Positions 1 to 64,000 of a stretch of 64,000 bases of DNA are shown here, in pieces. This DNA comes from an uncultured Erysipelotrichaceae bacterium. Its GTDB lineage: Bacteria; Bacillota_I; Bacilli_A; RFN20; CAG-826. The stretch is from NCBI GenBank assembly GCA_900316365.1, contig ONCO01000007.1:1-64000 (forward strand), in the 5' to 3' direction. Numbering within the stretch: position 1 is the stretch's first letter; each line of letters starts with the position of its first letter. The notes under the pieces were generated by a model. The model had not been told where the DNA came from. It searched no databases and worked only from the letters and a program-made list of their open reading frames with translations. Position numbers and translations under genes: made by a program.

Positions 1-2
1 TT

Positions 3-20
3 GCCGAAGAATTAAAGTAA
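3..20 (+). CDS. C-terminal end of an upstream gene (tentative)
   Basis: The first bases read Ala-Glu-Glu-Leu-Lys-stop in frame 3, and a strong terminator hairpin follows 14 bases later. That arrangement suits the last codons of a plus-strand gene that starts before the window. Only five codons are visible, so no product can be named and another frame cannot be excluded. Confidence 0.35.
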   Translation, partial: AEELK

Positions 21-33
21 GTCGATTTGTATC

Positions 34-68
34 AAAAAAGGTAGCTCGCGCGAGCTACCTTTTCTTTT
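34..68. terminator. Bidirectional intrinsic terminator
   Basis: A perfect 24-base palindrome at 38-61 is flanked by A-rich sequence on the left and T-rich sequence on the right. It can stop transcription from both sides: the gene ending near position 20 and the minus-strand permease operon ending at 77. Confidence 0.85.
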
Positions 69-76
69 GCCTTAAT

Positions 77-1048
77 TTATCTATCCTCGCGGAAGTAGGC
101 TTGGCCTAAAGCCCCAGGGGCTTGGACGTTTCGTTTTCCGAGAATCGAAGTGATGACAAGGACGAGGATGGTGAAGAGGTAAGGGAATAAACCGAAGACA
201 TTCATCATAGTGAAGTCGATGCCTTTCACGAAGCGCGGGAGGAGATAAAGGAGACCGAAGATGAAGGAACCGCCGATGGCGATGGCTGGATTCCAAACGC
301 AGAAGATGACAAGGGCGATGGCGAGCCAGCCAAAGCCTTGGATCGTGCCGGAGCTTTCCCAAGAGCCGCCGACGAAGTCCATGACGTAATAGAGGCCGCC
401 AAGACCGGCGATAGAAGAACCGGTGAGGATCGCACCATATTTATAAAGGTTGACGTTGATGCCGGCCGCGTCCGCGGTGCCTGGGTTTTCGCCAATCGCG
501 CGGAGAGATAAACCTAGTTTCGTCTTTCTAAGGATGAAGAAGGCGACCAAAGCAATCGCAATGCCCAAATAGACGAGGATGCCGTGGCTGAAGAAAATCT
601 TGCCAAAGACCCCGAGTCCTTCATATGGGAGGCTAGCGGAAAGGATGCGGCTAGCTTGGGTGAAATGAGTGTCATCCACCATCGTCATGAAGAAGTCGAC
701 GACGCCGGCGCCGAAGGTAGTAAGGGCTAAGCCGGTGACGTTCTGGTTGCATTTGAGGGTTACGGTCAAGAAAGCGTAAATCAAACCAGAAATCGAAGAG
801 AAGAGGATGCTGAAGAGAATGGCGAAGAGGACGACGAGAATCCATGGGGCGCTAGAAGGATTATCGCTATAGAAGGACATGATGAGCGAAGTGCCAACGC
901 ATCCGCCTAAGGTGCCAAAGCACATGACGCCAGGGATGCCGAGGTTCAAGTGGCCGGCCTTTTCCATGATGATTTCGCCGACGCATCCAAAGAGGAATAC
1001 GGTCATGACGGCGATGACGCTTGGAAGGATTGTTTCAAAGAATAACAT
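77..1048 (-). CDS. Nucleoside/simple-sugar ABC transporter permease (NupQ/YufQ-like)
   Basis: Second permease of a BMP-type ABC importer, about 323 residues and strongly hydrophobic (roughly eight to ten membrane segments). It belongs to the branched-chain-permease-like family that includes RbsC and B. subtilis NupQ, recognisable from the Gly/Asn-rich stretch GEIIMEKAGHLNLG near the N terminus and a later RAIGENPGTADAAGI motif. The ATG at 1048 is preferred over an in-frame start at 1117 because a GGAGG site precedes it and the upstream permease ends one base before. It is last in the minus-strand operon BMP lipoprotein, ATPase, permease 1, permease 2. The purine nucleoside substrate is inferred from the upstream guanine riboswitch and hpt. 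Confidence 0.87.
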   Translation of the reverse strand: MLFFETILPSVIAVMTVFLFGCVGEIIMEKAGHLNLGIPGVMCFGTLGGCVGTSLIMSFYSDNPSSAPWILVVLFAILFSILFSSISGLIYAFLTVTLKCNQNVTGLALTTFGAGVVDFFMTMVDDTHFTQASRILSASLPYEGLGVFGKIFFSHGILVYLGIAIALVAFFILRKTKLGLSLRAIGENPGTADAAGINVNLYKYGAILTGSSIAGLGGLYYVMDFVGGSWESSGTIQGFGWLAIALVIFCVWNPAIAIGGSFIFGLLYLLPRFVKGIDFTMMNVFGLFPYLFTILVLVITSILGKRNVQAPGALGQAYFREDR

Positions 1049-1049
1049 C

Positions 1050-2195
1050 TTATTTGTCCTCCTTTCCCTGAGGGAGTTGCTTGTCTTTTTCTTTCTTAGA
1101 ATGGTGGTTAAAGACAATGCGATAAGAGATTAAGAACTCCACGGCGATAACGGTGAAGTAGATGATGCCGATGGAAATGGAACCGATTGCGCTATTGGTG
1201 ATGCCAAAGGCCTTCTGGACCTGAGCCATACCTCTCGTGACAAAGGCGACGAGGGTTGCGGTGCCAACCATCGCGAATGGGTTAAAGCGAGCAAGCCAGG
1301 TGACCATGATGGCGGTGAAGCCCATGTTGTTGGCGCTTTCGACGGTCATGGTATGGTTGATCGCGCCGCCGAGCAATAACCCGACTACGCCGCAGACCGC
1401 GCCGCTAAGTAAGACAGTGCGGATGATGACTTTCTTGACGTTGATGCCGATATATTTGGCGGTGTTCTGGGATTCGCCGACGACGGCGAGTTCGTAACCG
1501 TGCTTATGGAAGCGGAGATAGGCGAACATGATGCCGAGGATGATGAGGGAAATGATGAGGGTCAATGGGTAATACTGTGGGCCCATATTGGAGAAGGGGA
1601 GTTCGATGCCTGGGATTTGGCCGTGGTCGATGATGCTCAAAGTGCCAGAACCGGTGCCATCAACGGCATTGATGAAGATGGCGACGATGCCCGCGGCGAT
1701 ATAGTTCATCATTAAGGTGAAAAGCGATTCGTTCGTGTTGAATAAGGCTTTGAAGATGGCTGGAATAACTGCCCAGATCATGCCGGCAAGAAGTGCGACG
1801 GGGATCATGACGGCAATGATGGCGGGATCCGGCCAACCGGCGGCACCCAAATATTTCATGCAGATAAGGGTCGCTAAGCAGCTGATAAGAATTTGGCCGT
1901 TACCGCCTAAATTCCAGAACTTCATTTTGAAGGCGGGAAGGAGGGCTAAGCCAACGATCAATAATAAGGAAGCGGTGTGGACGAAAATCCAGAATTTGCG
2001 TTCCGTGGAGAAGATGCCCTCAAATAGAAGCGGGATGACGCTGAAAGGGTTATTGCCGGTGGTGAGGCCGAGCAATAAGCAAGCGAGGAGCAAGCCGACA
2101 AGGATCGCTCCGAAGCGATAGGCTAAAGATTTCCAAATCGAGATGTCGCGACGTCTAACGACGTGAAAGAGAGGCTGTTTGAATGGATTACGCAT
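1050..2195 (-). CDS. Nucleoside/simple-sugar ABC transporter permease (NupP/YufP-like)
   Basis: First permease of the importer, 381 residues. A short basic N terminus precedes a long hydrophobic region with the motif AFKMKFWNLGGNGQ and a later VVGESQNTAKYIGI, both typical of BMP-family permeases (the second matches RAIGENPGTADAAGI in the partner). The start ATG overlaps the last 8 bases of the ATPase gene, with a GGAGG site 10 bases ahead, so translational coupling is likely. It should form the transmembrane channel together with the gene downstream. Family assignment is firm; the substrate is inferred from context. Confidence 0.87.
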   Translation of the reverse strand: MRNPFKQPLFHVVRRRDISIWKSLAYRFGAILVGLLLACLLLGLTTGNNPFSVIPLLFEGIFSTERKFWIFVHTASLLLIVGLALLPAFKMKFWNLGGNGQILISCLATLICMKYLGAAGWPDPAIIAVMIPVALLAGMIWAVIPAIFKALFNTNESLFTLMMNYIAAGIVAIFINAVDGTGSGTLSIIDHGQIPGIELPFSNMGPQYYPLTLIISLIILGIMFAYLRFHKHGYELAVVGESQNTAKYIGINVKKVIIRTVLLSGAVCGVVGLLLGGAINHTMTVESANNMGFTAIMVTWLARFNPFAMVGTATLVAFVTRGMAQVQKAFGITNSAIGSISIGIIYFTVIAVEFLISYRIVFNHHSKKEKDKQLPQGKEDK

Positions 2196-3726
2196 TTTTC
2201 TTTTCCTCCTTGTCGTTCTTTTTGGTCATCAAGAGACCGATTTCGTTTTTGTTTGTCTTTCTCGCATCCACGATGCCACGGACTTCGCCATCGCCAATGA
2301 CGGCAACGCGGTCGCTTAAGGCGATAAGGACGTCAAGGTCTTCGCCGACATAGATGACGGCGGTTCCTTTCTTTTTCTGCTCATTGAGCAGGTGATAAAT
2401 CATATAAGAAGAGTTGATGTCGAGACCGCGGGTTGGGTAAGCGACCATGAGCACTTTTGGGCCAGAGGCGATTTCGCGTCCGACTAAGACTTTCTGGACG
2501 TTGCCGCCGGATAATTTCCTGACGGAAGTGTGGATGGAAGGGGTGGCGACATGAAGTTCGCGCACAACCTTATCCGCCAAATCGCGCGGTTTCTTGCGGT
2601 TAAGGAACATACCTTTTCCTTTGCGGTAGCTCCTAAGCATCATGTTGTCGATTAAGTCCATGTTGCCGACAAGACCCATGCCAAGACGGTCTTCTGGAAC
2701 GAAGGCGAGGCGAACGCCCAAGCTTCTGATTTGGGCTGGGGTCTTATCGCGGAGATTGACGACCTCTCCGTTCTTTGGATTGATATAAGTGATGGAGCCG
2801 TGGTCATCTTTGACGAGGCCTGCGATCGATTCGAGAATTTCTTTTTGGCCCGAGCCAGAGATGCCGGCGATGCCAAGGATTTCTCCGCTTCTAGCGGTGA
2901 AGGAAACTTTGTGGAGGATGGAATGGCCATCGGCGTTCTTGCAGGAGATGCCTTTGACGATTAAACGGTCCTGCGGATTTTCCGGGGTATCACGTTCAAT
3001 GTTTAATTCGATCTTTTCGCCGACCATCATCTCGGTCAATTCGTTTTCGTTGGTTTTCTTGGTTTCGATGGAACCGATGTATTCGCCTTTTCTAAGTACG
3101 GCGACGCGGTCAGAGATTTCCATGACCTCGTTTAATTTGTGGGTAATGATGATGATGGATTTACCGTCTTTCGCCATGTTGCGGAGGATCGTGAAGAGCT
3201 TTTCGACTTCGATTGGCGTAAGAACGGCGGTCGGTTCGTCAAGGATAAGAAGGTTCGCGCCACGATAAACGGCCTTGATGATTTCTAAGGTCTGCTTTTC
3301 GGAGACGGACATCTCATAAACACGCTTGTCCAAATCGAGGACGAAGCCATATTTATCGCGGATTTTTTCTACAGCCGCGCGCGCGGTAGAAGGACGGTCT
3401 TTGAGACCCAAAACGATATTCTCGAGGGAGGTGAAGACATCAATCAATTTGAAGTGCTGATGGATCATGCCGATATGGTGACGGAAAGCATCTTTAGGCG
3501 AAGCGATCGTGACGGGTTTCCCTTCGATGAGGATTTCCCCCTCGTCAGGATAATAAATGCCGGCGACCATATTCATTAATGTGGTCTTGCCGGAGCCATT
3601 CTCCCCTAAAAGAGCCAAAATCTCTCCGCGATAAATGGAGAGGTTAACGTGTTGATTTGCTTTGATTTGGCCGAAGGATTTTGAGATGTTCCTTAGCTCA
3701 ATGCTTATGCTTTTCTGTCTATCCAT
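2188..3726 (-). CDS. BMP-type ABC importer ATPase with two nucleotide-binding domains (NupO/YufO-like)
   Basis: A 512-residue double ATPase, the usual form in RbsA/NupO-type importers. Domain 1 has Walker A GENGSGKTT at residues 41-49, a degenerate signature (SVSEKQ) and Walker B LLILDEPTAVL. Domain 2 has a degenerate Walker A (GISGSGQKE), an intact LSGGNVQK signature and Walker B-like VLMVAYPTRGLD. This asymmetry is normal for the family, in which one site is catalytically weak. It powers uptake through the two downstream permeases. An intrinsic terminator separates it from the binding-protein gene, so it is probably made at lower level. Confidence 0.92.
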   Translation of the reverse strand: MDRQKSISIELRNISKSFGQIKANQHVNLSIYRGEILALLGENGSGKTTLMNMVAGIYYPDEGEILIEGKPVTIASPKDAFRHHIGMIHQHFKLIDVFTSLENIVLGLKDRPSTARAAVEKIRDKYGFVLDLDKRVYEMSVSEKQTLEIIKAVYRGANLLILDEPTAVLTPIEVEKLFTILRNMAKDGKSIIIITHKLNEVMEISDRVAVLRKGEYIGSIETKKTNENELTEMMVGEKIELNIERDTPENPQDRLIVKGISCKNADGHSILHKVSFTARSGEILGIAGISGSGQKEILESIAGLVKDDHGSITYINPKNGEVVNLRDKTPAQIRSLGVRLAFVPEDRLGMGLVGNMDLIDNMMLRSYRKGKGMFLNRKKPRDLADKVVRELHVATPSIHTSVRKLSGGNVQKVLVGREIASGPKVLMVAYPTRGLDINSSYMIYHLLNEQKKKGTAVIYVGEDLDVLIALSDRVAVIGDGEVRGIVDARKTNKNEIGLLMTKKNDKEEKKNA

Positions 3727-3740
3727 ATTTTTTCCCTAAT

Positions 3741-3780
3741 AAAACGGCAAAACCCAAGGGAGGTAGAGACTCCCTTGGGT
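3741..3780 (-). terminator. Intercistronic attenuating terminator
   Basis: Inverted repeat ACCCAAGGGA/TCCCTTGGGT (3752-3780) with a 9-base loop. Read on the minus strand, it lies just after the binding-protein gene and is followed by a moderately T-rich tract. It probably lets only part of transcription continue into the ATPase and permease genes, giving excess binding protein. Confidence 0.72.
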
Positions 3781-3798
3781 AAGTGATTTTGCGAACGA

Positions 3799-4992
3799 TT
3801 AGAACGCGGTGTTGAGGAAGTTGATACCGTCGATTTGGATATCGAAGTATGGGGCGGAACGGAATTCGCTCTCGGCGAAGTAGGTAACGTCACCAGCAGT
3901 CTTGATGACTTCGGTGTCCTTGGTGAAAGCCTCATCCTGGTCGACGTCAGCCATGTAAGAGGTGAGATGCTCGCCATTGACGGTGAACTTGGAGCAATCG
4001 AAGACCTTGAGGGAGCCATCGCGGAGTTTCTTCGCGACTTCTTCGAGTTTGGCTTTGGTGCCTTCGGCAGCGCCGAGTTTGCCAGGTTCGCCTAAAGCGA
4101 CGGAACCATTGTCGAGCGCGGTGCCTAAGCCTTTGCAGTAGTCGTTATCGATGGCTTTCTTGTCGATGATCTGCTGGAAGGCATATTCAAAGTATGGTTC
4201 CCAGTCAATCTTGGAAGAGATGACATAGGTATTTGGGCATTCTTTTTCGGTGGAACCATTGTAGGTGATGTTTGGAACCTTGGCGGATTCGCAAGCCTTT
4301 GGAGCGCCCATGGAGTCGGCGTGCTGGGAGATGATGGTGCAGCCTTCACCGATTAAGAGTTCAGCAGCGGTCTTTTCGCCGGTTTCATCGTACCATTGAC
4401 CAGTGAACTGGACGTCCATGGTGACATCGGAAACGATGGATTTGACGCCGAGATAGTAAGAGGTAAGACCGGAGATAACTTCGGCATAGGTGTAAGCGCC
4501 GATGTAGCCGATCTTATGGGAAACATTGCCCATGGCCTGGAGCTTTAAGCCAGCAGCGACGCCGGCGAGATAACGGCCTTCGTAGATGGAAGCGAAAGCG
4601 TTGTGGAAGTTCGCAAGTTTAGCGGTGTGAGCACGGGTGCCGGTGGCGTGAGCGAATTCGACATCTGGGTAGTTTATCGCGGCGTTCTTGATGTGTTCTT
4701 CGTGACCGAAGGAATCAGCAAAAACAAATTTGCAGCCGTTTTCAGCTAAGTCGATCGCTTCATCCTTGGCTTCGGTGCCTTCTGGGATGCCGGTAGAGAT
4801 GACTGGTTCGACGTTCATCTTCGCACAAGCAGCTTTGAAGCCGTTGATGAAGTTGGCGTCATAGGTGGACTTGTCATCGTGGAGGGTGATGAGACCAGCC
4901 TTGAACTTGTAGTTCTCTTTCTTGTTTTGGCCGCAAGCAGCGAGGGTAACGGCGGCGAGGATGAGGGTGGCGACTTTGAGATTGTTTTTCAT
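3799..4992 (-). CDS. BMP-family substrate-binding lipoprotein (purine nucleoside/base uptake)
   Basis: A 397-residue lipoprotein. The signal peptide ends in the lipobox LAAC, so Cys20 should be lipidated and the protein anchored outside the membrane. The mature part has the BMP/PnrA/TmpC pattern: GLITLHDDKSTYDANFINGF early, then FVFADSFGHEEH, FAHATGT and a domain with GYIGAYTYAEV. Proteins of this family bind purine nucleosides or related ligands and feed RbsA-type ATPases. It is the first gene after the guanine riboswitch, with hpt divergent next door. Guanosine, inosine or a free purine is the likely ligand; this is inferred from context. Confidence 0.9.
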   Translation of the reverse strand: MKNNLKVATLILAAVTLAACGQNKKENYKFKAGLITLHDDKSTYDANFINGFKAACAKMNVEPVISTGIPEGTEAKDEAIDLAENGCKFVFADSFGHEEHIKNAAINYPDVEFAHATGTRAHTAKLANFHNAFASIYEGRYLAGVAAGLKLQAMGNVSHKIGYIGAYTYAEVISGLTSYYLGVKSIVSDVTMDVQFTGQWYDETGEKTAAELLIGEGCTIISQHADSMGAPKACESAKVPNITYNGSTEKECPNTYVISSKIDWEPYFEYAFQQIIDKKAIDNDYCKGLGTALDNGSVALGEPGKLGAAEGTKAKLEEVAKKLRDGSLKVFDCSKFTVNGEHLTSYMADVDQDEAFTKDTEVIKTAGDVTYFAESEFRSAPYFDIQIDGINFLNTAF

Positions 4993-5330
4993 TTCTTGAT
5001 TTTCTCCCTGTTGGTTCGTCTAATCGCCCGAGAGAGATAGAAAGTCAAAAAATGAAAAAGAATGCCAACGATCCTTAATCATCATTCGTAGTGCTGAATT
5101 ACGGTTCAGCGTAGAGACTTTCCACCAATCTGGGAATTATACGAATAACAATTTGTCTTTCGACGCATAATTATCTCCCCCAACGTTTTAAAAATGGAAG
5201 TTTTAGAATCATGTAATCGCTTCCTTAGTATTAAAAACGAGATAGCCCTAGACAAAAGTCCGTCAATGGGTTTTTATAAACTAATGCGTAAGTTCGCGTA
5301 ATTAATTATTGTTCCAAGGGAGAGGATTTC
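4993..5330. promoter_or_regulatory. 338-bp divergent intergenic region between the importer operon and hpt
   Basis: This gap holds the purine riboswitch (5084-5146), its minus-strand leader, and the promoters of two divergent transcripts. A GATAAT-like hexamer lies about 25 bases upstream of the aptamer on the minus strand (around 5170). The 190 bases before hpt are A+T rich but show no clear second aptamer. No open reading frame of interest was seen. Confidence 0.6.
5084..5146 (-). ncRNA. Guanine/hypoxanthine-type purine riboswitch aptamer
   Basis: Read on the minus strand, the element has P1 ATTCGTA (5146-5140) pairing with TACGAAT (5090-5084), the conserved J1/2 TATAAT, a weak P2 closing a loop that contains the GG pair, J2/3 TCTCTAC, and P3 GCTGAA/TTCAGC closing the CCGTAA loop. 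J3/1 reads ACTA, so the specificity base matching C74 is C, which indicates guanine or hypoxanthine rather than adenine. The T at the U51 position argues against the 2'-deoxyguanosine variant. It lies about 90 bases ahead of the BMP gene. The expression platform is unclear: a GAATG/CATTC stem before a T run overlaps the 3' side of P1. Confidence 0.88.
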
Positions 5331-5909
5331 ATGTCTGAAGTTGTGATGTCGCAGGAGCTTTGCGAAGCTACTTATAAAAAAGTGGGTCAGGAGCTCACCG
5401 AACTTCTTAAGAATGAGGAGAAGCGTCCGATTCTTTTGTGCGTCATGAAGGGCGCGATGAATTTCCTCATCGGGATGATGAAGTACGTCGAGTGCCCAGT
5501 CATCGTCGACTATATCCACATTTCTAGCTATGACGGCACCGACAGCACTGGCAAGATCAACCTTTTGAAGGACATGACCTTCAATCCAGAAGGAAGAACC
5601 GTCGTCATCGTCGAGGACGTTATCGATACCGGCCTCTCGCTCGCGTATTTAAAAGATTATTTAAATAAGAAGTACCATCCGAAAGACGTCAAGATCGCCG
5701 TCTTCGTCGATAAGACCGCGAGAAGAAAGGTCGACGTCAAAGTCGATGTCGTCGGCTTCACCATGAATGTCGACAAATACATCGTCGGCAATGGCTTCGA
5801 CTATCACGATATGTTCCGTAACGTCCCATATGTCTTCACCCCAAGCGAAGAAGACTTCAAGAAATGGGATGAGATGATCGCCAAAGACCCTCTCATGAAG
5901 AACGAATAA
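5331..5909 (+). CDS. hpt: Hypoxanthine(-guanine) phosphoribosyltransferase
   Basis: Converts hypoxanthine and/or guanine plus PRPP to IMP/GMP in the cytoplasm (purine salvage). The 192-residue protein has the PRPP-binding motif VVIVEDVIDTG near residue 90, the N-terminal PILLCVMKGAMNF loop and a C-terminal GFDYHDMFRNVPYV segment, all typical of HPRT. A GGGAGAGG site lies about 6 bases before the ATG. It is divergent from the riboswitch-controlled purine importer, so the two transcripts form a salvage pair: uptake and ribosylation. It ends in its own strong terminator. Confidence 0.94.
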   Translation: MSEVVMSQELCEATYKKVGQELTELLKNEEKRPILLCVMKGAMNFLIGMMKYVECPVIVDYIHISSYDGTDSTGKINLLKDMTFNPEGRTVVIVEDVIDTGLSLAYLKDYLNKKYHPKDVKIAVFVDKTARRKVDVKVDVVGFTMNVDKYIVGNGFDYHDMFRNVPYVFTPSEEDFKKWDEMIAKDPLMKNE

Positions 5910-5932
5910 GAGCAATCACTTGATAGCAATCG

Positions 5933-5962
5933 CCGTGTCAATCTTTTGTTGACACGGTTTTT
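5933..5962 (+). terminator. Intrinsic terminator of hpt
   Basis: Nine-base stem CCGTGTCAA/TTGACACGG with a 7-base loop, followed by TTTTT. The 3' arm also contains TTGACA, which may serve as the -35 box of the next gene. Confidence 0.88.
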
Positions 5963-5976
5963 GTTCGTTCCAAAAT
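5949..5976 (+). promoter_or_regulatory. Candidate promoter giving a leaderless transcript of the membrane protein gene
   Basis: A perfect -35 box TTGACA (5949-5954), 16 bases of spacing, then CAAAAT (5971-5976), six bases before the ATG at 5983. The -35 box is part of the hpt terminator hairpin. Confidence 0.5.
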
Positions 5977-5982
5977 AATCTC

Positions 5983-6432
5983 ATGAAGACCACAAGAAGA
6001 TTGCTGAAGTTTTTTTGCTGCTTAGGATTGGCTTTTTCCGCTTTGATCTTTAATCCGTTTTGGCCAACGTGGGGAATGATTCATGATCACTTTGTCGACG
6101 GGCATTACATAAGTTACACGGCGACAAACCTATCAGCTTTCTTGAGGGATGAGTGTTTTAGTTCGTTTCAACATGTGTCAGCGATTCTTTCGTTGATTTT
6201 CTTGTATGTCGGAATCGTCCTGGTGTTGATAGCTATCGCCACTTCGGGTAAGAAGAAGGTGTCGTTTGTTTTCTCGATTCTTGCGGCATCTTTGCTGTTA
6301 GCTGTTACATGTCTCCTCCCGTTTTCGCACGACATTTCCATTCCATTCCTTTGGCTTAATTATATGATTCCCACGCTTGCTGGCGGCCTGCTCGTCGCTT
6401 CAAATTTCGTCGGCGAAAAAAGCAACTCTTAA
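5983..6432 (+). CDS. Small four-helix membrane protein of unknown function
   Basis: 149 residues with about four hydrophobic segments (roughly residues 9-30, 64-86, 93-112 and 121-142) and short loops rich in His and aromatic residues between the first two. I do not recognise a family. There is no Shine-Dalgarno sequence; a consensus-like promoter sits immediately before the ATG, so the mRNA may start at the start codon. Base composition is visibly more A+T rich than in hpt upstream, so lateral origin is possible. It is a single-gene unit between two terminators. Confidence 0.65.
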   Translation: MKTTRRLLKFFCCLGLAFSALIFNPFWPTWGMIHDHFVDGHYISYTATNLSAFLRDECFSSFQHVSAILSLIFLYVGIVLVLIAIATSGKKKVSFVFSILAASLLLAVTCLLPFSHDISIPFLWLNYMIPTLAGGLLVASNFVGEKSNS

Positions 6433-6445
6433 AAGGGGCTATTGA

Positions 6446-6482
6446 AAAAGAATCGTCCTCTAACTTAGGGACGATTCTTTTC
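6446..6482. terminator. Shared bidirectional terminator of convergent genes
   Basis: Stem AAAAGAATCGTCC/GGACGATTCTTTT around a 10-base loop, T-rich on the plus strand. It overlaps the last codons and stop of the minus-strand glycosyltransferase, so the two convergent genes share it. Confidence 0.85.
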
Positions 6483-8237
6483 TTTCTTTGTAATCTTGGC
6501 GATTCCTTTGGTAACGTCGACGACGAAGCTGGATACGGCGACTTGTATTGGAATTAGGATCAACATCGCGTATCTGGCGTTCTCGGAGCAACCTACCGGA
6601 TATTTGTAATTGAAATAGATGTAGGAGAAGGCGTTGGTGAGGAAGAAGATCGCCATCATGATGTAGAGTCTGGCGTCGATTTTCTCGCGCTTAATCATTT
6701 TGACTATCAATCTGATGGTGTAATAGAGGGCCGCAATCTCAAAGAGGACGCCGACGAGGATGTAGAAGACGTAAGCGAAGTCTGCGCCGATGGCGGCGAA
6801 GCCCTTTAAGTCGTAACTCCATTCGCCGAAGAGAGCGGTCTTAAGGAAAGCGGTCCAAACGGAGAAATCGCTCTTGCCCCATTCAGGGGTGTAATACCAA
6901 GAGCCATTCGCGAAATAGGCCTTATCTGGATCCAACCATTGGAGAAGGTAATGGGAATAGCCAAGGTCTTTGGTCGGGAAGAAGATGAAGCGATTCCAGA
7001 AGCCATAGAAATCAAGGTGGATGTGCTGGATCGATTCGTGGTAAGCGCCGTCATACCATTCGGTGTCCTTAACGTAACCGATAGGTACGCCGAATTTGAC
7101 CTTATTGAAGATGTGGATGCCTAATCCTAATGGGAAGACGATTACGGCGAAGGCCGCCATCTTGTAGATAAACATCCATAAGGCTTTTTTGTCCTTTGTA
7201 GCCTGATATCTCTTGATGTATTTGATGAGCAATAGGAGATAGAGGAAGGCGATTGGGAAGGCAATCATAGCCGCGGAAAGCTTGGTCATCATGCCTAAGC
7301 CGATCATAAAGGCCGTGACGATGATGTCGACCCAGCTTTCGCTATGGTAGAAGCGGAGGGCGAAATATAGGGCGAAGACGGCGAAGGTTAAGGCCAACAT
7401 GTCGTTGTTACCGTAGTTTGGCATATACCAAAGGGATGGAACAAAGACCGCTAAGAAAGTGGCGATGACGAGCTTAGCGCCGTCTAAACGCATTTCCTTA
7501 AAGCATTTGTAGAAACCCCAGATCGTTAAGGCGGAATAGAAGTTGATGTAGATGCGGCAGGTTTCCAATAAGGAATATTGGTAATTGGTATATAAGGTAT
7601 AGGCCGCGGCGTTTGGCTCATACCAAACATAGACAGGGCTATTGACCGGCTGACGGATGAAGATGGAGTGGAACTTCATGATCCAAGCCATCAAAGTGTG
7701 CCAAAGCTTTGGCTGATAGGTTTGGTTGGTCAGTTCTGGGTCCGGCCACTTGTTGAAGTTGAAGATGTCATAGATAAGCTCCCAATGACCTTTGGGACCG
7801 TAATAAGTGTAGTCGTGCTTATAGTCCGGGTTATTCATGTAACGGCAGTTCGTGAAGACGAGGAGAATGCCGATGGAGATAAGGACTAAGCCGAAAGCGA
7901 TTCGGGAAGCGTTGTTCTTCTTAAAGATGGAGAGCAAGACCTCGACTAAGACAATCGCGCCGATATAGATGCCAAGGCAAACCATAAAGGCCGTTTTGGC
8001 GCCAGGGGAGGCATAGCCTGCGGCGTCGCTATGGTACTCATATGGAGTGGTGGAGAAGTTGAAGATGAAATAGATGATGTAAAAGGCAATCAAAAGGAGC
8101 GGGAGGTAGATCGCATATCGCCACGGCTTAGTGGAAATATAGGTATATGCCCCCGCTATTTTCTTCCAAATGGTCGCACACGTGGATGAGAATTTGCTCC
8201 AAAAGGTAGGCTTCTTTTCTTCGATGGTTTGCTCCAT
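6465..8237 (-). CDS. Membrane-embedded GT-C/GT39-like glycosyltransferase
   Basis: 590 residues: a short cytosolic N terminus, a first membrane helix near residues 40-62, a loop with YEYHSDAAGYASPG, then about ten further membrane helices and a large external loop around residues 380-460 rich in Trp/Tyr/His. The layout fits GT-C transferases of the PMT/GT39 type, which use polyprenyl-phosphate sugars outside the membrane. The Asp in the first loop is a candidate catalytic residue. It starts 3 bases after the flavoprotein gene stops, so the two form an operon. Acceptor (protein, lipid or wall polymer) is unknown; the family call is from topology and residue pattern, not a signature match. Confidence 0.7.
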   Translation of the reverse strand: MEQTIEEKKPTFWSKFSSTCATIWKKIAGAYTYISTKPWRYAIYLPLLLIAFYIIYFIFNFSTTPYEYHSDAAGYASPGAKTAFMVCLGIYIGAIVLVEVLLSIFKKNNASRIAFGLVLISIGILLVFTNCRYMNNPDYKHDYTYYGPKGHWELIYDIFNFNKWPDPELTNQTYQPKLWHTLMAWIMKFHSIFIRQPVNSPVYVWYEPNAAAYTLYTNYQYSLLETCRIYINFYSALTIWGFYKCFKEMRLDGAKLVIATFLAVFVPSLWYMPNYGNNDMLALTFAVFALYFALRFYHSESWVDIIVTAFMIGLGMMTKLSAAMIAFPIAFLYLLLLIKYIKRYQATKDKKALWMFIYKMAAFAVIVFPLGLGIHIFNKVKFGVPIGYVKDTEWYDGAYHESIQHIHLDFYGFWNRFIFFPTKDLGYSHYLLQWLDPDKAYFANGSWYYTPEWGKSDFSVWTAFLKTALFGEWSYDLKGFAAIGADFAYVFYILVGVLFEIAALYYTIRLIVKMIKREKIDARLYIMMAIFFLTNAFSYIYFNYKYPVGCSENARYAMLILIPIQVAVSSFVVDVTKGIAKITKKEKNRP

Positions 8238-8240
8238 TTC

Positions 8241-9812
8241 TTACTTCCCCTCTTTTTTATCCGCCTCTTTGGTTTCGTGATATTCCTTCTCGGTATTCAC
8301 GTTCCAGATGTCTTCTTTCTTAAAGGAGGATGGGTCGATCATCGATTTGACGGCATCCATCGCGGTGAGCATGGAGTGGTCCATGTTGTTGTAGCGGTGC
8401 TGGCCGTTACGACCGACGCAGTAGAGGTTGGTGATGGTGTTAAGGTGCTCTCTGACCTTATCGATGTCTTTGTAGGTATCGAAATAGGCAGGATAGGCTT
8501 TCTTGACCTTGATTTCGGTCGCGTCCAAAACGTCTTCTTTGTCGATGACGTCGATGGAGGCTAATTCATCGATGGCGAACTTCTTGAAGTCTTCTTCCGG
8601 CATGTTCCAAAGCTCATCGCCTTCGTTGGCGAAGTATTCCATGCCGATCCAGACGGTATTCTCAAGGTCTTTGACCATGTAAGGAGACCAGTTGTTGAAA
8701 ATCTGGAGACGTCCGAGTTTGACTTCCCTTTCCTGGACGTAGATCCAGGTGTCAGGGACGATGTTGGAGACGGTCTTGATCTTGGTCTCGTTCTTAAGGA
8801 GGAGTTTCTTAACCAATAAACCGACGGTGATGAAATCACGATAAACCAAGCCAGAGGCCACTTTGTACGCTTCTTCTGGGACATTCTCTTCGCCGAATGC
8901 GACATAGAGGTCCTTGATCGGCATAGAGGAGACGAAGTAGTCGCCACTGATCTCGTTGCCGTCTTTGGTGATGAGGCTCTTGACCACACCGTTCTCAAGG
9001 TTGATCTTAACGACCTCTTGGTTCATGCGGATCTCGCCGCCCATTTCCTTGATTCTCTCAGCCATGGTCTCATAAAGCTGACCTGGTCCTTTCTTCGGGT
9101 ATTCGAATTGCTCAATCAAGGAGGTTTCGGTGTTGTTTTTCTTTCTCTTGAACGGCTTAAGGAGAGCGCTGCCTAAAAGCTTCATCAAAGAGAGGCCTTT
9201 GACACGCTGAGCACCCCAGTCAGGGGAGATTTCGGAAGGATTACGACCCCAGACTTTGGTGGTGTAGTCCTCAAAGAACATCTGATAGAGAGGTTTGCCG
9301 AAACGATTGATATAGAAATCCGCTAAGGAATTCTCTTTGCGTTTATGGATGGCGCTGGCGATATAGCCCCAGCCGGCTCTCCAAGTGCGGCGGAAACCCA
9401 TGTTATGGATGGTTGATAGGCGCATGGAGATTGGGTAATCGAAGAACTTATGGAGATAGAGGATGCGGCTTTTGCGGTTTCTATTCAAAAGGACGACGTC
9501 TTCCTTCTCTGGATCTGGGCCATTCTCTACCGTAGGAACGGCGCGTTCGAGGATGATGTCATCTTTAGATGGCGCGCCTTGAAGCGGCATGACCTCGTGC
9601 CATAAATCCTCGACTTCCTGGCTCTTGGAAAAGAAGCGGTGGCCACCGATGTCGATGCGGTTGCCTTTATATTCGACGGTCTTGGAGATGCCGCCGATCT
9701 CGTTGCTAGCCTCCAAAATGATTGGATGGATATCCGCTTCCTTGTGCTTTAAAAGCTCGTAAGCGGCGGTTAAGCCGGCTGGGCCGGCACCAATAATAAT
9801 GCAAGTCTTCAT
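8241..9812 (-). CDS. FAD-dependent oxidoreductase of the UDP-galactopyranose mutase/protoporphyrinogen oxidase-like superfamily
   Basis: 523 residues. The Rossmann dinucleotide motif GAGPAG (residues 8-13), an acidic strand-end residue in [11 protein letters not shown] and the GGHRFFSKS motif place it among amine-oxidase-fold flavoproteins found in sugar clusters and resembling Glf. The longer in-frame start at 9869 is rejected because an AGGAAA site precedes the ATG at 9812. It forms an operon with the GT-C glycosyltransferase, suggesting modification of a sugar or lipid-linked sugar for a surface glycan. True Glf enzymes are about 370-400 residues, so this is a longer relative and its substrate should not be assumed. 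Confidence 0.78.
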
Positions 9813-9826
9813 ACGTTTTCCTGATT

Positions 9827-9840
9827 CGCCCTTAAGGGCG
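9827..9840. repeat. 14-base palindrome before the flavoprotein gene
   Basis: Perfect palindrome CGCCCTTAAGGGCG, 14 bases upstream of the flavoprotein ATG on the minus strand. It could be a protein-binding operator or a small hairpin in the leader. Confidence 0.45.
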
Positions 9841-10005
9841 TTGCTAATCGCGTTAGAACCATGATACACCAGCGTAAGGTTTGGCTACACCTTTTCTTAA
9901 GAAGATGAGCGTCCGAATCGCAAAATTGTCAAAATCGGCGCGAAGAAGAAACTTCTTCAATCGCGCTTCTCGCCTTATAATAGCGGCGGCAAATGGAGGT
10001 AAAAC

Positions 10006-11307
10006 ATGAAATCCATCAATGAAACCTTGGCCTTGCTCAACAAGAGCTATAGCCCATTCCACGTAGTTAAAAACATCGAAGAGAAATTGCTCTCCTCTGG
10101 CTATCAAATGCTAAAAGAGCAGGAAATGTATCAATTAAAGGCGGGAGGACGTTATTTCGTTAAGAGAAATGGCACCTCGATTATCGCTTTTAGCATCCCA
10201 AACGTTTTATCCCGTCCTTACTTCAAAATCAGCGCCACCCATAACGATTCCCCGACCTTCAAACTCAAACCAAATCCGGTGGTTATCTATAAGAACCTCG
10301 CTTCTTTGAATGTCGAGCCTTATGGCGGAGCGATCTATTCCACCTGGATGGACCGCCCTCTTTCTTTGGCGGGACGCGTCATGGTCGAAGGCAAAAACGG
10401 CGTTGAAGCAAAGCTTCTTGCCATCGATGAGGACCTTCTCGAAATCCCGAATCTCTGCATCCATATGAATAGGGAGATCAACAAAGGCTATTGCTATAAC
10501 CCCGCTAAAGACATGCTTCCGCTTCTAGGCGAAGTTAAGGAAGGCTTCGACTTCAATGCCTATTTAGGCGAGAAGCTTGGACTTAAGGGAGAGGAGAAAG
10601 TCTCATCCTTCGACTTATTCCTCTATAACAGGGAAGAAGCCAAACTCATGGGCATGAATAAGGAATTCCTTGCTGGCGGAAGACTTGACGATCTTTCCGC
10701 GACCTATTCCGTTTTGCTCGGTTTCCTTGATGCGAAAGAAAACGATGGCATCAATGTCTATGCCTCCTTCGATAACGAAGAGGTTGGTTCCTTGACCAAG
10801 CAAGGCGCCAATAGCGATTTCCTCCGCTTGACCTTAAAGAGAATCCTCAAAGCCCTTGGCTTAGAAGAAAAAGAAGAAGCCGCGCTTGCCGCTTCTACGC
10901 TCCTCTCTGTCGATAACGCTCACGCGAATCATCCAAATCATCCAGAGATTAGCGACAAGACCACCGATGTCCGTCTTAACGGCGGAATCGTCATTAAGTT
11001 CAATGCCGCCCAATCCTATACCTCCGACGGTTTGTCCGCTTCCTTAGTTAAGAAGCTTTCCTCGCTCTCTGGCGTCGCCACTCAGGAATACACCAACAGA
11101 AGCGACCTCCGCGGCGGTGGCACCCTTGGCAATATCTCCAACTCCGAAGTCTCCTTGACCTCTTGCGATATCGGCATTGCCCAACTCGCTATGCATTCCT
11201 CCTATGAAATCCTTGGGGCGAAGGACGTCGAGGCGATGAAAAAACTCCTCGAGACATACTTCTCGGCCTCTTTATGCTTAAATGACGACGGATTCACTGT
11301 CCGTTAA
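10006..11307 (+). CDS. apeB: M18 family aspartyl-type aminopeptidase
   Basis: 433 residues, the usual M18 length. Removes N-terminal (preferentially acidic) residues from peptides in the cytoplasm using two metal ions. Seen: His79 in ATHNDSPTF, the GRLDDLSA metal-bridging Asp segment, DNEEVGS, and the late HSSYEILG segment with the final His ligand. A TATAAT box (about 9976) and a GGAGG site precede the ATG. Its 3' end overlaps the convergent recN by 4 bases, so neither gene has a separate terminator. Confidence 0.9.
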   Translation: MKSINETLALLNKSYSPFHVVKNIEEKLLSSGYQMLKEQEMYQLKAGGRYFVKRNGTSIIAFSIPNVLSRPYFKISATHNDSPTFKLKPNPVVIYKNLASLNVEPYGGAIYSTWMDRPLSLAGRVMVEGKNGVEAKLLAIDEDLLEIPNLCIHMNREINKGYCYNPAKDMLPLLGEVKEGFDFNAYLGEKLGLKGEEKVSSFDLFLYNREEAKLMGMNKEFLAGGRLDDLSATYSVLLGFLDAKENDGINVYASFDNEEVGSLTKQGANSDFLRLTLKRILKALGLEEKEEAALAASTLLSVDNAHANHPNHPEISDKTTDVRLNGGIVIKFNAAQSYTSDGLSASLVKKLSSLSGVATQEYTNRSDLRGGGTLGNISNSEVSLTSCDIGIAQLAMHSSYEILGAKDVEAMKKLLETYFSASLCLNDDGFTVR

Positions 11308-12974
11308 TTACGTTTGGAGAGAACCATCTCCCTGGCATAATCGAGCTGCTTCTCGGTAATCTTTCCGCCAGAAATAAGGTACGCGATCTCGTGTACCTTT
11401 TCTTCTAGCCCGAGTTCTTTGATGGAGGTAAAGGTTCTGCCGTCTTTGACCGCTTTCGAGATAAGGATGTGGTGGTCGCTTAAGGATGCCACCTGCGGCA
11501 TGTGGGTGATGGCGATGACTTGGCTTGATAAGGAAATCTCGTGGATCTTCTCCGCGACCGCTTGGGCGGCTTCGCCAGAGATGCCGGTGTCAATTTCATC
11601 AAAGATGACGGTCGAGACTTTATTGGCTTTGATGAAGATGGCTTTAAAGGCCAACATGATGCGGCTGGCCTCACCGCCGGAGATGACTTTGGAAAGGCTC
11701 TTAAGCCCTTCGCCGATATTGGTTTCGATGAGGAAATCGACCTCGTCCAGGCCGTTCTCCTTTAATAAGGATGGGTCTTCTTTCTCTAAAGAAAGGAAAC
11801 TGACGGCGAATCTAGCCTCCAATAGGAGGTCTTTCATGTTGCGTTCTAACTCTTTCTCGATCGATTTGGCGATCTTCTGACGGACAAAGCTTAATTCTTT
11901 GCCTTTCTCCCATACGGCGTGTAAGGAAGATTCCATCGCTTTCTTCTTTTCTTCTAATTCGACTTCGAGGTTGGAGTCTTTGCCAACGAGAGTGGCCAAT
12001 TCATCGCGATAAGCGATGAGTTCTTTGATGTCGCGTTTGTATTTTCTCTTAAGCGAAGTCAGGTCGGATTCCCTTTGCTCTAATTCGTCTAAGCGGGATG
12101 GATCATAGTCGAGCTCGTCGTATTTCTTCTTGAGCTCGTCGAAGAGATCGACCAACTCGTAATAACGTTCGTCGATTCTCTGATGGGCGTCTTCGTATTG
12201 CTTTTGGATAGCGGAAAGCTTCTCGAGGTTTCTGTTGAGCTGATAAAGGTTATCGAGGAAATCGCCATGGACGATTTGGTTGCCTTCCTGGGTCAATTCA
12301 TAGATCTTGTCGTAATTCTTGAGCAAGGAGAGGTCAGCCTCAATCTGCTCTTCTTCGCCTTCCACGAGTCCAGCGGCCTTAAGTTCTTGGTATTGGTATT
12401 CGTAGAAGTCGCGGTTTTCTTCGAACTTGCTCTTTTTCTCTAAGGTGGATTCGTATTCCTTTTTCTTTTCTTTGTATGCGGAAAGCAAGGATTCGTAGTC
12501 CTTCTTGTATGGGGCGGTTAAGTCGTAGGAGAAGCCATCGATGATCTCGAGGTAGTTCTCGGGATTAAGGATCTTCTCGAAGTCGAATTGGCTATGGATA
12601 TCCGCGAGGAGTTTGGCGATGCGGTTAAGGTCATTTAGGGAAATGGTGACTCCATTGACCTTGGATACGCTTTTGCTCTTGGAGATGACGCGTTCGATGG
12701 TAAGCGAGTCACTTTGTGTCGGAATATTGAGGTTAGATAAGAGGGCATTTACCCTTGGGCTATTGATGACGAACTCGCCTAAGATTGAGGCTTTTTCTTC
12801 GCCTGTGCGGATAAGCTCGGTCGAGGCTCTTGCGCCTAAAAGGAGCGAAAGGGAATCGATGACTAAGCTTTTGCCAGCGCCAGTCGCGCCGGTAAGAACG
12901 TTAAAACCCTCCTTAAAGGAGACGTCTATGTTCTCGATAATCGCGAGATTCTTGATCGATAAATGGGTAAGCAT
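11304..12974 (-). CDS. recN: DNA repair protein RecN (SMC-like ATPase)
   Basis: 556 residues. Helps gather broken DNA ends for recombination. Walker A GATGAGKS at residues 29-36, a central coiled coil of about 250 residues rich in Glu/Lys, then VISGGEASR signature and Walker B TVIFDEIDTGISG near residue 440. No Shine-Dalgarno is visible; TATAAT lies exactly 7 bases before the ATG, so transcription may start at the start codon. The MFS gene lies 35 bp upstream on the same strand. The convergent aminopeptidase overlaps by 4 bases. Confidence 0.95.
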   Translation of the reverse strand: MLTHLSIKNLAIIENIDVSFKEGFNVLTGATGAGKSLVIDSLSLLLGARASTELIRTGEEKASILGEFVINSPRVNALLSNLNIPTQSDSLTIERVISKSKSVSKVNGVTISLNDLNRIAKLLADIHSQFDFEKILNPENYLEIIDGFSYDLTAPYKKDYESLLSAYKEKKKEYESTLEKKSKFEENRDFYEYQYQELKAAGLVEGEEEQIEADLSLLKNYDKIYELTQEGNQIVHGDFLDNLYQLNRNLEKLSAIQKQYEDAHQRIDERYYELVDLFDELKKKYDELDYDPSRLDELEQRESDLTSLKRKYKRDIKELIAYRDELATLVGKDSNLEVELEEKKKAMESSLHAVWEKGKELSFVRQKIAKSIEKELERNMKDLLLEARFAVSFLSLEKEDPSLLKENGLDEVDFLIETNIGEGLKSLSKVISGGEASRIMLAFKAIFIKANKVSTVIFDEIDTGISGEAAQAVAEKIHEISLSSQVIAITHMPQVASLSDHHILISKAVKDGRTFTSIKELGLEEKVHEIAYLISGGKITEKQLDYAREMVLSKRN

Positions 12975-12981
12975 CGTAATG

Positions 12982-12987
12982 ATTATA
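12982..12987 (-). promoter_or_regulatory. -10 box of recN (leaderless geometry)
   Basis: Minus-strand TATAAT ending 7 bases before the recN ATG, placing the expected transcription start on or beside the A of ATG. No convincing -35 box was seen. Confidence 0.55.
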
Positions 12988-13009
12988 GATTAGACGAGAA
13001 GATTAGAGG

Positions 13010-14185
13010 TTACTTTTCTAAAACCTTGGCCTCTTTTTGCTTCGGAATGAAGAAAACGAATACTAATCCAAGTATTTCCAAAGCAGTCACGATGGCGAAA
13101 TAACCTTCGAAGCCAAGATTCTGATACATCGTAGAGGAAAGGAGGTTAAGCAAAGCGGAGAGGATATTGACCAAACCGGTCGTGATGGTCAAAACCGGGG
13201 CGAGTTTTCCTTCGCCGACGATTTCCTTTAGTAGCATCGCTTGATAGGCGAATAAGAAAGCCTTGCCGATGCCAGAGAAGATAAAGGAAGTGTAGCCAAA
13301 AGCTGCCGGAGTGTTTAAGAAAATACCAAGTCCTGTGGAGATGATGATGAGCACGCCGAAGATGATGATCGGGACGCGTTTGTCTTTAAAGAGGTTCTTA
13401 AAGAGAGGAATGATAAGCAGGAAGATGAATTCGGAGATGACGCTGACGTCTCTCATGAGGGAATAATCAGAATCACTAGCCCCGAGCATATTGAGACGGA
13501 CTGGGAAGATATAGAAGAAAGCCCCAAAGACGCCGTAGATGAAGACGGTTGAGAGGATGAAGAAGATGACGCCTTTATTCTTATAAACGCTGAAGCGGTT
13601 CTCCTCTTTCTTAACGACCTCTTGCTCTTCTTCTTTGATTTCCGCTTTCGGCAAAAGGAAAGAGAAGGCTAAAGAAAGGGCGAAGAAGACGCAGGAGAGG
13701 AAATGGCAGATTTGTAATGGCATGCTCTTGAGGAGGATATAGCCGACGAATAAGGCGAGGATATAGGCTAAAGTGCCGAACATGCGGATGTAGGAAAAAG
13801 GAATCTTTGTGTCTTTGATATAGATATTCGCGAAGCTATCCATGAAGGCGAAAGGCGCCCCATTGAAGAAGCCCAAGATGAAACTAAGGATAAGAAGGCT
13901 CCAGAAAGAAGTGCAATAGGCGTAAATAATGACGCCTATGGTTTCGATAATCGCGGAGATGCGGAAAAGCCAGATTGTCATCTTCGGGTTCTTATCCAAG
14001 AAGCCCATGATGAAGCAACCCAAAAAGATAGAGAAAGGAAGCGAGCCGACGAGGATGCTTTGCTGCTCTGGGGTCATTCCCCGTTCGACGAAATAGAGCG
14101 AGTGATAGCTGGTCAGGAAGGCGTCACCGATGTAGAAGAGGAGGTAGAGGCCGGCCAGGGAGAAAAAAAGACGCTTGATCTTCAT
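13010..14185 (-). CDS. Major facilitator superfamily transporter
   Basis: 391 residues with about 12 hydrophobic helices and a charged central cytosolic loop (Glu/Lys rich, near residues 185-205). The N-terminal half has FLGCFIMGFLDKNPK after helix 2, matching the MFS loop 2-3 motif. It resembles the LacY/nucleoside:H+ symporter-like branch of the MFS (YFVERGMTPEQQS after helix 1), but the substrate cannot be read from sequence. A TATTAT hexamer lies 7 bases before the ATG, with only a weak AGG as ribosome site, so a leaderless transcript is possible. It ends 35 bp before recN on the same strand. Confidence 0.82.
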   Translation of the reverse strand: MKIKRLFFSLAGLYLLFYIGDAFLTSYHSLYFVERGMTPEQQSILVGSLPFSIFLGCFIMGFLDKNPKMTIWLFRISAIIETIGVIIYAYCTSFWSLLILSFILGFFNGAPFAFMDSFANIYIKDTKIPFSYIRMFGTLAYILALFVGYILLKSMPLQICHFLSCVFFALSLAFSFLLPKAEIKEEEQEVVKKEENRFSVYKNKGVIFFILSTVFIYGVFGAFFYIFPVRLNMLGASDSDYSLMRDVSVISEFIFLLIIPLFKNLFKDKRVPIIIFGVLIIISTGLGIFLNTPAAFGYTSFIFSGIGKAFLFAYQAMLLKEIVGEGKLAPVLTITTGLVNILSALLNLLSSTMYQNLGFEGYFAIVTALEILGLVFVFFIPKQKEAKVLEK

Positions 14186-14192
14186 GCGCCTA

Positions 14193-14198
14193 ATAATA
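14193..14198 (-). promoter_or_regulatory. -10 box of the MFS gene (leaderless geometry)
   Basis: Minus-strand TATTAT separated from the ATG by 7 bases. An inverted repeat CTTTCCTTGAAGGAAAG (14203-14219) lies just upstream and may be an operator. Confidence 0.4.
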
Positions 14199-14283
14199 CT
14201 AACTTTCCTTCAAGGAAAGTAGAGAAAGCGTTCTCCATGTTGGTTGACGCTAAGAAAATAGACGCCTATATTTAACCACGTTG

Positions 14284-14330
14284 CACTTTGTGCGTGCCAT
14301 GCACGCTTGCTGAAGCCAAAGTGTTATAGT
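14284..14330 (+). promoter_or_regulatory. Promoter region with nested inverted repeats before the cation exchanger
   Basis: CACTTTG (14284-14290) and CAAAGTG (14317-14323) form an outer inverted repeat around a perfect GCGTGC-CAT-GCACGC hairpin (14292-14306). A TATAGT -10-like box follows at 14325. As the repeats lie upstream of the -10 box they more likely act as DNA operator sites than as RNA leader. Confidence 0.45.
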
Positions 14331-14356
14331 TAACCAGATTAACTGGAGGCAAAGAT

Positions 14357-15370
14357 ATGTGGTGGATATATCCGATTTATGCAGTAGTTCTCGTCGGCAT
14401 GGTTTATTTGTCGATGAAATTAGGAGACCTTGTTGACCTTTTAGACAAGAAAACCAAGATTTCCGGCGCCTTCATCGGCGGCGTCATGCTCGCCGCGGTA
14501 ACCTCCCTCCCGGAATTATTTACCTCCATCTCCTCCGTCCTCTTGGTCAATAACCCGACCCTTGTTATGGGCGATATCCTTGGCTCTGACATCTTCGATA
14601 TCGTGGTTATGGTCTTGCTCACCTTCATCTTCGCGAGGAACTTCCACGAAGCTAAGGTCAATAAGTTCCATGAAGTAAGCTTGCTTATCCTTATTGTTAT
14701 GTACGCCTTGGCGATCTATGCCGTCTTGGCTCCTGAGTCTTGGCAATTGATGCTTGGCGACATCAACGTCATCTCCATCGTCATCTTCATCGGCTATATC
14801 GTCGTGATTTGGAAGCAACCGAAAGAAAGCGACGAAGAAAAAGAGGAGACCGATAGCAAACTCACCGTAAAACAGATACTTATCCTCTTCTTTGGCTGCG
14901 CGACCCTTCTTATCGGCGCTTCCATCGGCATCACCTATTTGACCGATATGATTGTCAAAGAGATCCCTTGGCTCAATGGCACCGTCGGCGGAGCCGTCCT
15001 CCTCGGCGTGGCCACCTCCATCCCGGAAATCATTTCTACCGCCCAGCTCTTCCGCAGGAAGAACTACGATGCCGGCATTGGCAATATGATCGGCTCTTGC
15101 ACCTTCAATTTCTCCATCGTCGCCTTCGCCGACTTTATTTCGTGGCAGGGCGTTAATGGCGAAATCGTCGCCTCCCGCGGGATCTGGATTGGTTCCGATT
15201 CCGCTAGATGGCTCATCGTCTTAGGCGCCTTAAGCGTTCTCATGGCGATTTGTTTCATCGTCATCAAGAATCATACGAACATCATCAAATCCAAGAGAAG
15301 CTCCTATATCGTCACCGGCATCTTCGCCGTCCTTGCAATGTCGGCTTATATCCTCTCTTTGATTCTCTAA
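14357..15370 (+). CDS. CaCA-family Na+(or H+)/Ca2+ exchanger (YrbG-like)
   Basis: 337 residues, about ten membrane helices in two inverted halves separated by an acidic cytosolic loop (KESDEEKEETDS, near residue 158). Each half has the alpha-repeat of the family: AAVTSLPELFTS...GDILGSDIFD in the first and GVATSIPEIISTAQL...GNMIGSCTFNF in the second, including the conserved Glu ion ligands. Role: calcium or other divalent cation efflux. GGAGG lies 7-8 bases before the ATG and the gene ends in a strong terminator. The ion and coupling cannot be fixed from sequence. Confidence 0.9.
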   Translation: MWWIYPIYAVVLVGMVYLSMKLGDLVDLLDKKTKISGAFIGGVMLAAVTSLPELFTSISSVLLVNNPTLVMGDILGSDIFDIVVMVLLTFIFARNFHEAKVNKFHEVSLLILIVMYALAIYAVLAPESWQLMLGDINVISIVIFIGYIVVIWKQPKESDEEKEETDSKLTVKQILILFFGCATLLIGASIGITYLTDMIVKEIPWLNGTVGGAVLLGVATSIPEIISTAQLFRRKNYDAGIGNMIGSCTFNFSIVAFADFISWQGVNGEIVASRGIWIGSDSARWLIVLGALSVLMAICFIVIKNHTNIIKSKRSSYIVTGIFAVLAMSAYILSLIL

Positions 15371-15378
15371 GACAAAAT

Positions 15379-15413
15379 AAAACCACGATTTTTGAAAGAA
15401 TCGTGGTTTTTGT
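15379..15413. terminator. Bidirectional terminator between convergent genes
   Basis: Stem AAAACCACGATT/AATCGTGGTTTT around an 8-base loop, then TTTT-rich sequence. It serves the exchanger on the plus strand and, read in reverse, lies 8 bases after the endonuclease stop. Confidence 0.88.
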
Positions 15414-15420
15414 GTACCCT

Positions 15421-16881
15421 TTAGGCTTCAGGCGTATACGCGCTGGAGCGAAGGCCGTTATTGTCCCAGATGAAGTTCGCGTAGATCGGATGATCTACAA
15501 ATGGGTTTCTCGCGTAGCCCATGCTCGCATAACGATTGTTGACGAGCTTTTCGAAGTCGGTTGGCGGATATTGGGCGTTCCAGGCTAGAAGGTCTTTTAA
15601 GGTGCCCATGGTTTTGGAAGTGCTGAAGGCATTAGAGAGTTTTAAGTCTTTCGATTTGCCATAACGGGTTGCGGCATAGAGGATAACGCGGGCGGATTCG
15701 CCTCTTGCTCCTTCGTAGCCGCAGGAGGCTGGGTCCCAGCCGCCAGATAAGGCGTAGTTCTTGTTGCTGCGTGCACTGTTCTCGCTCTTGAGGGTAGGAC
15801 GGATGACGAGAGGGTCGTTCTGGATAAGGTTGCCGCCGCGGGAATTCGGCCAGGTATGTTCGCGGTTGCACTGGTTCTGGGTTGTTTTTTCAGCATCGGT
15901 CGCGTTGTGATAGAACGGGATGAAGGTGCTGCTATTTTCATTTGGATAGGCCGCTGCCCTAGCTCCGACTGAGAGGCAGTTATTGTAAGAGGTTGTATTG
16001 CCGCTTATGAGTGAGCCAAGGCGGTCGCGGAATGATTCGCCATATAAGGAGAAATCCAATCCGCTCCAACGGGAGTCGTTGACGTAATCATCGTCATCAA
16101 TCGGACGGGTTCCGCCGCCATCATCAAGAGTGACTGTCCCGTCTTCTTGGTAGAGATAGACGGTTGCGGATCGGCTGAAGCCGCAGAAGGAATCGTTATA
16201 CCATTCAAGGTAAACATTCGCGGCGTTTAGCATAGTTGCGTTGCCGCTATCGATGGTGAGTGTCCAATTGCGGTTATGGTCCGCATCGGTATCAACGCCG
16301 ATTGAATAATGATTGTTGCTGATATAGGCACCGAGATATTTATTACCGGATTGGAAGGTGTAGTAGCTACCTTCTTTGGCCACGGTCCAAAGGGTGATTT
16401 CGGCGGTTAAGGCAATTTTCTCATCCACGACGGTGGCTTCGTTGCCTCTGATGTACCAAGGGATGCTGGCGCCTTTGGCTTCGTCGGTCATAGTCACGAT
16501 GCCGTTTTGCTGCGGAGCGGCGATGATGAAGCTTTTGGATGTATCGATATCGTAGACAGAATTAACCTTGGAAAAGGCTCTTACTTGATTGCCGGTGCTA
16601 CCGCCTCCGGAAGAACTGCTGCTCGTTGGTCGACTGGAACTCGAGGAAATAGGCGCGCTGGAACTAACGGGTGAAGAGGAGAATGGCACGCTTGAACTAA
16701 TGGCGGTTGAGGAAGAATCGATCTTGCTTGAATCGAGTGCGAGGGAACTTGATGGAACAATAGATGATTGGCCTCCAACGCTAGCGGACGATGACTTCCC
16801 ATTGTCGTCGGAACAAGACGCGATCACGAGGGTCGCGGCGATGCCGGCGATTAGAGTTAATTTGTTAAATGATTTTTTCAT
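15421..16881 (-). CDS. Secreted endonuclease I-family lipoprotein with Ser-rich linker
   Basis: 486 residues. Signal peptide and lipobox ending at Cys23, then a low-complexity Ser/Pro/Val linker (about residues 30-95), a beta-rich domain of about 150 residues of unknown type (about 100-255), and a C-terminal endonuclease I/BsnI-type nuclease domain. The nuclease signature is NREHTWPNSRGG, with a downstream Asn/Arg-rich SENSARSNKNY segment that carries the metal-site residues of this beta-beta-alpha-metal family. It probably degrades extracellular DNA or RNA for nutrient recovery, which would fit with the purine importer. GATAAT lies 8 bases before the ATG and there is no clear ribosome site. 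Confidence 0.85.
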   Translation of the reverse strand: MKKSFNKLTLIAGIAATLVIASCSDDNGKSSSASVGGQSSIVPSSSLALDSSKIDSSSTAISSSVPFSSSPVSSSAPISSSSSRPTSSSSSGGGSTGNQVRAFSKVNSVYDIDTSKSFIIAAPQQNGIVTMTDEAKGASIPWYIRGNEATVVDEKIALTAEITLWTVAKEGSYYTFQSGNKYLGAYISNNHYSIGVDTDADHNRNWTLTIDSGNATMLNAANVYLEWYNDSFCGFSRSATVYLYQEDGTVTLDDGGGTRPIDDDDYVNDSRWSGLDFSLYGESFRDRLGSLISGNTTSYNNCLSVGARAAAYPNENSSTFIPFYHNATDAEKTTQNQCNREHTWPNSRGGNLIQNDPLVIRPTLKSENSARSNKNYALSGGWDPASCGYEGARGESARVILYAATRYGKSKDLKLSNAFSTSKTMGTLKDLLAWNAQYPPTDFEKLVNNRYASMGYARNPFVDHPIYANFIWDNNGLRSSAYTPEA

Positions 16882-16997
16882 AACGCGTTATTATCGTCAA
16901 AACTCGACCAACTTTAAAGACCCACTTATAAAAGTGGGCAGCGAATGGAAGTGTTCTGGTTGCTTTGTTGGTGTAAAATCCCATCAGGAGAATAAAA

Positions 16998-17501
16998 ATG
17001 GTAAAAATTAAAGTTAAAGATTTCGGGGAGATGACCTTCGAAATGGATTATGTCAACGCGCCTATTTCGGCTGCTAACTTTGTTAAGCTTGCGCGCGGAG
17101 GCTTCTACAATGGATTGATCTTCCATCGCATCATCAAGAATTTCATGATTCAGGGCGGCAATGGCCTTCCAAGAGGCAGAAAGCTCGACTACACGATCAA
17201 GGGCGAGTTCAAGGCTAATGGCGTCAACAACAACCTCATCCACAAGCGTGGCGTCGTCTCCATGGCCAGGACCATGATTCCAGATTCCGCGACCTCGCAG
17301 TTCTTCATCGTCCATAAGGACGCGCCGCACCTCGATGGTCAATATGCCGCCTTCGGAACGATGATAGAAGGCGAGGATGTGCTTGACGCCATCGCGAAGG
17401 TTAGAACCGATAAATTCAACGACAAACCGTACGAAGATGTCGTCATCGAGTCCGTTGAGGTTATCGATGAGCCAGAGAAGGATTATCCGGTAATTCGCTA
17501 A
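16998..17501 (+). CDS. Cyclophilin-type peptidyl-prolyl cis-trans isomerase
   Basis: 167 residues, a bare cyclophilin domain without signal peptide, so cytoplasmic. Seen: FHRIIKNFMIQGG with the catalytic Arg and the nearby Gln, SMARTMIPDSATSQFFI (the family's MA-x-PNSA-x-SQFFI block, with Asp in place of Asn), and DGQYAAFG. It speeds proline isomerisation in protein folding. AGGAG sits 7-8 bases before the ATG and a GTAAAAT box lies just upstream. The mobile-element remnant begins 29 bases after its stop. Confidence 0.93.
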   Translation: MVKIKVKDFGEMTFEMDYVNAPISAANFVKLARGGFYNGLIFHRIIKNFMIQGGNGLPRGRKLDYTIKGEFKANGVNNNLIHKRGVVSMARTMIPDSATSQFFIVHKDAPHLDGQYAAFGTMIEGEDVLDAIAKVRTDKFNDKPYEDVVIESVEVIDEPEKDYPVIR

Positions 17502-17579
17502 GAAGAAAAGAACGGCGTGGCCATTAAACTGGACCCCGTAATTCGGACAGTCTAGAAAAAAACACTGCCAAAAAGATTG

Positions 17580-17611
17580 CCTCCGATTACACTTTCATCG
17601 GAGGTTTTCTT
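17580..17611 (+). terminator. Hairpin ahead of the OrfA start inside the IS remnant
   Basis: Stem CCTCCGAT/ATCGGAGG with a 9-base loop, then TTTTCTT ending at the OrfA ATG. Such hairpins in insertion sequences limit transcription entering from outside; it may also terminate the cyclophilin transcript. The GGAGG of the 3' arm is the only ribosome-site-like sequence before OrfA. Confidence 0.6.
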
Positions 17612-17779
17612 ATGGTCGGCATGCGCTTCACGGACGAGCAGGTTTCGCTGCTTCGGTCCAACCCCTGGGTCAAATCAGCCACGCCCAAGCACGTATCCTT
17701 CGCCAAGGCTTTCATGGAGAAGTTCATCGACCTGCATTCCAAGGGGCTGGGCGACCCGCGGAAATCGCTGACTATATAG
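17612..17779 (+). pseudogene. Transposase OrfA fragment (IS3 family)
   Basis: 55 codons beginning MVGMRFTDEQVSLL, with a helix-turn-helix start typical of IS3-family OrfA (TPKHVSFAKAFMEKFIDLHSKG). It ends prematurely where it joins the OrfB tail in another frame. It is a relic, not a working transposase. Confidence 0.65.
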
Positions 17780-17913
17780 ACTGTTACAACAACTGGAGGC
17801 CGCAGGCCGGGCTTGGGAAGATGACGCCTGCCGAATTCAGGGTTTACCTGCTCGCTAAGCCAATCTGTTTTCCTATTTCTCAATACCCTCTTTTTTTCTT
17901 AACGTGTCCTTAA
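17758..17913 (+). pseudogene. Transposase OrfB C-terminal fragment (IS3 family)
   Basis: About 51 codons with EIADYIDCYNNWRPQAGLG followed by KMTPAEFR, the closing block of the rve integrase domain of IS3-type transposases. The N-terminal part and the DDE residues are absent. Confidence 0.7.
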
Positions 17914-17950
17914 CATGAGGTCCACATTACCTGGTGGATGGTTATTCTTT

Positions 17951-20146
17951 TTACTGATCGCTTTTTAATAGGATAAACGGCTCTTTTCCCAAAGATGGCA
18001 TTAAGGCCAAAGCTAAGGATGCAATCGCTATGAATAACGGAATGCCAAGAAGTACCAAGACGTGCCAGAATTGTGTGGATAACAAGGCACCGACATAGAT
18101 GAATTCATTCGCGATTACTGCATTGACTATTGCCGGCATGGCAAAAAGGAAAATGATACCGAGCAGCGCTGAAGCGAATGAAAGAATGATGGCTTGCGGT
18201 AGGTATATTGAAATAACAGATGCTTTGCTGGCGCCCATACTTCGATAAAGGCCAATCCGCCTTTTTTCTGATGCCATAATCGTTAATTGCAAATGGATGA
18301 TTATCAATATAGCGATGGTCGCGAACAATCCGCCGAACACCCAGAAAAAGCCTGAGAAAACATCCATATTCATGACAATAAAATTAGTGATCTTTAAATG
18401 TGGATTGCTCATGGTGAAGCCGGTTAACCCATTTGCGTTATTTTCGTCAAACGCATCGTATATTCTGCCTATAGCAGTTGCGTTTCGCGGAATCGTCATT
18501 ACGGCCTTTTCGTATGAATCGACGCCTAAAGATTTCGGATTCTTTAAATATACGTTCCACGCGAAATCGTCTTCCACGCATCTTTCGTATTCATCCAAAT
18601 ACCTGCCGAAATACGAGGCCGCGCTCCATTCATCGGAGTTTTGCAAGCCTTTGTATCTTGAATAATCGGTAGTAAATTTCACGATTCCTGAAATTGTTAG
18701 TTCTACGTCGCTTACCCTCAACGGTTTTCCGATAAGGGCTTCATATTCAAAGCCTGGTTCTAGAGTTAGTTCTGGGTTTTCGCTTACGAAATCTTTGTAT
18801 CCATACTTTCGAAAGAAGTTAGCTATTTCGGTTGAAATGACCATTGATTCATCGTTTTCGGGGTAAGCACCGGCAACGAATTTGAAATTCGAAGATTCGA
18901 AGAAGGCACGATTTGCTTCTGCTATGCCGACACCGTTTCCGAGGGGAACGATGGTATAGTCGTCAGAGGAACTTATTTGGCCGATTCTATAGTTTATGAA
19001 AGAAGTCTTTTGTTTGGCGCCTACTCCCATAATCGGCAAGTCGAAGTACGACGATAACGTTTCGACGTCGGCTTTGGAAAGTTGGCCTCTCTTTGTGTAA
19101 CTAATCGATCCGTCGTCGAAGGTTTCTTCTTTGCGTATGGCTATCACGTCCGCTGAGGCGTGAAGCAAAGTGTCGATGTTTGCCCTTCGCACGTCATAGG
19201 AGCTGCACACAAGGGCTGAACCGAACATCGTGCAGGCTAACCCAAGAACCGCGACGGATAGAACATATCTTCTCTTCCTCTTGGCCAGGGAGGAGAGCCA
19301 TAGCCGCTTTGGGGTAGAGAAAGCGGAAAAAAGGTTTGGCCTTTTCTTATCGGCTTCTACTTTGCGATCGATTTCCTTTTGTTCTGTTGGTATAAACGAA
19401 CGCGTCTTTGGCCCTGCGAAGATTTTTGTTACTTCGTTTTTCTTTAAGCGATTGGCGAGTTCGGCGAACTCATCGGTCGTCATTGAGTGTTCTTTTGGTA
19501 TGAACACTCTATCGCCGGAGTAAACGATACCTCCGCCCGAAGGCGCTGCGGTTAAATCGCGGACGACACTTCCGTCATTCATTTCTATGATGCGGTCGCC
19601 ATATCTAAACGCGGCATCTCTGTCATGGCAGGCGACGATGATCAGATGGTCGCTTGAAAGCGTCTTTAGAAGCGAAAAGATTCGAGCGGCTGTGTCCTCG
19701 TCTAGCGCCGCTGTCGGCTCGTCACAAAGCATCATAGAGCATTTTTTGACCAACGCTCTTGCGATTGCGACTCGCTGTTTCTGTCCGCCAGAGAGCTCAT
19801 TAATCATTCTTGAATCAAACCCTGACAAACCGACCGTCTTTAGTGATTCGGATGCGGCGGAAACGTTTTCTTCGCTTTCCTTAAGACCAAGCATGACGTT
19901 TCTGGAGACGTCTAAGTCATCGATAAACACGTTTTCTTGGAGAACGAAACCATTATCGAAATTTCGGTAGGCTGTTATCTCGTCTTCGCTCATCGATGAT
20001 AGAGATTTACCAAAGAAAAACACATCACCAGATGTTGGCTTGGCCAGACCACCGAGAATAGATAAAAGAGTGGATTTGCCACATCCGCTTTCGCCTAAAA
20101 GAAAGACGAGCCCATTGTGTGGGAAAGACAAGGAAACGTTTTTCAA
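17951..20146 (-). CDS. MacB-type ABC exporter (ATPase fused to FtsX-like permease), probable damaged 5' end
   Basis: 731 residues from the TTG at 20146. ATPase: Walker A GESGCGKST (18-26), signature LSGGQKQR, Walker B MMLCDEPTAALDE. A linker leads to a first membrane helix near residue 300, an extracytoplasmic domain of about 250 residues and three C-terminal helices (FtsX topology). Such proteins export peptides or act in envelope stress. Coding similarity continues upstream of the TTG for 31 in-frame codons (20147-20239, including YHVSQNRRLTKGKEAIDALK) to a stop, with no ATG/GTG/TTG start. The ordinary start has been lost, or translation uses the internal TTG and lacks the first strand. More A+T rich than its neighbours. 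Confidence 0.75.
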   Translation of the reverse strand: MKNVSLSFPHNGLVFLLGESGCGKSTLLSILGGLAKPTSGDVFFFGKSLSSMSEDEITAYRNFDNGFVLQENVFIDDLDVSRNVMLGLKESEENVSAASESLKTVGLSGFDSRMINELSGGQKQRVAIARALVKKCSMMLCDEPTAALDEDTAARIFSLLKTLSSDHLIIVACHDRDAAFRYGDRIIEMNDGSVVRDLTAAPSGGGIVYSGDRVFIPKEHSMTTDEFAELANRLKKNEVTKIFAGPKTRSFIPTEQKEIDRKVEADKKRPNLFSAFSTPKRLWLSSLAKRKRRYVLSVAVLGLACTMFGSALVCSSYDVRRANIDTLLHASADVIAIRKEETFDDGSISYTKRGQLSKADVETLSSYFDLPIMGVGAKQKTSFINYRIGQISSSDDYTIVPLGNGVGIAEANRAFFESSNFKFVAGAYPENDESMVISTEIANFFRKYGYKDFVSENPELTLEPGFEYEALIGKPLRVSDVELTISGIVKFTTDYSRYKGLQNSDEWSAASYFGRYLDEYERCVEDDFAWNVYLKNPKSLGVDSYEKAVMTIPRNATAIGRIYDAFDENNANGLTGFTMSNPHLKITNFIVMNMDVFSGFFWVFGGLFATIAILIIIHLQLTIMASEKRRIGLYRSMGASKASVISIYLPQAIILSFASALLGIIFLFAMPAIVNAVIANEFIYVGALLSTQFWHVLVLLGIPLFIAIASLALALMPSLGKEPFILLKSDQ

Positions 20147-20610
20147 AGCGTCTATCGCCTCTTTGCCTTTCGTTAATCTTCTGTTTTGAGAAACATGGTA
20201 GTGATGGTTGTTTGTTTTGGGCGTCGCGGGAATGGTTGTCTAGAGAGTTACGAAAAAGGCATTATTCGTTCAGAACGACGATGGTGCAACTAACCAATTT
20301 AACGATACAACGGCGTGGTGATTAGTCAAGGCAAATAGAGGCATTGTTCATAAATGGAAAGTGCGAATTGAGGCGGGGTGAATCAATAACCCCAAAATGA
20401 ATCGATTCATATAAATATGGCAAAGACTGAAATTGACGATTTCTTCGCGAGGAAAAAAGGTTGTTTAGTAGGTTGGCAGGCGTTCATATTAACAGACAGA
20501 AATTGTTGTTTTCGTATCAGGCCAAGAATCTTCATAAGGCAACGCTTCTAGCCCTACGCGTCTTTGCTTTCCCTTCTATTCCGACTACAATACACTTTGC
20601 AAAGCAAAGT
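20147..20610. other. 464-bp gap: relic 5' end of the ABC gene plus inverted repeats
   Basis: Bases 20147-20239 are the in-frame 5' continuation of the minus-strand ABC gene without a start codon. Further on are GGGGT/ACCCC arms (20375-20393) and the palindrome ATGAATCGATTCAT (20397-20410). A 44-codon open frame at 20417-20551 has no ribosome site and no recognisable product. The last 25 bases form the promoter region of the next gene. Confidence 0.55.
20586..20610 (+). promoter_or_regulatory. -10 box and inverted repeat directly before the flippase-like gene
   Basis: TACAAT (20586-20591) is followed by the inverted repeat ACTTTGC-AAA-GCAAAGT (20594-20610), which abuts the ATG at 20611. No Shine-Dalgarno is present. 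The repeat could be an operator or a hairpin at the very 5' end of the mRNA. Confidence 0.45.
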
Positions 20611-22050
20611 ATGTCTTATTCCGAAACCAAAACACCTGCAAAGAAACGTTCCGTCTGGAAATACGTTATCTATATCGCCATCGTCTTGATCGCTACGGCG
20701 ATCTCGCTTGTGTTTTCGTTATGGGGAGACAAATGGATCGCCGTTGTTGATGCCTTCTCCGGCGCGGATATTAAGTGGCTTCTTATTTGTTTCGCTGTCC
20801 TTGCGGCCTCGTATTTGCTTGATGCCTTTATCTATAAAATCTTCTGCCGACTCTATACGAGACGCTACAAGTTGCACCAAGGCATGGCCGTTTCCATGAT
20901 TGGCGCCTTCTATAGCGACGTCACCCCGAGTGCTTCCGGCGGTCAGATCATGCAGGCCTATACGATGAAGCAGCAGGGCATCCAAATCTCCAACGCCGCA
21001 TCCATTTTGGTCATGTGGTTTATTCTCTATCAGTCTTCGTTGATTATCTTCGACGTCGCCACCTTGATTGTCGAGTTCCCGTTTATCCCTAACCTCAGAC
21101 CTATCGATATCGGCTCCTTCAAGATTCCGATGGTTTGGGTCATCGCGATCGGCTTCTTCTTAAACCTCGCGGTCATCGCTGGGCTCTATTTCATGAGCTT
21201 CTCCCATCGTATCCATAACTTCATTCTCCATTACGTCATTGGTTTCTTAGGCAAGATCCGCGTCCTCAAGGATCCAGAAAAGACGAGAGAGAACCTCCGC
21301 GTCCAGGTCGAAAACTTCAAAATCGAGCTTAGGCGTTTACAGGTCAACATCCCGGTCACGATCGTTATCGTCTTCCTTTTCCTTTGCCTCCTCTTCCTCC
21401 GCAACAGCGTCCCTTATTTCGCCGCGTTATCGCTTAAGCCATTCGGCGAGGAATACCAATTCAATTTCAAAGACCTCTTTGATGCGACCTTCCTCGCTTC
21501 CTTCCACCAGATGTGCTCTGGCATTATTCCTCTCCCTGGTCAGGCTGGTATTTCCGAATACTTCTTCTATTACCTCTATCATGAATACTTCACCTCCAGA
21601 ACACCGGAGGCCTTAACGGCTAATATCGAAGCCAACATCGCCGCCTGCCAGATTCTTTGGAGAACCATGACCTTCCACCTTGTCCTCCTCATCGGCGGTT
21701 TCGTCTCCGCGCTTTATCGTTCCCGTCCAAAAGAGGAAATCCATGTCGCCAACCGTCAGACCTTCGTCGATCTTCAGCTCCAAACCTTCGACGAACGTAA
21801 GAAGACTTCCGATACCCTTTACGAGACCCATCAGCTATCCAGGAAGGAAGTCCAAAGGAGGATTGCCGAGAGCGCGGGCTTCTCAATAGCCTCGGAAGAA
21901 GAAAAAGAAAGCGAAGATGGCGCTAAGGCAGCCCCAAAGAAGCGTATCATTAAGGAAAAGGCGGAAAAGCCGATCAAACGTCCAAAACCACCGAAGAAAA
22001 AGAAGAAGGCTAAGGGCGTTGATGACTGGGACACCTTGAATATTGGCTAA
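20611..22050 (+). CDS. Flippase-like/lysylphosphatidylglycerol synthase-type membrane domain protein
   Basis: 479 residues from the ATG at 20611. The N-terminal 350 residues carry about eight membrane helices in the UPF0104/MprF-flippase pattern, with YSDVTPSASGGQIMQAY (residues 100-125) and a later IIPLPGQAGISEYFFYYLY, both highly typical. The C-terminal 120 residues are charged, ending in a Lys/Pro-rich cytosolic tail. There is no lysyl-transfer domain, so it should move a lipid or glycolipid rather than aminoacylate it. The next gene, 2 bp away, is a glycolipid-type glycosyltransferase, so a joint role in anionic or glycolipid export is likely. The longer reading frame from 20461 has no supporting start. 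Confidence 0.88.
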   Translation: MSYSETKTPAKKRSVWKYVIYIAIVLIATAISLVFSLWGDKWIAVVDAFSGADIKWLLICFAVLAASYLLDAFIYKIFCRLYTRRYKLHQGMAVSMIGAFYSDVTPSASGGQIMQAYTMKQQGIQISNAASILVMWFILYQSSLIIFDVATLIVEFPFIPNLRPIDIGSFKIPMVWVIAIGFFLNLAVIAGLYFMSFSHRIHNFILHYVIGFLGKIRVLKDPEKTRENLRVQVENFKIELRRLQVNIPVTIVIVFLFLCLLFLRNSVPYFAALSLKPFGEEYQFNFKDLFDATFLASFHQMCSGIIPLPGQAGISEYFFYYLYHEYFTSRTPEALTANIEANIAACQILWRTMTFHLVLLIGGFVSALYRSRPKEEIHVANRQTFVDLQLQTFDERKKTSDTLYETHQLSRKEVQRRIAESAGFSIASEEEKESEDGAKAAPKKRIIKEKAEKPIKRPKPPKKKKKAKGVDDWDTLNIG

Positions 22051-22052
22051 GC

Positions 22053-23228
22053 ATGAATATCGTTCTATTTTCCGATACATATCCACCTGAAATTAATGGC
22101 GTGGCCACATCGATCTACAATCTCCGCATGACTTTGCTTATGCATGGGGAGAATTGTTTGGTCGTCACCACGAACCCATATAACGACAAAGTCATCTACG
22201 AAGACGGCGTCGTTCGCGTTCCTGGCATTGAGCTTAAACAGCTTTATGGATATCAGCTCGCCGGACCATACAACCAAGAGGCTTTTGAGTATGTCAGGGC
22301 CTTTAAGCCTGACGTCATCCACGTCAACCATGACGGCGGCATTGGCCAGTTCGGTTTCTTATGCGCTTCCAGGCTTAATGTCCCTACCGCCTACACCTAT
22401 CACACGATGTATGAGGACTACACCTATTACGTCACCAAAGGGCATTTCGATCGCGCTGCAAAGTCCATCGTCCGCAGCTACATCAAGCTTAAGTCCAACC
22501 AAAGCGGCGAATTCATCGCCCCAAGCGCGAAGATCAAAGACTATCTTCGTTCTATCGGCGTGGATGGTTACGTCAACACCGTCCCTACCGGCATTGATTT
22601 CTCCCGCTTCATGAATAACTGCGGCACCAAGGAAGACGCCTTAAAGAAACGCGCGGAACTCGGAATCGACAAAGATGATTTCGTTCTCCTCTCCTTAGGG
22701 CGCGTCGCCAAAGAGAAGAGCATTGATGTTTGTTTAAGAGGCTACGCCAAATACCTTAAGCGTGGTGAAAGCAGACCGACCAAGTTCCTTATCGTCGGCG
22801 GCGGTCCGGCCATCGATGAATTAAAAGACCTCTGCGTGGAACTTGGCATTGAAAAACAAGTTATCTTCGCCGGGGCGGTTAAGCCTGACGTCACCCAATA
22901 CTATTACCGTTTGGGCGATTGCTTCGTGTCCGCTTCAGTGACTGAGACCCAAGGCCTTACCTTCATGGAGGCTATGGCCTCAGATCTTATCGTCTTAGCC
23001 CGTTATGACGATAACCTCGCCGGCACCATAAACGATGGCAAAACCGGCTATTTCTTCTATGACGAGGACGACTTCAAGGACCGCCTTGAGATGATCGTCT
23101 CCTTAGGTGAAACGGAGAAGAAGGCCGTTTTAGCCGGGGCCAGGAAAGCTTTGGAGCCGTATTCATTAGAGGCCTTCTATAACAACGTAATGGAGGTTTA
23201 CCGCCGTGCCATCCGCAAGAGCTGGTAA
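22053..23228 (+). CDS. GT4 glycosyltransferase, diacylglycerol glucosyltransferase-like
   Basis: 391 residues, GT-B fold. The N terminus MNIVLFSDTYPPEINGVATS and the His in TYHTMYEDY match the alpha-monoglucosyl-diacylglycerol synthase branch known from Bacilli and acholeplasmas. The C-terminal nucleotide-sugar site is visible as VSASVTETQGLTFMEAMASD. Likely reaction: transfer of glucose from UDP-glucose to diacylglycerol or a related lipid at the inner membrane face. Forms an operon with the flippase-like gene before and recX after (23-bp overlap). The acceptor is inferred from family resemblance. Confidence 0.85.
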   Translation: MNIVLFSDTYPPEINGVATSIYNLRMTLLMHGENCLVVTTNPYNDKVIYEDGVVRVPGIELKQLYGYQLAGPYNQEAFEYVRAFKPDVIHVNHDGGIGQFGFLCASRLNVPTAYTYHTMYEDYTYYVTKGHFDRAAKSIVRSYIKLKSNQSGEFIAPSAKIKDYLRSIGVDGYVNTVPTGIDFSRFMNNCGTKEDALKKRAELGIDKDDFVLLSLGRVAKEKSIDVCLRGYAKYLKRGESRPTKFLIVGGGPAIDELKDLCVELGIEKQVIFAGAVKPDVTQYYYRLGDCFVSASVTETQGLTFMEAMASDLIVLARYDDNLAGTINDGKTGYFFYDEDDFKDRLEMIVSLGETEKKAVLAGARKALEPYSLEAFYNNVMEVYRRAIRKSW

Positions 23229-23988
23229 GACCTTAACTAAAATCAGCTGGAAGGCCAAGAAGGCTACCTTAACGATTGGCGATGAAAAAATCGTCCTTTC
23301 CGAGAATGCCTTTACGGAATTCCACCTCTACGAAGGAAAGGAAGTCTCTAATCAGGAATTAAAGAAGATTAAGGACTACGCCGCCTTGGATGATTTATAT
23401 GGCTATTCCCTGCGCCTATTGTCCGCGAGGAACTACACAAGCCATGAGATCAGGGAGAAACTTTATTCTAAGAATAAGGATATAGAGACTGTCCGTAAGA
23501 TTATCTTCAGGCTTAAGAAGAATGGCTTATTGGATGATGCCTCTTATGCGAAGGCCTATCTAGAAGATGCCTACGATGTGAAATGCATCGGGGAGAAAAG
23601 AATCCGCTTCGAGCTGGAGAAGAAAGGAATCGGGGCTGAGGTTATGGCCACCCTTCCATTCTCCGAGAATAAGGAACTCGAAGGGGCGAAGAAATACACC
23701 AGGCTCTTGGAGAAGCGTTACGTAAAAGTCCCTAACGCGGCGAAAAGAAGCAAGATTGTATCCGCTTTGCTTAGTAGAGGCTATTCGCAAGAGATTGCTA
23801 TGGAAGCCACTTCGGAACTCTCCTACAACGACGAAGTCACGGAGGTTTCGCAGCTCGAAAAAGAATACAATAAGGCCAAAGCCCGTTATAGCCGCAAATA
23901 CGAAGGCTATGAGCTGAGGCAGAAGGTTATTGCCTATCTCTTGCAGAAAGGCTTCCGTTACGACGACATTAAAGAAATAGAGGAGTAG
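23206..23988 (+). CDS. recX: Regulatory protein RecX
   Basis: 260 residues, the long form found in Bacilli, with three-helix repeats: YGYSLRLLSARNYTSHEIREKL, KNGLLDDASYAKAYLED and a closing GFRYDDIKEI. RecX binds and limits RecA filaments. The GTG at 23206 has a GGAGG site 8-9 bases upstream; it lies inside the end of the glycosyltransferase gene, so the two are coupled. recA is in the same window about 26 kb away. Confidence 0.9.
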   Translation: MPSARAGKTLTKISWKAKKATLTIGDEKIVLSENAFTEFHLYEGKEVSNQELKKIKDYAALDDLYGYSLRLLSARNYTSHEIREKLYSKNKDIETVRKIIFRLKKNGLLDDASYAKAYLEDAYDVKCIGEKRIRFELEKKGIGAEVMATLPFSENKELEGAKKYTRLLEKRYVKVPNAAKRSKIVSALLSRGYSQEIAMEATSELSYNDEVTEVSQLEKEYNKAKARYSRKYEGYELRQKVIAYLLQKGFRYDDIKEIEE

Positions 23989-23994
23989 ATAGAT

Positions 23995-24942
23995 ATGAAG
24001 ACAATCGCTGAACTCGTTGATGGTGATCACGTTTATGGTCAGTTCTTGGTGACCAATGTCACAAAAGGAGTGACCACGGGGTCGAAGAATTACCTTACCA
24101 TCACCTTCCAAGACGCCACCGGAACGATGGATGGCAAACGTTGGGATTACGCCCCAGAAGACCCGGAAATCTTTGTTCCTGGCAATATCGTTAACCTCGA
24201 GGCTGAGGTCATTTCCTATAAAGACCATCTCCAAATGAAGGTCTTAGGCGGCTCTAAGATTGACATCGACCATATCGATTTCGCCCGTTTCGTTCCTAGC
24301 GCACCTATCCCGAAGGACGTCCTTATCGCGCAGCTTGATAAATATCTTGCCTCCTTCAAGAACGAAGACGTTTCCAAACTCACCAATTACATCGTCAAGA
24401 AATTCCGCGACAAATATTTGGATTGGCCAGCCGCGGTTAGGAATCACCATAACTATGTCTCTGGTTTGCTCCATCACTCTATCTCGATGGCCAATTTAGC
24501 GGAGAAAGTATGCGAATTATATCCTGCCATCGACCGTGACGTCCTTGTTGCCGGCGCCATCATCCATGACCTTGGCAAGACGATTGAGCTCTCTGGCCCA
24601 GTCGCCACGCAGTTCACCCTTGAGGGTAAACTCCTTGGCCATATCTCCATCATGCAGGCTGAAGTCCGTATGGCGGCAGCCGAGCTTGGCATGAAGGGCG
24701 AAATCCCAATCATCATGGAACATATGGTCTTAAGCCATCATGGCATCCCTGAATACGGATCCGCGGTCATGCCTCTTACCCGCGAAGCCGTCGTCCTTAA
24801 CATGATTGATGATATGGACGCGAAGATGATGATCCTCGATAAGGCCTACGCCGACGTGAAGCCAGGCGAATACACCAACAAGGTCTTCACGATGGACGAG
24901 AGATATTTCTACAAACCTCTTTACACCGAAAAGAAAGACTAA
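23995..24942 (+). CDS. yhaM: 3'-5' exoribonuclease YhaM-like (OB fold plus HD domain)
   Basis: 315 residues. N-terminal OB-fold nucleic-acid-binding domain (about 1-100: FLVTNVTKGVTTGSKNYLTI), then an HD phosphohydrolase domain with HHSISMANLAEKV, AGAIIHDLGKTIEL (the His-Asp pair), MEHMVLSHHG and MIDDMDAK. YhaM trims RNA 3' ends and has some DNase activity. The gene lies 6 bp after recX and ends in a perfect terminator. Length and domain order match the family. Confidence 0.92.
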   Translation: MKTIAELVDGDHVYGQFLVTNVTKGVTTGSKNYLTITFQDATGTMDGKRWDYAPEDPEIFVPGNIVNLEAEVISYKDHLQMKVLGGSKIDIDHIDFARFVPSAPIPKDVLIAQLDKYLASFKNEDVSKLTNYIVKKFRDKYLDWPAAVRNHHNYVSGLLHHSISMANLAEKVCELYPAIDRDVLVAGAIIHDLGKTIELSGPVATQFTLEGKLLGHISIMQAEVRMAAAELGMKGEIPIIMEHMVLSHHGIPEYGSAVMPLTREAVVLNMIDDMDAKMMILDKAYADVKPGEYTNKVFTMDERYFYKPLYTEKKD

Positions 24943-24950
24943 GGCAAATT

Positions 24951-24980
24951 AAAACGAGATGGTCGACCATCTCGTTTTTC
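24951..24980. terminator. Bidirectional terminator (yhaM-like gene / HIT gene)
   Basis: Palindrome centred on GGTCGACC with A-rich left and T-rich right flanks. It ends both the plus-strand yhaM-like gene and the minus-strand HIT gene (stop at 24987). Confidence 0.9.
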
Positions 24981-24986
24981 TTATCC

Positions 24987-25406
24987 TTATTTCTTTAAGG
25001 CTTTGCTGATATCCATGGCGAGGCGAGGCAAATCCATCGCGGAAGTGTCCTGGCCTTTCATGGTGATCTGGAAGCCGCCTTCACCGCCTAAATAACGCGG
25101 GATGACATGGACATGGAAATGCATGACGCTTTGTCCGGCTGGCTCACCGACGTTGGTGAGGATGTTGACGCCTTTAGCGCCGAGGATGGACATCTCCGCC
25201 TGGCCGATGCGCTGAGCGACATCCATGACCTTATGCATGATGTCGGCTGGGCAAGAAAGGAAATTGTCGCAGTGGGCCTTTGGGATGACTAAGGTGTGAC
25301 CTTTCGTGGTCTGGGAAATATCGAGGATGGCGAGGACGTCATCGTCTTCGTAGATCTTGGTGCTCGGGATTTCGCCTTTGATGATTCGGCAGAATATATC
25401 TTCCAT
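24987..25406 (-). CDS. hit: HIT family nucleotide hydrolase
   Basis: 139 residues with the histidine triad HFHVHVIPR near residue 100, the N-terminal CRIIKGEIPSTKIYED block and GHTLVIPKAHCDNF. Members hydrolyse dinucleoside polyphosphates or nucleoside phosphoramidates. GGAGG lies 7-8 bases before the ATG. A TATAAT on the minus strand at about 25455-25460 could be its promoter, although transcripts from there would include the terminator hairpin of the gene upstream. Confidence 0.93.
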   Translation of the reverse strand: MEDIFCRIIKGEIPSTKIYEDDDVLAILDISQTTKGHTLVIPKAHCDNFLSCPADIMHKVMDVAQRIGQAEMSILGAKGVNILTNVGEPAGQSVMHFHVHVIPRYLGGEGGFQITMKGQDTSAMDLPRLAMDISKALKK

Positions 25407-25423
25407 TACAAAACCTCCTGAAA

Positions 25424-25454
25424 TAGAAAAAAGGGAGCAAATTGATGCTCCCTT
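25424..25454 (-). terminator. Terminator after the foldase-type lipoprotein pair
   Basis: Stem AAGGGAGCA/TGCTCCCTT with a 6-base loop; on the minus strand it is followed by a T6 run. It lies 20 bp after the stop of the second lipoprotein gene. Confidence 0.8.
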
Positions 25455-25473
25455 ATTATAGCGCCTTTTGCGA

Positions 25474-27216
25474 TTAATCTTCGAAGAGATCTGGGAAGGT
25501 CTTCTTGAAGTAGTCGTAGATAGCCTGGTCGTGATAGGAGAGGGCCGCTTCCTTGATGTAGTACTGGTTAGAGTTCTTGGTGTAGGAAGTGTTGTCGGCG
25601 AGCATGTAGGAAACCTGATATTCGACTTCCATTAAGATGTCGCCATTGCTCTCGCCACCATAGTAGTCGGCAGAACCGGCTCTAAGTTTGGAGTTCTTGA
25701 CGGCCTCATCGACGCGGCAGATGTACCATGTGCCGGAATCCTTTTCCTTTAAGAGGATTGGGGTGGCATCGAAGTCAGCCGTATCATTGTTCTCGTAAGC
25801 TTCACGAGTGAGGTAGTATTCGCCATCGACATAGGAACCGTAGTTCTTCTCGGCGTTGGCCTTGAAGTCGGCGGCAGCCTTTTCGGCTGGGGTGGCGACG
25901 TCAGTGGCGACGACGTTCTTGAAGAGGCGTTCCTTGTAGGTGGAGGCTAAGCTACCGATGGAGGATTCGTTGAACCAACCTTCGGTGGTGTGGTCAAGAG
26001 CGGTGAGGGCCTGGACCTTGATTTCCATACCGACGTTAGCTTCGTGAGCACCGTTGCCGGTGAAGTCAGCGTAGACGGTGGAGTCGTTGGTGTAGCGGTT
26101 GCCGACCTTGATCTTAGCGTAGTCGGTGAGGTAGCCACCATAGGTGGTTTCCTTGTAAGCGACTGGGCTATAGGTGTCGAGTAAGCCGAAGGCGGCGATT
26201 TCAGAGGATGGGATCTCGGTGAAGTTCGCGGCGGCATAGACATCTTTAGCGGCCTCGAGGAGGTTGCCAGTCCAACCGGTGAGGGCACCCTTGTAGAGGT
26301 CAGCTAAGAAGTTGAGGTCTTTGGAGGTGGTGCCGTAGTGGTCGGCGATGGCCTGCTTCTTTTCGGCGGAGAGGCCAGTGGACTTACCGCTGAGAACCAA
26401 GGAAGCGTAAGCGTTCATGAGGTTCTGGGTGGAGTCCGCGTAGTTGGCATTGTTGGCAAGGCTGATGTACTGGACCTTACGGGCAGCACTACGGCCTAAG
26501 GCAATGTAGTTGTTGGAGATGAGGTAGTCCTGGACCAAGGCCTTCTTGTAGAGGTCTGGGAGGATGTTGCGCTCAATGTAATCCTTATAAATAGTAAGGT
26601 AGTTGTCCTGATAGAACTTTTTGACTTCATCGGTGCCATAGCCGTTCTTGTCGTTATAGGCGACGGAGACGTTGGTCTGGATGCCGGTGTAGCCAGCTCC
26701 GCTATTGCCCTTGAAGTCAGCGGTGGCAACGTCACCGAGCTTGTAGAGGGCGTCCTTCTGAGTGTTGTAGAAACGCTCTTCGAAGAAGCGGCTGTTCTTG
26801 GTGTAAGAGGAAGAGGTGGTATAGCCGAGGAAAGTGTGGTTGATCTTCTCCAAGATGTTGTTGTAGAAGGCCTTGACAGCTTTTCCGTCTTTGAAGGCTT
26901 TGTGGCTGGCGGCCCAAGCAGAACCGTCGGTCGCGGCAGCGGCCTGGAGTTCTTCGAAGGTGCCATAACGGCCTTCGGCGATCTTGAGGAGGACGTTGTT
27001 TAAGACCTTCTCAGAGTTGCCGTCGCCGGATTTGACTAAGGCGTCATAGATCTCGCCGAGGTTGTTGTTCGGGAGTTTGGCGCCGTCGCCGGTGAGAATC
27101 TGTTCGTCGTAATCCTTCTTGGTGAGGGAAACTTCGACATCATCGCAGGCGGCCATCGCTGTGACCGCTAATAAAGAGGTAAGTCCAAGTAAGACTTTCT
27201 TAGTTTTATTTAACAC
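25474..27216 (-). CDS. Secreted lipoprotein, paired with a PrsA-like foldase
   Basis: 580 residues from a GTG at 27216, preferred over the upstream frame start because AAAGGAGGAGC precedes it and the signal peptide then begins properly (MLNKTKKVLLGL). The lipobox ends at Cys24. The mature protein is rich in Ala, Tyr, Asp, Lys and has helical N-terminal parts like SurA/PrsA/trigger-factor-type chaperones (residues 40-250), but I cannot point to a parvulin signature. Its start overlaps the end of the PrsA-like gene by 11 bp, so translation is coupled. A joint role in folding exported proteins is inferred. It ends with an Asp/Glu-rich tail. Confidence 0.7.
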   Translation of the reverse strand: MLNKTKKVLLGLTSLLAVTAMAACDDVEVSLTKKDYDEQILTGDGAKLPNNNLGEIYDALVKSGDGNSEKVLNNVLLKIAEGRYGTFEELQAAAATDGSAWAASHKAFKDGKAVKAFYNNILEKINHTFLGYTTSSSYTKNSRFFEERFYNTQKDALYKLGDVATADFKGNSGAGYTGIQTNVSVAYNDKNGYGTDEVKKFYQDNYLTIYKDYIERNILPDLYKKALVQDYLISNNYIALGRSAARKVQYISLANNANYADSTQNLMNAYASLVLSGKSTGLSAEKKQAIADHYGTTSKDLNFLADLYKGALTGWTGNLLEAAKDVYAAANFTEIPSSEIAAFGLLDTYSPVAYKETTYGGYLTDYAKIKVGNRYTNDSTVYADFTGNGAHEANVGMEIKVQALTALDHTTEGWFNESSIGSLASTYKERLFKNVVATDVATPAEKAAADFKANAEKNYGSYVDGEYYLTREAYENNDTADFDATPILLKEKDSGTWYICRVDEAVKNSKLRAGSADYYGGESNGDILMEVEYQVSYMLADNTSYTKNSNQYYIKEAALSYHDQAIYDYFKKTFPDLFED

Positions 27217-29191
27217 CGCAAGCTCCTCCTTTCGCCCAGAGGCCGGTTCCATTCTTCGCGTCAGTTCCGCTGTAGCCGATAGCGCAGGTTTCGCTGATTA
27301 ACTCGCCCATGCCGTCGTTGTCGGCGTCACCGCCGTGACGCTGTTTTTCCTGATAAGAGAGGAATTCCGCGTAGGTAACCCACTTATCATTGAAGTCTTT
27401 GGTTTCGTTACGCTTGGAGCTCTCACGCTTGGTGGAGATGTAACGATTGATGAGTTCCTCGACCCAGCTGTTCTTCTCGTTGAACTTGAGCTGTTCGCTC
27501 TTGACCAAGCTTTCGAAGATGTAGGTGTTGAGGTTGTTGTTGTAACCCTTGATCTTGGTTCTGACAGTGTCGGAACGTTGCATTGGGGTGTTGGTGCCGC
27601 CCTTAATGAAGTTGGTGTAGGTCAAGAGGCCGGTCTTATCGGTCTCGCTGACGGTTGGGTATTCGGCCTTTTCTGGAGTATGGATGGTGTAGTACTGAGA
27701 AAGGGTCGCGGTACCGGCGGTCTTGGCGGTCAACTCAGCCGCGGCATCGGTGCCGTTGAAGGAGCTGCCGAATTCGTCTAACGCAGAGCGGTTGATGACG
27801 ATGAAGTGGATACCTTCATAGGAGCCGCTGGCGCCAGCGCGGACGGCGAGAACGATTCTGCCGGCCTTATCGGTGAGGACGTTTTCGTTGGTGCCGCCGT
27901 TACGAGCGGAGACATCGACGAGTCCCTTGGTGTTGACGGAGAAGCCTGGGAGAGCAGCGTAGGTCGCGCTGGCAGTGCCCATATCGTTGTAGGCTTCGAT
28001 CACCCCTGGATTGTCGTTGGTCGCGACATTGTAGGCGATTTCGTTTGGAACGATGACCGCAACGTTGTGCTTATTGAAGTACTTGTTGAAGATAACGTTT
28101 CTTGGATAGAAGGTGGCGTTACCGTCGTTGATGCTAACACCATCGGCGTCTTCGATTTCAGCAGCGGAAGCAAGGGCGACCGCGGCGCCATATGGGATGG
28201 TGCCAATGCCGAGGTTTTCGAAGTAGGTCTTCGCGTTGGTGGTAGTGGAGTTGATGGTGGCGGAATCATCTGGGAGCAAGTTGGCCTTGTTCTCAGCGTT
28301 TCTGCGACCAGCAGCGATATCAGCGGTCTTGTTGTAGATCGCGTCATAGGCATACATGCCAAGACCGAATTCCTGGACGTATTCGTTGGTGACAGTGTTC
28401 TTATCAACGATGCCGAGATCGCCATAAGAAGCGGCGCTGCCATCATCGCTCATCGCAAAGGCGATAGAGCCGAAGGTCTGACGTTCGCTGGTGGTATCAC
28501 CGGCAAGGGCGCGGATGACGGTAGAGATCTGCTTCGCATCATCTTTGCTGATCTTGCCCTGGGTAAGGCTGGAATCGGCGTCGAGCTTAACAAGAATGTG
28601 GCTGACGTGATATGGAACCTTCTCGGTGAGATAGCCTTTATCGTCGGCGACGTTCGCATCGGCGATGGATGGGAAGGTTGGTTTGCCGTTGGCATCAACG
28701 CCATCGCGCATCCATTCGATGTGCTCATCATCGTAGTAGTTCTTCTCGAACTTGGCTTTTTCTAAGGTGTAAACCTCAGCGTCGAAGAGCTCGTCGATGT
28801 TGTCGACGTTCTTGCTGTCGAGCAACTTCTCGAGTTCGGCCTCATAGGTGGTACCGTTGGACTTACGGTTCTTTTCGGCCGTCTCTAAGGTGTCGTTGAC
28901 CTTATTCTGCGCGTCAGCGTTGATTTGATCTTTGACGCTCTTCTGGCTTGGGGCCTCATAGTAGTGGCGAATCAAAATTTCATAGACTTTATCGAACGCG
29001 GTGCTAGCAGCGGTAGAGTTGTTATTCACCGAGTCGAAAAGGTCGTTAGCGGTATATTTGACAGACGTGCCGTCTTCCGCCTTGAAAGTGAGCACCACAC
29101 CCTCGTTAGCAGTGACTTCGTTGCAACCGCTTAGACCAATAGCGGTGGCAGCAACTGCCGCGAGTCCGAGGGATAGTTTTGCTTTTTTCAT
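27206..29191 (-). CDS. PrsA-like lipoprotein foldase with parvulin domain
   Basis: 661 residues from the ATG at 29191 (GGAGG about 14 bases upstream; an in-frame ATG at 29221 lies before the ribosome site). Lipobox ends at Cys23. A helical SurA-N-like region (about 45-190) is followed by a parvulin-type domain starting at YHVSHILVKLD (about 194) with FGSIAFAMSDDGSAASYGDLG. It should act outside the membrane on newly exported proteins. About twice the length of Bacillus PrsA: the segment after residue 320 includes an unassigned region and a C-terminal GTGLWAKGG tail. Overlaps the next lipoprotein gene. Confidence 0.82.
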   Translation of the reverse strand: MKKAKLSLGLAAVAATAIGLSGCNEVTANEGVVLTFKAEDGTSVKYTANDLFDSVNNNSTAASTAFDKVYEILIRHYYEAPSQKSVKDQINADAQNKVNDTLETAEKNRKSNGTTYEAELEKLLDSKNVDNIDELFDAEVYTLEKAKFEKNYYDDEHIEWMRDGVDANGKPTFPSIADANVADDKGYLTEKVPYHVSHILVKLDADSSLTQGKISKDDAKQISTVIRALAGDTTSERQTFGSIAFAMSDDGSAASYGDLGIVDKNTVTNEYVQEFGLGMYAYDAIYNKTADIAAGRRNAENKANLLPDDSATINSTTTNAKTYFENLGIGTIPYGAAVALASAAEIEDADGVSINDGNATFYPRNVIFNKYFNKHNVAVIVPNEIAYNVATNDNPGVIEAYNDMGTASATYAALPGFSVNTKGLVDVSARNGGTNENVLTDKAGRIVLAVRAGASGSYEGIHFIVINRSALDEFGSSFNGTDAAAELTAKTAGTATLSQYYTIHTPEKAEYPTVSETDKTGLLTYTNFIKGGTNTPMQRSDTVRTKIKGYNNNLNTYIFESLVKSEQLKFNEKNSWVEELINRYISTKRESSKRNETKDFNDKWVTYAEFLSYQEKQRHGGDADNDGMGELISETCAIGYSGTDAKNGTGLWAKGGACGVK

Positions 29192-29232
29192 TAGGACTCT
29201 TTCCTCCTTGTCTTTTGACATAGCGTGTTAAT

Positions 29233-29252
29233 GATATTCTTTTAGGAATATC
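29233..29252. promoter_or_regulatory. Palindrome upstream of the PrsA-like gene
   Basis: GATATTC-N6-GAATATC, a perfect 7+7 inverted repeat 41 bp upstream of the PrsA-like ATG in the divergent region with sufC. It is spaced like a dimeric repressor operator; as RNA it would form a 7-bp hairpin with an A/T-rich loop. Confidence 0.45.
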
Positions 29253-29443
29253 GTTACAACAAGGATTTTTAAAAGATAATCTTCGACTGCCACATCGTTT
29301 TTATCTTTTTGCGTCAAAGCAGGTCAATTTTTGCCAAATCGGGCTCTTATTTCGGTAATTCCCCCTTTTTTGAGCAAGAGTTATCGCTTTTATTGTTTAT
29401 CGCGTCTTGGGTGGCTAGAATAGTTCCGCTTTCGGAGGTAGTT

Positions 29444-30271
29444 ATGTCCGTTTTAAGAATTGAAAACCTACACGTTTCCGTTCAAGAGAAAGAAATCTTG
29501 AAGGGCGTTAACCTAACAGTCAGTGAGGGCGAAACCCTCGCCTTATTGGGCCCAAATGGCCATGGTAAATCCACGCTTCTCGCCGCGATTATGGGCAACC
29601 CAAATTTCACGGTCACTGAAGGTCATGTTTATCTCGATGATGTCGACCTTTTGAGCTTGTCCGTCGACCAGCGCAGCAAAGCCGGCGTCTTCCTTGCGAT
29701 GCAGTATCCCAGCGAGATCCCTGGAGTCAACTCCGCGGACTTCCTCAAAGCTGCTATGAATGCCCATCGCGGAAAGCCGATGTCCTTGTTCCAGTTCTAT
29801 TCTTCTCTCCAGAACGCCTACAAGGAAATGGGCATCCCGTTCGAAATGAGCAACCGTAATTTGAACGAAGGCTTCTCCGGCGGTGAGAAAAAACGTAACG
29901 AGATCCTTCAGATGAAACTTCTCGACCCACAGTTCGCGCTTCTAGACGAAATCGATTCTGGTCTTGATGTCGATGCGATGCAGGTCGTCGCGAAAGCCAT
30001 CAAAGAGGAACAGGCCAAGGGTCGCGGCTTCCTCGTCGTTTCCCATTACGCCCGCCTTTACGACATGATCCATCCGACCCGCGCGGCCGTCCTTATCAAT
30101 GGTCGTATCGCTGTCACCGGCGGACCGGAATTGGTCCAGAAGATTGACACCAAAGGCTACGAATGGATCCGCGAAGAATATGGCATCAACGTCGACAAAG
30201 AGGAGCAGCCAATGAATAAGGTCTCCATCGGCGTCTGCGCTACTAAGGAAATCATCAAAAACGGCAAATAA
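29444..30271 (+). CDS. sufC: Fe-S cluster assembly ATPase SufC
   Basis: 275 residues. Walker A GPNGHGKST at 36-44, signature GFSGGEKKRNE, Walker B FALLDEIDSGLD, all SufC-like. SufC drives the SufB-SufD scaffold that builds Fe-S clusters. The ATG at 29444 has CGGAGG 6 bases ahead; the longer frame from 29309 has no ribosome site. First gene of sufC-sufD-sufS-sufU-sufB, the Bacilli order. The C-terminal 20 residues after DKEEQPMNK extend past the normal end. Confidence 0.95.
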   Translation: MSVLRIENLHVSVQEKEILKGVNLTVSEGETLALLGPNGHGKSTLLAAIMGNPNFTVTEGHVYLDDVDLLSLSVDQRSKAGVFLAMQYPSEIPGVNSADFLKAAMNAHRGKPMSLFQFYSSLQNAYKEMGIPFEMSNRNLNEGFSGGEKKRNEILQMKLLDPQFALLDEIDSGLDVDAMQVVAKAIKEEQAKGRGFLVVSHYARLYDMIHPTRAAVLINGRIAVTGGPELVQKIDTKGYEWIREEYGINVDKEEQPMNKVSIGVCATKEIIKNGK

Positions 30272-30274
30272 GTT

Positions 30275-30952
30275 ATGGATTTAGTTTTAGTTGATGAAGA
30301 GATTTCTGACCGCGTCATCGAGGTAAAAGAAGGCGAAAGCCTTAATCTTAACCTCGCGGCTTTCAAAGCGTTCCCTGCGGTCAAAATCGATATCAAGGTA
30401 GCGAGAAACGCCACCTTAACCGCCGTGTTCGCGGACTTCTCCAAAGGCGAGGGCCGCTTCGTTTTAAATGTCTACCTTGAAGATGAAGGAGCTTCCTGCG
30501 ATTGGCATCTCGCCGCGCTTGGTAATGGCACCTCCCGCAAGGTCTTCGATACCTCTGTTTGGCATAACTCCCCACATACCACCGGAAGCATGTCCAACTA
30601 TGGCATCTGCCGTGACGAAAGCCGTTTGACTTTCACCGGCACCAGCGAGATCAAAAGAGGCTCGAAAGGCTCCTCGACTCGCCAGAGTGCAAAGATTATA
30701 GTCTTTGACCCCCTCTCCGACGGCAAGTGCTCCCCGATTTTGAACATCGACGAGAACGACGTCACCGCTAGCCACGCCGCTATCGTTGGCAAACTTAACG
30801 AGGATCATCTCTTTTATATCATGTCCAGAGGCCTTTCTATGGACGATGCAAAACGTTTAATCACCCTTGGCTACATGAAGCCAATCGAAGCGTATTTCAC
30901 CTCTGATTCTCTTAAGCAGAGAATCGACGATGCGATTGAAGGAGGTATCTGA
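30275..30952 (+). CDS. sufD: Fe-S cluster assembly protein SufD (short form)
   Basis: 225 residues, about half the length of Bacillus SufD. The C-terminal core of the SufB/D fold is present: GICRDESRLTFTGTSEIKRGSKGSSTRQSAKI, then HAAIVGKLNEDHLFYIMSRGLSMDDAKRLI, which parallels a block near the SufB C terminus. The large N-terminal helical part is missing. It should pair with SufB. Stop is followed after one base by the sufS ATG. Confidence 0.88.
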   Translation: MDLVLVDEEISDRVIEVKEGESLNLNLAAFKAFPAVKIDIKVARNATLTAVFADFSKGEGRFVLNVYLEDEGASCDWHLAALGNGTSRKVFDTSVWHNSPHTTGSMSNYGICRDESRLTFTGTSEIKRGSKGSSTRQSAKIIVFDPLSDGKCSPILNIDENDVTASHAAIVGKLNEDHLFYIMSRGLSMDDAKRLITLGYMKPIEAYFTSDSLKQRIDDAIEGGI

Positions 30953-30953
30953 G

Positions 30954-32189
30954 ATGATCGACCCAAAGAAGATTCGTCAGGACTTCCCGATGTATCGCAA
31001 CAACGTTACGATGCAAAAGAAGCCATTAATCTGGCTGGATAATGCCTCTACCACCTTCAAACCTGATTGCGTTATCGAGGCTATCACCGATTATTACACC
31101 AAAGAGACGTCCAACTCCCACCGTGGGGACTACGACCTTTGCTACAACATGGACATGAAGGTCCTTGAGAGCAGAAAAGCGGTGGCTCGTTTCATTAACT
31201 CCGATTCCCGTGAGGTTGTCTTTACCTCCGGAACCACCAATTCCATTAACCTTGTAGCCTTTGGCTATGGGGTCAAATACCTCAAAGAAGGCGATGAGAT
31301 TCTTTTAACCCAGGCCGAGCACGCTTCTAACGTCTTGCCATGGTTCAAAGTCGCTGAGATGACCGGCGCGGTCGTTAAGTACATCCCTCTTGAAGAGGAT
31401 GGCCGCTTAACCCCTGAGAACCTTGAGAAGACCATCACCGATAAGACCAAGATCGTCGCGGTGGCCCATGTCACCAATGTCTTAGGTTTCATCGCCCCAG
31501 CGAAGGAACTCGCCAAGATTGCCCATAAGCATGGGGCTATCTTCGTCCTCGATGGCGCTCAGTCCGTTCCGCATATCAAAACCGACGTCAAGGATATGGA
31601 CGTCGATTTCTTGGCCTTCAGCGGACATAAGCTCTGCGGTCCAACCGGCATCGGCGTGCTTTACGGCAAATACGAATTGCTCAACATGATGGAGCCATTT
31701 ATGACCGGAGGCGGCATGAATGCCAAATTCGATATGTGCGGCGACGTTGGCTATTTGGAACCCCCTCTTCGTTTCGAAGCGGGCACCCAGAACCTTGCCG
31801 GCATCTTAGGCCTTAAGCCTGCCATCGAATATCTCGAATCCCTCGGCATGGATAACATTGAGGCCTACGAGCACGAACTTAAGAAATACGCGGTCGAGAA
31901 ACTCCAAGAGACCGGCTGCGTCACCATTTATAACGCCACGAGCGAAGGCGGCATCGTCACCTTCAACATCAATGGCGTTTTCGCCCAGGACGGCGCCACT
32001 TACTTAAACAGCAAGGGCATCGCCTGCAGAAGTGGTCAGCACTGCGCCAAGATCCTCATCGACTTCCTTGGCACCGTCGCCACGATCCGCGCCAGCTTCT
32101 ATTTCTACACCACGAAGGAAGATATCGACGCGTTGGTAGAAGCGGTCAAAACCGCGAAGGAGGAATACTTAAATGCCTACTTCATTTGA
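30954..32189 (+). CDS. sufS: Cysteine desulfurase SufS
   Basis: 411 residues. PLP-dependent group II desulfurase that takes sulfur from cysteine. The PLP lysine is in FSGHKLCGPTG (about residue 226) and the catalytic Cys in ACRSGQHCA (about 363). HVTNVLGFIAP and ASTTFKPDCVI are further family blocks. GGAGG lies 8 bases before the ATG at 30954; the frame start at 30930 is inside sufD. The end overlaps sufU by 17 bp. Confidence 0.95.
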   Translation: MIDPKKIRQDFPMYRNNVTMQKKPLIWLDNASTTFKPDCVIEAITDYYTKETSNSHRGDYDLCYNMDMKVLESRKAVARFINSDSREVVFTSGTTNSINLVAFGYGVKYLKEGDEILLTQAEHASNVLPWFKVAEMTGAVVKYIPLEEDGRLTPENLEKTITDKTKIVAVAHVTNVLGFIAPAKELAKIAHKHGAIFVLDGAQSVPHIKTDVKDMDVDFLAFSGHKLCGPTGIGVLYGKYELLNMMEPFMTGGGMNAKFDMCGDVGYLEPPLRFEAGTQNLAGILGLKPAIEYLESLGMDNIEAYEHELKKYAVEKLQETGCVTIYNATSEGGIVTFNINGVFAQDGATYLNSKGIACRSGQHCAKILIDFLGTVATIRASFYFYTTKEDIDALVEAVKTAKEEYLNAYFI

Positions 32190-32616
32190 ATTAACCCCGC
32201 AGATGATGCGTGAAATCATCATGGACCATTACAGTGCCCCAAGGCACAAGATGAATCCAAAAGATGAGGGAATGTATCAGAAAACCCATTCCTCTTCCGT
32301 TAACTGCATCGACGATATCGACGTCTTTTTAAAGACCGAGAACGGTGTGGTGGTTGACGCTCTTTGGAATGGCGTCGCCTGCGCTATCTCCACGGCTTCG
32401 ACCGATATCCTTTGCGATTTGCTCATCGGCAAGAACGAGAAGGATGCCCAATACATCATCGACCAATATCACCACATGATTCACGAAGAGGAATACGACG
32501 CCTCCGTCCTCGAAGAGGCCCTCGCTTTCATGAATACCTCCAAGCAGGCGGCCAGAATCCATTGCGCTACTATCGGCTGGGACGCTTTCGAAGAACTTAT
32601 GAAGGAGGGCAAATAA
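32173..32616 (+). CDS. sufU: Zinc-dependent sulfurtransferase SufU
   Basis: 147 residues. Accepts persulfide sulfur from SufS. Zinc ligands are visible: NCIDD (Cys45, Asp47), GVACAIS (Cys70) and RIHC near the C terminus. The insertion between the second and third ligand found in SufU, not IscU, is present. GGAGG precedes the ATG within the end of sufS; the stop shares one base with the sufB ATG. Confidence 0.95.
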
Positions 32617-34013
32617 TGGAAGACGAAAAGAGTTTCCTTGATAAGAAATACGAGTACGGCTTCCACGACGAAGACACCTCGATCCTCGATACCGGCAAAG
32701 GTATCAACGAAGACGTCATCCGCGCCATCTCCGCTTATAAGCATGAGCCGGAATGGATGCTCGAATTCCGTCTTAAGGCTTTCCGCATCTTTCAAAAGAT
32801 GCCTATGCCTTCCTACGGCCCAAAACTCGATTTAGATTTTGACTCCTATACCTACTTCACCCGTATGACCGAAGGGGAGAAGAGCAAATGGGAAGACGTC
32901 CCTGAGACGGTTAAGAACACTTTCCAGAAACTCGGCATCCCAGAAGCGGAGCAGAAATACCTTTCTGGCGTTTCTACCCAATACGAATCCGAAGTCGTTT
33001 ATCACAACATGCTTCAGGAAGTTAAGGATAAAGGCGTCATCTTCCTTTCTACCGATATGGGTCTCCAACTCTTCCCGGAGATCTTCAAGAAATACTTCGC
33101 GACCGTTATCCCTATCGCCGACAACAAATTCGCGGCCCTTAACTCCGCTTGCTGGAGCGGTGGCAGCTTCATCTACGTCCCTAAAGGCGTGAAACTCGAG
33201 AAGCCGCTTCAGAGCTATTTCCGCATCAACAACCAAAAGACCGGTCAGTTCGAACGCACCCTCATCATCGCCGACGAAGGAAGCGATATCCATTACGTCG
33301 AAGGCTGCACCGCCCCGGTCTATAGCCAGGAATCCTTCCATACCGGCGTCGTTGAGATTGTCGTCTTAAAAGGCGCCCACGTCCGTTACTCGACCATCCA
33401 GAACTGGTCTACCAACATCCTTAACCTCGTCACGCAAAGAGCCAAGGTCGAGGAAGATGGCTTCATGGAATGGGTCGACGGCAATATCGGTTCCTCCCTT
33501 ACTATGAAATACCCAGCCTGCATCCTTCATGGCGACCGTGCCAAAGGTAGCGTCATCTCCATTGCCGTTGCTAATAACGGCCAGTATCAGGATGCCGGCG
33601 CGAGAATGATCCATCAGGGAAAGGATACTTCCTCCACAATCGTCTCTAAATCCGTCGTCCACCATGGCGGCGTCGCCAATTACCGTGGCACCGTCCGCAT
33701 GGAAGAAGGAGCCACCGGCTCTAAGGCGCACGTCGAATGCGACACCCTCATCTTGGACGATATCTCTCGTTCGGACACCATCCCAACCAACGAGATTAAG
33801 AACGCCGATAGCTATATCGAGCACGAGGCTACGGTTTCTAAGATCAATCAGGACCAGCTCTTCTATTTGATGTCTCGTGGCATCAGCGAGAAGGATGCGA
33901 CCCACATGATCGTCATGGGATTCATCGAACCATTCAGCAAAGAGCTTCCGATGGAATACGCGGTTGAGCTCAATCAGCTGATTAAAATGGACATGTCGGG
34001 CTCAATTGGATAA
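32616..34013 (+). CDS. sufB: Fe-S cluster assembly scaffold SufB
   Basis: 465 residues from the ATG at 32616, full family length. Blocks seen: [19 protein letters not shown] at the start, [37 protein letters not shown] and the C-terminal [19 protein letters not shown]. It forms the cluster-building scaffold with SufC and SufD. AAGGAGG lies 7-8 bases upstream inside sufU. mnmG follows after 3 bp, so the SUF and mnmG genes are probably cotranscribed. Confidence 0.96.
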
Positions 34014-34016
34014 AAA

Positions 34017-35897
34017 ATGCTGAAGAAAGAATATGACATTATCGTCGTTGGCGGCGGCCATGCTGGCGTGGAAGCGAGTTATGCTTCCGCGAAGTTCGGC
34101 CTCCGCATTCTTTTGCTTACCCTGAATAAGAAGATGATCGCCAATATGCCGTGCAACCCGCATATCGGCGGTTCCGCCAAAGGCGTAGTCGTTCGTGAGA
34201 TTGATGCCTTAGGTGGCTTAATGGGCATCGCCGCGGATAACCATCCATTGCAGATGAAGATGCTTAACACCGGCAAAGGCCCGGGCGTCCAGTGCCTTCG
34301 CTCCCAACAGGATAAGCTCGGCTATCCAGCCTTCGTCCAAAGTGTATTAGATAAGATCCCCAACCTCGATATCGAGGAAGAGGAAGTAGTGGACTTACTC
34401 CATGACGATGATCACGTTTATGGCGTCTTGACCCGTTCGGGCAAGGAAATTAGAGCGAAAGCAGTCATTATCACCACCGGCACCTATATGGATAGCCGCA
34501 TCATCTCCGGTAGAGACGTCTTCTCCGGCGGACCTGATGGTGAGAAGGCCTCCTTAGGTTTAAGCGAAGCCCTTAGGAAGATGGGCATCGAGATCTTTAG
34601 ATTAAAGACCGGAACCCCTCCGCGCATCGCGAAGTCTTCCATCGATTTCTCGAAAGCCGCGATTCAGCTTGGCTCCGATGATGAGTTGGCCTTCTCTTAT
34701 GGCACGACTCATTTCACCCCGCTGGCAAAGCAATTGCCTTGTTACCTTATTTACACCACCGAAGAGACCTTGAAGATCATCAAGGACCATATCTCCGATT
34801 CCGCGATCTTCGACGGGACCATCAAAGGCATTGGGCCTCGTTATTGCCCGGCCATTGAAAGCAAGGTCGTCCGTTTCGCGGATAAGGAAAGACATCAGCT
34901 CTTCTTAGAGCCGGAAATCGAAGGCGGAGAGTCCATCTACCTTCAGGGCTTCTCCTCTGGTATGCCGCATGAAGTACAGGAAGAAATGGTACATAGTCTC
35001 CCGGGTTTGGAGAATGCCAAGATTCTCAAATGGGCTTATCAGATTGAGTATGATGCGATTCAGCCGCTGCAATTCGACGCGACTTTGCAGGTGAAAAAAT
35101 ACAAAGGACTCTATGGCGCAGGTCAGATCTGCGGCACCTCGGGATATGAGGAAGCCGGCGGTTTAGGCCTTATGGCGGGTATCAATGCCTCCTTGGCCAT
35201 CTTAGGCAAAGAGCCATTCATCCTTAAACGTAACGAATCCTATATCGGGGTCATGATCGATGACCTTGTCACCAAAGGCACAGATGAGCCATATCGACTC
35301 CTCTCTTCCCGTGCCGAATATCGTCTCCTATTACGTCACGATAACGCGGACTTACGTCTTTCTGAGTACGGCCATCAATTAGGCCTTCTCTCCGAAGAAC
35401 GTTATCAGGCCTTTAAGAAGAAATATCAAGACATCGAAAAGGCCATCGAGATCATGGACAAAACCGTGGTCGCGGACAAAGAAGGACTACATAAGTACCT
35501 GAATGAGCTCGGATATGAGTATGACGGCTATGGCTACCATGGCTTGGAAATCCTCAAAAGACCATATACAAACTACGTTAAAGTTGCCTCTCTTATGCCA
35601 GAATTGGCTGACTTCCATTTCAGCTATGACGACATTCTCTCTTTAGAGACCAGAGTCAAATATGAGGGGTATATTAAGAAAGAAGAGAAAGAGGCTGCCT
35701 CTTTGATAAAGCAGGAGAACCTCGCCCTTCCGCTTGATGTCGATTACCTCACCGTCAGCGGCCTTCGCATCGAGGCGAGGCAGAAGCTTAACGCGGTCCA
35801 TCCGCGCACGATCGGCCAGGCTTCCCGCATCCCGGGCGTCAACCCAGCCGATATCTCGATTTTGCTTTTAACCCTTAGGAGGGATGGAAAACTATGA
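34017..35897 (+). CDS. mnmG: tRNA U34 carboxymethylaminomethyl-synthesis enzyme MnmG
   Basis: 626 residues. FAD enzyme that with MnmE modifies the wobble uridine of certain tRNAs. Dinucleotide motif VVGGGHAGVEAS at the N terminus, CNPHIGGSAKG, GTPPRI and the RLLSSRAEYRLLLRHDNAD block are diagnostic. No clear Shine-Dalgarno before the ATG, but it lies 3 bp after sufB and can be translated by coupling. The stop overlaps rsmG by 4 bases. mnmE is not in the window. Confidence 0.97.
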   Translation: MLKKEYDIIVVGGGHAGVEASYASAKFGLRILLLTLNKKMIANMPCNPHIGGSAKGVVVREIDALGGLMGIAADNHPLQMKMLNTGKGPGVQCLRSQQDKLGYPAFVQSVLDKIPNLDIEEEEVVDLLHDDDHVYGVLTRSGKEIRAKAVIITTGTYMDSRIISGRDVFSGGPDGEKASLGLSEALRKMGIEIFRLKTGTPPRIAKSSIDFSKAAIQLGSDDELAFSYGTTHFTPLAKQLPCYLIYTTEETLKIIKDHISDSAIFDGTIKGIGPRYCPAIESKVVRFADKERHQLFLEPEIEGGESIYLQGFSSGMPHEVQEEMVHSLPGLENAKILKWAYQIEYDAIQPLQFDATLQVKKYKGLYGAGQICGTSGYEEAGGLGLMAGINASLAILGKEPFILKRNESYIGVMIDDLVTKGTDEPYRLLSSRAEYRLLLRHDNADLRLSEYGHQLGLLSEERYQAFKKKYQDIEKAIEIMDKTVVADKEGLHKYLNELGYEYDGYGYHGLEILKRPYTNYVKVASLMPELADFHFSYDDILSLETRVKYEGYIKKEEKEAASLIKQENLALPLDVDYLTVSGLRIEARQKLNAVHPRTIGQASRIPGVNPADISILLLTLRRDGKL

Positions 35898-36580
35898 CCT
35901 ACGAAGAACTACAAAAAGCCTTCGATTTAAGTGACGAAGTCATTGAGTCGTATAAAAAATACGCCGCTCTCCTGAAGGAGTGGAACGAAAAGATCAACCT
36001 TACTTCCATCACCGAAGAGAGCGAAGTCATCGAAAAGCATTTCTATGATTCCTTACTCCCGACCAAGGAAGTTAAGTTCCAAAAAGGCGCTTATCTTGAT
36101 ATGGGCACCGGCGCAGGCTTCCCAGGCATGGTTATCGCCATCGCCCATCCAGAGCTCTACGTCACCTTAGCCGATTCCACCAAGAAGAAATTCATCTTCC
36201 TCCAGGCCGTTAAGGACGCTTGCGGCGTCAAAAACGTCAGCTTCCAGTCTGGCCGCGTCGAGGAAATGCGCACTTTCCACGAGCATTATGATTATGTCTC
36301 CGCCCGTGGCTTCTCCGCGCTTCCAAACGTTCTCGAATTAGGCTTACCTCTCCTTAAGATCGGCGGCATCCTGATTTCTTATAAAGGCAGCAACGCCATC
36401 GAGGAGCTTCGCGAAAGCGAAAGAGCCCTCAAAAAGCTCGGTGGAACCTTAATGACCATCCAGAAGGAAAAGCTTCCGACCAATGGCGATGAACGTCAGA
36501 ACATCATCGTCAGGAAGTCCGCGAAAACCCCATCTCGCTTCCCGCGTAGCTGGGCCGAAATCTCTAAAAGACATTTGTGA
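35894..36580 (+). CDS. rsmG: 16S rRNA G527 N7-methyltransferase RsmG
   Basis: 228 residues. Contains the SAM-binding block YLDMGTGAGFPGM and FDSLLP-like YDSLLP ahead of it, with VSARGFSALPNVLE later. Methylates the 530-loop of 16S rRNA. Start overlaps mnmG (ATGA). The stop lies inside a parS-like half-site repeat upstream of parA. Confidence 0.95.
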   Translation: MTYEELQKAFDLSDEVIESYKKYAALLKEWNEKINLTSITEESEVIEKHFYDSLLPTKEVKFQKGAYLDMGTGAGFPGMVIAIAHPELYVTLADSTKKKFIFLQAVKDACGVKNVSFQSGRVEEMRTFHEHYDYVSARGFSALPNVLELGLPLLKIGGILISYKGSNAIEELRESERALKKLGGTLMTIQKEKLPTNGDERQNIIVRKSAKTPSRFPRSWAEISKRHL

Positions 36581-36600
36581 AACCTTTTCTAATGTTTCAC
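36577..36600 (+). repeat. Inverted repeat of parS-like half-sites before parA
   Basis: GTGAAAC (36577-36583) and GTTTCAC (36594-36600) in inverted order around 10 bases. Each matches half of the parS consensus TGTTTCACGTGAAACA, but the two halves face outward instead of forming one site. Could be a ParB target, a hairpin without a T tract, or coincidence. Confidence 0.4.
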
Positions 36601-36607
36601 GGAAGAA

Positions 36608-36613
36608 TATAGT
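36608..36613 (+). promoter_or_regulatory. -10 box of parA (leaderless geometry)
   Basis: TATAGT ends 6 bases before the parA ATG. The nearest purine-rich GGAAG is 14 bases upstream of the ATG, too far for a normal ribosome site. Confidence 0.45.
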
Positions 36614-36619
36614 TTAACC

Positions 36620-37390
36620 ATGACAAGAATCATCGCAATCGCGAACCAAAAAGGCGGCGTCGGCAAAACCACGACCGCAATCAACCTTTCGAGCGCACTT
36701 GCCCACTTCGGTCGCAAGGTCCTTTTGCTCGATATGGATCCGCAAGGCAATGCCGGACGCGGTTTAGGCGTCGACATCAACCTCCAGAAGCACACGATCT
36801 ACGAGGTTATCGCCGAAGGACTTAATCCAACCCAGGCTATCCTCACCACCTCCTTTGAAGGGGTAGATGTGATACCCGCTAACCTCCGTTTGGCCCAATT
36901 CGAAGGTAAAAACGAAGGGGGCGTGCATCCGTTTTCCGTTTTAAAGAACGCCCTCGCTAAACTCCCAAAAGACCATTACGACTACATTGTTGTCGATTGC
37001 CCACCGAGCTTAGGATTGCTTTGCCTTAACTCCCTTGTGGCGGCTGATGCGGTCCTTATTCCAGTCCAATGCGAATACTTCGCCATGGAAGCGGTGGCGG
37101 CCATCATCTCCACGATTGCCAAGGTCCAGCACGATTACAATCCATCTCTTTCCATCGAAGGCTTCTTGCTAACGATGTATGACCAGAGAACCACTCTTGG
37201 CACCGAGATTTCTAGCCAGGTCAGAAAGACCTTCAAAGAGAACACCTTCCTTACCGTCATTCCAAGAAACCAGTCCGTCTCCGAATCCCAAGGCCGTCAG
37301 ATGCCTGTCACTTCCTTCAGACCGACCAGCCAAGGAGCGGTGGCCTATTTTGCGCTTGCCCGCGAAGTAATCGACCATGAAGAAAGATAG
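36620..37390 (+). CDS. parA: Chromosome-partitioning ATPase ParA (Soj)
   Basis: 256 residues. Deviant Walker A KGGVGKTTT at residues 10-18, DMDPQGNAGRG, and Walker B-like VVDCPPSLGLL. Binds DNA as an ATP dimer and acts with ParB in origin segregation and in control of replication start. Standing after mnmG-rsmG and before parB, it is the chromosomal Soj type. No ribosome site; a TATAGT box immediately precedes the start, so it may be translated from a leaderless message. Ends 14 bp inside parB. Confidence 0.95.
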   Translation: MTRIIAIANQKGGVGKTTTAINLSSALAHFGRKVLLLDMDPQGNAGRGLGVDINLQKHTIYEVIAEGLNPTQAILTTSFEGVDVIPANLRLAQFEGKNEGGVHPFSVLKNALAKLPKDHYDYIVVDCPPSLGLLCLNSLVAADAVLIPVQCEYFAMEAVAAIISTIAKVQHDYNPSLSIEGFLLTMYDQRTTLGTEISSQVRKTFKENTFLTVIPRNQSVSESQGRQMPVTSFRPTSQGAVAYFALAREVIDHEER

Positions 37391-38177
37391 GATTCTCAAA
37401 AACTCCCTTAAGGGCTTGCTCAATAAGTTCGCGGAGAACGATGTTATCGCCGCGCTTGAAAAGGAATATTCCGCTGAGCCAAGCCGCCAGATTCCTGCTT
37501 CTTTAATCGACGACACCCCATTTATCAAAAAGGTCAAAATCCCAAAGGAGACCTTAGATCGTTTTGCCTCATCCATTCTTAAGAATGGCGTTTTCTCTCC
37601 GCTTATCGTTAGGCCAAAGGGCAACCATTATGAGTTGGTCCTGGGCCGTAAAAGATTCCAAGGCGGTAAGCGCGCTGGGTTAAAAGAATTCCCATGCGTC
37701 ATCATCGATGAGTCTGATGAGGTTGTTTTATTAACGCTTCTCGCTGATACACGAGACCAAAGAGAGTCGAATGTAGTGGAAATGGCCTTAATCTGCCAGA
37801 CTCTTTACACCCGTTTTGGATATACCCAGGAAAGCCTTGGTAAACTCTCCCACCAATCTAGAAGCCAGATCACCAATACTTTAAGAATCCTCCGCTTGCC
37901 GGATGATATCCTCGATGATATTTGCTTAGGCAAGCTCTCCTATGGCCACGCGAAAGCCGTCGCCTCCTTAAGCGAGAGCGAAATCCGTGACCTAGTTAAG
38001 CGGGTTTATGAAGAGAATCTTTCCGTCCGCGAAGTAGAGGCTATCGCTAGGAAAGAAGGCGGAAAAAATACTACAAAGTCGCCTAAATATAGCATCAAGG
38101 ACCATGGAAAGAGCCTTACCATTACCTTCGAAAGCGAAGAAGAAAAGGCTAAGTTTCTTAAGCGCATAGCAAAATAA
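37377..38177 (+). CDS. parB: Chromosome-partitioning protein ParB (Spo0J)
   Basis: 266 residues. N-terminal CTP-binding/sulfiredoxin-like domain (FIKKVKIPKETLDRFASSI...PLIVRP), then the helix-turn-helix region with GYTQESLGKLSHQSRSQITN and LSYGHAKAVASL. The usual GERRxRA box is replaced by GRKRFQG at 90-96, a conserved-position change that should be checked. A C-terminal dimerisation segment is present. Start overlaps parA. No full parS was found by eye. Confidence 0.93.
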   Translation: MKKDRILKNSLKGLLNKFAENDVIAALEKEYSAEPSRQIPASLIDDTPFIKKVKIPKETLDRFASSILKNGVFSPLIVRPKGNHYELVLGRKRFQGGKRAGLKEFPCVIIDESDEVVLLTLLADTRDQRESNVVEMALICQTLYTRFGYTQESLGKLSHQSRSQITNTLRILRLPDDILDDICLGKLSYGHAKAVASLSESEIRDLVKRVYEENLSVREVEAIARKEGGKNTTKSPKYSIKDHGKSLTITFESEEEKAKFLKRIAK

Positions 38178-38200
38178 GTTTCTTTTTGTATCTAAGCCTC

Positions 38201-38206
38201 TATAAT
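38201..38206 (+). promoter_or_regulatory. -10 box of the FMN riboswitch-ribU transcript
   Basis: TATAAT 23-24 bp after the parB stop. The aptamer P1 starts about 7 bases later, as expected for a riboswitch transcript. Confidence 0.6.
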
Positions 38207-38212
38207 GTTTCC

Positions 38213-38332
38213 GTACTTCAGGGCGACGATAATTACGTCGACTGGCGGTAAAGCCCGCGAGCTCTCATCGAGAGCATGATCTGGTGCAATTCCAGGGCCA
38301 ACGGTAAAGTCCGGATGTTAGAAGGCAAGTAC
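38213..38332 (+). ncRNA. FMN riboswitch (RFN element)
   Basis: Conserved blocks in order: ACTTCAGGGC, GGCGGTAA, AGCCCGCGAGC, GGTGCAATTCCAGGGCCAAC, GGTAAAGTCCGGATG and GAAGG, with GTACTT at the start pairing with AAGTAC at the end (P1). This is the standard six-helix RFN aptamer. It sits directly ahead of ribU and is followed by a terminator, so FMN should switch off transcription and, as the ribosome site lies in the terminator, translation. Confidence 0.96.
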
Positions 38333-38359
38333 GCACCGCAAACAAGCGTACAAGCACGT

Positions 38360-38392
38360 CCTCCCCTGAAGGTATTGGGAGGTTTTCTTTTT
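38360..38392 (+). terminator. Riboswitch terminator containing the ribU ribosome site
   Basis: Stem CCTCCC/GGGAGG (38360-38365 with 38377-38382) then TTTTCTTTTT running to the ribU ATG at 38393. The GGGAGG arm is the only candidate Shine-Dalgarno for ribU, 10 bases from the ATG. Confidence 0.85.
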
Positions 38393-39133
38393 ATGGAAAA
38401 ATGGTTTGCAGGTTTGCAAAAATGGTTTGCAGAATACGGAGTAGGAGCTATTGGTATAGTCCTTCTCTTCATCTTGTTGGTTGTCACCTTCACACTTTAC
38501 CACTCTAAGAACGCAGAGGAAAAAGCGCGTTTCAGCCTCACGAAGCTCATCGCCCGCATCGCTATCTTCGGCGCTATGGCTTCGATTCTCTACGTGGTTG
38601 AACTCTTCACTATCAAGTTGCCGTTCTTCCCGTCGTTCTTGTCGCTCCACTTTGACGAAGTCCCAGCCTTCATCGCTGGTTTCGCCTATGGTCCCGTGGC
38701 GGGCTTAGGCGTCTTGGTCATAAAGACCATCATCAAATTGCCATTCACCTCGACTGCTACGGTCGGCGAATTCGGCGATCTTCTCTTAAGTTCGATCTAT
38801 CTCATTCCGGTCTGCTTGATCTACAAAAAGCAGCGTAATCTCAAAGGTGTTGCCATCGGCTTCAGCGTCGGTACCGTCCTTCAGGTCATCGCCGGCATGG
38901 TCCTTAACGTTTATCTCTATATTCCTTTCTATTCGATGTTCTACAACATCCCGATGGAAGGACTTCTCAAGATCTGCCAGCTGGCCAATCCTGCCATCAC
39001 CGACGTCGGTTGGTCCTATGCGGTCATGGCCGTCTTGCCGTTCAACCTTTTGAAGGATGCGATCGTCATCGTCGTGACCTTCTTGGTTTACCGCAGCATT
39101 CACGTCTTCTTACGTTTCAACAAGAACAACTAA
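38393..39133 (+). CDS. ribU: Riboflavin ECF transporter S component RibU
   Basis: 246 residues. Membrane substrate-binding subunit that captures riboflavin and works with a shared energy-coupling module (not in this window). About six helices in the family's fold with SLHFDEVPAFIAGFAYGP and FTSTATVGEFGDLL. An extra hydrophobic helix near residues 17-37 plus an amphipathic WFAGLQKWFAEYG start lie ahead of the core, making it longer than typical RibU (about 190). The ATG at 38393 follows the terminator. FMN-riboswitch control supports the riboflavin assignment. Confidence 0.93.
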   Translation: MEKWFAGLQKWFAEYGVGAIGIVLLFILLVVTFTLYHSKNAEEKARFSLTKLIARIAIFGAMASILYVVELFTIKLPFFPSFLSLHFDEVPAFIAGFAYGPVAGLGVLVIKTIIKLPFTSTATVGEFGDLLLSSIYLIPVCLIYKKQRNLKGVAIGFSVGTVLQVIAGMVLNVYLYIPFYSMFYNIPMEGLLKICQLANPAITDVGWSYAVMAVLPFNLLKDAIVIVVTFLVYRSIHVFLRFNKNN

Positions 39134-39141
39134 AGATAGCC

Positions 39142-39169
39142 AAAAACGGACCCACGGGTTCGTTTTTTT
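39142..39169 (+). terminator. Terminator of ribU
   Basis: Imperfect stem of about 8-9 bp around AACG..CGTT with the ACCC/GGGT core, followed by T7. Confidence 0.75.
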
Positions 39170-39184
39170 CTTATTCTGGGCACG

Positions 39185-39208
39185 AAAAAAGGACCCCGTA
39201 GGATCCTT
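39185..39208 (-). terminator. Terminator of the ferredoxin gene
   Basis: On the minus strand, AAGGATCC-TACG-GGGTCCTT (one mismatch) followed by T6. It lies 20 bp after the ferredoxin stop. Confidence 0.8.
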
Positions 39209-39227
39209 TAGTCGTTTGTTTAAAAAC

Positions 39228-39410
39228 TTATTCGCCTTTGATAGCAGCGACTGGGCAATTGTTGATCGCTTCTTCGGCCGCGGCTTCATCATCAACGGCA
39301 CCGGCTTCGGCTTTGCCATCATCACCGAAAGAGAAGATGGATGGGGCAGTACCGACGCAGAGACCGCAGGCGATGCAGAGGTCCTTATCAACAGAAACTT
39401 TGCTTGGCAT
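39228..39410 (-). CDS. fer: Single-cluster [4Fe-4S] ferredoxin
   Basis: 60 residues, acidic, with Cys12, Cys15 and Cys18 (CIACGLC) and Cys52 (NCPVAAI), which is the one-cluster ferredoxin pattern of Bacilli. A soluble electron carrier. GGGAGG lies about 8 bases before the ATG. Monocistronic between its own terminator and promoter, convergent to ribU. Confidence 0.94.
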   Translation of the reverse strand: MPSKVSVDKDLCIACGLCVGTAPSIFSFGDDGKAEAGAVDDEAAAEEAINNCPVAAIKGE

Positions 39411-39521
39411 TTGTATTTCCTCCCGAAAACAATGGCATTATACCCACCGTGCCAAAGTATGACAAGATTCCCATGCTTCTCATTTTAAGCGCGCTTGTTA
39501 TTTGTTAAAATAACCCCCGAG

Positions 39522-39860
39522 ATGGAAACCAGGAAAGAGAAGTATCGTAAGTATCGCGAAGAGATCGTCCACATGGCGGATGAGTTTTTCCCTTCCGAGT
39601 CTGAAAAGCGTTATCGCATCTCTCAGGCCGATGAGAAGATTCTCACCACCGCGAAACGTGCCGGAAATTCCATCAGTTTCGGCGAAATGCTTCAAGGCGA
39701 AGTGGAGGAGAACGATTCCTTCAATGAGACGAAAAGCGTCTCTCCTTATGTCGCTTACCGTCAAAGGAAGAGCAAAGCTCTCATCTTCAAGTTCGTCGCT
39801 TTAGTGGCGGTGGCTGTCGCTTTGACTATCTGGTATTTCCTTATCAAGGGGAGGCTATAA
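39522..39860 (+). CDS. Tail-anchored small protein of unknown function, upstream of cmk
   Basis: 112 residues from the ATG at 39522 (a TTG at 39495 would add nine residues). The N-terminal 80 residues are charged and probably helical (METRKEKYRKYREEIVHMADEFF is split by many Lys/Glu), and the C terminus has one hydrophobic helix (about 85-107), so it should be anchored by its tail with the bulk in the cytosol. I do not recognise a family. TAAAAT lies 10 bases before the ATG and there is no ribosome site. It ends 2 bp before cmk and is cotranscribed with cmk and der. Confidence 0.68.
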   Translation: METRKEKYRKYREEIVHMADEFFPSESEKRYRISQADEKILTTAKRAGNSISFGEMLQGEVEENDSFNETKSVSPYVAYRQRKSKALIFKFVALVAVAVALTIWYFLIKGRL

Positions 39861-39862
39861 CA

Positions 39863-40549
39863 ATGAATGAGCAAAAAATTATTTCCGTCGCCATCGATGG
39901 CCCAGCTGCCGCTGGTAAAAGCACCATCGCCAAACGCGTCGCGAAGATCTTAGATTTCACCTATGTCGATACCGGTGCGATGTATCGCGCTTTCACATAT
40001 GCGGTCATTAAAGCGGGACTTAATCCTGAAAGTGAGGCCGAAAGCTGCTCCATCATCCCAAACACCGATATTGAGTTGCTCCCAAATGGCACCGTTCTTT
40101 GCAACGGCGAGGATGTCACCAAAGTCATTCGTGAGCCATTAGTCTCCGGCAACGTCAGCTACATTGCCTCCTATAAAGACATTCGTCTTGCCCTTGTCGA
40201 ACTCCAGAGAAAGATGGCCATGTCCAAGTCCGTCGTCATGGATGGCCGTGACATCGGCACCTATGTTCTTCCTAACGCCGAGGTGAAGATCTATCAGATC
40301 GCCTCCGTCGAAGTCCGCGCCCAGAGACGCTACATCGAGAATCAGGAGAAGGGCATCGAAACCTCTATGGATGATGTCATCGCCGACGTTAAGAAACGCG
40401 ACTATATCGATTCCCATCGCGCTTTCGCTCCGCTTCGTCCAGCGGAAGATGCTGTCCATTTAGATACTGATAACCTCACCATCGACGAAGTCGTCGAGGC
40501 TGCCTTAAAGATCATCGAAGAGAAAACGGGGGTGAAAGCATGTCACTAG
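39863..40549 (+). CDS. cmk: Cytidylate kinase
   Basis: 228 residues. P-loop GPAAAGKST near residue 11, TGAMYRA substrate block, MDGRDIGTYV and the lid region RAQRRYIENQ. Phosphorylates CMP/dCMP. GGGGAGG site before the ATG. Overlaps der by 10 bp, and the cmk-der pairing is usual in Bacilli. Confidence 0.95.
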   Translation: MNEQKIISVAIDGPAAAGKSTIAKRVAKILDFTYVDTGAMYRAFTYAVIKAGLNPESEAESCSIIPNTDIELLPNGTVLCNGEDVTKVIREPLVSGNVSYIASYKDIRLALVELQRKMAMSKSVVMDGRDIGTYVLPNAEVKIYQIASVEVRAQRRYIENQEKGIETSMDDVIADVKKRDYIDSHRAFAPLRPAEDAVHLDTDNLTIDEVVEAALKIIEEKTGVKACH

Positions 40550-41844
40550 GAACCGTCTGCTTAGTCGGATCGCCAAACGCGGGCAAGAGCACCATCTTCA
40601 ACCGTTTCGTCGGTTCTAGAAAAGCGATTGTCCAGGATACTCCGGGCGTTACGCGCGACCGCATTTACGGCACCTGCGAATGGCTTACCAAGACCTTCAC
40701 CGTCATTGATACCGGCGGCATCGAGGTCAAGAACAAACCATTCCAGGCCTCTATCCGCGCTCAGGTGCAGCTTGCCTTGGATGAGGCTGACCTCATCGTT
40801 TTCGTCGTCGATGGCAAGAAAGGCTTATCCGGCGATGACGACGCCGTCGCGAAGATGCTCTACATGAGCGATAAACCAGTCATTGTCGCCGTCAACAAAG
40901 TTGACCGCATCGAGGAAATGGATTCCGTTTCCGATTTCTACGCCCTTGGCTTAGGCGAACCTGTCGCCGTTTCTGGCGCCCATGGTATCGGCATCGGCGA
41001 CCTTCTCGATAAGATCGTCTCCATGCTCCCAGAGAAGGATATTCCTGATTACGGGGACGCCATTACCTTCTCTTTAATTGGTAGGCCAAACGTTGGTAAG
41101 AGCTCCTTATCCAATAGACTCCTTGGGAAAGAAAGAACCATCGTTTCCGATATCGAGGGCACGACCCGTGATTCTATCGATAGCCAGTTCGTTAATGATG
41201 GCCAAAACTATGTTTTGATTGATACCGCCGGCCTTGTTAAGCGCGGCATGATCTATGAAGCCATCGACAAATACGCGGCCATCCGCGCTCTTGAAGCCAT
41301 TGAGCGTTCTGAGGTCGTCCTTTTGCTCATCGACACCGAAACCGGCATTCGTGAGCAGGACGCGCACGTTGTCGGCTATGCCGTTGACAAGAAGAAGGCC
41401 GTTGTCCTTGTCGTCAACAAATGGGATTTGGCCAAGACCGGTCAGACCCAGGAAGAATTTAAGAAGGATATCGCGAACCGCTTTAAGTTCTTGGACTACG
41501 CTTCCGTCGTCTTCATCTCCGCGAAGACCGGTAGGGGAGTCGATAAGATTCTCCCGGCCGTCAAGAAGGCCTATGAGTCCTACCATAAACGCATTCCGAC
41601 CTCGATTCTTAACAAGATCGTCGCCGACGCGCAGGCCATGAACCCAACTCCATTATTCAACTATGGCCGCTTGAAAATCATTTTCGCTTCCCAGACTTCC
41701 GTGGCCCCACCGACCTTCGTGATGTTCTGCAACGATCCTAATTTCGCCCACTTCTCCTATACCCGTTATCTGGAGAATCGCTTACGCGATAATTTCGACT
41801 TCGAGGGCTCGCCTTTGAACATCGTTTATCGCCAAAGAAAATAA
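40540..41844 (+). CDS. der: Ribosome-assembly GTPase Der (EngA)
   Basis: 434 residues with two tandem G domains: GSPNAGKST and NKVD in the first, GRPNVGKSS and NKWD in the second, followed by the KH-like C-terminal domain (FASQTSVAPPTFVMFCN). Acts in 50S subunit maturation. Start inside cmk with GGGGG about 8 bases ahead. No terminator was seen after the stop. Confidence 0.97.
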   Translation: MSLGTVCLVGSPNAGKSTIFNRFVGSRKAIVQDTPGVTRDRIYGTCEWLTKTFTVIDTGGIEVKNKPFQASIRAQVQLALDEADLIVFVVDGKKGLSGDDDAVAKMLYMSDKPVIVAVNKVDRIEEMDSVSDFYALGLGEPVAVSGAHGIGIGDLLDKIVSMLPEKDIPDYGDAITFSLIGRPNVGKSSLSNRLLGKERTIVSDIEGTTRDSIDSQFVNDGQNYVLIDTAGLVKRGMIYEAIDKYAAIRALEAIERSEVVLLLIDTETGIREQDAHVVGYAVDKKKAVVLVVNKWDLAKTGQTQEEFKKDIANRFKFLDYASVVFISAKTGRGVDKILPAVKKAYESYHKRIPTSILNKIVADAQAMNPTPLFNYGRLKIIFASQTSVAPPTFVMFCNDPNFAHFSYTRYLENRLRDNFDFEGSPLNIVYRQRK

Positions 41845-41993
41845 AGCGCTTTCAAATTTCAGATATACTGGATGTATCAATATTTATTAATCTTAGGCGT
41901 TTTCGAACATTTTTCAGTCGAAAAGGATTGCAAGAGGCTCGATGCAATGCTACTTTTAAGATACATTTAGCCACAAGGAGGATAATCTATCCC

Positions 41994-42266
41994 ATGAACA
42001 AAGCTGAATTAGTCGTCGCTGTTTCTGAAAAGGTCGCCGGTTCCAAGAAGGACGTTGAAAACGTCATCAATGCCGCTCTCGAAGAAATCGAGAAGGCGTT
42101 ACTTGCCGGTGACGAAGTCAAGATCTCTGGCTTCGGTATCTTCGCCAAGAAGGCCCGTGCCGCTCGTGAAGGCAGCAATCCAGCCACCCACGAAAAGATC
42201 ACCATTGTTGCCAGCAACACCGTTTCCTTCAAGCCAAGCAAGGCTCTCAAAGAGAAACTTAACTAA
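41994..42266 (+). CDS. hup: HU-type DNA-binding protein
   Basis: 90 residues, the standard HU length, with MNKAELVVAVSEK, the FGIFAKKARAAREGSNPATHE arm split by short loops and a C-terminal SFKPSKALKEKLN. Bends and compacts DNA as a dimer. AAGGAGG lies before the ATG at 41994; the earlier in-frame start at 41928 has none. It has its own promoter region (149 bp) and strong terminator. Confidence 0.96.
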   Translation: MNKAELVVAVSEKVAGSKKDVENVINAALEEIEKALLAGDEVKISGFGIFAKKARAAREGSNPATHEKITIVASNTVSFKPSKALKEKLN

Positions 42267-42289
42267 GCTAACAGTAATGACAAAAAGAA

Positions 42290-42313
42290 GAGGTGCTTCG
42301 GCGCCTCTTTTTT
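42290..42313 (+). terminator. Terminator of the HU gene
   Basis: GAGGTGC-TTCG-GCGCCTC hairpin (one G-T pair, stable TTCG loop) then TTTTTT. Confidence 0.92.
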
Positions 42314-42318
42314 CGTGC

Positions 42319-42324
42319 TACACT
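42319..42324 (+). promoter_or_regulatory. -10-like box of the CCA-type gene (leaderless geometry)
   Basis: TACACT ends 7 bases before the GTG at 42332. There is no ribosome site before that GTG. Confidence 0.4.
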
Positions 42325-42331
42325 TAACGCC

Positions 42332-42937
42332 GTGGACGAAAGATTTGCCAAATACGCGCGGTTATTCGAAGAGAATGGCTTCCATCTCTATATGGTCGGG
42401 GGAACTTCCCGCGATTATCTTTTAGGTTTGCCATACACCGACTTCGACTTCGTCACCGACGCTACGCCAGAAGATGAGAAGAAGTTCCTTCCGAATGCCA
42501 AATATGACTTTGCCAAATTCGGGAGCATCAAGATCTTCGAAGACGGTGTGGAGGTCGATATCACCACCCTCCGTAAAGAGGAAGGCTATGACGATCATAG
42601 GCATCCAAAGAAGATTACCTTCATCAAAGACCTAGAGACCGATAGCCAAAGAAGAGACTTCACCATCAACGCCCTTTATATCGATTTAGGCGGGAATGTA
42701 TACGATTATCATGGCGGACTCGCTGACTTAAAGAAGGGGATTATCCGCTTTATCGGCGATCCAAAAATTAGAATCGAAGAAGACCCTCTGCGCATCATGA
42801 GAGCGGAACGCTTCGCCAAAAAGCTTGGCTTTGAGATCGAAGAAGAGAGCAAAAAAGCCATCGAAGAAGGAAGAAATCTTTTATCTTTGCTTAATCCCGA
42901 CAAGATAAAGATGGAACGTCTCAAAGAGTCAAAGTAA
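42332..42937 (+). CDS. Short CCA-adding/poly(A) polymerase-family nucleotidyltransferase
   Basis: 201 residues from a GTG start, about half the class II family length. The whole catalytic head is present: VGGTSRD (22-28), DFD metal ligands at 37-39, VEVDITTLR, SQRRDFTINAL and the EEDPLRIMRAERF motif that selects nucleotides. The protein stops at KIKMERLKESK, where the neck/body domain normally begins, so body and tail tRNA-binding domains are missing. It could be a minimal CCA enzyme, a partial enzyme needing a partner, or a truncated gene. No frameshifted continuation was found before dnaD, which starts 15 bp later. Confidence 0.8.
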   Translation: MDERFAKYARLFEENGFHLYMVGGTSRDYLLGLPYTDFDFVTDATPEDEKKFLPNAKYDFAKFGSIKIFEDGVEVDITTLRKEEGYDDHRHPKKITFIKDLETDSQRRDFTINALYIDLGGNVYDYHGGLADLKKGIIRFIGDPKIRIEEDPLRIMRAERFAKKLGFEIEEESKKAIEEGRNLLSLLNPDKIKMERLKESK

Positions 42938-42952
42938 AATAGAAAAACTCCT

Positions 42953-43615
42953 ATGGTTACCTCACTGCCTGCATTAGATTTTAGATACCTCTTATTAGAG
43001 AACTATAAGAAACTCGGTCTCTCGGAAAACGAAGTGATCGTTCTTTTGATGTCGGACCATTTCCTTAAGCAGAAGAACCCTCTCATCACCGCGGACCTCT
43101 TATCCCTTAAGATGGGCATCCCAGTTAAGGACATCGATAAGATTCTCGTTGGCTTGGTCAAGAAGGGCTTGGTGGAATATGACACCTCAGGCGAAAGCAT
43201 GAAGACTTCTTTAAGACCCCTCGAAGAGAAACTATACAAGCAGTTTGAATTAACCTTAGCCAAAGAGAGGGCGAGTCTGAATTCCGCGGAGAGGAATAAA
43301 TCTCTCTCGGAGCTTTTCGCATATTTCGAAAAACGTTTAGCCAGGGCTATTACCCCAATCGAAAAGGAAGCCATCACCAACTGGTTGGATGATTCCTATT
43401 CCGTCAAGGATATCAAGGATGCCCTCGAAGACGCGATTGCCTCCGGCAAGAAGAGCGCCAAATCAATCGATAGGATCCTCCGTTCCAATAGAGCCAGGGA
43501 AGATATCTCCAAAGAAGGTTATTCCGGCGTCAATGATCAATGGAGCAAAGACATCGAGAAGACCATCGAGATCGCCAAAACCAAATGGATTGTCGACGAT
43601 GACGACGAAGAGTAA
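42953..43615 (+). CDS. dnaD: DnaD-like replication initiation protein
   Basis: 220 residues. N-terminal winged-helix-like part (LGLSENEVIVLLMSDHFL...LSLKMGIPVKDIDKIL) and C-terminal DnaD/DnaB2 domain with YFEKRLARAITPIEKEAITNW split here by its Pro, then AKSIDRILRSN. In Bacilli DnaD helps load the replicative helicase. There is no clear ribosome site; TAAAAT lies 12 bases before the ATG. It overlaps nth by 17 bp. Confidence 0.88.
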   Translation: MVTSLPALDFRYLLLENYKKLGLSENEVIVLLMSDHFLKQKNPLITADLLSLKMGIPVKDIDKILVGLVKKGLVEYDTSGESMKTSLRPLEEKLYKQFELTLAKERASLNSAERNKSLSELFAYFEKRLARAITPIEKEAITNWLDDSYSVKDIKDALEDAIASGKKSAKSIDRILRSNRAREDISKEGYSGVNDQWSKDIEKTIEIAKTKWIVDDDDEE

Positions 43616-44246
43616 AGACATTATCGCTTTCCTTGGTGAGACCTATCCTCATGCAGGTTGCACCTTAAACTTTAATAACGCCTATGAATGCTTAGTAGCC
43701 GTAATGCTAAGCGCACAAACTAATGACAACGCCGTAAATGCCGTCACCCCGGCTTTGTTTTCGGCTTATCCAAATCCCGCTTCCTTAGCTAAAGCTAAAG
43801 TCGAGGAGGTGGAACCATATATCGCTAGACTTGGGCTCTATCACAATAAGGCTAAGAACTTAGTGGCCATGGCCCAAATAGTAGTCTCCTCACATCAAGG
43901 CGAGATTCCTTTGGTGTTTGAGGAACTTGTCTCTCTTCCTGGCGTTGGAGTTAAGACGGCGAATGTTGTCTTGATGGAACTTAAAGCCCGTCCAGCCTTC
44001 GCGGTGGATACCCATGTCGCGAGAATCTATAAGAGACTTGGCTACGCCAAAGAGAGTGATTCCCCAATCGCGGAGATGAAGAAATTAGAGAAGGCTTTCC
44101 CAAAAGAAAAATGGATTGACCTTCATCATCAATCCATCGCTTTCGGACGTAGCATCTGCAAGGCCATCGGGCCAATGTGCGATAAGTGTAAGTTATCGGG
44201 GCATTGCCTCTACTTTAAGAAAACCTCTTCGACGATCGGCAAATAG
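43599..44246 (+). CDS. nth: Endonuclease III
   Basis: 215 residues from the ATG at 43599 inside the end of dnaD. DNA glycosylase/AP lyase for oxidised pyrimidines. Helix-hairpin-helix LPGVGVKTANVVL with the catalytic Lys, AVDTHVARIYKRLG with the catalytic Asp, and a C-terminal Cys-X6-Cys-X2-Cys-X5-Cys cluster site. The order dnaD-nth is usual in Bacilli. The frame start at 43389 is a shadow of dnaD. It overlaps the convergent recU by 37 bp. Confidence 0.95.
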   Translation: MTTKSKDIIAFLGETYPHAGCTLNFNNAYECLVAVMLSAQTNDNAVNAVTPALFSAYPNPASLAKAKVEEVEPYIARLGLYHNKAKNLVAMAQIVVSSHQGEIPLVFEELVSLPGVGVKTANVVLMELKARPAFAVDTHVARIYKRLGYAKESDSPIAEMKKLEKAFPKEKWIDLHHQSIAFGRSICKAIGPMCDKCKLSGHCLYFKKTSSTIGK

Positions 44247-44809
44247 TCATAACGAGGGGAATAGCCTTCGTTGACTAGATAGCCGTTCGTTTTTAAATCG
44301 GCGAAAGGAATCGATTGCCTCGGCCTTTCGCGGTAGAACTTCACGATGAAGGAAGCCGGGACAAGGTAGGTTTCGTTAATGACGACGCATTGGATGAGGA
44401 AGAAAGCGATGCCGCCATGGGCGATGACTCTTTCTAAGTGCTCGATCTGCTGATGCGGGATGTTAGACAGAGGGAAAGATGCCGCCCCATGGGTGCTTTT
44501 GGCCTCGAAGTCGATGTAGTGGCCCTTATAAACGCCGTTATAGTCGGTGGTGGACTGAGTTTCGAAATAAGCCTGGGTGATGGTCGCGCCTTTAGAGTAA
44601 TCGACCTTCACGATGTTGATTGGGGTTGGTCTTTTGGTGATGAGTGCGAGGTCATGGTCCTTATAGTAGGCGTTGGAGTTATTGATATCCGCTTCAAAAG
44701 CCATGCCGCGATTACCGCTCGCGACCTTCGCATTGATTTTGCGTTTGCTTCTTTTGACGATCTCGCCCTCGGCACGTGGGGCGATACCTTTCGGATACTT
44801 AATGGTCAT
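44210..44809 (-). CDS. recU: Holliday junction resolvase RecU
   Basis: 199 residues. Cuts four-way junctions and modulates RecA in Bacillota. GNRGMAFEADINNSN near residue 32, YIDFEAKST with the catalytic Asp/Glu/Lys, and HQQIEHLERV. AAGGA lies 9 bases before the ATG and the start overlaps the exonuclease stop by 4 bases. The 3' end overlaps convergent nth by 37 bp, so both C termini are encoded on the same DNA. Confidence 0.94.
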   Translation of the reverse strand: MTIKYPKGIAPRAEGEIVKRSKRKINAKVASGNRGMAFEADINNSNAYYKDHDLALITKRPTPINIVKVDYSKGATITQAYFETQSTTDYNGVYKGHYIDFEAKSTHGAASFPLSNIPHQQIEHLERVIAHGGIAFFLIQCVVINETYLVPASFIVKFYRERPRQSIPFADLKTNGYLVNEGYSPRYDYLPIVEEVFLK

Positions 44810-45534
44810 TTCAGATAATCCTTGATGTATTGATCATACTCCGCGGCGGTGACGTCTTCGCCGTGGGAGAGCTTTTCAAGGACTCTCCTCATCGGTTCTG
44901 GGTAGTGGGTGTTATGGAGGGCGAGGCGTTTCTCATACTCTCTCTCGACGATGTCTTTACGGGCTAAGAAGGCCTGATATAAATCGATAAGGTTCTTTGC
45001 GTCCGCGAGCGCGTCATGGGCTTTGCCTTCAAACGGGCATTCGAAGATTTTTAAGTAATTGGTCAAGGAGTAGTTATTGCCGTTTGGGTCACGGATGAAT
45101 TGGGCGATCCATTCGGCGAAATCCCAGCCGTGATGGATGACGTATTTGGATTGTCCATCATTCGCGTCGAGGTTATTGGCGGCGCTTTGGGAGATGATGC
45201 GGTAGTCATGGTTACCAAAGGTAACGAAAAGGCATTTGTCCCAATCCTTGCCGACGTATTTACGGAAGGCTTGCTGGACAACGCGATAAGGAAGGCCCTC
45301 TTTGACGAGGAGTTCCTCGGTGATGCCGGTGAGGTCAGTGACGACTTTGCCGATTCTCGCGTGAGGTCTGACGTAGCTCTTGAAGCCTTTGAGGACTTTC
45401 TTAACGGTCAAGTCGTCCTTCAAAAAGACCTTATAAGCCCCGATCTCGATCATCTCATGGGTGAATTGGGTGCCCTCAAGGTCTAAGAACACCAATACTT
45501 TTTTGCCCCTTAGGGCTCTCTCTAACTGCTTCAC
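44806..45534 (-). CDS. DEDDh-type 3'-5' exonuclease
   Basis: About 242 residues. DEDD motifs seen: FLDLEGT (first Asp and Glu), GNHDYRI (second Asp region) and HDALADAKN (His and last Asp). The family includes KapD and the epsilon proofreading subunit; a role on RNA ends or DNA is open. A start at ATG 45543 is possible, but a TATAAT box overlaps that ATG (45542-45547), and a GTG 7 bases after it (45534) would give a leaderless start; the first motif is intact either way. Operon with recU. Confidence 0.82.
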   Translation of the reverse strand: MKQLERALRGKKVLVFLDLEGTQFTHEMIEIGAYKVFLKDDLTVKKVLKGFKSYVRPHARIGKVVTDLTGITEELLVKEGLPYRVVQQAFRKYVGKDWDKCLFVTFGNHDYRIISQSAANNLDANDGQSKYVIHHGWDFAEWIAQFIRDPNGNNYSLTNYLKIFECPFEGKAHDALADAKNLIDLYQAFLARKDIVEREYEKRLALHNTHYPEPMRRVLEKLSHGEDVTAAEYDQYIKDYLK

Positions 45535-45541
45535 GTAGGAC

Positions 45542-45547
45542 ATTATA
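45542..45547 (-). promoter_or_regulatory. -10 box overlapping the annotated ATG of the exonuclease gene
   Basis: Minus-strand TATAAT includes the AT of ATG 45543, so a transcript starting about 7 bases downstream would exclude that codon and begin at GTG 45534. Confidence 0.5.
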
Positions 45548-45661
45548 CTTGTTCGCGCGCATATGAGAAAAATGGATTTTCATGAAATCCCATGAAATAG
45601 TTTGAAAACTCTTGAAACGCATTGAAATTCGTGGATAATGGAAGACGTAGGAGGTAAAACT

Positions 45662-46039
45662 ATGGACGTAACATGGTTCGGAGAAGAAGACAAATGCGGC
45701 CAAGCATCGTTCTATAAAACGAATCTGACTCTTAACACCGTTTCCACCGATCCCTTCCGTAGCGCCTATCGCGTTCGCGTCGGCGGTGATAAAAGCGGCA
45801 ATATCGTCATCATGCCCCTAGACAAAGATCAAGTTGAGCGTGATTATACCGGCGGAAAAGGCATATATGTCCTTGCCGTGAAGAAGAGTTATTCGAGAAT
45901 ATCATCGACAGAACTAATGTCTCAGATCGCCGCTTCTCTCGGAATTGACACTTTCGGTGAGAAACCGCTGCAATTCCGCACGCACTTCGATAAGCGTGAA
46001 GGAATGCTCGTCATTGAGACGAGAAAGGAGTACTTATAA
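45662..46039 (+). CDS. Unknown protein leading the NfeD/SPFH operon
   Basis: 125 residues from the ATG at 45662, with GGAGG 7 bases upstream (the in-frame ATG at 45638 precedes the ribosome site). No signal peptide or membrane helix. It looks like an alpha/beta protein (SAYRVRVGGDKSGNIVIMPL, then GIYVLAVKKSYSRISS) with a basic C terminus. I do not recognise a family. Its stop shares a base with the nfeD ATG, so it is coupled to nfeD, the SPFH gene and a 56-residue protein; a membrane-domain role is inferred only from this. Confidence 0.75.
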   Translation: MDVTWFGEEDKCGQASFYKTNLTLNTVSTDPFRSAYRVRVGGDKSGNIVIMPLDKDQVERDYTGGKGIYVLAVKKSYSRISSTELMSQIAASLGIDTFGEKPLQFRTHFDKREGMLVIETRKEYL

Positions 46040-46482
46040 TGGAAACTTGGATGTGGGTTATTTGGCTCGCAATTATGGTGGCTGCCGTTGTCATCGAGGC
46101 CATCACCGTTGACCTAATCAGTGTCTGGTTCGTGGTCGGCGCCTTCGTCTCGATGCTCATCAGCTTCATCCCGAACGTTCCGTGGTGGGTGCAAATCGTC
46201 ATCTTCGCGGTCGTCTCCGGTGCCACCTTGGTATTGCTAAGACCATTCGCCAAACGATTTATGGACCGCGACCTCGTTAAGACCAACGTCGACGAAGTCG
46301 TCGGAAAGAAAGCCGTCGTTACGATCGATGGCAACGTCGTTGACCCAGCAGAGGTCTTCGTCGATGGCAAACGCTGGAGCGCCGTTCCGGCCAATGCCGA
46401 AGTTAAGCTCGAAAAGGGCGATATTGTCGTAGTTCTCTCCGTTGCCGGAGTAAAACTAATTGTCGAAAAGGAGAATGAATAA
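46039..46482 (+). CDS. NfeD-like membrane protein
   Basis: 147 residues: two to three membrane helices (about 5-25, 30-48, 52-70) then a C-terminal OB-fold domain (GKKAVVTIDGNVVDPAEVFVDG split across strands, ending DIVVVLSVAGVKLIVEKE). This is the short NfeD form lacking the protease domain. NfeD proteins accompany SPFH/flotillin proteins in membrane microdomains. Start and stop each overlap the neighbouring genes by one base (TAATG). Confidence 0.9.
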   Translation: METWMWVIWLAIMVAAVVIEAITVDLISVWFVVGAFVSMLISFIPNVPWWVQIVIFAVVSGATLVLLRPFAKRFMDRDLVKTNVDEVVGKKAVVTIDGNVVDPAEVFVDGKRWSAVPANAEVKLEKGDIVVVLSVAGVKLIVEKENE

Positions 46483-47471
46483 TGTTAAATTTTGCACTTC
46501 TTGCCAACGAGGCCGCTAGCGAAGGCGTTAATGGCGGCGTCATCGCCGCGATTATCCTCGGCGTCATCGTCTTCATCGGTATCATCATCTTAATCTCTTG
46601 CGTTAAAGTCACCGGCCAGACCGAAAAGATCATCGTCGAAAGACTTGGCGCTTATCACACCACCTGGGGCACTGGCATCCACCTCAAAGCCCCGTTCGTC
46701 GACAAGATCGCTTGCCGCATCGACATGAAGGAGCAGGTCAGAGACTTCCCTCCACAAAGCGTCATCACCAAAGATAACGTCACCATGCAGATCGACACCA
46801 TCGTCTTCTTCCAGGTCACCGATCCAAAGCTCTATGCCTACGGTGTCCAGGATCCAGTCTGCGCGATTGAATACCTCTCCGCGACCACCCTTCGTAACAT
46901 CATCGGTGACCTCGACCTCGACGCCACCCTCACCTCCCGTGACATCATCAACGAGAAGATGAGAAAGATCCTCGACGAAGCGACCGACCCATGGGGTATC
47001 AAAGTCAACCGCGTCGAAGTTAAGAACATCCTTCCTCCAAAGGATATCCGCGAAGCCATGGAACGTCAGATGCGTGCCGAGCGCGAAAAGCGTGAAAAGG
47101 TCCTTCTTGCCGAAGCGCAGAAGCAGTCCGCCATTCTTGTCGCCGAAGGTAACAAGGAATCCATGATCCTCAACGCGGAAGCTGAAAAAGAATCCACCAT
47201 CCGCAAAGCGGAAGGTGAAGCCCAGAAGCTCCTCGATATGAAGAAAGCCGAAGCCGAAGGTATCCGCTTAATCCGCGAAGCCGAGGCCGAAGGTATCAAA
47301 ATGATCCGCGAAGCCAAACCGGACAATGCGGTTCTTACCATCAAAGGCTACGAAGCCCTTGGCAAAGTCGCCGATGGCAAAGCCACCAAGATCTTCGCTC
47401 CAGCGAATCTTGCCAATGTTGGTTCCTTGGCTACCGCCGTTGCTGAGGCAGTCAAAAAGACTGAAGAGTAA
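46482..47471 (+). CDS. SPFH/band 7 protein (QmcA/stomatin-like)
   Basis: 329 residues. N-terminal membrane helix (about 20-42), SPFH domain from IIVERLGAYHTTWGTGIH, LRNIIGDLDLDATLTSRD, then a long Ala/Glu/Lys coiled coil with repeating AEAEKES/AEGEAQK heptads (about 200-290) and an Ala-rich end. Such proteins oligomerise under the membrane and organise proteases or lipid domains. Paired with NfeD, as is usual. Starts on the nfeD stop (TAATG). Confidence 0.93.
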   Translation: MLNFALLANEAASEGVNGGVIAAIILGVIVFIGIIILISCVKVTGQTEKIIVERLGAYHTTWGTGIHLKAPFVDKIACRIDMKEQVRDFPPQSVITKDNVTMQIDTIVFFQVTDPKLYAYGVQDPVCAIEYLSATTLRNIIGDLDLDATLTSRDIINEKMRKILDEATDPWGIKVNRVEVKNILPPKDIREAMERQMRAEREKREKVLLAEAQKQSAILVAEGNKESMILNAEAEKESTIRKAEGEAQKLLDMKKAEAEGIRLIREAEAEGIKMIREAKPDNAVLTIKGYEALGKVADGKATKIFAPANLANVGSLATAVAEAVKKTEE

Positions 47472-47473
47472 CC

Positions 47474-47644
47474 ATGACAGCCTATCGCTATACCAACAAA
47501 ACGATATCGATTGGCTTAACCTGCCGCAGCGCAGAAGAAAGAGTTCAGGCGACCCTTGATGAAATGAGCAACAAGGGTTGGGAATACCTCAACGCCACGA
47601 ACTACGAGAATCACGTCATCCTCTTCTTCCGCCAGGAAGCCTAA
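47474..47644 (+). CDS. Small DUF4177-like protein
   Basis: 56 residues starting MTAYRYTNKTIS, 2 bp after the SPFH stop. The pattern of an N-terminal strand, a helix EERVQATLDEMSNKGWEYLN and a C-terminal strand ENHVILFFRQ matches the DUF4177 type of small protein. It is the fourth gene of the operon and precedes its terminator. There is no separate ribosome site, so coupling to the SPFH gene is likely. Function unknown. Confidence 0.75.
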   Translation: MTAYRYTNKTISIGLTCRSAEERVQATLDEMSNKGWEYLNATNYENHVILFFRQEA

Positions 47645-47649
47645 AAAGC

Positions 47650-47676
47650 AAGGGGTCTTCATAGAAGGCCCCTTTT
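47650..47676 (+). terminator. Terminator of the NfeD/SPFH operon
   Basis: AAGGGGTCTTC/GAAGGCCCCTT stem (one T-G pair) with ATA loop, followed by TTTT. Confidence 0.88.
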
Positions 47677-47732
47677 CTCATGCGCGCATTGAAGTAAACG
47701 CGTTTCGCGCTTATAATCGTCCTCGCCCTCTT

Positions 47733-48092
47733 ATGGAAAACAAGATTCAACTGACAAAAGAAATCATCCTTAACCACCAGTTCACGCCAAACGTGAAAGG
47801 GTACGACCCTTCTGAGGTCGATGATTTCCTTGACCGAATCATCGAGGATTACAAAACCTTCGAGAAGTTTGAGAAAGAGAGCAAAGAATACATCCAAAGC
47901 TTGGAGACCGAGAACCGCCGCATCAAAGAAGCGTATAAAGCGGTCGAAGTCGATAACGGTAAGATGAAGGCCAGGCTCGACGGCATCAAGGAAGGCGACC
48001 ATGTCACGAAAGAGAACATGGAGCTCCTCCAGAAGATCAGCAAGTATGAGCGGGCCCTTTACGCCAAGGGCATTGACCCGAGAAAGCTTTGA
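47733..48092 (+). CDS. gpsB: DivIVA/GpsB-family cell-division coiled-coil protein
   Basis: 119 residues. N-terminal DivIVA domain with LNHQFTPNVKGYDPSEVDDFLD (membrane-binding turn, quoted in part), then a coiled coil (FEKFEKESKEYIQSLETEN) and a short basic tail. Similar size to GpsB, which coordinates wall synthesis at septum and side wall. TATAAT lies 15 bases before the ATG, implying a leader of about 8 bases without Shine-Dalgarno. rnpB begins about 5 bp after its stop, an arrangement seen in Bacillota. Confidence 0.9.
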   Translation: MENKIQLTKEIILNHQFTPNVKGYDPSEVDDFLDRIIEDYKTFEKFEKESKEYIQSLETENRRIKEAYKAVEVDNGKMKARLDGIKEGDHVTKENMELLQKISKYERALYAKGIDPRKL

Positions 48093-48097
48093 TAAAA

Positions 48098-48424
48098 CAT
48101 CCGGCCTGAGTGGTTGCTCCGCAAGGAGAGGAAAGTCCATGCTCGCACTGACTGCGATGTCAGTAGTGATTGCGCCAGGGGAAGAAATAACCCTGGGTAC
48201 GCTGGAGAGCGTAACGGCGGAGGAAGGTCTCCCGTAGATCGGAATCCCCAAGGTGCCACAGAGACGAGCTTGCTAGCGATAGCAAGATGCAACGCGGTAA
48301 ACCCCACAAGCGAGAAACCTAAATTTGGTAAGGGAAGCGCCCAATGCGAACTGAAGCGGCGGGGGCCAGGGAAACCTGAGATAAATTTCCACTCTCGACA
48401 TAACATGGCTTATAGGGCCGGATA
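48098..48424 (+). ncRNA. rnpB: RNase P RNA
   Basis: P1 is ATCCGGCC (48099-48106) pairing with GGCCGGAT (48416-48423). Conserved core blocks are in order: GAGGAAAGTCCATGCTC, ACAGAGACGAG, GATGCAACGCGGTAAACCC and GGCTTATAG. About 325 nt, the size expected for the catalytic RNA that matures tRNA 5' ends. Followed by a terminator. The exact 5' end is set from P1. Confidence 0.96.
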
Positions 48425-48433
48425 CTCACTAAT

Positions 48434-48456
48434 GGCTTCAATGTTGAAGCCTTTTT
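48434..48456 (+). terminator. Terminator of rnpB
   Basis: GGCTTCAA-TG-TTGAAGCC hairpin followed by TTTTT, 10 bases after the end of P1. Confidence 0.88.
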
Positions 48457-48502
48457 CTTATCTCTACGAGATAAAAGAATAGTAAGTGCCCAAGGCAGCG
48501 CT

Positions 48503-48508
48503 TATAAT
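48503..48508 (+). promoter_or_regulatory. -10 box of pgsA (leaderless geometry)
   Basis: Perfect TATAAT ending 7 bases before the pgsA ATG at 48516; no ribosome site between them. Confidence 0.6.
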
Positions 48509-48515
48509 AAACCAT

Positions 48516-49169
48516 ATGAAAATAAACATACCGACCAAAATCACCATTGCCCGCATAGTTCTTATTATCGCCATGCTTATCGGGCTTTTTGTTTGCTATA
48601 TCCTTAACCTCACCACCGGCTGGGTTGCCCCGACCTTAGGCAATAGCAACATCAACCTTATCTACTTCATCTGCCTTATCGTCTTCGTTATCGCTTCGCT
48701 TACCGATACCTTAGACGGTTACTTAGCCAGGAAATGGCACCAGGTTACCGACCTTGGCAAGTTCCTTGATCCAGTGGCCGATAAGATGCTCGTCAATGCG
48801 ATGCTTGTCTTCCTTGCGGTCAGCTGGGGTTTTGCGCCAAATCAACTACAAATCCCCGCCTTTTGCGTGATCGTCATGATTATCCGTGACCTTGTCGTCG
48901 ATGCCTTAAGGTTCATCGCCGCCGAGAAGAAGGTCGTCATCGCCGCCAACATCTTCGGCAAATTGAAGACCATCTTCCAAATGGTCGCCATCCCGTTCGT
49001 CTTCCTTAATTCCTGGCCATTCTCCTACTTCGATAGCTCCTGGGTTCCAGAACTTAGGATCGCCAATATCCTGATTTATATCGCCACCGCGATGAGCCTT
49101 ATCTCTGGCATTATCTACGTGGCCCAAAATAAAGGCGTATTAGCCAGCAAGGAGGAAAAACATGACTGA
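48516..49169 (+). CDS. pgsA: CDP-diacylglycerol-glycerol-3-phosphate 3-phosphatidyltransferase
   Basis: 217 residues from the ATG at 48516. The CDP-alcohol phosphotransferase motif is complete: DTLDGYLARKW, G eight residues on, then DPVADK. Makes phosphatidylglycerol phosphate in the membrane, the precursor of phosphatidylglycerol. About six helices. The in-frame ATG at 48486 would precede the TATAAT box and is unlikely. pgsA-cinA(C)-recA-rny is a typical Bacilli order. Confidence 0.95.
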   Translation: MKINIPTKITIARIVLIIAMLIGLFVCYILNLTTGWVAPTLGNSNINLIYFICLIVFVIASLTDTLDGYLARKWHQVTDLGKFLDPVADKMLVNAMLVFLAVSWGFAPNQLQIPAFCVIVMIIRDLVVDALRFIAAEKKVVIAANIFGKLKTIFQMVAIPFVFLNSWPFSYFDSSWVPELRIANILIYIATAMSLISGIIYVAQNKGVLASKEEKHD

Positions 49170-49626
49170 CGCAGCGAAAGTCGTCAAAGCCCTTAAGGCG
49201 AAAGGATTGACCCTCGGAGCCATCGAATCGATGACCGGAGGCTTATTCTCCGCGACCATAACCTCGGTTCCAGGCGCATCCAAAGTATTCACGGGTGGCG
49301 TCGTTACCTATGACCCACGTCTAAAGACCTGGCATTGCGGCGTCTCCCCGGTGGTCATCTCCGAATGCGGTGTCGTGAGCAGCGAAGTCGCTGAGCAAAT
49401 GGCCAGAGGCGGCAGAAACGCCACCGGTTCCGATATCTGCATCTCCGTCACTGGAAATGCTGGACCGACCGCACAGGAAGGCGAAGCTGGAGTGGGGGTT
49501 GTCTACATCGGATATTGCGATGCGGAGCACCATTACACCACCCGTTATGACTTCGAAGGCACCCGCGAAGAAATTAGGCAGCAGGCCGTGAGCGCGATGC
49601 TTGATGAAGTCTTTGAGAATATATAA
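49162..49626 (+). CDS. pncC: Nicotinamide-nucleotide amidohydrolase PncC (CinA C-terminal domain only)
   Basis: 154 residues, a stand-alone CinA C domain: AIESMTGGLFSATITSVPGASKVFTGG is split by its conserved Ser, then ISVTGNAGPTAQEGEAGVG. Deamidates NMN to recycle NAD breakdown products. The N-terminal MoaB-like half of full CinA is absent, which is common. Overlaps pgsA by 8 bp with GGAGG inside pgsA. recA follows after 67 bp. Confidence 0.92.
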   Translation: MTDAAKVVKALKAKGLTLGAIESMTGGLFSATITSVPGASKVFTGGVVTYDPRLKTWHCGVSPVVISECGVVSSEVAEQMARGGRNATGSDICISVTGNAGPTAQEGEAGVGVVYIGYCDAEHHYTTRYDFEGTREEIRQQAVSAMLDEVFENI

Positions 49627-49693
49627 TATTCTCATTGAAGAAATTTAATTCGAAAGCGGATTTTTCCACTATATACAAGATGGAGGTTCTTAC

Positions 49694-50701
49694 ATGGACG
49701 AGAACAAATTAGCAAAAGAGAAGGCGCTAGCCGACGCCTTGAAGATGATCGAGAAAGCCTATGGCAAAGGCTCGGTCATGAAACTCGGCGAGCGTCCGCA
49801 CGTTTCCGTGGACGTCATCCCGTCTGGTTCCATCTTGTTGGACCAGGCCCTCGGCGTAGGCGGTTATCCAAAAGGCCGTATCGTAGAGATCTACGGTCCA
49901 GAGTCTTCTGGTAAAACCACTTTAGCCTTGCACGCGATCGCAGAGGCGCAGAAGAAGGGCGGACGCGCCGCCTTCATCGATGCCGAGCACGCGATTGACC
50001 CAGAATACGCTGCCAAACTTGGCGTCAACATCGACGAACTCATACTTTCTCAGCCGGATTCCGGCGAGCAGGCCCTTGAGATCTGCGAGATGCTTGCCCA
50101 GAGCGGTTCCATCGACCTTATCATCGTCGACTCCGTCGCCGCGCTTGTCCCACAGGCCGAACTCGATGGCGAAATGGGCGAGAATCAGGTTGGTTTGCAA
50201 GCCCGCCTTATGTCCAAGGCCATGCGTAAGCTTGCCGGTATCTTAAACAAGACCGGCTGCGTCGTCGTCTTCATCAACCAGCTCCGTGAGAAGGTCGGCA
50301 TCGTCTATGGCAACCCAGAGGTTACCACCGGCGGTCGCGCCCTTAAGTTCTACGCGAGCATCCGCGTCGACATCCGTCGCGCCGAAGCCATCAAGGCTGG
50401 TTCCGACATCATCGGCAACACCGTTAAGGTCAAAGTCGTCAAGAACAAGGTCGCCGCGCCATTTAAGTCCTGCACCTTTGACATCATCTATGGCAAAGGC
50501 ATCAGCAAGACCGGCGAGCTTCTCGATATCGGTGTCGAAAAAGGCTTCATCTCCAAAGCCGGCAACTGGTACGAAGTCGCAGGCGAGAAGATCGGCAATG
50601 GCCGCGAAGCCACCAAAATCTACCTCGAAGGCCACCCTGATATGGCCGCTGACCTCGAGAATAAGATTCGCGAAAGCCTAGCCAAAGCCTTAGAGGAATA
50701 A
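49694..50701 (+). CDS. recA: Recombinase RecA
   Basis: 335 residues. Walker [10 protein letters not shown], Walker [11 protein letters not shown], loop L2 [20 protein letters not shown], and a short C-terminal tail. Drives strand exchange and SOS-type responses. GGAGG lies about 8 bases before the ATG. No SOS box was evident by eye in the 67 bp upstream. Ends in a terminator. Confidence 0.98.
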
Positions 50702-50715
50702 GCAAAAACTAACGA

Positions 50716-50744
50716 AAGAGGAGGTACAAAACCGCCTCTTTTTT
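50716..50744 (+). terminator. Terminator of recA
   Basis: AAGAGG-A-GGT/ACC-G-CCTCTT stem with one mismatch and ACAAA loop, then TTTTTT. Confidence 0.85.
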
Positions 50745-50764
50745 CTTTATTCAATTTTTTACAT

Positions 50765-50930
50765 ACCCTTTCTTACCCTTTATTGGTAAGATAACTATGT
50801 ACCTGAAGAGGTACTTACCCATAGATTGTCGTTTGGGCATTGGTATCGGGTTCGTCCCGTTGCATAAAAACCACATACCATTTTCTGTGGGCGTAGTGTA
50901 TTCGCCTCTTTTGTGTTTATAAGGAGTTTT
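50765..50930 (+). ncRNA. Structured leader of rny, unassigned
   Basis: About 165 bases with several stems: CTTACC/GGTAAG (50772-50790), GTACC/GGTAC (50799-50814) nested inside CTATG/CATAG (50795-50824), CGGG/CCCG (50847-50859) and CCACA/TGTGG (50871-50890). A second CTTACC (50814-50819) could pair with the GGTAAG of the first hairpin instead, so two folds compete. I could not match it to a known riboswitch class. It may regulate rny, be an independent small RNA, or be promoter DNA. Confidence 0.45.
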
Positions 50931-50933
50931 CCA

Positions 50934-52520
50934 ATGTTAATACCTAACCTTATGGCATTAGAGATTGGACCAGCCCTCCTCATAGGGGGTATTGGCCTAA
51001 TCATCGGTGCCGGCATCTGCTTTCTTGTGATGTTTGTCTTATCCAAGAGCAAGAAAGACGCTGCCCTCCGCGACGCCAAACAAATCGTCCGCGATGCGAA
51101 AATCCAGGCTGAACGCATCACCAAGAACGCGGAAATCGATGCTAAGCAGGCCGCCTTCGAAGCTAGACAGCAAGCCGAGAACGATATCCGTTCCCGCAAA
51201 GGCGAAATCCAAGCCATCGAACAGAAGCTTTCCTTAAGAGAGCAGGCCATCGATCAAAGAGACGCCGCCCTCATCCAGAAGGAGAACGCTCTCGAAGCCA
51301 AGAGCGAATCCCTCGACACCCGCCTTGCTCAGGTTAAAAAGAAGAGCGAGGAGTTAGACGAGAAGATCGACCAGATCATCGTCGAACTCGAAAAGGTCTC
51401 CGGCATGTCCACCAAAGACGCCCATGACGAAATCATGGCCCGCGTCGAAAGCAAGATGTCGATGGAAATCGCCACCTACATCCATAACGCCGAAGACGAA
51501 GCTAAGGAAACCGCGGAAGCGAAAGCCCGTGATTTACTCAGCCTTGCTTGCGCCAAATACGCGCAGGACGTTACCACCGAAAGAACCGTATCCGTCGTCG
51601 CCCTTCCAAGCGATGAATTAAAAGGACGCATTATCGGCCGCGAAGGCCGTAACATCCAGGCCCTTGAGAAGAGCCTCGGCGTCGATCTCGTCGTCGATGA
51701 TACCCCAGAGGTCATCACCGTCTCCTGCTTCGACCCAATCCGTCGCGAAATCGCCCGCCGCACCCTTGAATACCTAATCAAGGACGGCCGCATCCAGCCA
51801 GGCAGAATCGAGGAAGTCTCTGCCAAGTGCAAGAAAGAAGTCGAAGAATCCTGCCAGAAGTATGGCGAAGATGCCATCTTCAAGCTCGGTCTTCCACGTA
51901 TCAACCGCGAACTCGTCGGCTACCTTGGCCGCCTCCATTTCCGTACTTCCTATGGTCAGAACGTTCTCGACCATTCCATGGAAGTCGCCTATCTCTGCGG
52001 CATCATGGCCGCTGAGCTCGGCCTTGACCAGCAGTTAGCCAAACGCGCTGGCTTGCTCCACGACATCGGTAAAGCCCTTGACTTCGAAGTCGAAGGCAGC
52101 CACGTTGAACTCGGTGTCCGCCTTGCTAAGAAGTACGGCGAACCTGACGTCGTCATCAATTCCATCGAAAGCCACCACGGTGATGCTGAAGCGAAATACG
52201 TTATCGCCCACCTCGTCCAGGCCGCTGATACCTTATCCGCCGCTCGCCCAGGCGCTAGAAGCGAGACCCTTGAGACCTACATCAAGAGAATCGAGCAGCT
52301 TGAGACCATCGCCAAATCCTTTGACGGTGTTGCCCAGGCCTTCGCGATGCAGTCTGGCCGCGAGATCCGCGTCATGGTCGCTCCTGAAAGAATCTCCGAT
52401 TCCGAAGCGCTCATCCTCTCCCAGAAGATGCGCGATAAGATCCAGAATGAGATGACCTATCCAGGACAGATCAAGATTTCCATCATCCGTGAATACCGCG
52501 CCGTCGAGACCGCGAAATAG
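50934..52520 (+). CDS. rny: RNase Y
   Basis: 528 residues from the ATG at 50934 (AAGGAG 8 bases before). N-terminal membrane helix (about 10-35), a long coiled coil (about 40-180), KH domain with GRIIGREGRNIQALEK, and HD domain with LLHDIGKAL and SHHGD. Main mRNA-decay endoribonuclease of Bacillota, membrane-anchored. It heads rny-ymdB-miaB-miaA after a structured leader. See the MiaB entry for a likely physical link to its specificity factors. Confidence 0.97.
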   Translation: MLIPNLMALEIGPALLIGGIGLIIGAGICFLVMFVLSKSKKDAALRDAKQIVRDAKIQAERITKNAEIDAKQAAFEARQQAENDIRSRKGEIQAIEQKLSLREQAIDQRDAALIQKENALEAKSESLDTRLAQVKKKSEELDEKIDQIIVELEKVSGMSTKDAHDEIMARVESKMSMEIATYIHNAEDEAKETAEAKARDLLSLACAKYAQDVTTERTVSVVALPSDELKGRIIGREGRNIQALEKSLGVDLVVDDTPEVITVSCFDPIRREIARRTLEYLIKDGRIQPGRIEEVSAKCKKEVEESCQKYGEDAIFKLGLPRINRELVGYLGRLHFRTSYGQNVLDHSMEVAYLCGIMAAELGLDQQLAKRAGLLHDIGKALDFEVEGSHVELGVRLAKKYGEPDVVINSIESHHGDAEAKYVIAHLVQAADTLSAARPGARSETLETYIKRIEQLETIAKSFDGVAQAFAMQSGREIRVMVAPERISDSEALILSQKMRDKIQNEMTYPGQIKISIIREYRAVETAK

Positions 52521-52534
52521 TCTCGGCTTAGAAA

Positions 52535-52548
52535 GGGGGACTACCCCC
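52535..52548 (+). promoter_or_regulatory. Ribosome site of ymdB inside a G5/C5 hairpin
   Basis: GGGGG-ACTA-CCCCC directly abuts the ATG at 52549. The Gs are the only Shine-Dalgarno candidate, so the hairpin could hide it unless ribosomes finishing rny melt it. Confidence 0.55.
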
Positions 52549-53361
52549 ATGAAAATTCTCTTCTTCGGTGACATCGTTGGGAGGCTCGGCCTAGAAGCCG
52601 TTGCCTCCCTTTTGCCTAAATTGGCAAAGGAATACGACGCCGATTTCATCATCGCCAATGGCGAGAACGTTTCCAAAGGTCGCGGCATCACCGAAAGCGA
52701 CTATGAAGCCTTGCTCGATGCCGGTGTTGATGCCGTAACGCTCGGCAATCATTGGAACGACAAAAAGCAGATCGTTAATTACATCGACTATGCCGATTGC
52801 CTGATTAGGCCTATCAACCTCATTGATTTCGATCACGGGGTCGGCTCGGCTGTCTTTGATTTAGATGGCATCCCCGTCCGCGTGACCAACATCCTTGGCC
52901 AAGCCTTCATGAAGGAGAACGTCAAATCGCCATATCAGGCGATGAATGAGTTATTCCTCGAGGAAGAGCCAACCGCGATACATATCGTCGATTACCACGC
53001 CGAATCGACATCGGAAAAACAAGTCTTCGCCCATTGGGCCGATGGCAAAGTCAGCGCGGTTATCGGCACGCACACCCATGTGCAGACTAATGATCCGATT
53101 ATCTTAAGTGGTGGAACCGGCTATCTCTCTGATGCCGGCATGTGCGGCGCCCATGATTCCATCATCGGCTTTACCCCGGATTCAGTCTTGAAGAAGATTG
53201 TCTATGGCGAGACTGAAGGCCGCTTCGAGGTGGCTGAAAAAGCTGAGACGCTCGTCTGCTTCGTTTACATCGAAATCGATGAATTAAGCGGAAAATGTAT
53301 TCGTATTGCACCTATTTCTTATATTGGAGGAAAATGTAGCCATGGCGAAAACCATCTTTGA
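52549..53361 (+). CDS. ymdB: YmdB-like calcineurin-type phosphodiesterase
   Basis: 270 residues. Metallophosphoesterase motifs: FFGDIVGRLG, NGENVSKG, GNHWND, DYHAE and GTHTHVQT. In B. subtilis YmdB is a 2',3'-cyclic nucleotide phosphodiesterase next to rny that affects biofilm and RNA decay. Start 28 bp after rny with its ribosome site in a hairpin. The C-terminal end (GGKCSHGENHL) overlaps the miaB start by 20 bp. Confidence 0.94.
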   Translation: MKILFFGDIVGRLGLEAVASLLPKLAKEYDADFIIANGENVSKGRGITESDYEALLDAGVDAVTLGNHWNDKKQIVNYIDYADCLIRPINLIDFDHGVGSAVFDLDGIPVRVTNILGQAFMKENVKSPYQAMNELFLEEEPTAIHIVDYHAESTSEKQVFAHWADGKVSAVIGTHTHVQTNDPIILSGGTGYLSDAGMCGAHDSIIGFTPDSVLKKIVYGETEGRFEVAEKAETLVCFVYIEIDELSGKCIRIAPISYIGGKCSHGENHL

Positions 53362-55087
53362 TTCTTTACCAGACATGAGCAAGGCGCGTGACCGCGTCAA
53401 GAAACCAGAGCTCATTTTCGACGACGTCTTAGTTAGCCCAAGGCTTGCCTCTTATGGCAAAGGACGTAAATTCATTATCAAGACCTTTGGCTGCCAGGCC
53501 AATGTTAGAGATGAGGAAATCCTTTCCGGCTACCTTGAAAAGGCTGGCATGGTCAGGACTGATAATGAGAATGAGGCCGGAATGGTCATCATCAATACCT
53601 GCGCGGTAAGAGAAAACGCCGAAGACAAAGTCTATGGCGAGATCGGTAACTATAAGAAGAGGGCCAAGGAAGACCCATCTTTCTCTTTAGCCATCTGCGG
53701 CTGCATGATGCAGGAAGAAGGAGTGGCGGAGAAACTCATCAAGAGCTATCCATATATCTCCGTTATTTTTGGTACCCACAATATCCATAAGATCCTTGAG
53801 TTGCTTGATTGGCACTTAAAGACCAACAAGACCATCGTCTCTATCCTTAGCTTTGCTGGAGACATCATTGAGAATCTCCCAAGCGATCGCGTCGATAAGC
53901 ATCAGGCTTTCGTCAATATCACCTATGGTTGCGATAAGTTCTGCACCTATTGCATCGTCCCATATACCCGCGGCAGAGAAAGATCGAGACCTTTGGACGT
54001 CATCCTCAAGGAATGCAAAGAACTCGTTGACGCTGGCTACGCCCAGATTACCCTTTTGGGCCAAAACGTTAACTCCTATGGCAAAGACTTCAAAGACGGG
54101 ACTAGCTTTGCTACTTGCTTAGAGGCAGTGGCCAAACTTGGTATCCCACGTCTTCGCTTCATGACCAGCCATCCATGGGATTTCAGCGATGAGATGTTAG
54201 ATGTCATCGCCCGTTATCCAAACATCATGAAATGCATCCATCTTCCAGTCCAATCCGGCAGCAGCGAAGTGCTTAAACTGATGGGCAGAAGATATAGCCG
54301 TGAGCAATATCTCGATTTGGTTAAGAGAATCAAAACGAAGATTCCAGGCGTCGCCCTTACTACCGACATCATCGTCGGCTTCCCGAATGAGACCGCGGAG
54401 CAGTTTGAAGACACCATGACCTTATGCGAAGAGGTCCGTTATGACTCCGCTTTCACCTTCATCTATTCCCCACGTAAAGGCACTCCAGCGGCCAAGATGG
54501 TCGACAATGTCGATGACAAAACCAAGCACGAACGTTTCGACCGCCTTTTAAAGATTATCGAAGAGACCACCAACGAAGCTTCGGCCAAACTTGTTGGTCA
54601 GATTGTTCCTGTCTTAGTCTCTGGCCCATCTAAGAAGAACCCGGAAATCCTTTCTGGCTATACCGAAGGCAGCAAGCTCGTTAACTTCAAAGGCCCGGCC
54701 TATCTTGAAGGCGAGATCGTTGACCTCAAGATCGTCGAGAATCATTGCCATTATGTCGTCGGCGAACTCCTCGAAGATCCTTTATTAATCAAAGCGAGAA
54801 GCCTTAAGAAAGCCTTAAACAAAGAAAAGGCCGTCGCTGAATTCCTTTCTTTAGAAAAACAGATCGAGGAAGATGAAGAACTCATCTCTCTCCGTAAGGA
54901 AATCCAAAGCGCCCAGAAGAAGATGACTGCCTCCATGAATGGCGACGATTCTGGCTATATCAAGGCAAAAGAGGCCTACTTGTCATTAAAAAAGCGTTAT
55001 GAGGAACATCCATTAGTCAAAAATCATGAGGCTCTTCATGATGAAGTCGAAGCAATCCTTTTAGAGGTAAAAGAAGCACTTAAATGA
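53342..55087 (+). CDS. miaB: tRNA ms2i6A37 methylthiotransferase MiaB with C-terminal YlbF/YmcA (Ric)-like domain
   Basis: 581 residues, longer than MiaB alone (about 440-510). UPF0004 domain with Cys51, Cys87 and Cys121; radical-SAM Cys197, Cys201, Cys204 in YGCDKFCTYC; then a TRAM domain to about 475. The last 100 residues are a charged helical domain (EEDEELISLRKEIQSAQKK, KAKEAYLSLKKRYEEHPLVK, then ...EVEAILLEVKEAL) resembling YlbF/YmcA proteins. In B. subtilis ymcA lies just after miaB (ymcB). The tail has no Cys. The start ATG at 53342 has GGAGG ahead; the frame start at 53306 lies in ymdB. miaA overlaps the end by 4 bp. Confidence 0.93.
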   Translation: MAKTIFDSLPDMSKARDRVKKPELIFDDVLVSPRLASYGKGRKFIIKTFGCQANVRDEEILSGYLEKAGMVRTDNENEAGMVIINTCAVRENAEDKVYGEIGNYKKRAKEDPSFSLAICGCMMQEEGVAEKLIKSYPYISVIFGTHNIHKILELLDWHLKTNKTIVSILSFAGDIIENLPSDRVDKHQAFVNITYGCDKFCTYCIVPYTRGRERSRPLDVILKECKELVDAGYAQITLLGQNVNSYGKDFKDGTSFATCLEAVAKLGIPRLRFMTSHPWDFSDEMLDVIARYPNIMKCIHLPVQSGSSEVLKLMGRRYSREQYLDLVKRIKTKIPGVALTTDIIVGFPNETAEQFEDTMTLCEEVRYDSAFTFIYSPRKGTPAAKMVDNVDDKTKHERFDRLLKIIEETTNEASAKLVGQIVPVLVSGPSKKNPEILSGYTEGSKLVNFKGPAYLEGEIVDLKIVENHCHYVVGELLEDPLLIKARSLKKALNKEKAVAEFLSLEKQIEEDEELISLRKEIQSAQKKMTASMNGDDSGYIKAKEAYLSLKKRYEEHPLVKNHEALHDEVEAILLEVKEALK

Positions 55088-55950
55088 TTATCGTAATCGC
55101 GGGAGCAACTGGCAGCGGAAAAAGCCATTTGGCGGTCGAACTCGCCAAGCGGATCGACGGCGAAGTAATTAACGCCGACGCTTTTCAGGTTTACCAAGAA
55201 CTCTCCATCGCGACTGCCAAACCTTCTATGGAGATGAGGAAAGAAGTCCCTCACCATCTTTTCGATTTTGTTCCGTTAACCGAGGAGTATAACGTTTATC
55301 GTTATCAGCAGGACCTCCGTGCCGTCTTAAAGGACGTCATTGCTAGAGGCAAGACCCCAATTATTGCTGGCGGCACCGGTTTATATATCCGCGCGGGACT
55401 ATTTGACTACGATTTCAGCGAGACTGACCATCCTGATATGAGTGAGTACGACGCCTTAAGCGATGAGCAACTCTATCAGAAGCTTTGGGAAATCGATGAG
55501 GAGTCCGCGAAAGCCATTCATCCGCATAACCGCGTCCGCGTCCGTAGGGCAATTGAGATATTTCTCTCCTCTGGAAGAAAAAAATCCGAAATGCTTAATG
55601 AGCAGAAACATGAGCCAATCTACCCAGTCAAATTCTTTGGGTTAAAGCCTGAACGTGAAGAGCTCTACCAGAAGGTCGAGAAGCGCGTTGACCAAATGTT
55701 TGAAGAAGGATTAGTGGAAGAAGACACCGCGTTGATAAAGAAATACGGTACATCTCCCCGTGCTTTTAGAGCTATCGGCGTCAAAGAGCTTTTCCCATAC
55801 CTTGAAGGAAAGGCCTCTTTAGAGTCCGTAAAAGATGAAATTAAGAAGAACACCAGGCATTACGTTAAGCGTCAGGACACCTTCTTCGCCCACCAGTTTG
55901 AAATCACATGGGTTTCTTCCATCGAAGAAATTCTTTCTTCGTCCTTGTAA
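55084..55950 (+). CDS. miaA: tRNA dimethylallyltransferase MiaA
   Basis: 288 residues. P-loop AGATGSGKSHLAVEL, DADAFQVY-type block (NADAFQVYQEL), IIAGGTGLYIRAG, and the RVRRAIEIF block. Adds the isopentenyl group to A37, the substrate MiaB then thiomethylates, so the overlapping miaB-miaA genes encode successive steps. NADAFQVY differs from the common NADSMQVY. Start within the last codons of miaB. Confidence 0.96.
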   Translation: MIIVIAGATGSGKSHLAVELAKRIDGEVINADAFQVYQELSIATAKPSMEMRKEVPHHLFDFVPLTEEYNVYRYQQDLRAVLKDVIARGKTPIIAGGTGLYIRAGLFDYDFSETDHPDMSEYDALSDEQLYQKLWEIDEESAKAIHPHNRVRVRRAIEIFLSSGRKKSEMLNEQKHEPIYPVKFFGLKPEREELYQKVEKRVDQMFEEGLVEEDTALIKKYGTSPRAFRAIGVKELFPYLEGKASLESVKDEIKKNTRHYVKRQDTFFAHQFEITWVSSIEEILSSSL

Positions 55951-56004
55951 GAAAAGCGTTAATACCCATAATAATTAGTAAAGGATTTTGGAGGACGCCA
56001 AAAT

Positions 56005-57627
56005 ATGCATCTTTTGGATATTTATGAAATCGCTAAAAAGGCCGGTATTCCGGCTGAGTATGTCGAACCTTATGGCAAATTGAAAGCCAAGGTCGACATG
56101 AAGTATTTTGATAAAATCAAAGACAGACCAGACGGAAAACTCGTCTTGGTCACCGCCATCACGCCAACCAAAGCTGGCGAAGGCAAAACAACCACATCCG
56201 TCGCTTTAGCGGAAGGCTTCGGCCAGATCGGTCAGAAAGCCATGCTTTGCTTACGCGAACCATCCCTTGGCCCGGTCTTCGGCATCAAGGGCGGTGCGAC
56301 CGGCGGCGGCAAAGTCACCGTCGAGCCGACTGAGGACATCAACCTTCACTTCACCGGTGATATGCATGCGTTGACCAGTTCCATTAACCTTATCTCCGCC
56401 GTCATCGATAACTCCATCTACCAGGGCAATCCGCTCCGTATCGACCCAGAACGCGTCGTCTGGAAGCGTGCCATGGACATGAATGATAGAGCCCTTAGAG
56501 ACGTAGATGTGGCCCTTGAAGATCCAAAGGGAACTCCAAGAAGAGACCACTTTGTCATCACCGTCGCTTCTGAGATGATGGCCATTATGTGCCTCGCCAA
56601 AGACGAGGACGACTTCCTTAAGAGACTTAGCGACATCATCGTCGCCTTTGACCTTGATGGTAAGCCAATCACCGTTAAGGATTTGCAGATCACCCACGCG
56701 ATCATGCGCCTTATGAGGGACGCCCTTAAGCCAAACCTCGTCCAGACCTCCGAAAACAATCCAGCCTTAATCCATGGTGGCCCATTCGCCAACATCGCCC
56801 ACGGCTGCAACTCCGTTATCGCCACTAAGCTTGGCTTAAAGCTTGCTCCGATCGTTGTCACTGAGGCGGGCTTCGGCGCTGACCTTGGTGCTGAGAAATT
56901 CTTAGACATTAAGTGCCGTGCCGCTGGCTTCAAACCAGATGCCATCGTCATGGTCGCTACCATCCGTGCCCTTAAGATGCATGGTGGTCAGCCATTCGAA
57001 GAACTCGCTAACGAAAATGTCGAGGCTCTGAAGAAAGGCGTCTGCAACTTGAAGCGTCATCTTGAGAACATGGGCAAATACGATGTTCCGATGATTATCG
57101 CCATCAACCACTTTGCCTCCGACTCCAAAGCCGAGATCGAATACCTCGAATCCTGGTGCAAGGAAGAAGGCTATGAAGTCAGCTTCCTCGACGGCTTCCT
57201 TGAAGGTGGTAAAGGAGCGGTGGACCTCGCGAAGAAGGTCCAGAAGATGCTCAAAGAGAAGGAAAGCCATTATCATCCAATCTATGAGCTCGACCGTCCA
57301 TTGAAGGAAAAGATTAATACAATCTGCCGTGAAATCTATCGCGCAGGCGAAGTTATCTATACCGAAAAGGCTGAGCAGCAGCTCGCTGAATATGAGAAAC
57401 TCGGCTTCGGCGATGCTTATATCTGCATGGCCAAGACCCCGCAGTCCGTCACCGATGATGCGAAGATACTCGGCGCCCCAAGCGGCTTCCCAATCACCAT
57501 CCGCGAAGTCAACCTCTCCGCGGGTGCGAGATTCGTAATTCCTCTTACCGGCAAGATTCTCACCATGCCAGGCCTTCCAAAGGTTCCGGCCGCCGTTAAG
57601 ATGGAGGATATGCCATGGAGGGAGTGA
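56005..57627 (+). CDS. fhs: Formate-tetrahydrofolate ligase
   Basis: 540 residues. ATP-dependent formation of 10-formyl-THF from formate, feeding purine and formyl-Met synthesis. P-loop PTKAGEGKTTTSVAL near residue 55, LREPSLGPVFGIKGGATGGG and TEAGFGADLG are signatures. GGAGG lies 10 bases before the ATG. The preceding 54 bp hold a possible CATAAT box. The end overlaps the DUF951 gene by 13 bp. Confidence 0.97.
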   Translation: MHLLDIYEIAKKAGIPAEYVEPYGKLKAKVDMKYFDKIKDRPDGKLVLVTAITPTKAGEGKTTTSVALAEGFGQIGQKAMLCLREPSLGPVFGIKGGATGGGKVTVEPTEDINLHFTGDMHALTSSINLISAVIDNSIYQGNPLRIDPERVVWKRAMDMNDRALRDVDVALEDPKGTPRRDHFVITVASEMMAIMCLAKDEDDFLKRLSDIIVAFDLDGKPITVKDLQITHAIMRLMRDALKPNLVQTSENNPALIHGGPFANIAHGCNSVIATKLGLKLAPIVVTEAGFGADLGAEKFLDIKCRAAGFKPDAIVMVATIRALKMHGGQPFEELANENVEALKKGVCNLKRHLENMGKYDVPMIIAINHFASDSKAEIEYLESWCKEEGYEVSFLDGFLEGGKGAVDLAKKVQKMLKEKESHYHPIYELDRPLKEKINTICREIYRAGEVIYTEKAEQQLAEYEKLGFGDAYICMAKTPQSVTDDAKILGAPSGFPITIREVNLSAGARFVIPLTGKILTMPGLPKVPAAVKMEDMPWRE

Positions 57628-57833
57628 TCGATTACGCTCTCTACGATGAGGTCCAGATGAAGAAGGCCCATCCTTGCACGGCGAAATCCAAAAGATTCCA
57701 GATCGTCAGGGTCGGCGCTGATATCAAAATCAAATGCCTCGGCTGCGGCAACGTCATCATGATGGACCGCGATGCCTTCAATCACCGAATCGTTCGTGTC
57801 CTAGCTAAGCACGACGGACCAATCGAAAAATAA
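57615..57833 (+). CDS. DUF951 family protein
   Basis: 72 residues with the family block KKAHPCTAKSKRFQIVRVGA and KIKCLGCGNVIMMDR, here split to show the Cys pair CLGC plus the earlier HPC, a possible metal site. Function unknown; in many Bacillota it neighbours ychF or parB, both of which are in this window. Starts inside fhs with GGAGG-like sequence in the fhs end. Confidence 0.9.
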   Translation: MEGVIDYALYDEVQMKKAHPCTAKSKRFQIVRVGADIKIKCLGCGNVIMMDRDAFNHRIVRVLAKHDGPIEK

Positions 57834-57851
57834 TCGATGCAAAAACCGATT

Positions 57852-57881
57852 AGCCTCCTACTTCTAAAGTAGGGGGCTTTT
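57852..57881 (+). terminator. Terminator ending 1 base before the next start codon
   Basis: AGCCTCCTACTT/AAGTAGGGGGCT stem with CTA loop, then TTTT; the ATG of the ABC exporter gene is at 57883. The GGGGG in the 3' arm is the only ribosome-site-like sequence for that gene. Confidence 0.8.
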
Positions 57882-57882
57882 C

Positions 57883-59919
57883 ATGTCGTGCTTTGTTTTA
57901 CACTCCCTCGGTAAGAAGTTTACCGAAGGTAAAAGGTCTTTCTTCCCTTTTAGAAAGGTTAATCTCACTTTCCCCGATAGTGGGCTGGTTTCAATTCGCG
58001 GCAAATCTGGAAGCGGCAAAAGCACGTTGCTAAACCTTTTAGCGGGATTCCTCCGTCCAGACGAAGGAAGAGTCCTATTTAAAGGTAAAGACATAACCAA
58101 GCTTAAGGCCTCAGAGTTAGAGGATTATCGCCTCTATTCCATCGGGATGGTTTATCAGCATTACAACCTCCTTGAAGGGATGACTGCTTATGAGAACATC
58201 GCCCTTCCTCTGGAGATGGCTGGCAAAAGTAAGCAGGAATGTAATAAAAGAATCCATTCTTTAGCCGCCTCATTCCATATGGAGCATCTCCTAGATAAGA
58301 AAATCGACAAAGATAGCGGTGGAGAGAAACAAAGGATTGCCATACTTAGGGCTTTAGCCAATAACCCGGAAGTCATATTGGCGGATGAGCCTACTGGAGC
58401 TTTGGACGCGGCTAACTCAAAGCTAGTCATGGAGATGCTAAAGGAAATCTCCAAAGACCGTCTTGTGGTCATGGTCAGCCACAACGAAAGCCTTATTGCT
58501 GAATATAGCGACGAGGTTTTTGAGATTTCTGGTGGAGTTATTAATAAGCGAAAAGAAGAGACAAAAACGCACACCCGTACCACGCGGATTTTAAAAAAGA
58601 GAAGGGACGGGTGGCTTCAATTGTTTACGAAAAAGCACCTTTGGCAGGACTCTTTCCTAAATCTATTCTCCTTTCTTGCCTGTCTAGTTGGCTTCTTATC
58701 GCTCCTATTCTCGGCAGGCTTCCAAGTGGGAAGCAAGAAAGGCGGTGAAGAGGCTAGATGGGCGAACTACGAGGCTTACACCTTCAATGTGTCGGAGAAG
58801 ACATATCAAGAAGTTGATGGTTCTCCTTTAAGGCTGGTCCATAGCAAAAGACCAGATATCGAAGAAGTCAGGAACCTATTGGGAGAGAGCAAAGTCACGA
58901 TCGCGAATGACTATTCCTTCTTCGTGCCCGATTCTCACGCCTTCTTCCTTAATGGCAAGGCAATGGAGGCCGCAACATTTAGGCCAATCTCCCATCATGA
59001 TGACTCTCTTATCAAGGAAGGTAGCTATTCCTATGGATCTTTGATAGCGAACGAAGAAATGATCAGAGAATTCCCGTCCTTAAAGGTCGGGGATGAAGTG
59101 CGTTTTGATATACCTTTCTCCCTATCTCGTTATGGCAAGAAGGACGAAGGCAATATTTCCTTTGCCTTTATCCTTAGTGGGATAGTCAAAGAATTCTCCT
59201 TCTTAAATAGCCCGAGATTTTATTACGACTATCAGCTTCTCGCCTCAAAGATGAAGGAAACAAAACTCGAGAATATCTCTGAAGCCTTAGAGGTTGAAAC
59301 AACCATCGAGAGTCTGGTTTCTTCTTTGCCCGGGGAAGATGCGGCGACGAATTATTCCTATTTCCTCTTCGCGGGGGATAAGGAAGAGGCCTTATCGATA
59401 GAAGATATAAGGAAGAAGCAAGATGAGAGCAGCTTGTCGATCGAAGGAGACGCGCTCGCGTCATACGAAGCCTATTCATCTTTGATGAATGCCTTCTTGC
59501 TTTCCTTGCTCCTTTTCGTGGGCATTGCCTTCTTAGGTGTTTTCTTCATCGTCGCCCTTTCGTCTTATTCCTCTTTCGCCAAACGTAGAAAGGAAGCGGC
59601 AATCCTATTGGCCTTAGGCGCGAGAAAAAGGTCAGTCAGGAATATCTATGTTCAGGAATCAATGTTAGTAGGGGCTCTTAGCTCGGTAGCCTCTCTTTCC
59701 TTATTCCCTCTAGTAACCAAGTTTGTGAATGGCTATTTAGAGAAGACTTTCTCGATGGGAAGCCTTATCGCCACCCCTTATCAATCCTTCTTAGGTGTTC
59801 CTTATCTCCTCCCTATGCTCCTTTTGCTATTCGCCCTTTTGACTTCTTTCGCTTCAACTTCGATCGCTTTAAGCATCTTGAGGAAATTCCCGTTGGCTAC
59901 GGTGCTACGTGATGAATAA
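57883..59919 (+). CDS. MacB-type ABC exporter (ATPase fused to FtsX-like permease), partner 1
   Basis: 678 residues. Walker A GKSGSGKST (40-48), an atypical signature DSGGEKQR, Walker B VILADEPTGALD, then a membrane helix near residue 265, an extracytoplasmic domain of about 270 residues and three C-terminal helices ending with the LALGARKRSVRNIYVQE cytosolic loop. Likely exports or senses envelope-active peptides, as do BceAB/MacB-type systems; no two-component genes are beside it. It overlaps the larger partner gene by 8 bp. Composition is more A+T rich than the fhs region. Confidence 0.85.
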   Translation: MSCFVLHSLGKKFTEGKRSFFPFRKVNLTFPDSGLVSIRGKSGSGKSTLLNLLAGFLRPDEGRVLFKGKDITKLKASELEDYRLYSIGMVYQHYNLLEGMTAYENIALPLEMAGKSKQECNKRIHSLAASFHMEHLLDKKIDKDSGGEKQRIAILRALANNPEVILADEPTGALDAANSKLVMEMLKEISKDRLVVMVSHNESLIAEYSDEVFEISGGVINKRKEETKTHTRTTRILKKRRDGWLQLFTKKHLWQDSFLNLFSFLACLVGFLSLLFSAGFQVGSKKGGEEARWANYEAYTFNVSEKTYQEVDGSPLRLVHSKRPDIEEVRNLLGESKVTIANDYSFFVPDSHAFFLNGKAMEAATFRPISHHDDSLIKEGSYSYGSLIANEEMIREFPSLKVGDEVRFDIPFSLSRYGKKDEGNISFAFILSGIVKEFSFLNSPRFYYDYQLLASKMKETKLENISEALEVETTIESLVSSLPGEDAATNYSYFLFAGDKEEALSIEDIRKKQDESSLSIEGDALASYEAYSSLMNAFLLSLLLFVGIAFLGVFFIVALSSYSSFAKRRKEAAILLALGARKRSVRNIYVQESMLVGALSSVASLSLFPLVTKFVNGYLEKTFSMGSLIATPYQSFLGVPYLLPMLLLLFALLTSFASTSIALSILRKFPLATVLRDE

Positions 59920-62707
59920 TTTCGTGATTTTTAAACACATTTCCCGCTCATTTGGGAAAAATACGGTTCTTAGGAACCTTAACTTTAAGCTACCTAGACA
60001 TGGCCTTGTGGCTTTGCTTGGTCCTTCAGGATCAGGCAAAAGCACGATCCTTAATATCCTTTCTGGTCTAGATGTTGGCTATAAGGGTCGTTGCCTGATT
60101 GGTAATGCTTGCCTAAAGGACATGGGCCAGAACGAAAGGGATTCTTTCCGCTTATCTAGGATTGGCTATGTCTTCCAGGATTATTCCTTATTGGAGGTAG
60201 AGAACGTCCTCGATAACGTGATGTTCCCTCTTAAGGCCGTGGCCAAAGGAAATACGAAGTCTCTTAAAAGAAGAGCGATGGACCTTCTTCGCTTTGTTGG
60301 CCTAGAGAATAAAGCCAGACAAAGGGTCAATACCTTATCTGGTGGCGAGAAGCAAAGAGTGTGTCTAGCCCGCGCTTTAGCCAATGAGCCTAGCCTCGTT
60401 TTGGCGGATGAGCCGACCGGTGCTCTCGATGAGAAAAACGCGAAAATAGTCATGAATGTACTCAAAAAAGCATCCAAGAGGCAGTTGGTCGTTTTGGTTT
60501 CTCATGATGCGGAACTTGCCAAACAATATGCCGACCAGGTCATGTATCTAAAGGATGGGCAGATTGTCGGTGAGAAGAATGAATCCGCCATCGAAGAGGA
60601 TGGGAGACTTGTCGTGACCCACGTCAAGGAGAAGAAGAGGACCAACTCTTTGGACATGTTTTTCCTTCTTCGCCACGCCTTCCATCTAATGCAGGCCAAG
60701 AAGGGAAGGACGATGCTAACCATCTCCTTAATCGTCATGGGCATTTTGGGTTTAGGTCTTTCGATCTATGTTTCTGATTCCATTGGCCAAGAGCTTTCCT
60801 CTTCCTTGGGTAAGATGGTTTCCCAGAATGACATCGTCATGAGTCCTCTAAAGAGAGTAGAGCAACCGATCGGCAGAACTTATGGAGGCGATGATGTAGT
60901 CGCTAAACGTATAGTCGCAGACCATCCAAATTATCAGGCGGACTATGGAATTGGCTATCTTGCCAACTTTGAGGAAATATTCACGGACTCTAACTCCTTT
61001 ACATTAAGTAAAGAAAATCGCGAAGTCACAGTAACTTCCTTTTCGGCTAGGTCTCTCGCGGAATATGTTTGGCTAGATGAAGGGGCGGTGCATTACCCAT
61101 CAACCCCGAAGACGATGGAAACTGACCAAATAGTTTTGGGTTTGCCTTATGCCGATATGTTTAAGATCTGCTTCGACTTCGGGATTCTTAGGAATTACGA
61201 AAGCTTAGGCTCTTTCTTATCTAGGTTCTACGTTAAGGGAACGTTTTATTTCTCTCATGCCGAGTGGGGGTATGAGGACACGCAGGTATTCCATGTTGTA
61301 GCAGTGAGGGAAAGCCCAACGCCTCTTATATACCATAGCGATCATCAATGGGCGGAGAAGATTATGGAAGGTCAGATGCGCTTCCCATCTTCCTATACGA
61401 TGGATGGTTCTGACATCAAGCCTTGGACTCTCCAGAAGATTGCCTATATCAGCGCGAATAATCTCCCTGCTTTGTTGGACCAACTGAGGCGAGAAAAGTA
61501 CTACGACGATTACGTCTTTTGCCCAGCGAATCGGAGCCATCATAAAGCCCTTTGCCCAATAGGCGAAAAATGCAATTTAGCGAGGGCGTATATCTATCAT
61601 TGCGACAAAACAAGCGTCCCATATGCCTTTTTAGAGGATGTGATGATGAGGCATAAAGAGATTATCGCAAGACGCATCTTGACCCCAGGATCATATGTTG
61701 CTTTTTCTGGTTTGATGGTTGGCACGCCTCAGAAGTGCTTTGTGGGTCCGGACGAGGAATCCTTATCGCAAGTCATCGACTCCTATAGCGACATCTCAGT
61801 CGAGTCTCGTAATGAGGATTTCCTTTTGCCAGAGAACGTCTTGGATGCCGGATTCCTAAAGGCGAGCACAGAAGGAATTGTCATATCTAATGACCTAAGG
61901 AACCTCGAAAGCGGCAGGGAAGCAATCAACTCCCTCGAATGCGTTGTCTCTTCTTCCCTATGGGAACGATTTGGTAAAAAGAACTCTCTGTATATCGCCG
62001 GAGCGGTGTCCGAAGAAGATAACGGCAAGATGGTCAGGCGCGATTTCCGTTTAGGAAAGATGGAGATTGTCGGCGTTAAGCAAGAGAGTAGAAACATCCT
62101 CTATGTAAATGGAGATTGGACCATCGACTATTTCAGGGACGAGTTAGGCATGAGCCCTTTCCTTTTAGAACCAAGTGGCGCGATCTTTACCTGCGAGAGC
62201 AGTGGAGCGGCGTCTTATCTGCTTGATGTCCTAGCGAAAGAATACCCAAATTATCGCTTCTCCAACCCAGGCGCGGAGATTTATTCCTCAATAGAGGAAT
62301 CCATGAATTATATCAAGTTGGCCTTATCTGCTTTTAGCTGTATCTCGCTACTTATCTCCAGCCTTCTATACTTCCTCACGATGATCGTCTCAATCAGGGA
62401 GAATGAAGGGGAGACTAGGCTCCTAACGGTTTTGGGCATTTCTAGGGGCGATATTGTGAAGGCTCACGCCTCAAGGACAATGCTTATTTCCTTAGCGAGT
62501 TTGGGCTTATCAAGCCTAGGCCTGTTCATTGCGGAATTCGTCATTCATTCATATATCTCAGATTCATTCTCCGCATCATCGCGATTTGTTTTTGCGACTA
62601 AACCAATTTTTGCGATGATTGCCTTTTCTTTGCTCTCTTTCCTTTTGTCGGTAATTTTTCTGGCCTTTCATTCCTATTTTCAGCCTCGTTACAAGGAAAA
62701 AATTTGA
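59912..62707 (+). CDS. MacB-type ABC exporter (ATPase fused to FtsX-like permease), partner 2
   Basis: 931 residues from ATG 59912 (a GTG lies one codon before). Walker A GPSGSGKST (37-45), signature LSGGEKQR, Walker B LVLADEPTGALDEK, a helix near residue 270, then an unusually long extracytoplasmic region (about 295-810) and three C-terminal helices. The large loop is rich in Tyr, Asp and Ser and has a short Cys/His-containing stretch CPANRSHHKALCPIGEKC near residue 540. With partner 1 it probably forms a heterodimer. Substrate unknown. Confidence 0.84.
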   Translation: MNNFVIFKHISRSFGKNTVLRNLNFKLPRHGLVALLGPSGSGKSTILNILSGLDVGYKGRCLIGNACLKDMGQNERDSFRLSRIGYVFQDYSLLEVENVLDNVMFPLKAVAKGNTKSLKRRAMDLLRFVGLENKARQRVNTLSGGEKQRVCLARALANEPSLVLADEPTGALDEKNAKIVMNVLKKASKRQLVVLVSHDAELAKQYADQVMYLKDGQIVGEKNESAIEEDGRLVVTHVKEKKRTNSLDMFFLLRHAFHLMQAKKGRTMLTISLIVMGILGLGLSIYVSDSIGQELSSSLGKMVSQNDIVMSPLKRVEQPIGRTYGGDDVVAKRIVADHPNYQADYGIGYLANFEEIFTDSNSFTLSKENREVTVTSFSARSLAEYVWLDEGAVHYPSTPKTMETDQIVLGLPYADMFKICFDFGILRNYESLGSFLSRFYVKGTFYFSHAEWGYEDTQVFHVVAVRESPTPLIYHSDHQWAEKIMEGQMRFPSSYTMDGSDIKPWTLQKIAYISANNLPALLDQLRREKYYDDYVFCPANRSHHKALCPIGEKCNLARAYIYHCDKTSVPYAFLEDVMMRHKEIIARRILTPGSYVAFSGLMVGTPQKCFVGPDEESLSQVIDSYSDISVESRNEDFLLPENVLDAGFLKASTEGIVISNDLRNLESGREAINSLECVVSSSLWERFGKKNSLYIAGAVSEEDNGKMVRRDFRLGKMEIVGVKQESRNILYVNGDWTIDYFRDELGMSPFLLEPSGAIFTCESSGAASYLLDVLAKEYPNYRFSNPGAEIYSSIEESMNYIKLALSAFSCISLLISSLLYFLTMIVSIRENEGETRLLTVLGISRGDIVKAHASRTMLISLASLGLSSLGLFIAEFVIHSYISDSFSASSRFVFATKPIFAMIAFSLLSFLLSVIFLAFHSYFQPRYKEKI

Positions 62708-62827
62708 AAAAAGAGCCCGAATTAGTAAGTTTTTCAATTTTTATATAGCAGGATTTTGTTTTCCGTTATATACTGCTTTCAGTTAGTTTTTTTCACATAC
62801 GAAGACCGACTAGAAAGGTTAGGATTC

Positions 62828-63028
62828 ATGAAGGGAACAGTCAAAATGTTCAATAAGGAAAAGGGCTACGGCTTTATTCGTGCCGAAGATGGCCATGATG
62901 TCTTTTTCCATTATTCCGCTCTTCTAATGGACGACTACAAGACCGCCGAACAAGGCGAAAAGGTTGAGTTCGAAGAAGAGAGCTCTCCACGTGGCCCACG
63001 TGCGAAGGACATTAAGAAAATCGACTAA
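62828..63028 (+). CDS. csp: Cold-shock domain protein
   Basis: 66 residues with RNP1-like KGYGFIRAEDG and RNP2-like DVFFHYSAL. Binds single-stranded RNA/DNA and melts structure. AGGTTAGGATTC provides a weak ribosome site before ATG 62828; the in-frame ATG at 62756 lies upstream of it. Own promoter region (121 bp, TATACT-like box near 62775) and terminator. Confidence 0.94.
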   Translation: MKGTVKMFNKEKGYGFIRAEDGHDVFFHYSALLMDDYKTAEQGEKVEFEEESSPRGPRAKDIKKID

Positions 63029-63044
63029 CAACGCGATTTTTAGG

Positions 63045-63070
63045 ACCCCACTTGCGTAGTGGGGTTTTTC
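63045..63070 (+). terminator. Terminator of the cold-shock gene
   Basis: ACCCCACT-TGCGT-AGTGGGGT hairpin followed by TTTT. Confidence 0.92.
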
Positions 63071-63145
63071 TTTTTACGTTTTTCTAGGATATCCGCGTCC
63101 TTTGAGATAAAATCTCAATGCTCAAAAGAAAGAAGAATTGTTCCA

Positions 63146-64000
63146 ATGTCACTAAAAGCAGGTATCGTCGGTCTCCCAAACGTCGGCAAATCGACTCTAT
63201 TTAACGCCATCACTAACTCCCACGTCGAAGCGGCTAACTATCCGTTCGCGACCATCAATCCAAACTCCGGTGTCGTCATCGTCCCAGACGAACGACTTGA
63301 TTACTTAGCCAAGGCCTTCAATCCAGGCAAGAAAATCAACGCCACCTTCGAGTTCTACGATATCGCCGGTCTCGTCAAAGGCGCGTCCAAAGGCGAAGGT
63401 TTAGGCAATCAGTTCCTCGCCGCGATCCGCGAATGCGACGCTATCTGCGAAGTTGTCCGTTGCTTCGAATCCGAGGAAATCATCCACGTCGAGAATACCG
63501 TCGATCCAGCTAGAGATATCGACACCATCAACCTTGAGCTTGCGATGTCTGACTATGAAGCGGTCAAGAACCGCATCGGCAAACTTGAAGCCAAAGCCCG
63601 TATCGCCAAAGATAAGACCGCAATCTACGAGATGGCCATCTTAAAGCCTCTCGAAGAGTGGCTCGGTCAGGGCAAATCCGCCCGTAACGTTCCTGGCTTA
63701 AGCCAAGAGCAGTTCGAATATGCGAGAAAGTTCTTCTTCCTCCTTTCCATGAAGCCGATCATCTACGTCGCCAACGTTGCCGATAGCGACTACATGGACC
63801 TTGATAACTGCAAACACTACCAAACCGTTAAGGCCATCGCTGCAGAGCAGGGTGCCCAGTGCATCCCAGTCAGCTGCGAGATCGAATACGAAATCAGCCA
63901 GTTGGCCCCAGAGGAGAAGAAAGAATTCCTCACTACCTTGGGCGCCACCGAATCCGGCCTCGATAAATTAGTCAAAGCCGCCTATGCGCTTCTTAACCTC
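63146..64000 (+). CDS. ychF: Ribosome-binding ATPase YchF, 3' end beyond the window
   Basis: 285 codons visible of an expected 365 or so. P-loop GLPNVGKST (9-17), ANYPFATINPN, FYDIAGLVKGASKGEGLGNQ (in part) and the nucleotide-specificity loop YVANVAD. YchF is an OBG-like NTPase preferring ATP and binding ribosomes. Purine-rich AAAGAAGAA lies before the ATG at 63146; GATAAAAT is a likely -10 box further up. The open frame runs off the end of the window. Confidence 0.95.
   Translation, partial: MSLKAGIVGLPNVGKSTLFNAITNSHVEAANYPFATINPNSGVVIVPDERLDYLAKAFNPGKKINATFEFYDIAGLVKGASKGEGLGNQFLAAIRECDAICEVVRCFESEEIIHVENTVDPARDIDTINLELAMSDYEAVKNRIGKLEAKARIAKDKTAIYEMAILKPLEEWLGQGKSARNVPGLSQEQFEYARKFFFLLSMKPIIYVANVADSDYMDLDNCKHYQTVKAIAAEQGAQCIPVSCEIEYEISQLAPEEKKEFLTTLGATESGLDKLVKAAYALLNL

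Follow-up and report, generated by a model that had tools for sequence, protein, structure and literature searches.

In the 64,000-nucleotide stretch of bacterial DNA analysed here (the window), the tail that follows a complete MiaB enzyme is RicA itself, joined to the C terminus of MiaB in one polypeptide. MiaB is the tRNA-2-methylthio-N6-dimethylallyladenosine synthase, which completes a tRNA modification, and RicA is a small protein that assists RNase Y in the cleavage of particular mRNAs. Both parts are known and the adjacency of their genes has already been remarked on. In the open-access literature we found no description of MiaB fused to RicA (YmcA), though such an architecture may well be listed in automatic domain databases.

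The fusion gene and its neighbours

The first-pass annotation gave the gene order as rny, ymdB, miaB with its tail and miaA, which is right according to the matches to TIGR03319, TIGR00282, TIGR01574 and TIGR00174. The features are:

50913..52520, plus strand: rny, encoding the 535-aa ribonuclease Y (TIGR03319 equivalog; score 675.6 bits, cut-off 454)
52489..53361, plus strand: ymdB-like metallophosphoesterase gene (TIGR00282, 255.0 bits against 254.15)
53342..55087, plus strand: miaB-ricA fusion gene, 581 aa from ATG 53342
53468..54772, plus strand: MiaB enzyme part (UPF0004, radical SAM, TRAM)
54773..55084, plus strand: RicA (YmcA) domain, five helices, no Cys (Pfam PF06133; PDB profile search; AlphaFold; fold search)
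55084..55950, plus strand: miaA, tRNA dimethylallyltransferase (TIGR00174, 278.8 bits)

The frame of the fusion gene is open back to TTG 53306, which would give 593 aa, and closes with the stop codon TGA at 55085-55087; of the two starts, ATG 53342 is the likelier. Numbered on the 593-aa frame, the match to TIGR01574 spans residues 55-487 (514.6 bits, cut-off 355.3), TRAM lies at 428-489, and Com_YlbF (PF06133) takes up 496-592, corresponding to nt 54791-55081. MiaB does continue, as proposed in the first pass, for about 100 residues beyond TRAM in one open frame, as a helical domain that matches Com_YlbF. The ATG of miaA overlaps the stop codon of the fusion gene (AAATGA), and for the ymdB-like gene, where the family match begins at residue 21, the real start is probably ATG 52549.

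The enzyme part resembles MiaB (YmcB; TIGR01574) in its full set of three domains and six Fe-S cysteines, with miaA adjacent, and differs from the usual MiaB in the extra C-terminal RicA domain. The six cysteines, three in the N-terminal domain and three in the radical-SAM CxxxCxxC motif, are invariant in 49 fused proteins. The predicted structure places about four residues between the last TRAM strand and the RicA domain, a linker short enough that the model would put RicA next to the tRNA-binding TRAM domain.

Both halves are under constraint. In the closest pairs dN/dS is 0.01-0.07 for MiaB and 0.03-0.16 for the tail, pairs further apart being saturated, and the values for the tail argue for purifying selection that keeps it as a protein. 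The tail evolves about twice as fast as MiaB; in one pair the identity is 57% for the tail against 85% for MiaB.

The tail is RicA

A likeness to YlbF and YmcA proteins had been noticed from the letters alone, and it holds as a profile match: the tail scores 32.4 bits within the whole protein and 37.1 bits as a separate sequence against PF06133, for which the curated cut-off is 23.9 bits. The same profile matches 62 of 65 members of the RicA set at an E value of 0.01. When the profile built from these 65 fused and unfused RicA domains is searched against the PDB, B. subtilis RicA comes first (6PRH at 7.4e-9, 2PIH at 1.3e-8), and RicF is found at 2.7e-5.

The predicted fold agrees with this assignment. 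AlphaFold models the tail as five helices with a pLDDT of 95.8, in line with the Com_YlbF fold of five helices and an alpha3-alpha4 flap, and the crystal structure of RicA also has five helices (PMC6751060). The top ten Foldseek matches to the model are all Com_YlbF structures, with RicA at ranks 1, 2 and 4. A second structure aligner gives RicA a Z score of 11.1-11.4, followed by 8.5 and 8.4 for further Com_YlbF structures and 8.2 for the best unrelated chain; note that middling Z scores are common for helical bundles, and the fold is supporting evidence to a case carried by the sequence profile. The comparison with RicA and RicF models raised in the first-pass annotation yields a RicA fold, with RicA above the unrelated helical proteins, and not a generic coiled coil.

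A tree of 99 Com_YlbF proteins, which rests on a short alignment, places RicA and RicF on opposite sides of one branch (SH-aLRT 91), so that the label RicA or RicF changes once, and groups the fused tails with the RicA proteins encoded next to miaB. Profile, tree and synteny together rule out that the tail is RicF instead of RicA. The top conserved positions common to the fused and free RicA domains are P83, N87, Y/F27, L18, L106 and Y72.

The tail shares with B. subtilis RicA (YmcA; 2PIH, 6PRH, 6PRK) the Com_YlbF family and the five-helix fold, as well as the position right after miaB and the co-occurrence with RicF, RicT and RNase Y. Unlike that protein, which is free and contributes its C-terminal C141 to cluster 2 (PMC6751060), it is part of MiaB and has no Cys.

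Distribution of the fusion

The survey comprised 224 genomes of the family and two further entries. One open frame runs through MiaB and RicA in at least 62 of the family genomes, 29 of which belong to the genus of the window itself (g1), 30 to g9, two to g6 and one to g195; g1 and g9 are related, and nearly all of their members are fused. The fusion is also present in named relatives (L004-L013), mostly rumen, gut and faecal MAGs of Bacilli. With at least 59 fused genomes in the main clade, a frameshift from assembly or sequencing is ruled out there.

In the unfused relatives within the family, ricA starts inside the miaB stop codon or a few bases after it. Among the unfused named loci, a RicA-like ORF is located downstream of miaB in 65 of 70 cases, nearly always directly, an adjacency that was noted earlier, only as a remark, in the 2019 paper on the Ric structures (PMC6751060). 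Five loci (L025, L029, L043, L048 and L075, mostly labelled Erysipelotrichaceae, L075 being Dielma) have no RicA-like ORF within 2.5 kb after miaB.

Apparent repeated origin

The fusion apparently arose more than once. On a tree of the MiaB core, computed with the tail left out, the label fused or unfused needs five changes, all of them forced by strongly supported branches, and a single clade for all fused genes is rejected with p-AU 6e-64. As far as the tree can tell, miaB and ricA were apparently fused at least four separate times. In the simplest history the ancestor of g1 and g9 acquired the fusion, the pair fused later in three further lineages (G184, G287 and G430) and split again in one (G474), where each of the three later fusions and the split is represented by one assembly. 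Of the genomes in the window's genus, only G474 (L149/L254) has miaB and ricA out of frame with each other at the junction, through either a return to separate genes or an indel in the assembly.

The junctions in relatives suggest how little is needed for such a change. At L176 and L178 the junction reads AAT GAA TAA, where the start codon ATG of ricA lies across the miaB stop codon in the +1 frame, and in G044 (L250), which belongs to another family of the class, miaB and ricA share a frame and are separated by a single TAA, with the ATG of ricA immediately after it. G044 was rejected as a fused case on reading this junction, because the TAA separates the two frames. Since miaB and ricA overlap or abut in the relatives, a single indel or loss of a stop codon is sufficient for fusion. 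As judged from gene arrangement, the junctions show that the fusion arose by the merging of two overlapping or abutting neighbour genes.

Other Ric components

A search of the window genome for separate ricA, ricF and ricT, which had been proposed together with the original reading of the tail, recovered ricF and ricT and no separate ricA. In this genome, which is 93.7% complete, the matches to the Com_YlbF profile are the tail and one 124-aa RicF only; at that completeness a hidden free ricA is conceivable, and the same pattern of two matches is seen in near-complete relatives, e.g., genome G052. The 124-aa ricF sits in the order def, ricF, rsmD, coaD, which resembles the B. subtilis order, ylbF-rsmD-coaD. 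The ricT gene, which matches the NCBI RicT family, follows holB, as yaaT (ricT) does in B. subtilis.

All but two of 80 genomes (78 of 80) have RicT; the exceptions, G548 and G567 (79% and 84% complete), are both fused. RicF was sought by profile in 24 genomes, nearly all of them fused, that had been picked because RicF was weak or missing in a simple search, or as comparisons. The profile recovers it in 23, leaving the fused genome G454 (92% complete) as the one in which it was not found by this search; an apparent loss of RicF from some fused genomes is thus mostly an artefact of sensitivity. In gene content the system resembles RicAFT (the Y-complex), with genes for each of the three subunits and for RNase Y. 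It differs from B. subtilis RicAFT in that RicA is tethered to MiaB and the ligands of cluster 2 are mostly gone from RicA and RicF.

Fe-S ligands

In B. subtilis, cluster 2 is held by RicT C167, RicF C134 and C146, and RicA C141, cluster 1 is held by RicT alone (PMC6751060), and a stable complex of RicT with RNase Y needs both clusters (PMC10470536). The first-pass annotation had reported a tail without Cys that could not itself ligate the Ric clusters. The absence stands in the sequence, where no equivalent of C141 exists and the RicA tail ends after helix 5 with no C-terminal extension. It is however not peculiar to the fusion, for unfused RicA proteins of the family also lack the C-terminal Cys tail, and on the same ground we reject the loss of Cys as a consequence of fusion.

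The RicF of the window genome has one C-terminal Cys, where the B. subtilis protein has C134 and C146; most relatives have none or one, and at most one or two are found. The six Cys of RicT are conserved in 30 of 30 relatives and are located at 166, 171, 172, 203, 208 and 209 in the open frame of the window genome. Viewed across the family, the RicA ligand and most RicF ligands of cluster 2 are lost and the RicT cysteines are all kept (ricF L220-L249, ricT L191-L219).

These ligand patterns suggest that the family as a whole probably lacks cluster 2 or ligates it in another way; cluster 1, which needs only RicT, can be kept. Because the RicA cysteine of cluster 2 is absent, the complex must differ in some way from B. 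subtilis RicAFT, and since both clusters are needed in B. subtilis, the step at which RicT is handed over may differ in this family. A Ric system that apparently lacks most ligands of cluster 2 and keeps all RicT cysteines would be a natural test of what this cluster does.

What the fusion may do

Judging from the genes, the protein is probably a bifunctional MiaB-RicA whose tail serves as the RicA subunit of the RNase Y specificity complex. The MiaB part would thiomethylate A37 of the tRNA that is the product of MiaA, while the RicA part would pair with RicF via helices 1, 2 and 5 and help to load RicT on RNase Y, leading to cleavage of selected mRNAs. The simplest consequence would be expression of MiaB and RicA at a constant 1:1 ratio, with all RicA in the cell attached to MiaB and a tRNA-modifying enzyme carried along by any RicAFT complex. 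The faster evolution of the tail, the missing cluster-2 cysteine, the fused genomes in which RicF (G454) or RicT (G548, G567) was not found and the incompleteness of the window genome weigh against this reading. It is possible that tRNA thiomethylation is in this way tied to mRNA processing, as the first-pass annotation had suggested, but what the sequence gives is covalent linkage, not regulation.

A stronger form of the same explanation is that the tether was selected, either so that thiomethylation or the iron and SAM status sensed through the MiaB Fe-S clusters controls the specificity of RNase Y, or so that RicA travels with MiaB on tRNA or ribosomes. That these two genes fused at least four times, each time in this order and apparently independently given the rejection of one clade, speaks for such coupling, as do the adjacency of the two genes across Bacilli described above and the retention of the fusion in nearly all members of two genera. 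However, adjacent genes that overlap merge more readily than any others, a single indel or altered stop codon being enough, and the fusion may recur simply for that reason; outside the main clade there are three fusions only, with one assembled genome each. We consider selected coupling possible but rather doubtful. The opposite reading, a near-neutral tether in which the merged frame of two co-translated genes is tolerated, the halves work as before and the link does no more than equalize their expression, has something close to an even chance, though short of it. It is favoured by the junctions of L176, L178 and G044, where one indel or stop loss would be enough, and is less easily reconciled with a fusion that persists in nearly the whole two-genus clade, with one apparent split, and recurs elsewhere.

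It is improbable that MiaB has recruited the domain to help in oligomerisation or tRNA binding and that the domain no longer serves RNase Y. Its position beside the tRNA-binding TRAM domain, its faster evolution and its missing cluster-2 Cys would all fit such a change, but RicT and RicF are kept at the frequencies given above with no other RicA, many conserved residues are common to the fused and free domains, and the loss of Cys, being common to unfused RicA, is no sign of takeover. We find it quite improbable, too, that the proteins are fused on paper only, with RicA made from an internal start or released by proteolysis from the roughly 65-kDa full-length chain. In 34 of 52 fused genes the interval from -10 to +15 codons around the junction does contain an in-frame ATG or a start codon preceded by a good Shine-Dalgarno sequence, and some relatives may make free RicA from an internal start; but in the window gene this interval is devoid of in-frame ATG, GTG and TTG codons, most of the other starts fall in the last TRAM strand without a clear Shine-Dalgarno sequence, and the short predicted linker offers proteolysis no obvious cleavable loop. 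Finally, charged helical sequence can draw weak matches to unrelated helical proteins, so a generic coiled coil, or an assembly frameshift that mimics a fusion, has to be considered. With the curated cut-off passed, RicA best by both sequence and fold and an open fusion frame in many genomes, this explanation is vanishingly improbable; it is refuted for the main clade and possible for the single-genome cases G430, G184 and G287.

Returning to the bifunctional MiaB-RicA, repeated fusion with RicF, RicT and RNase Y all kept is gene-fusion evidence of a functional link, and it bears on why miaB and ricA are neighbours in so many Bacilli. The most far-reaching version, which we regard as doubtful, is that the recurrent fusion couples a radical-SAM Fe-S tRNA enzyme to the RNase Y specificity complex, so that tRNA modification or the state of the MiaB clusters (iron, SAM, oxygen) would steer mRNA cleavage. 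If it were true, it would suggest that free MiaB and RicA touch in other Bacilli. The single polypeptide provides a means to test a connection between tRNA modification and mRNA processing.

Long C-terminal tails of RicT

Long RicT tails are found in 19 of 26 genomes of the fused lineages against 2 of 24 others, a suggestive association with the fusion that is not significant when corrected for kinship, with four independent pairs only. In the window genome, the C-terminal tail encoded by ricT (L003 1312-2427) is long and of low complexity, with many N, Q, R, G and H residues, and such a tail is also present in relatives of the genus (L279-L298).
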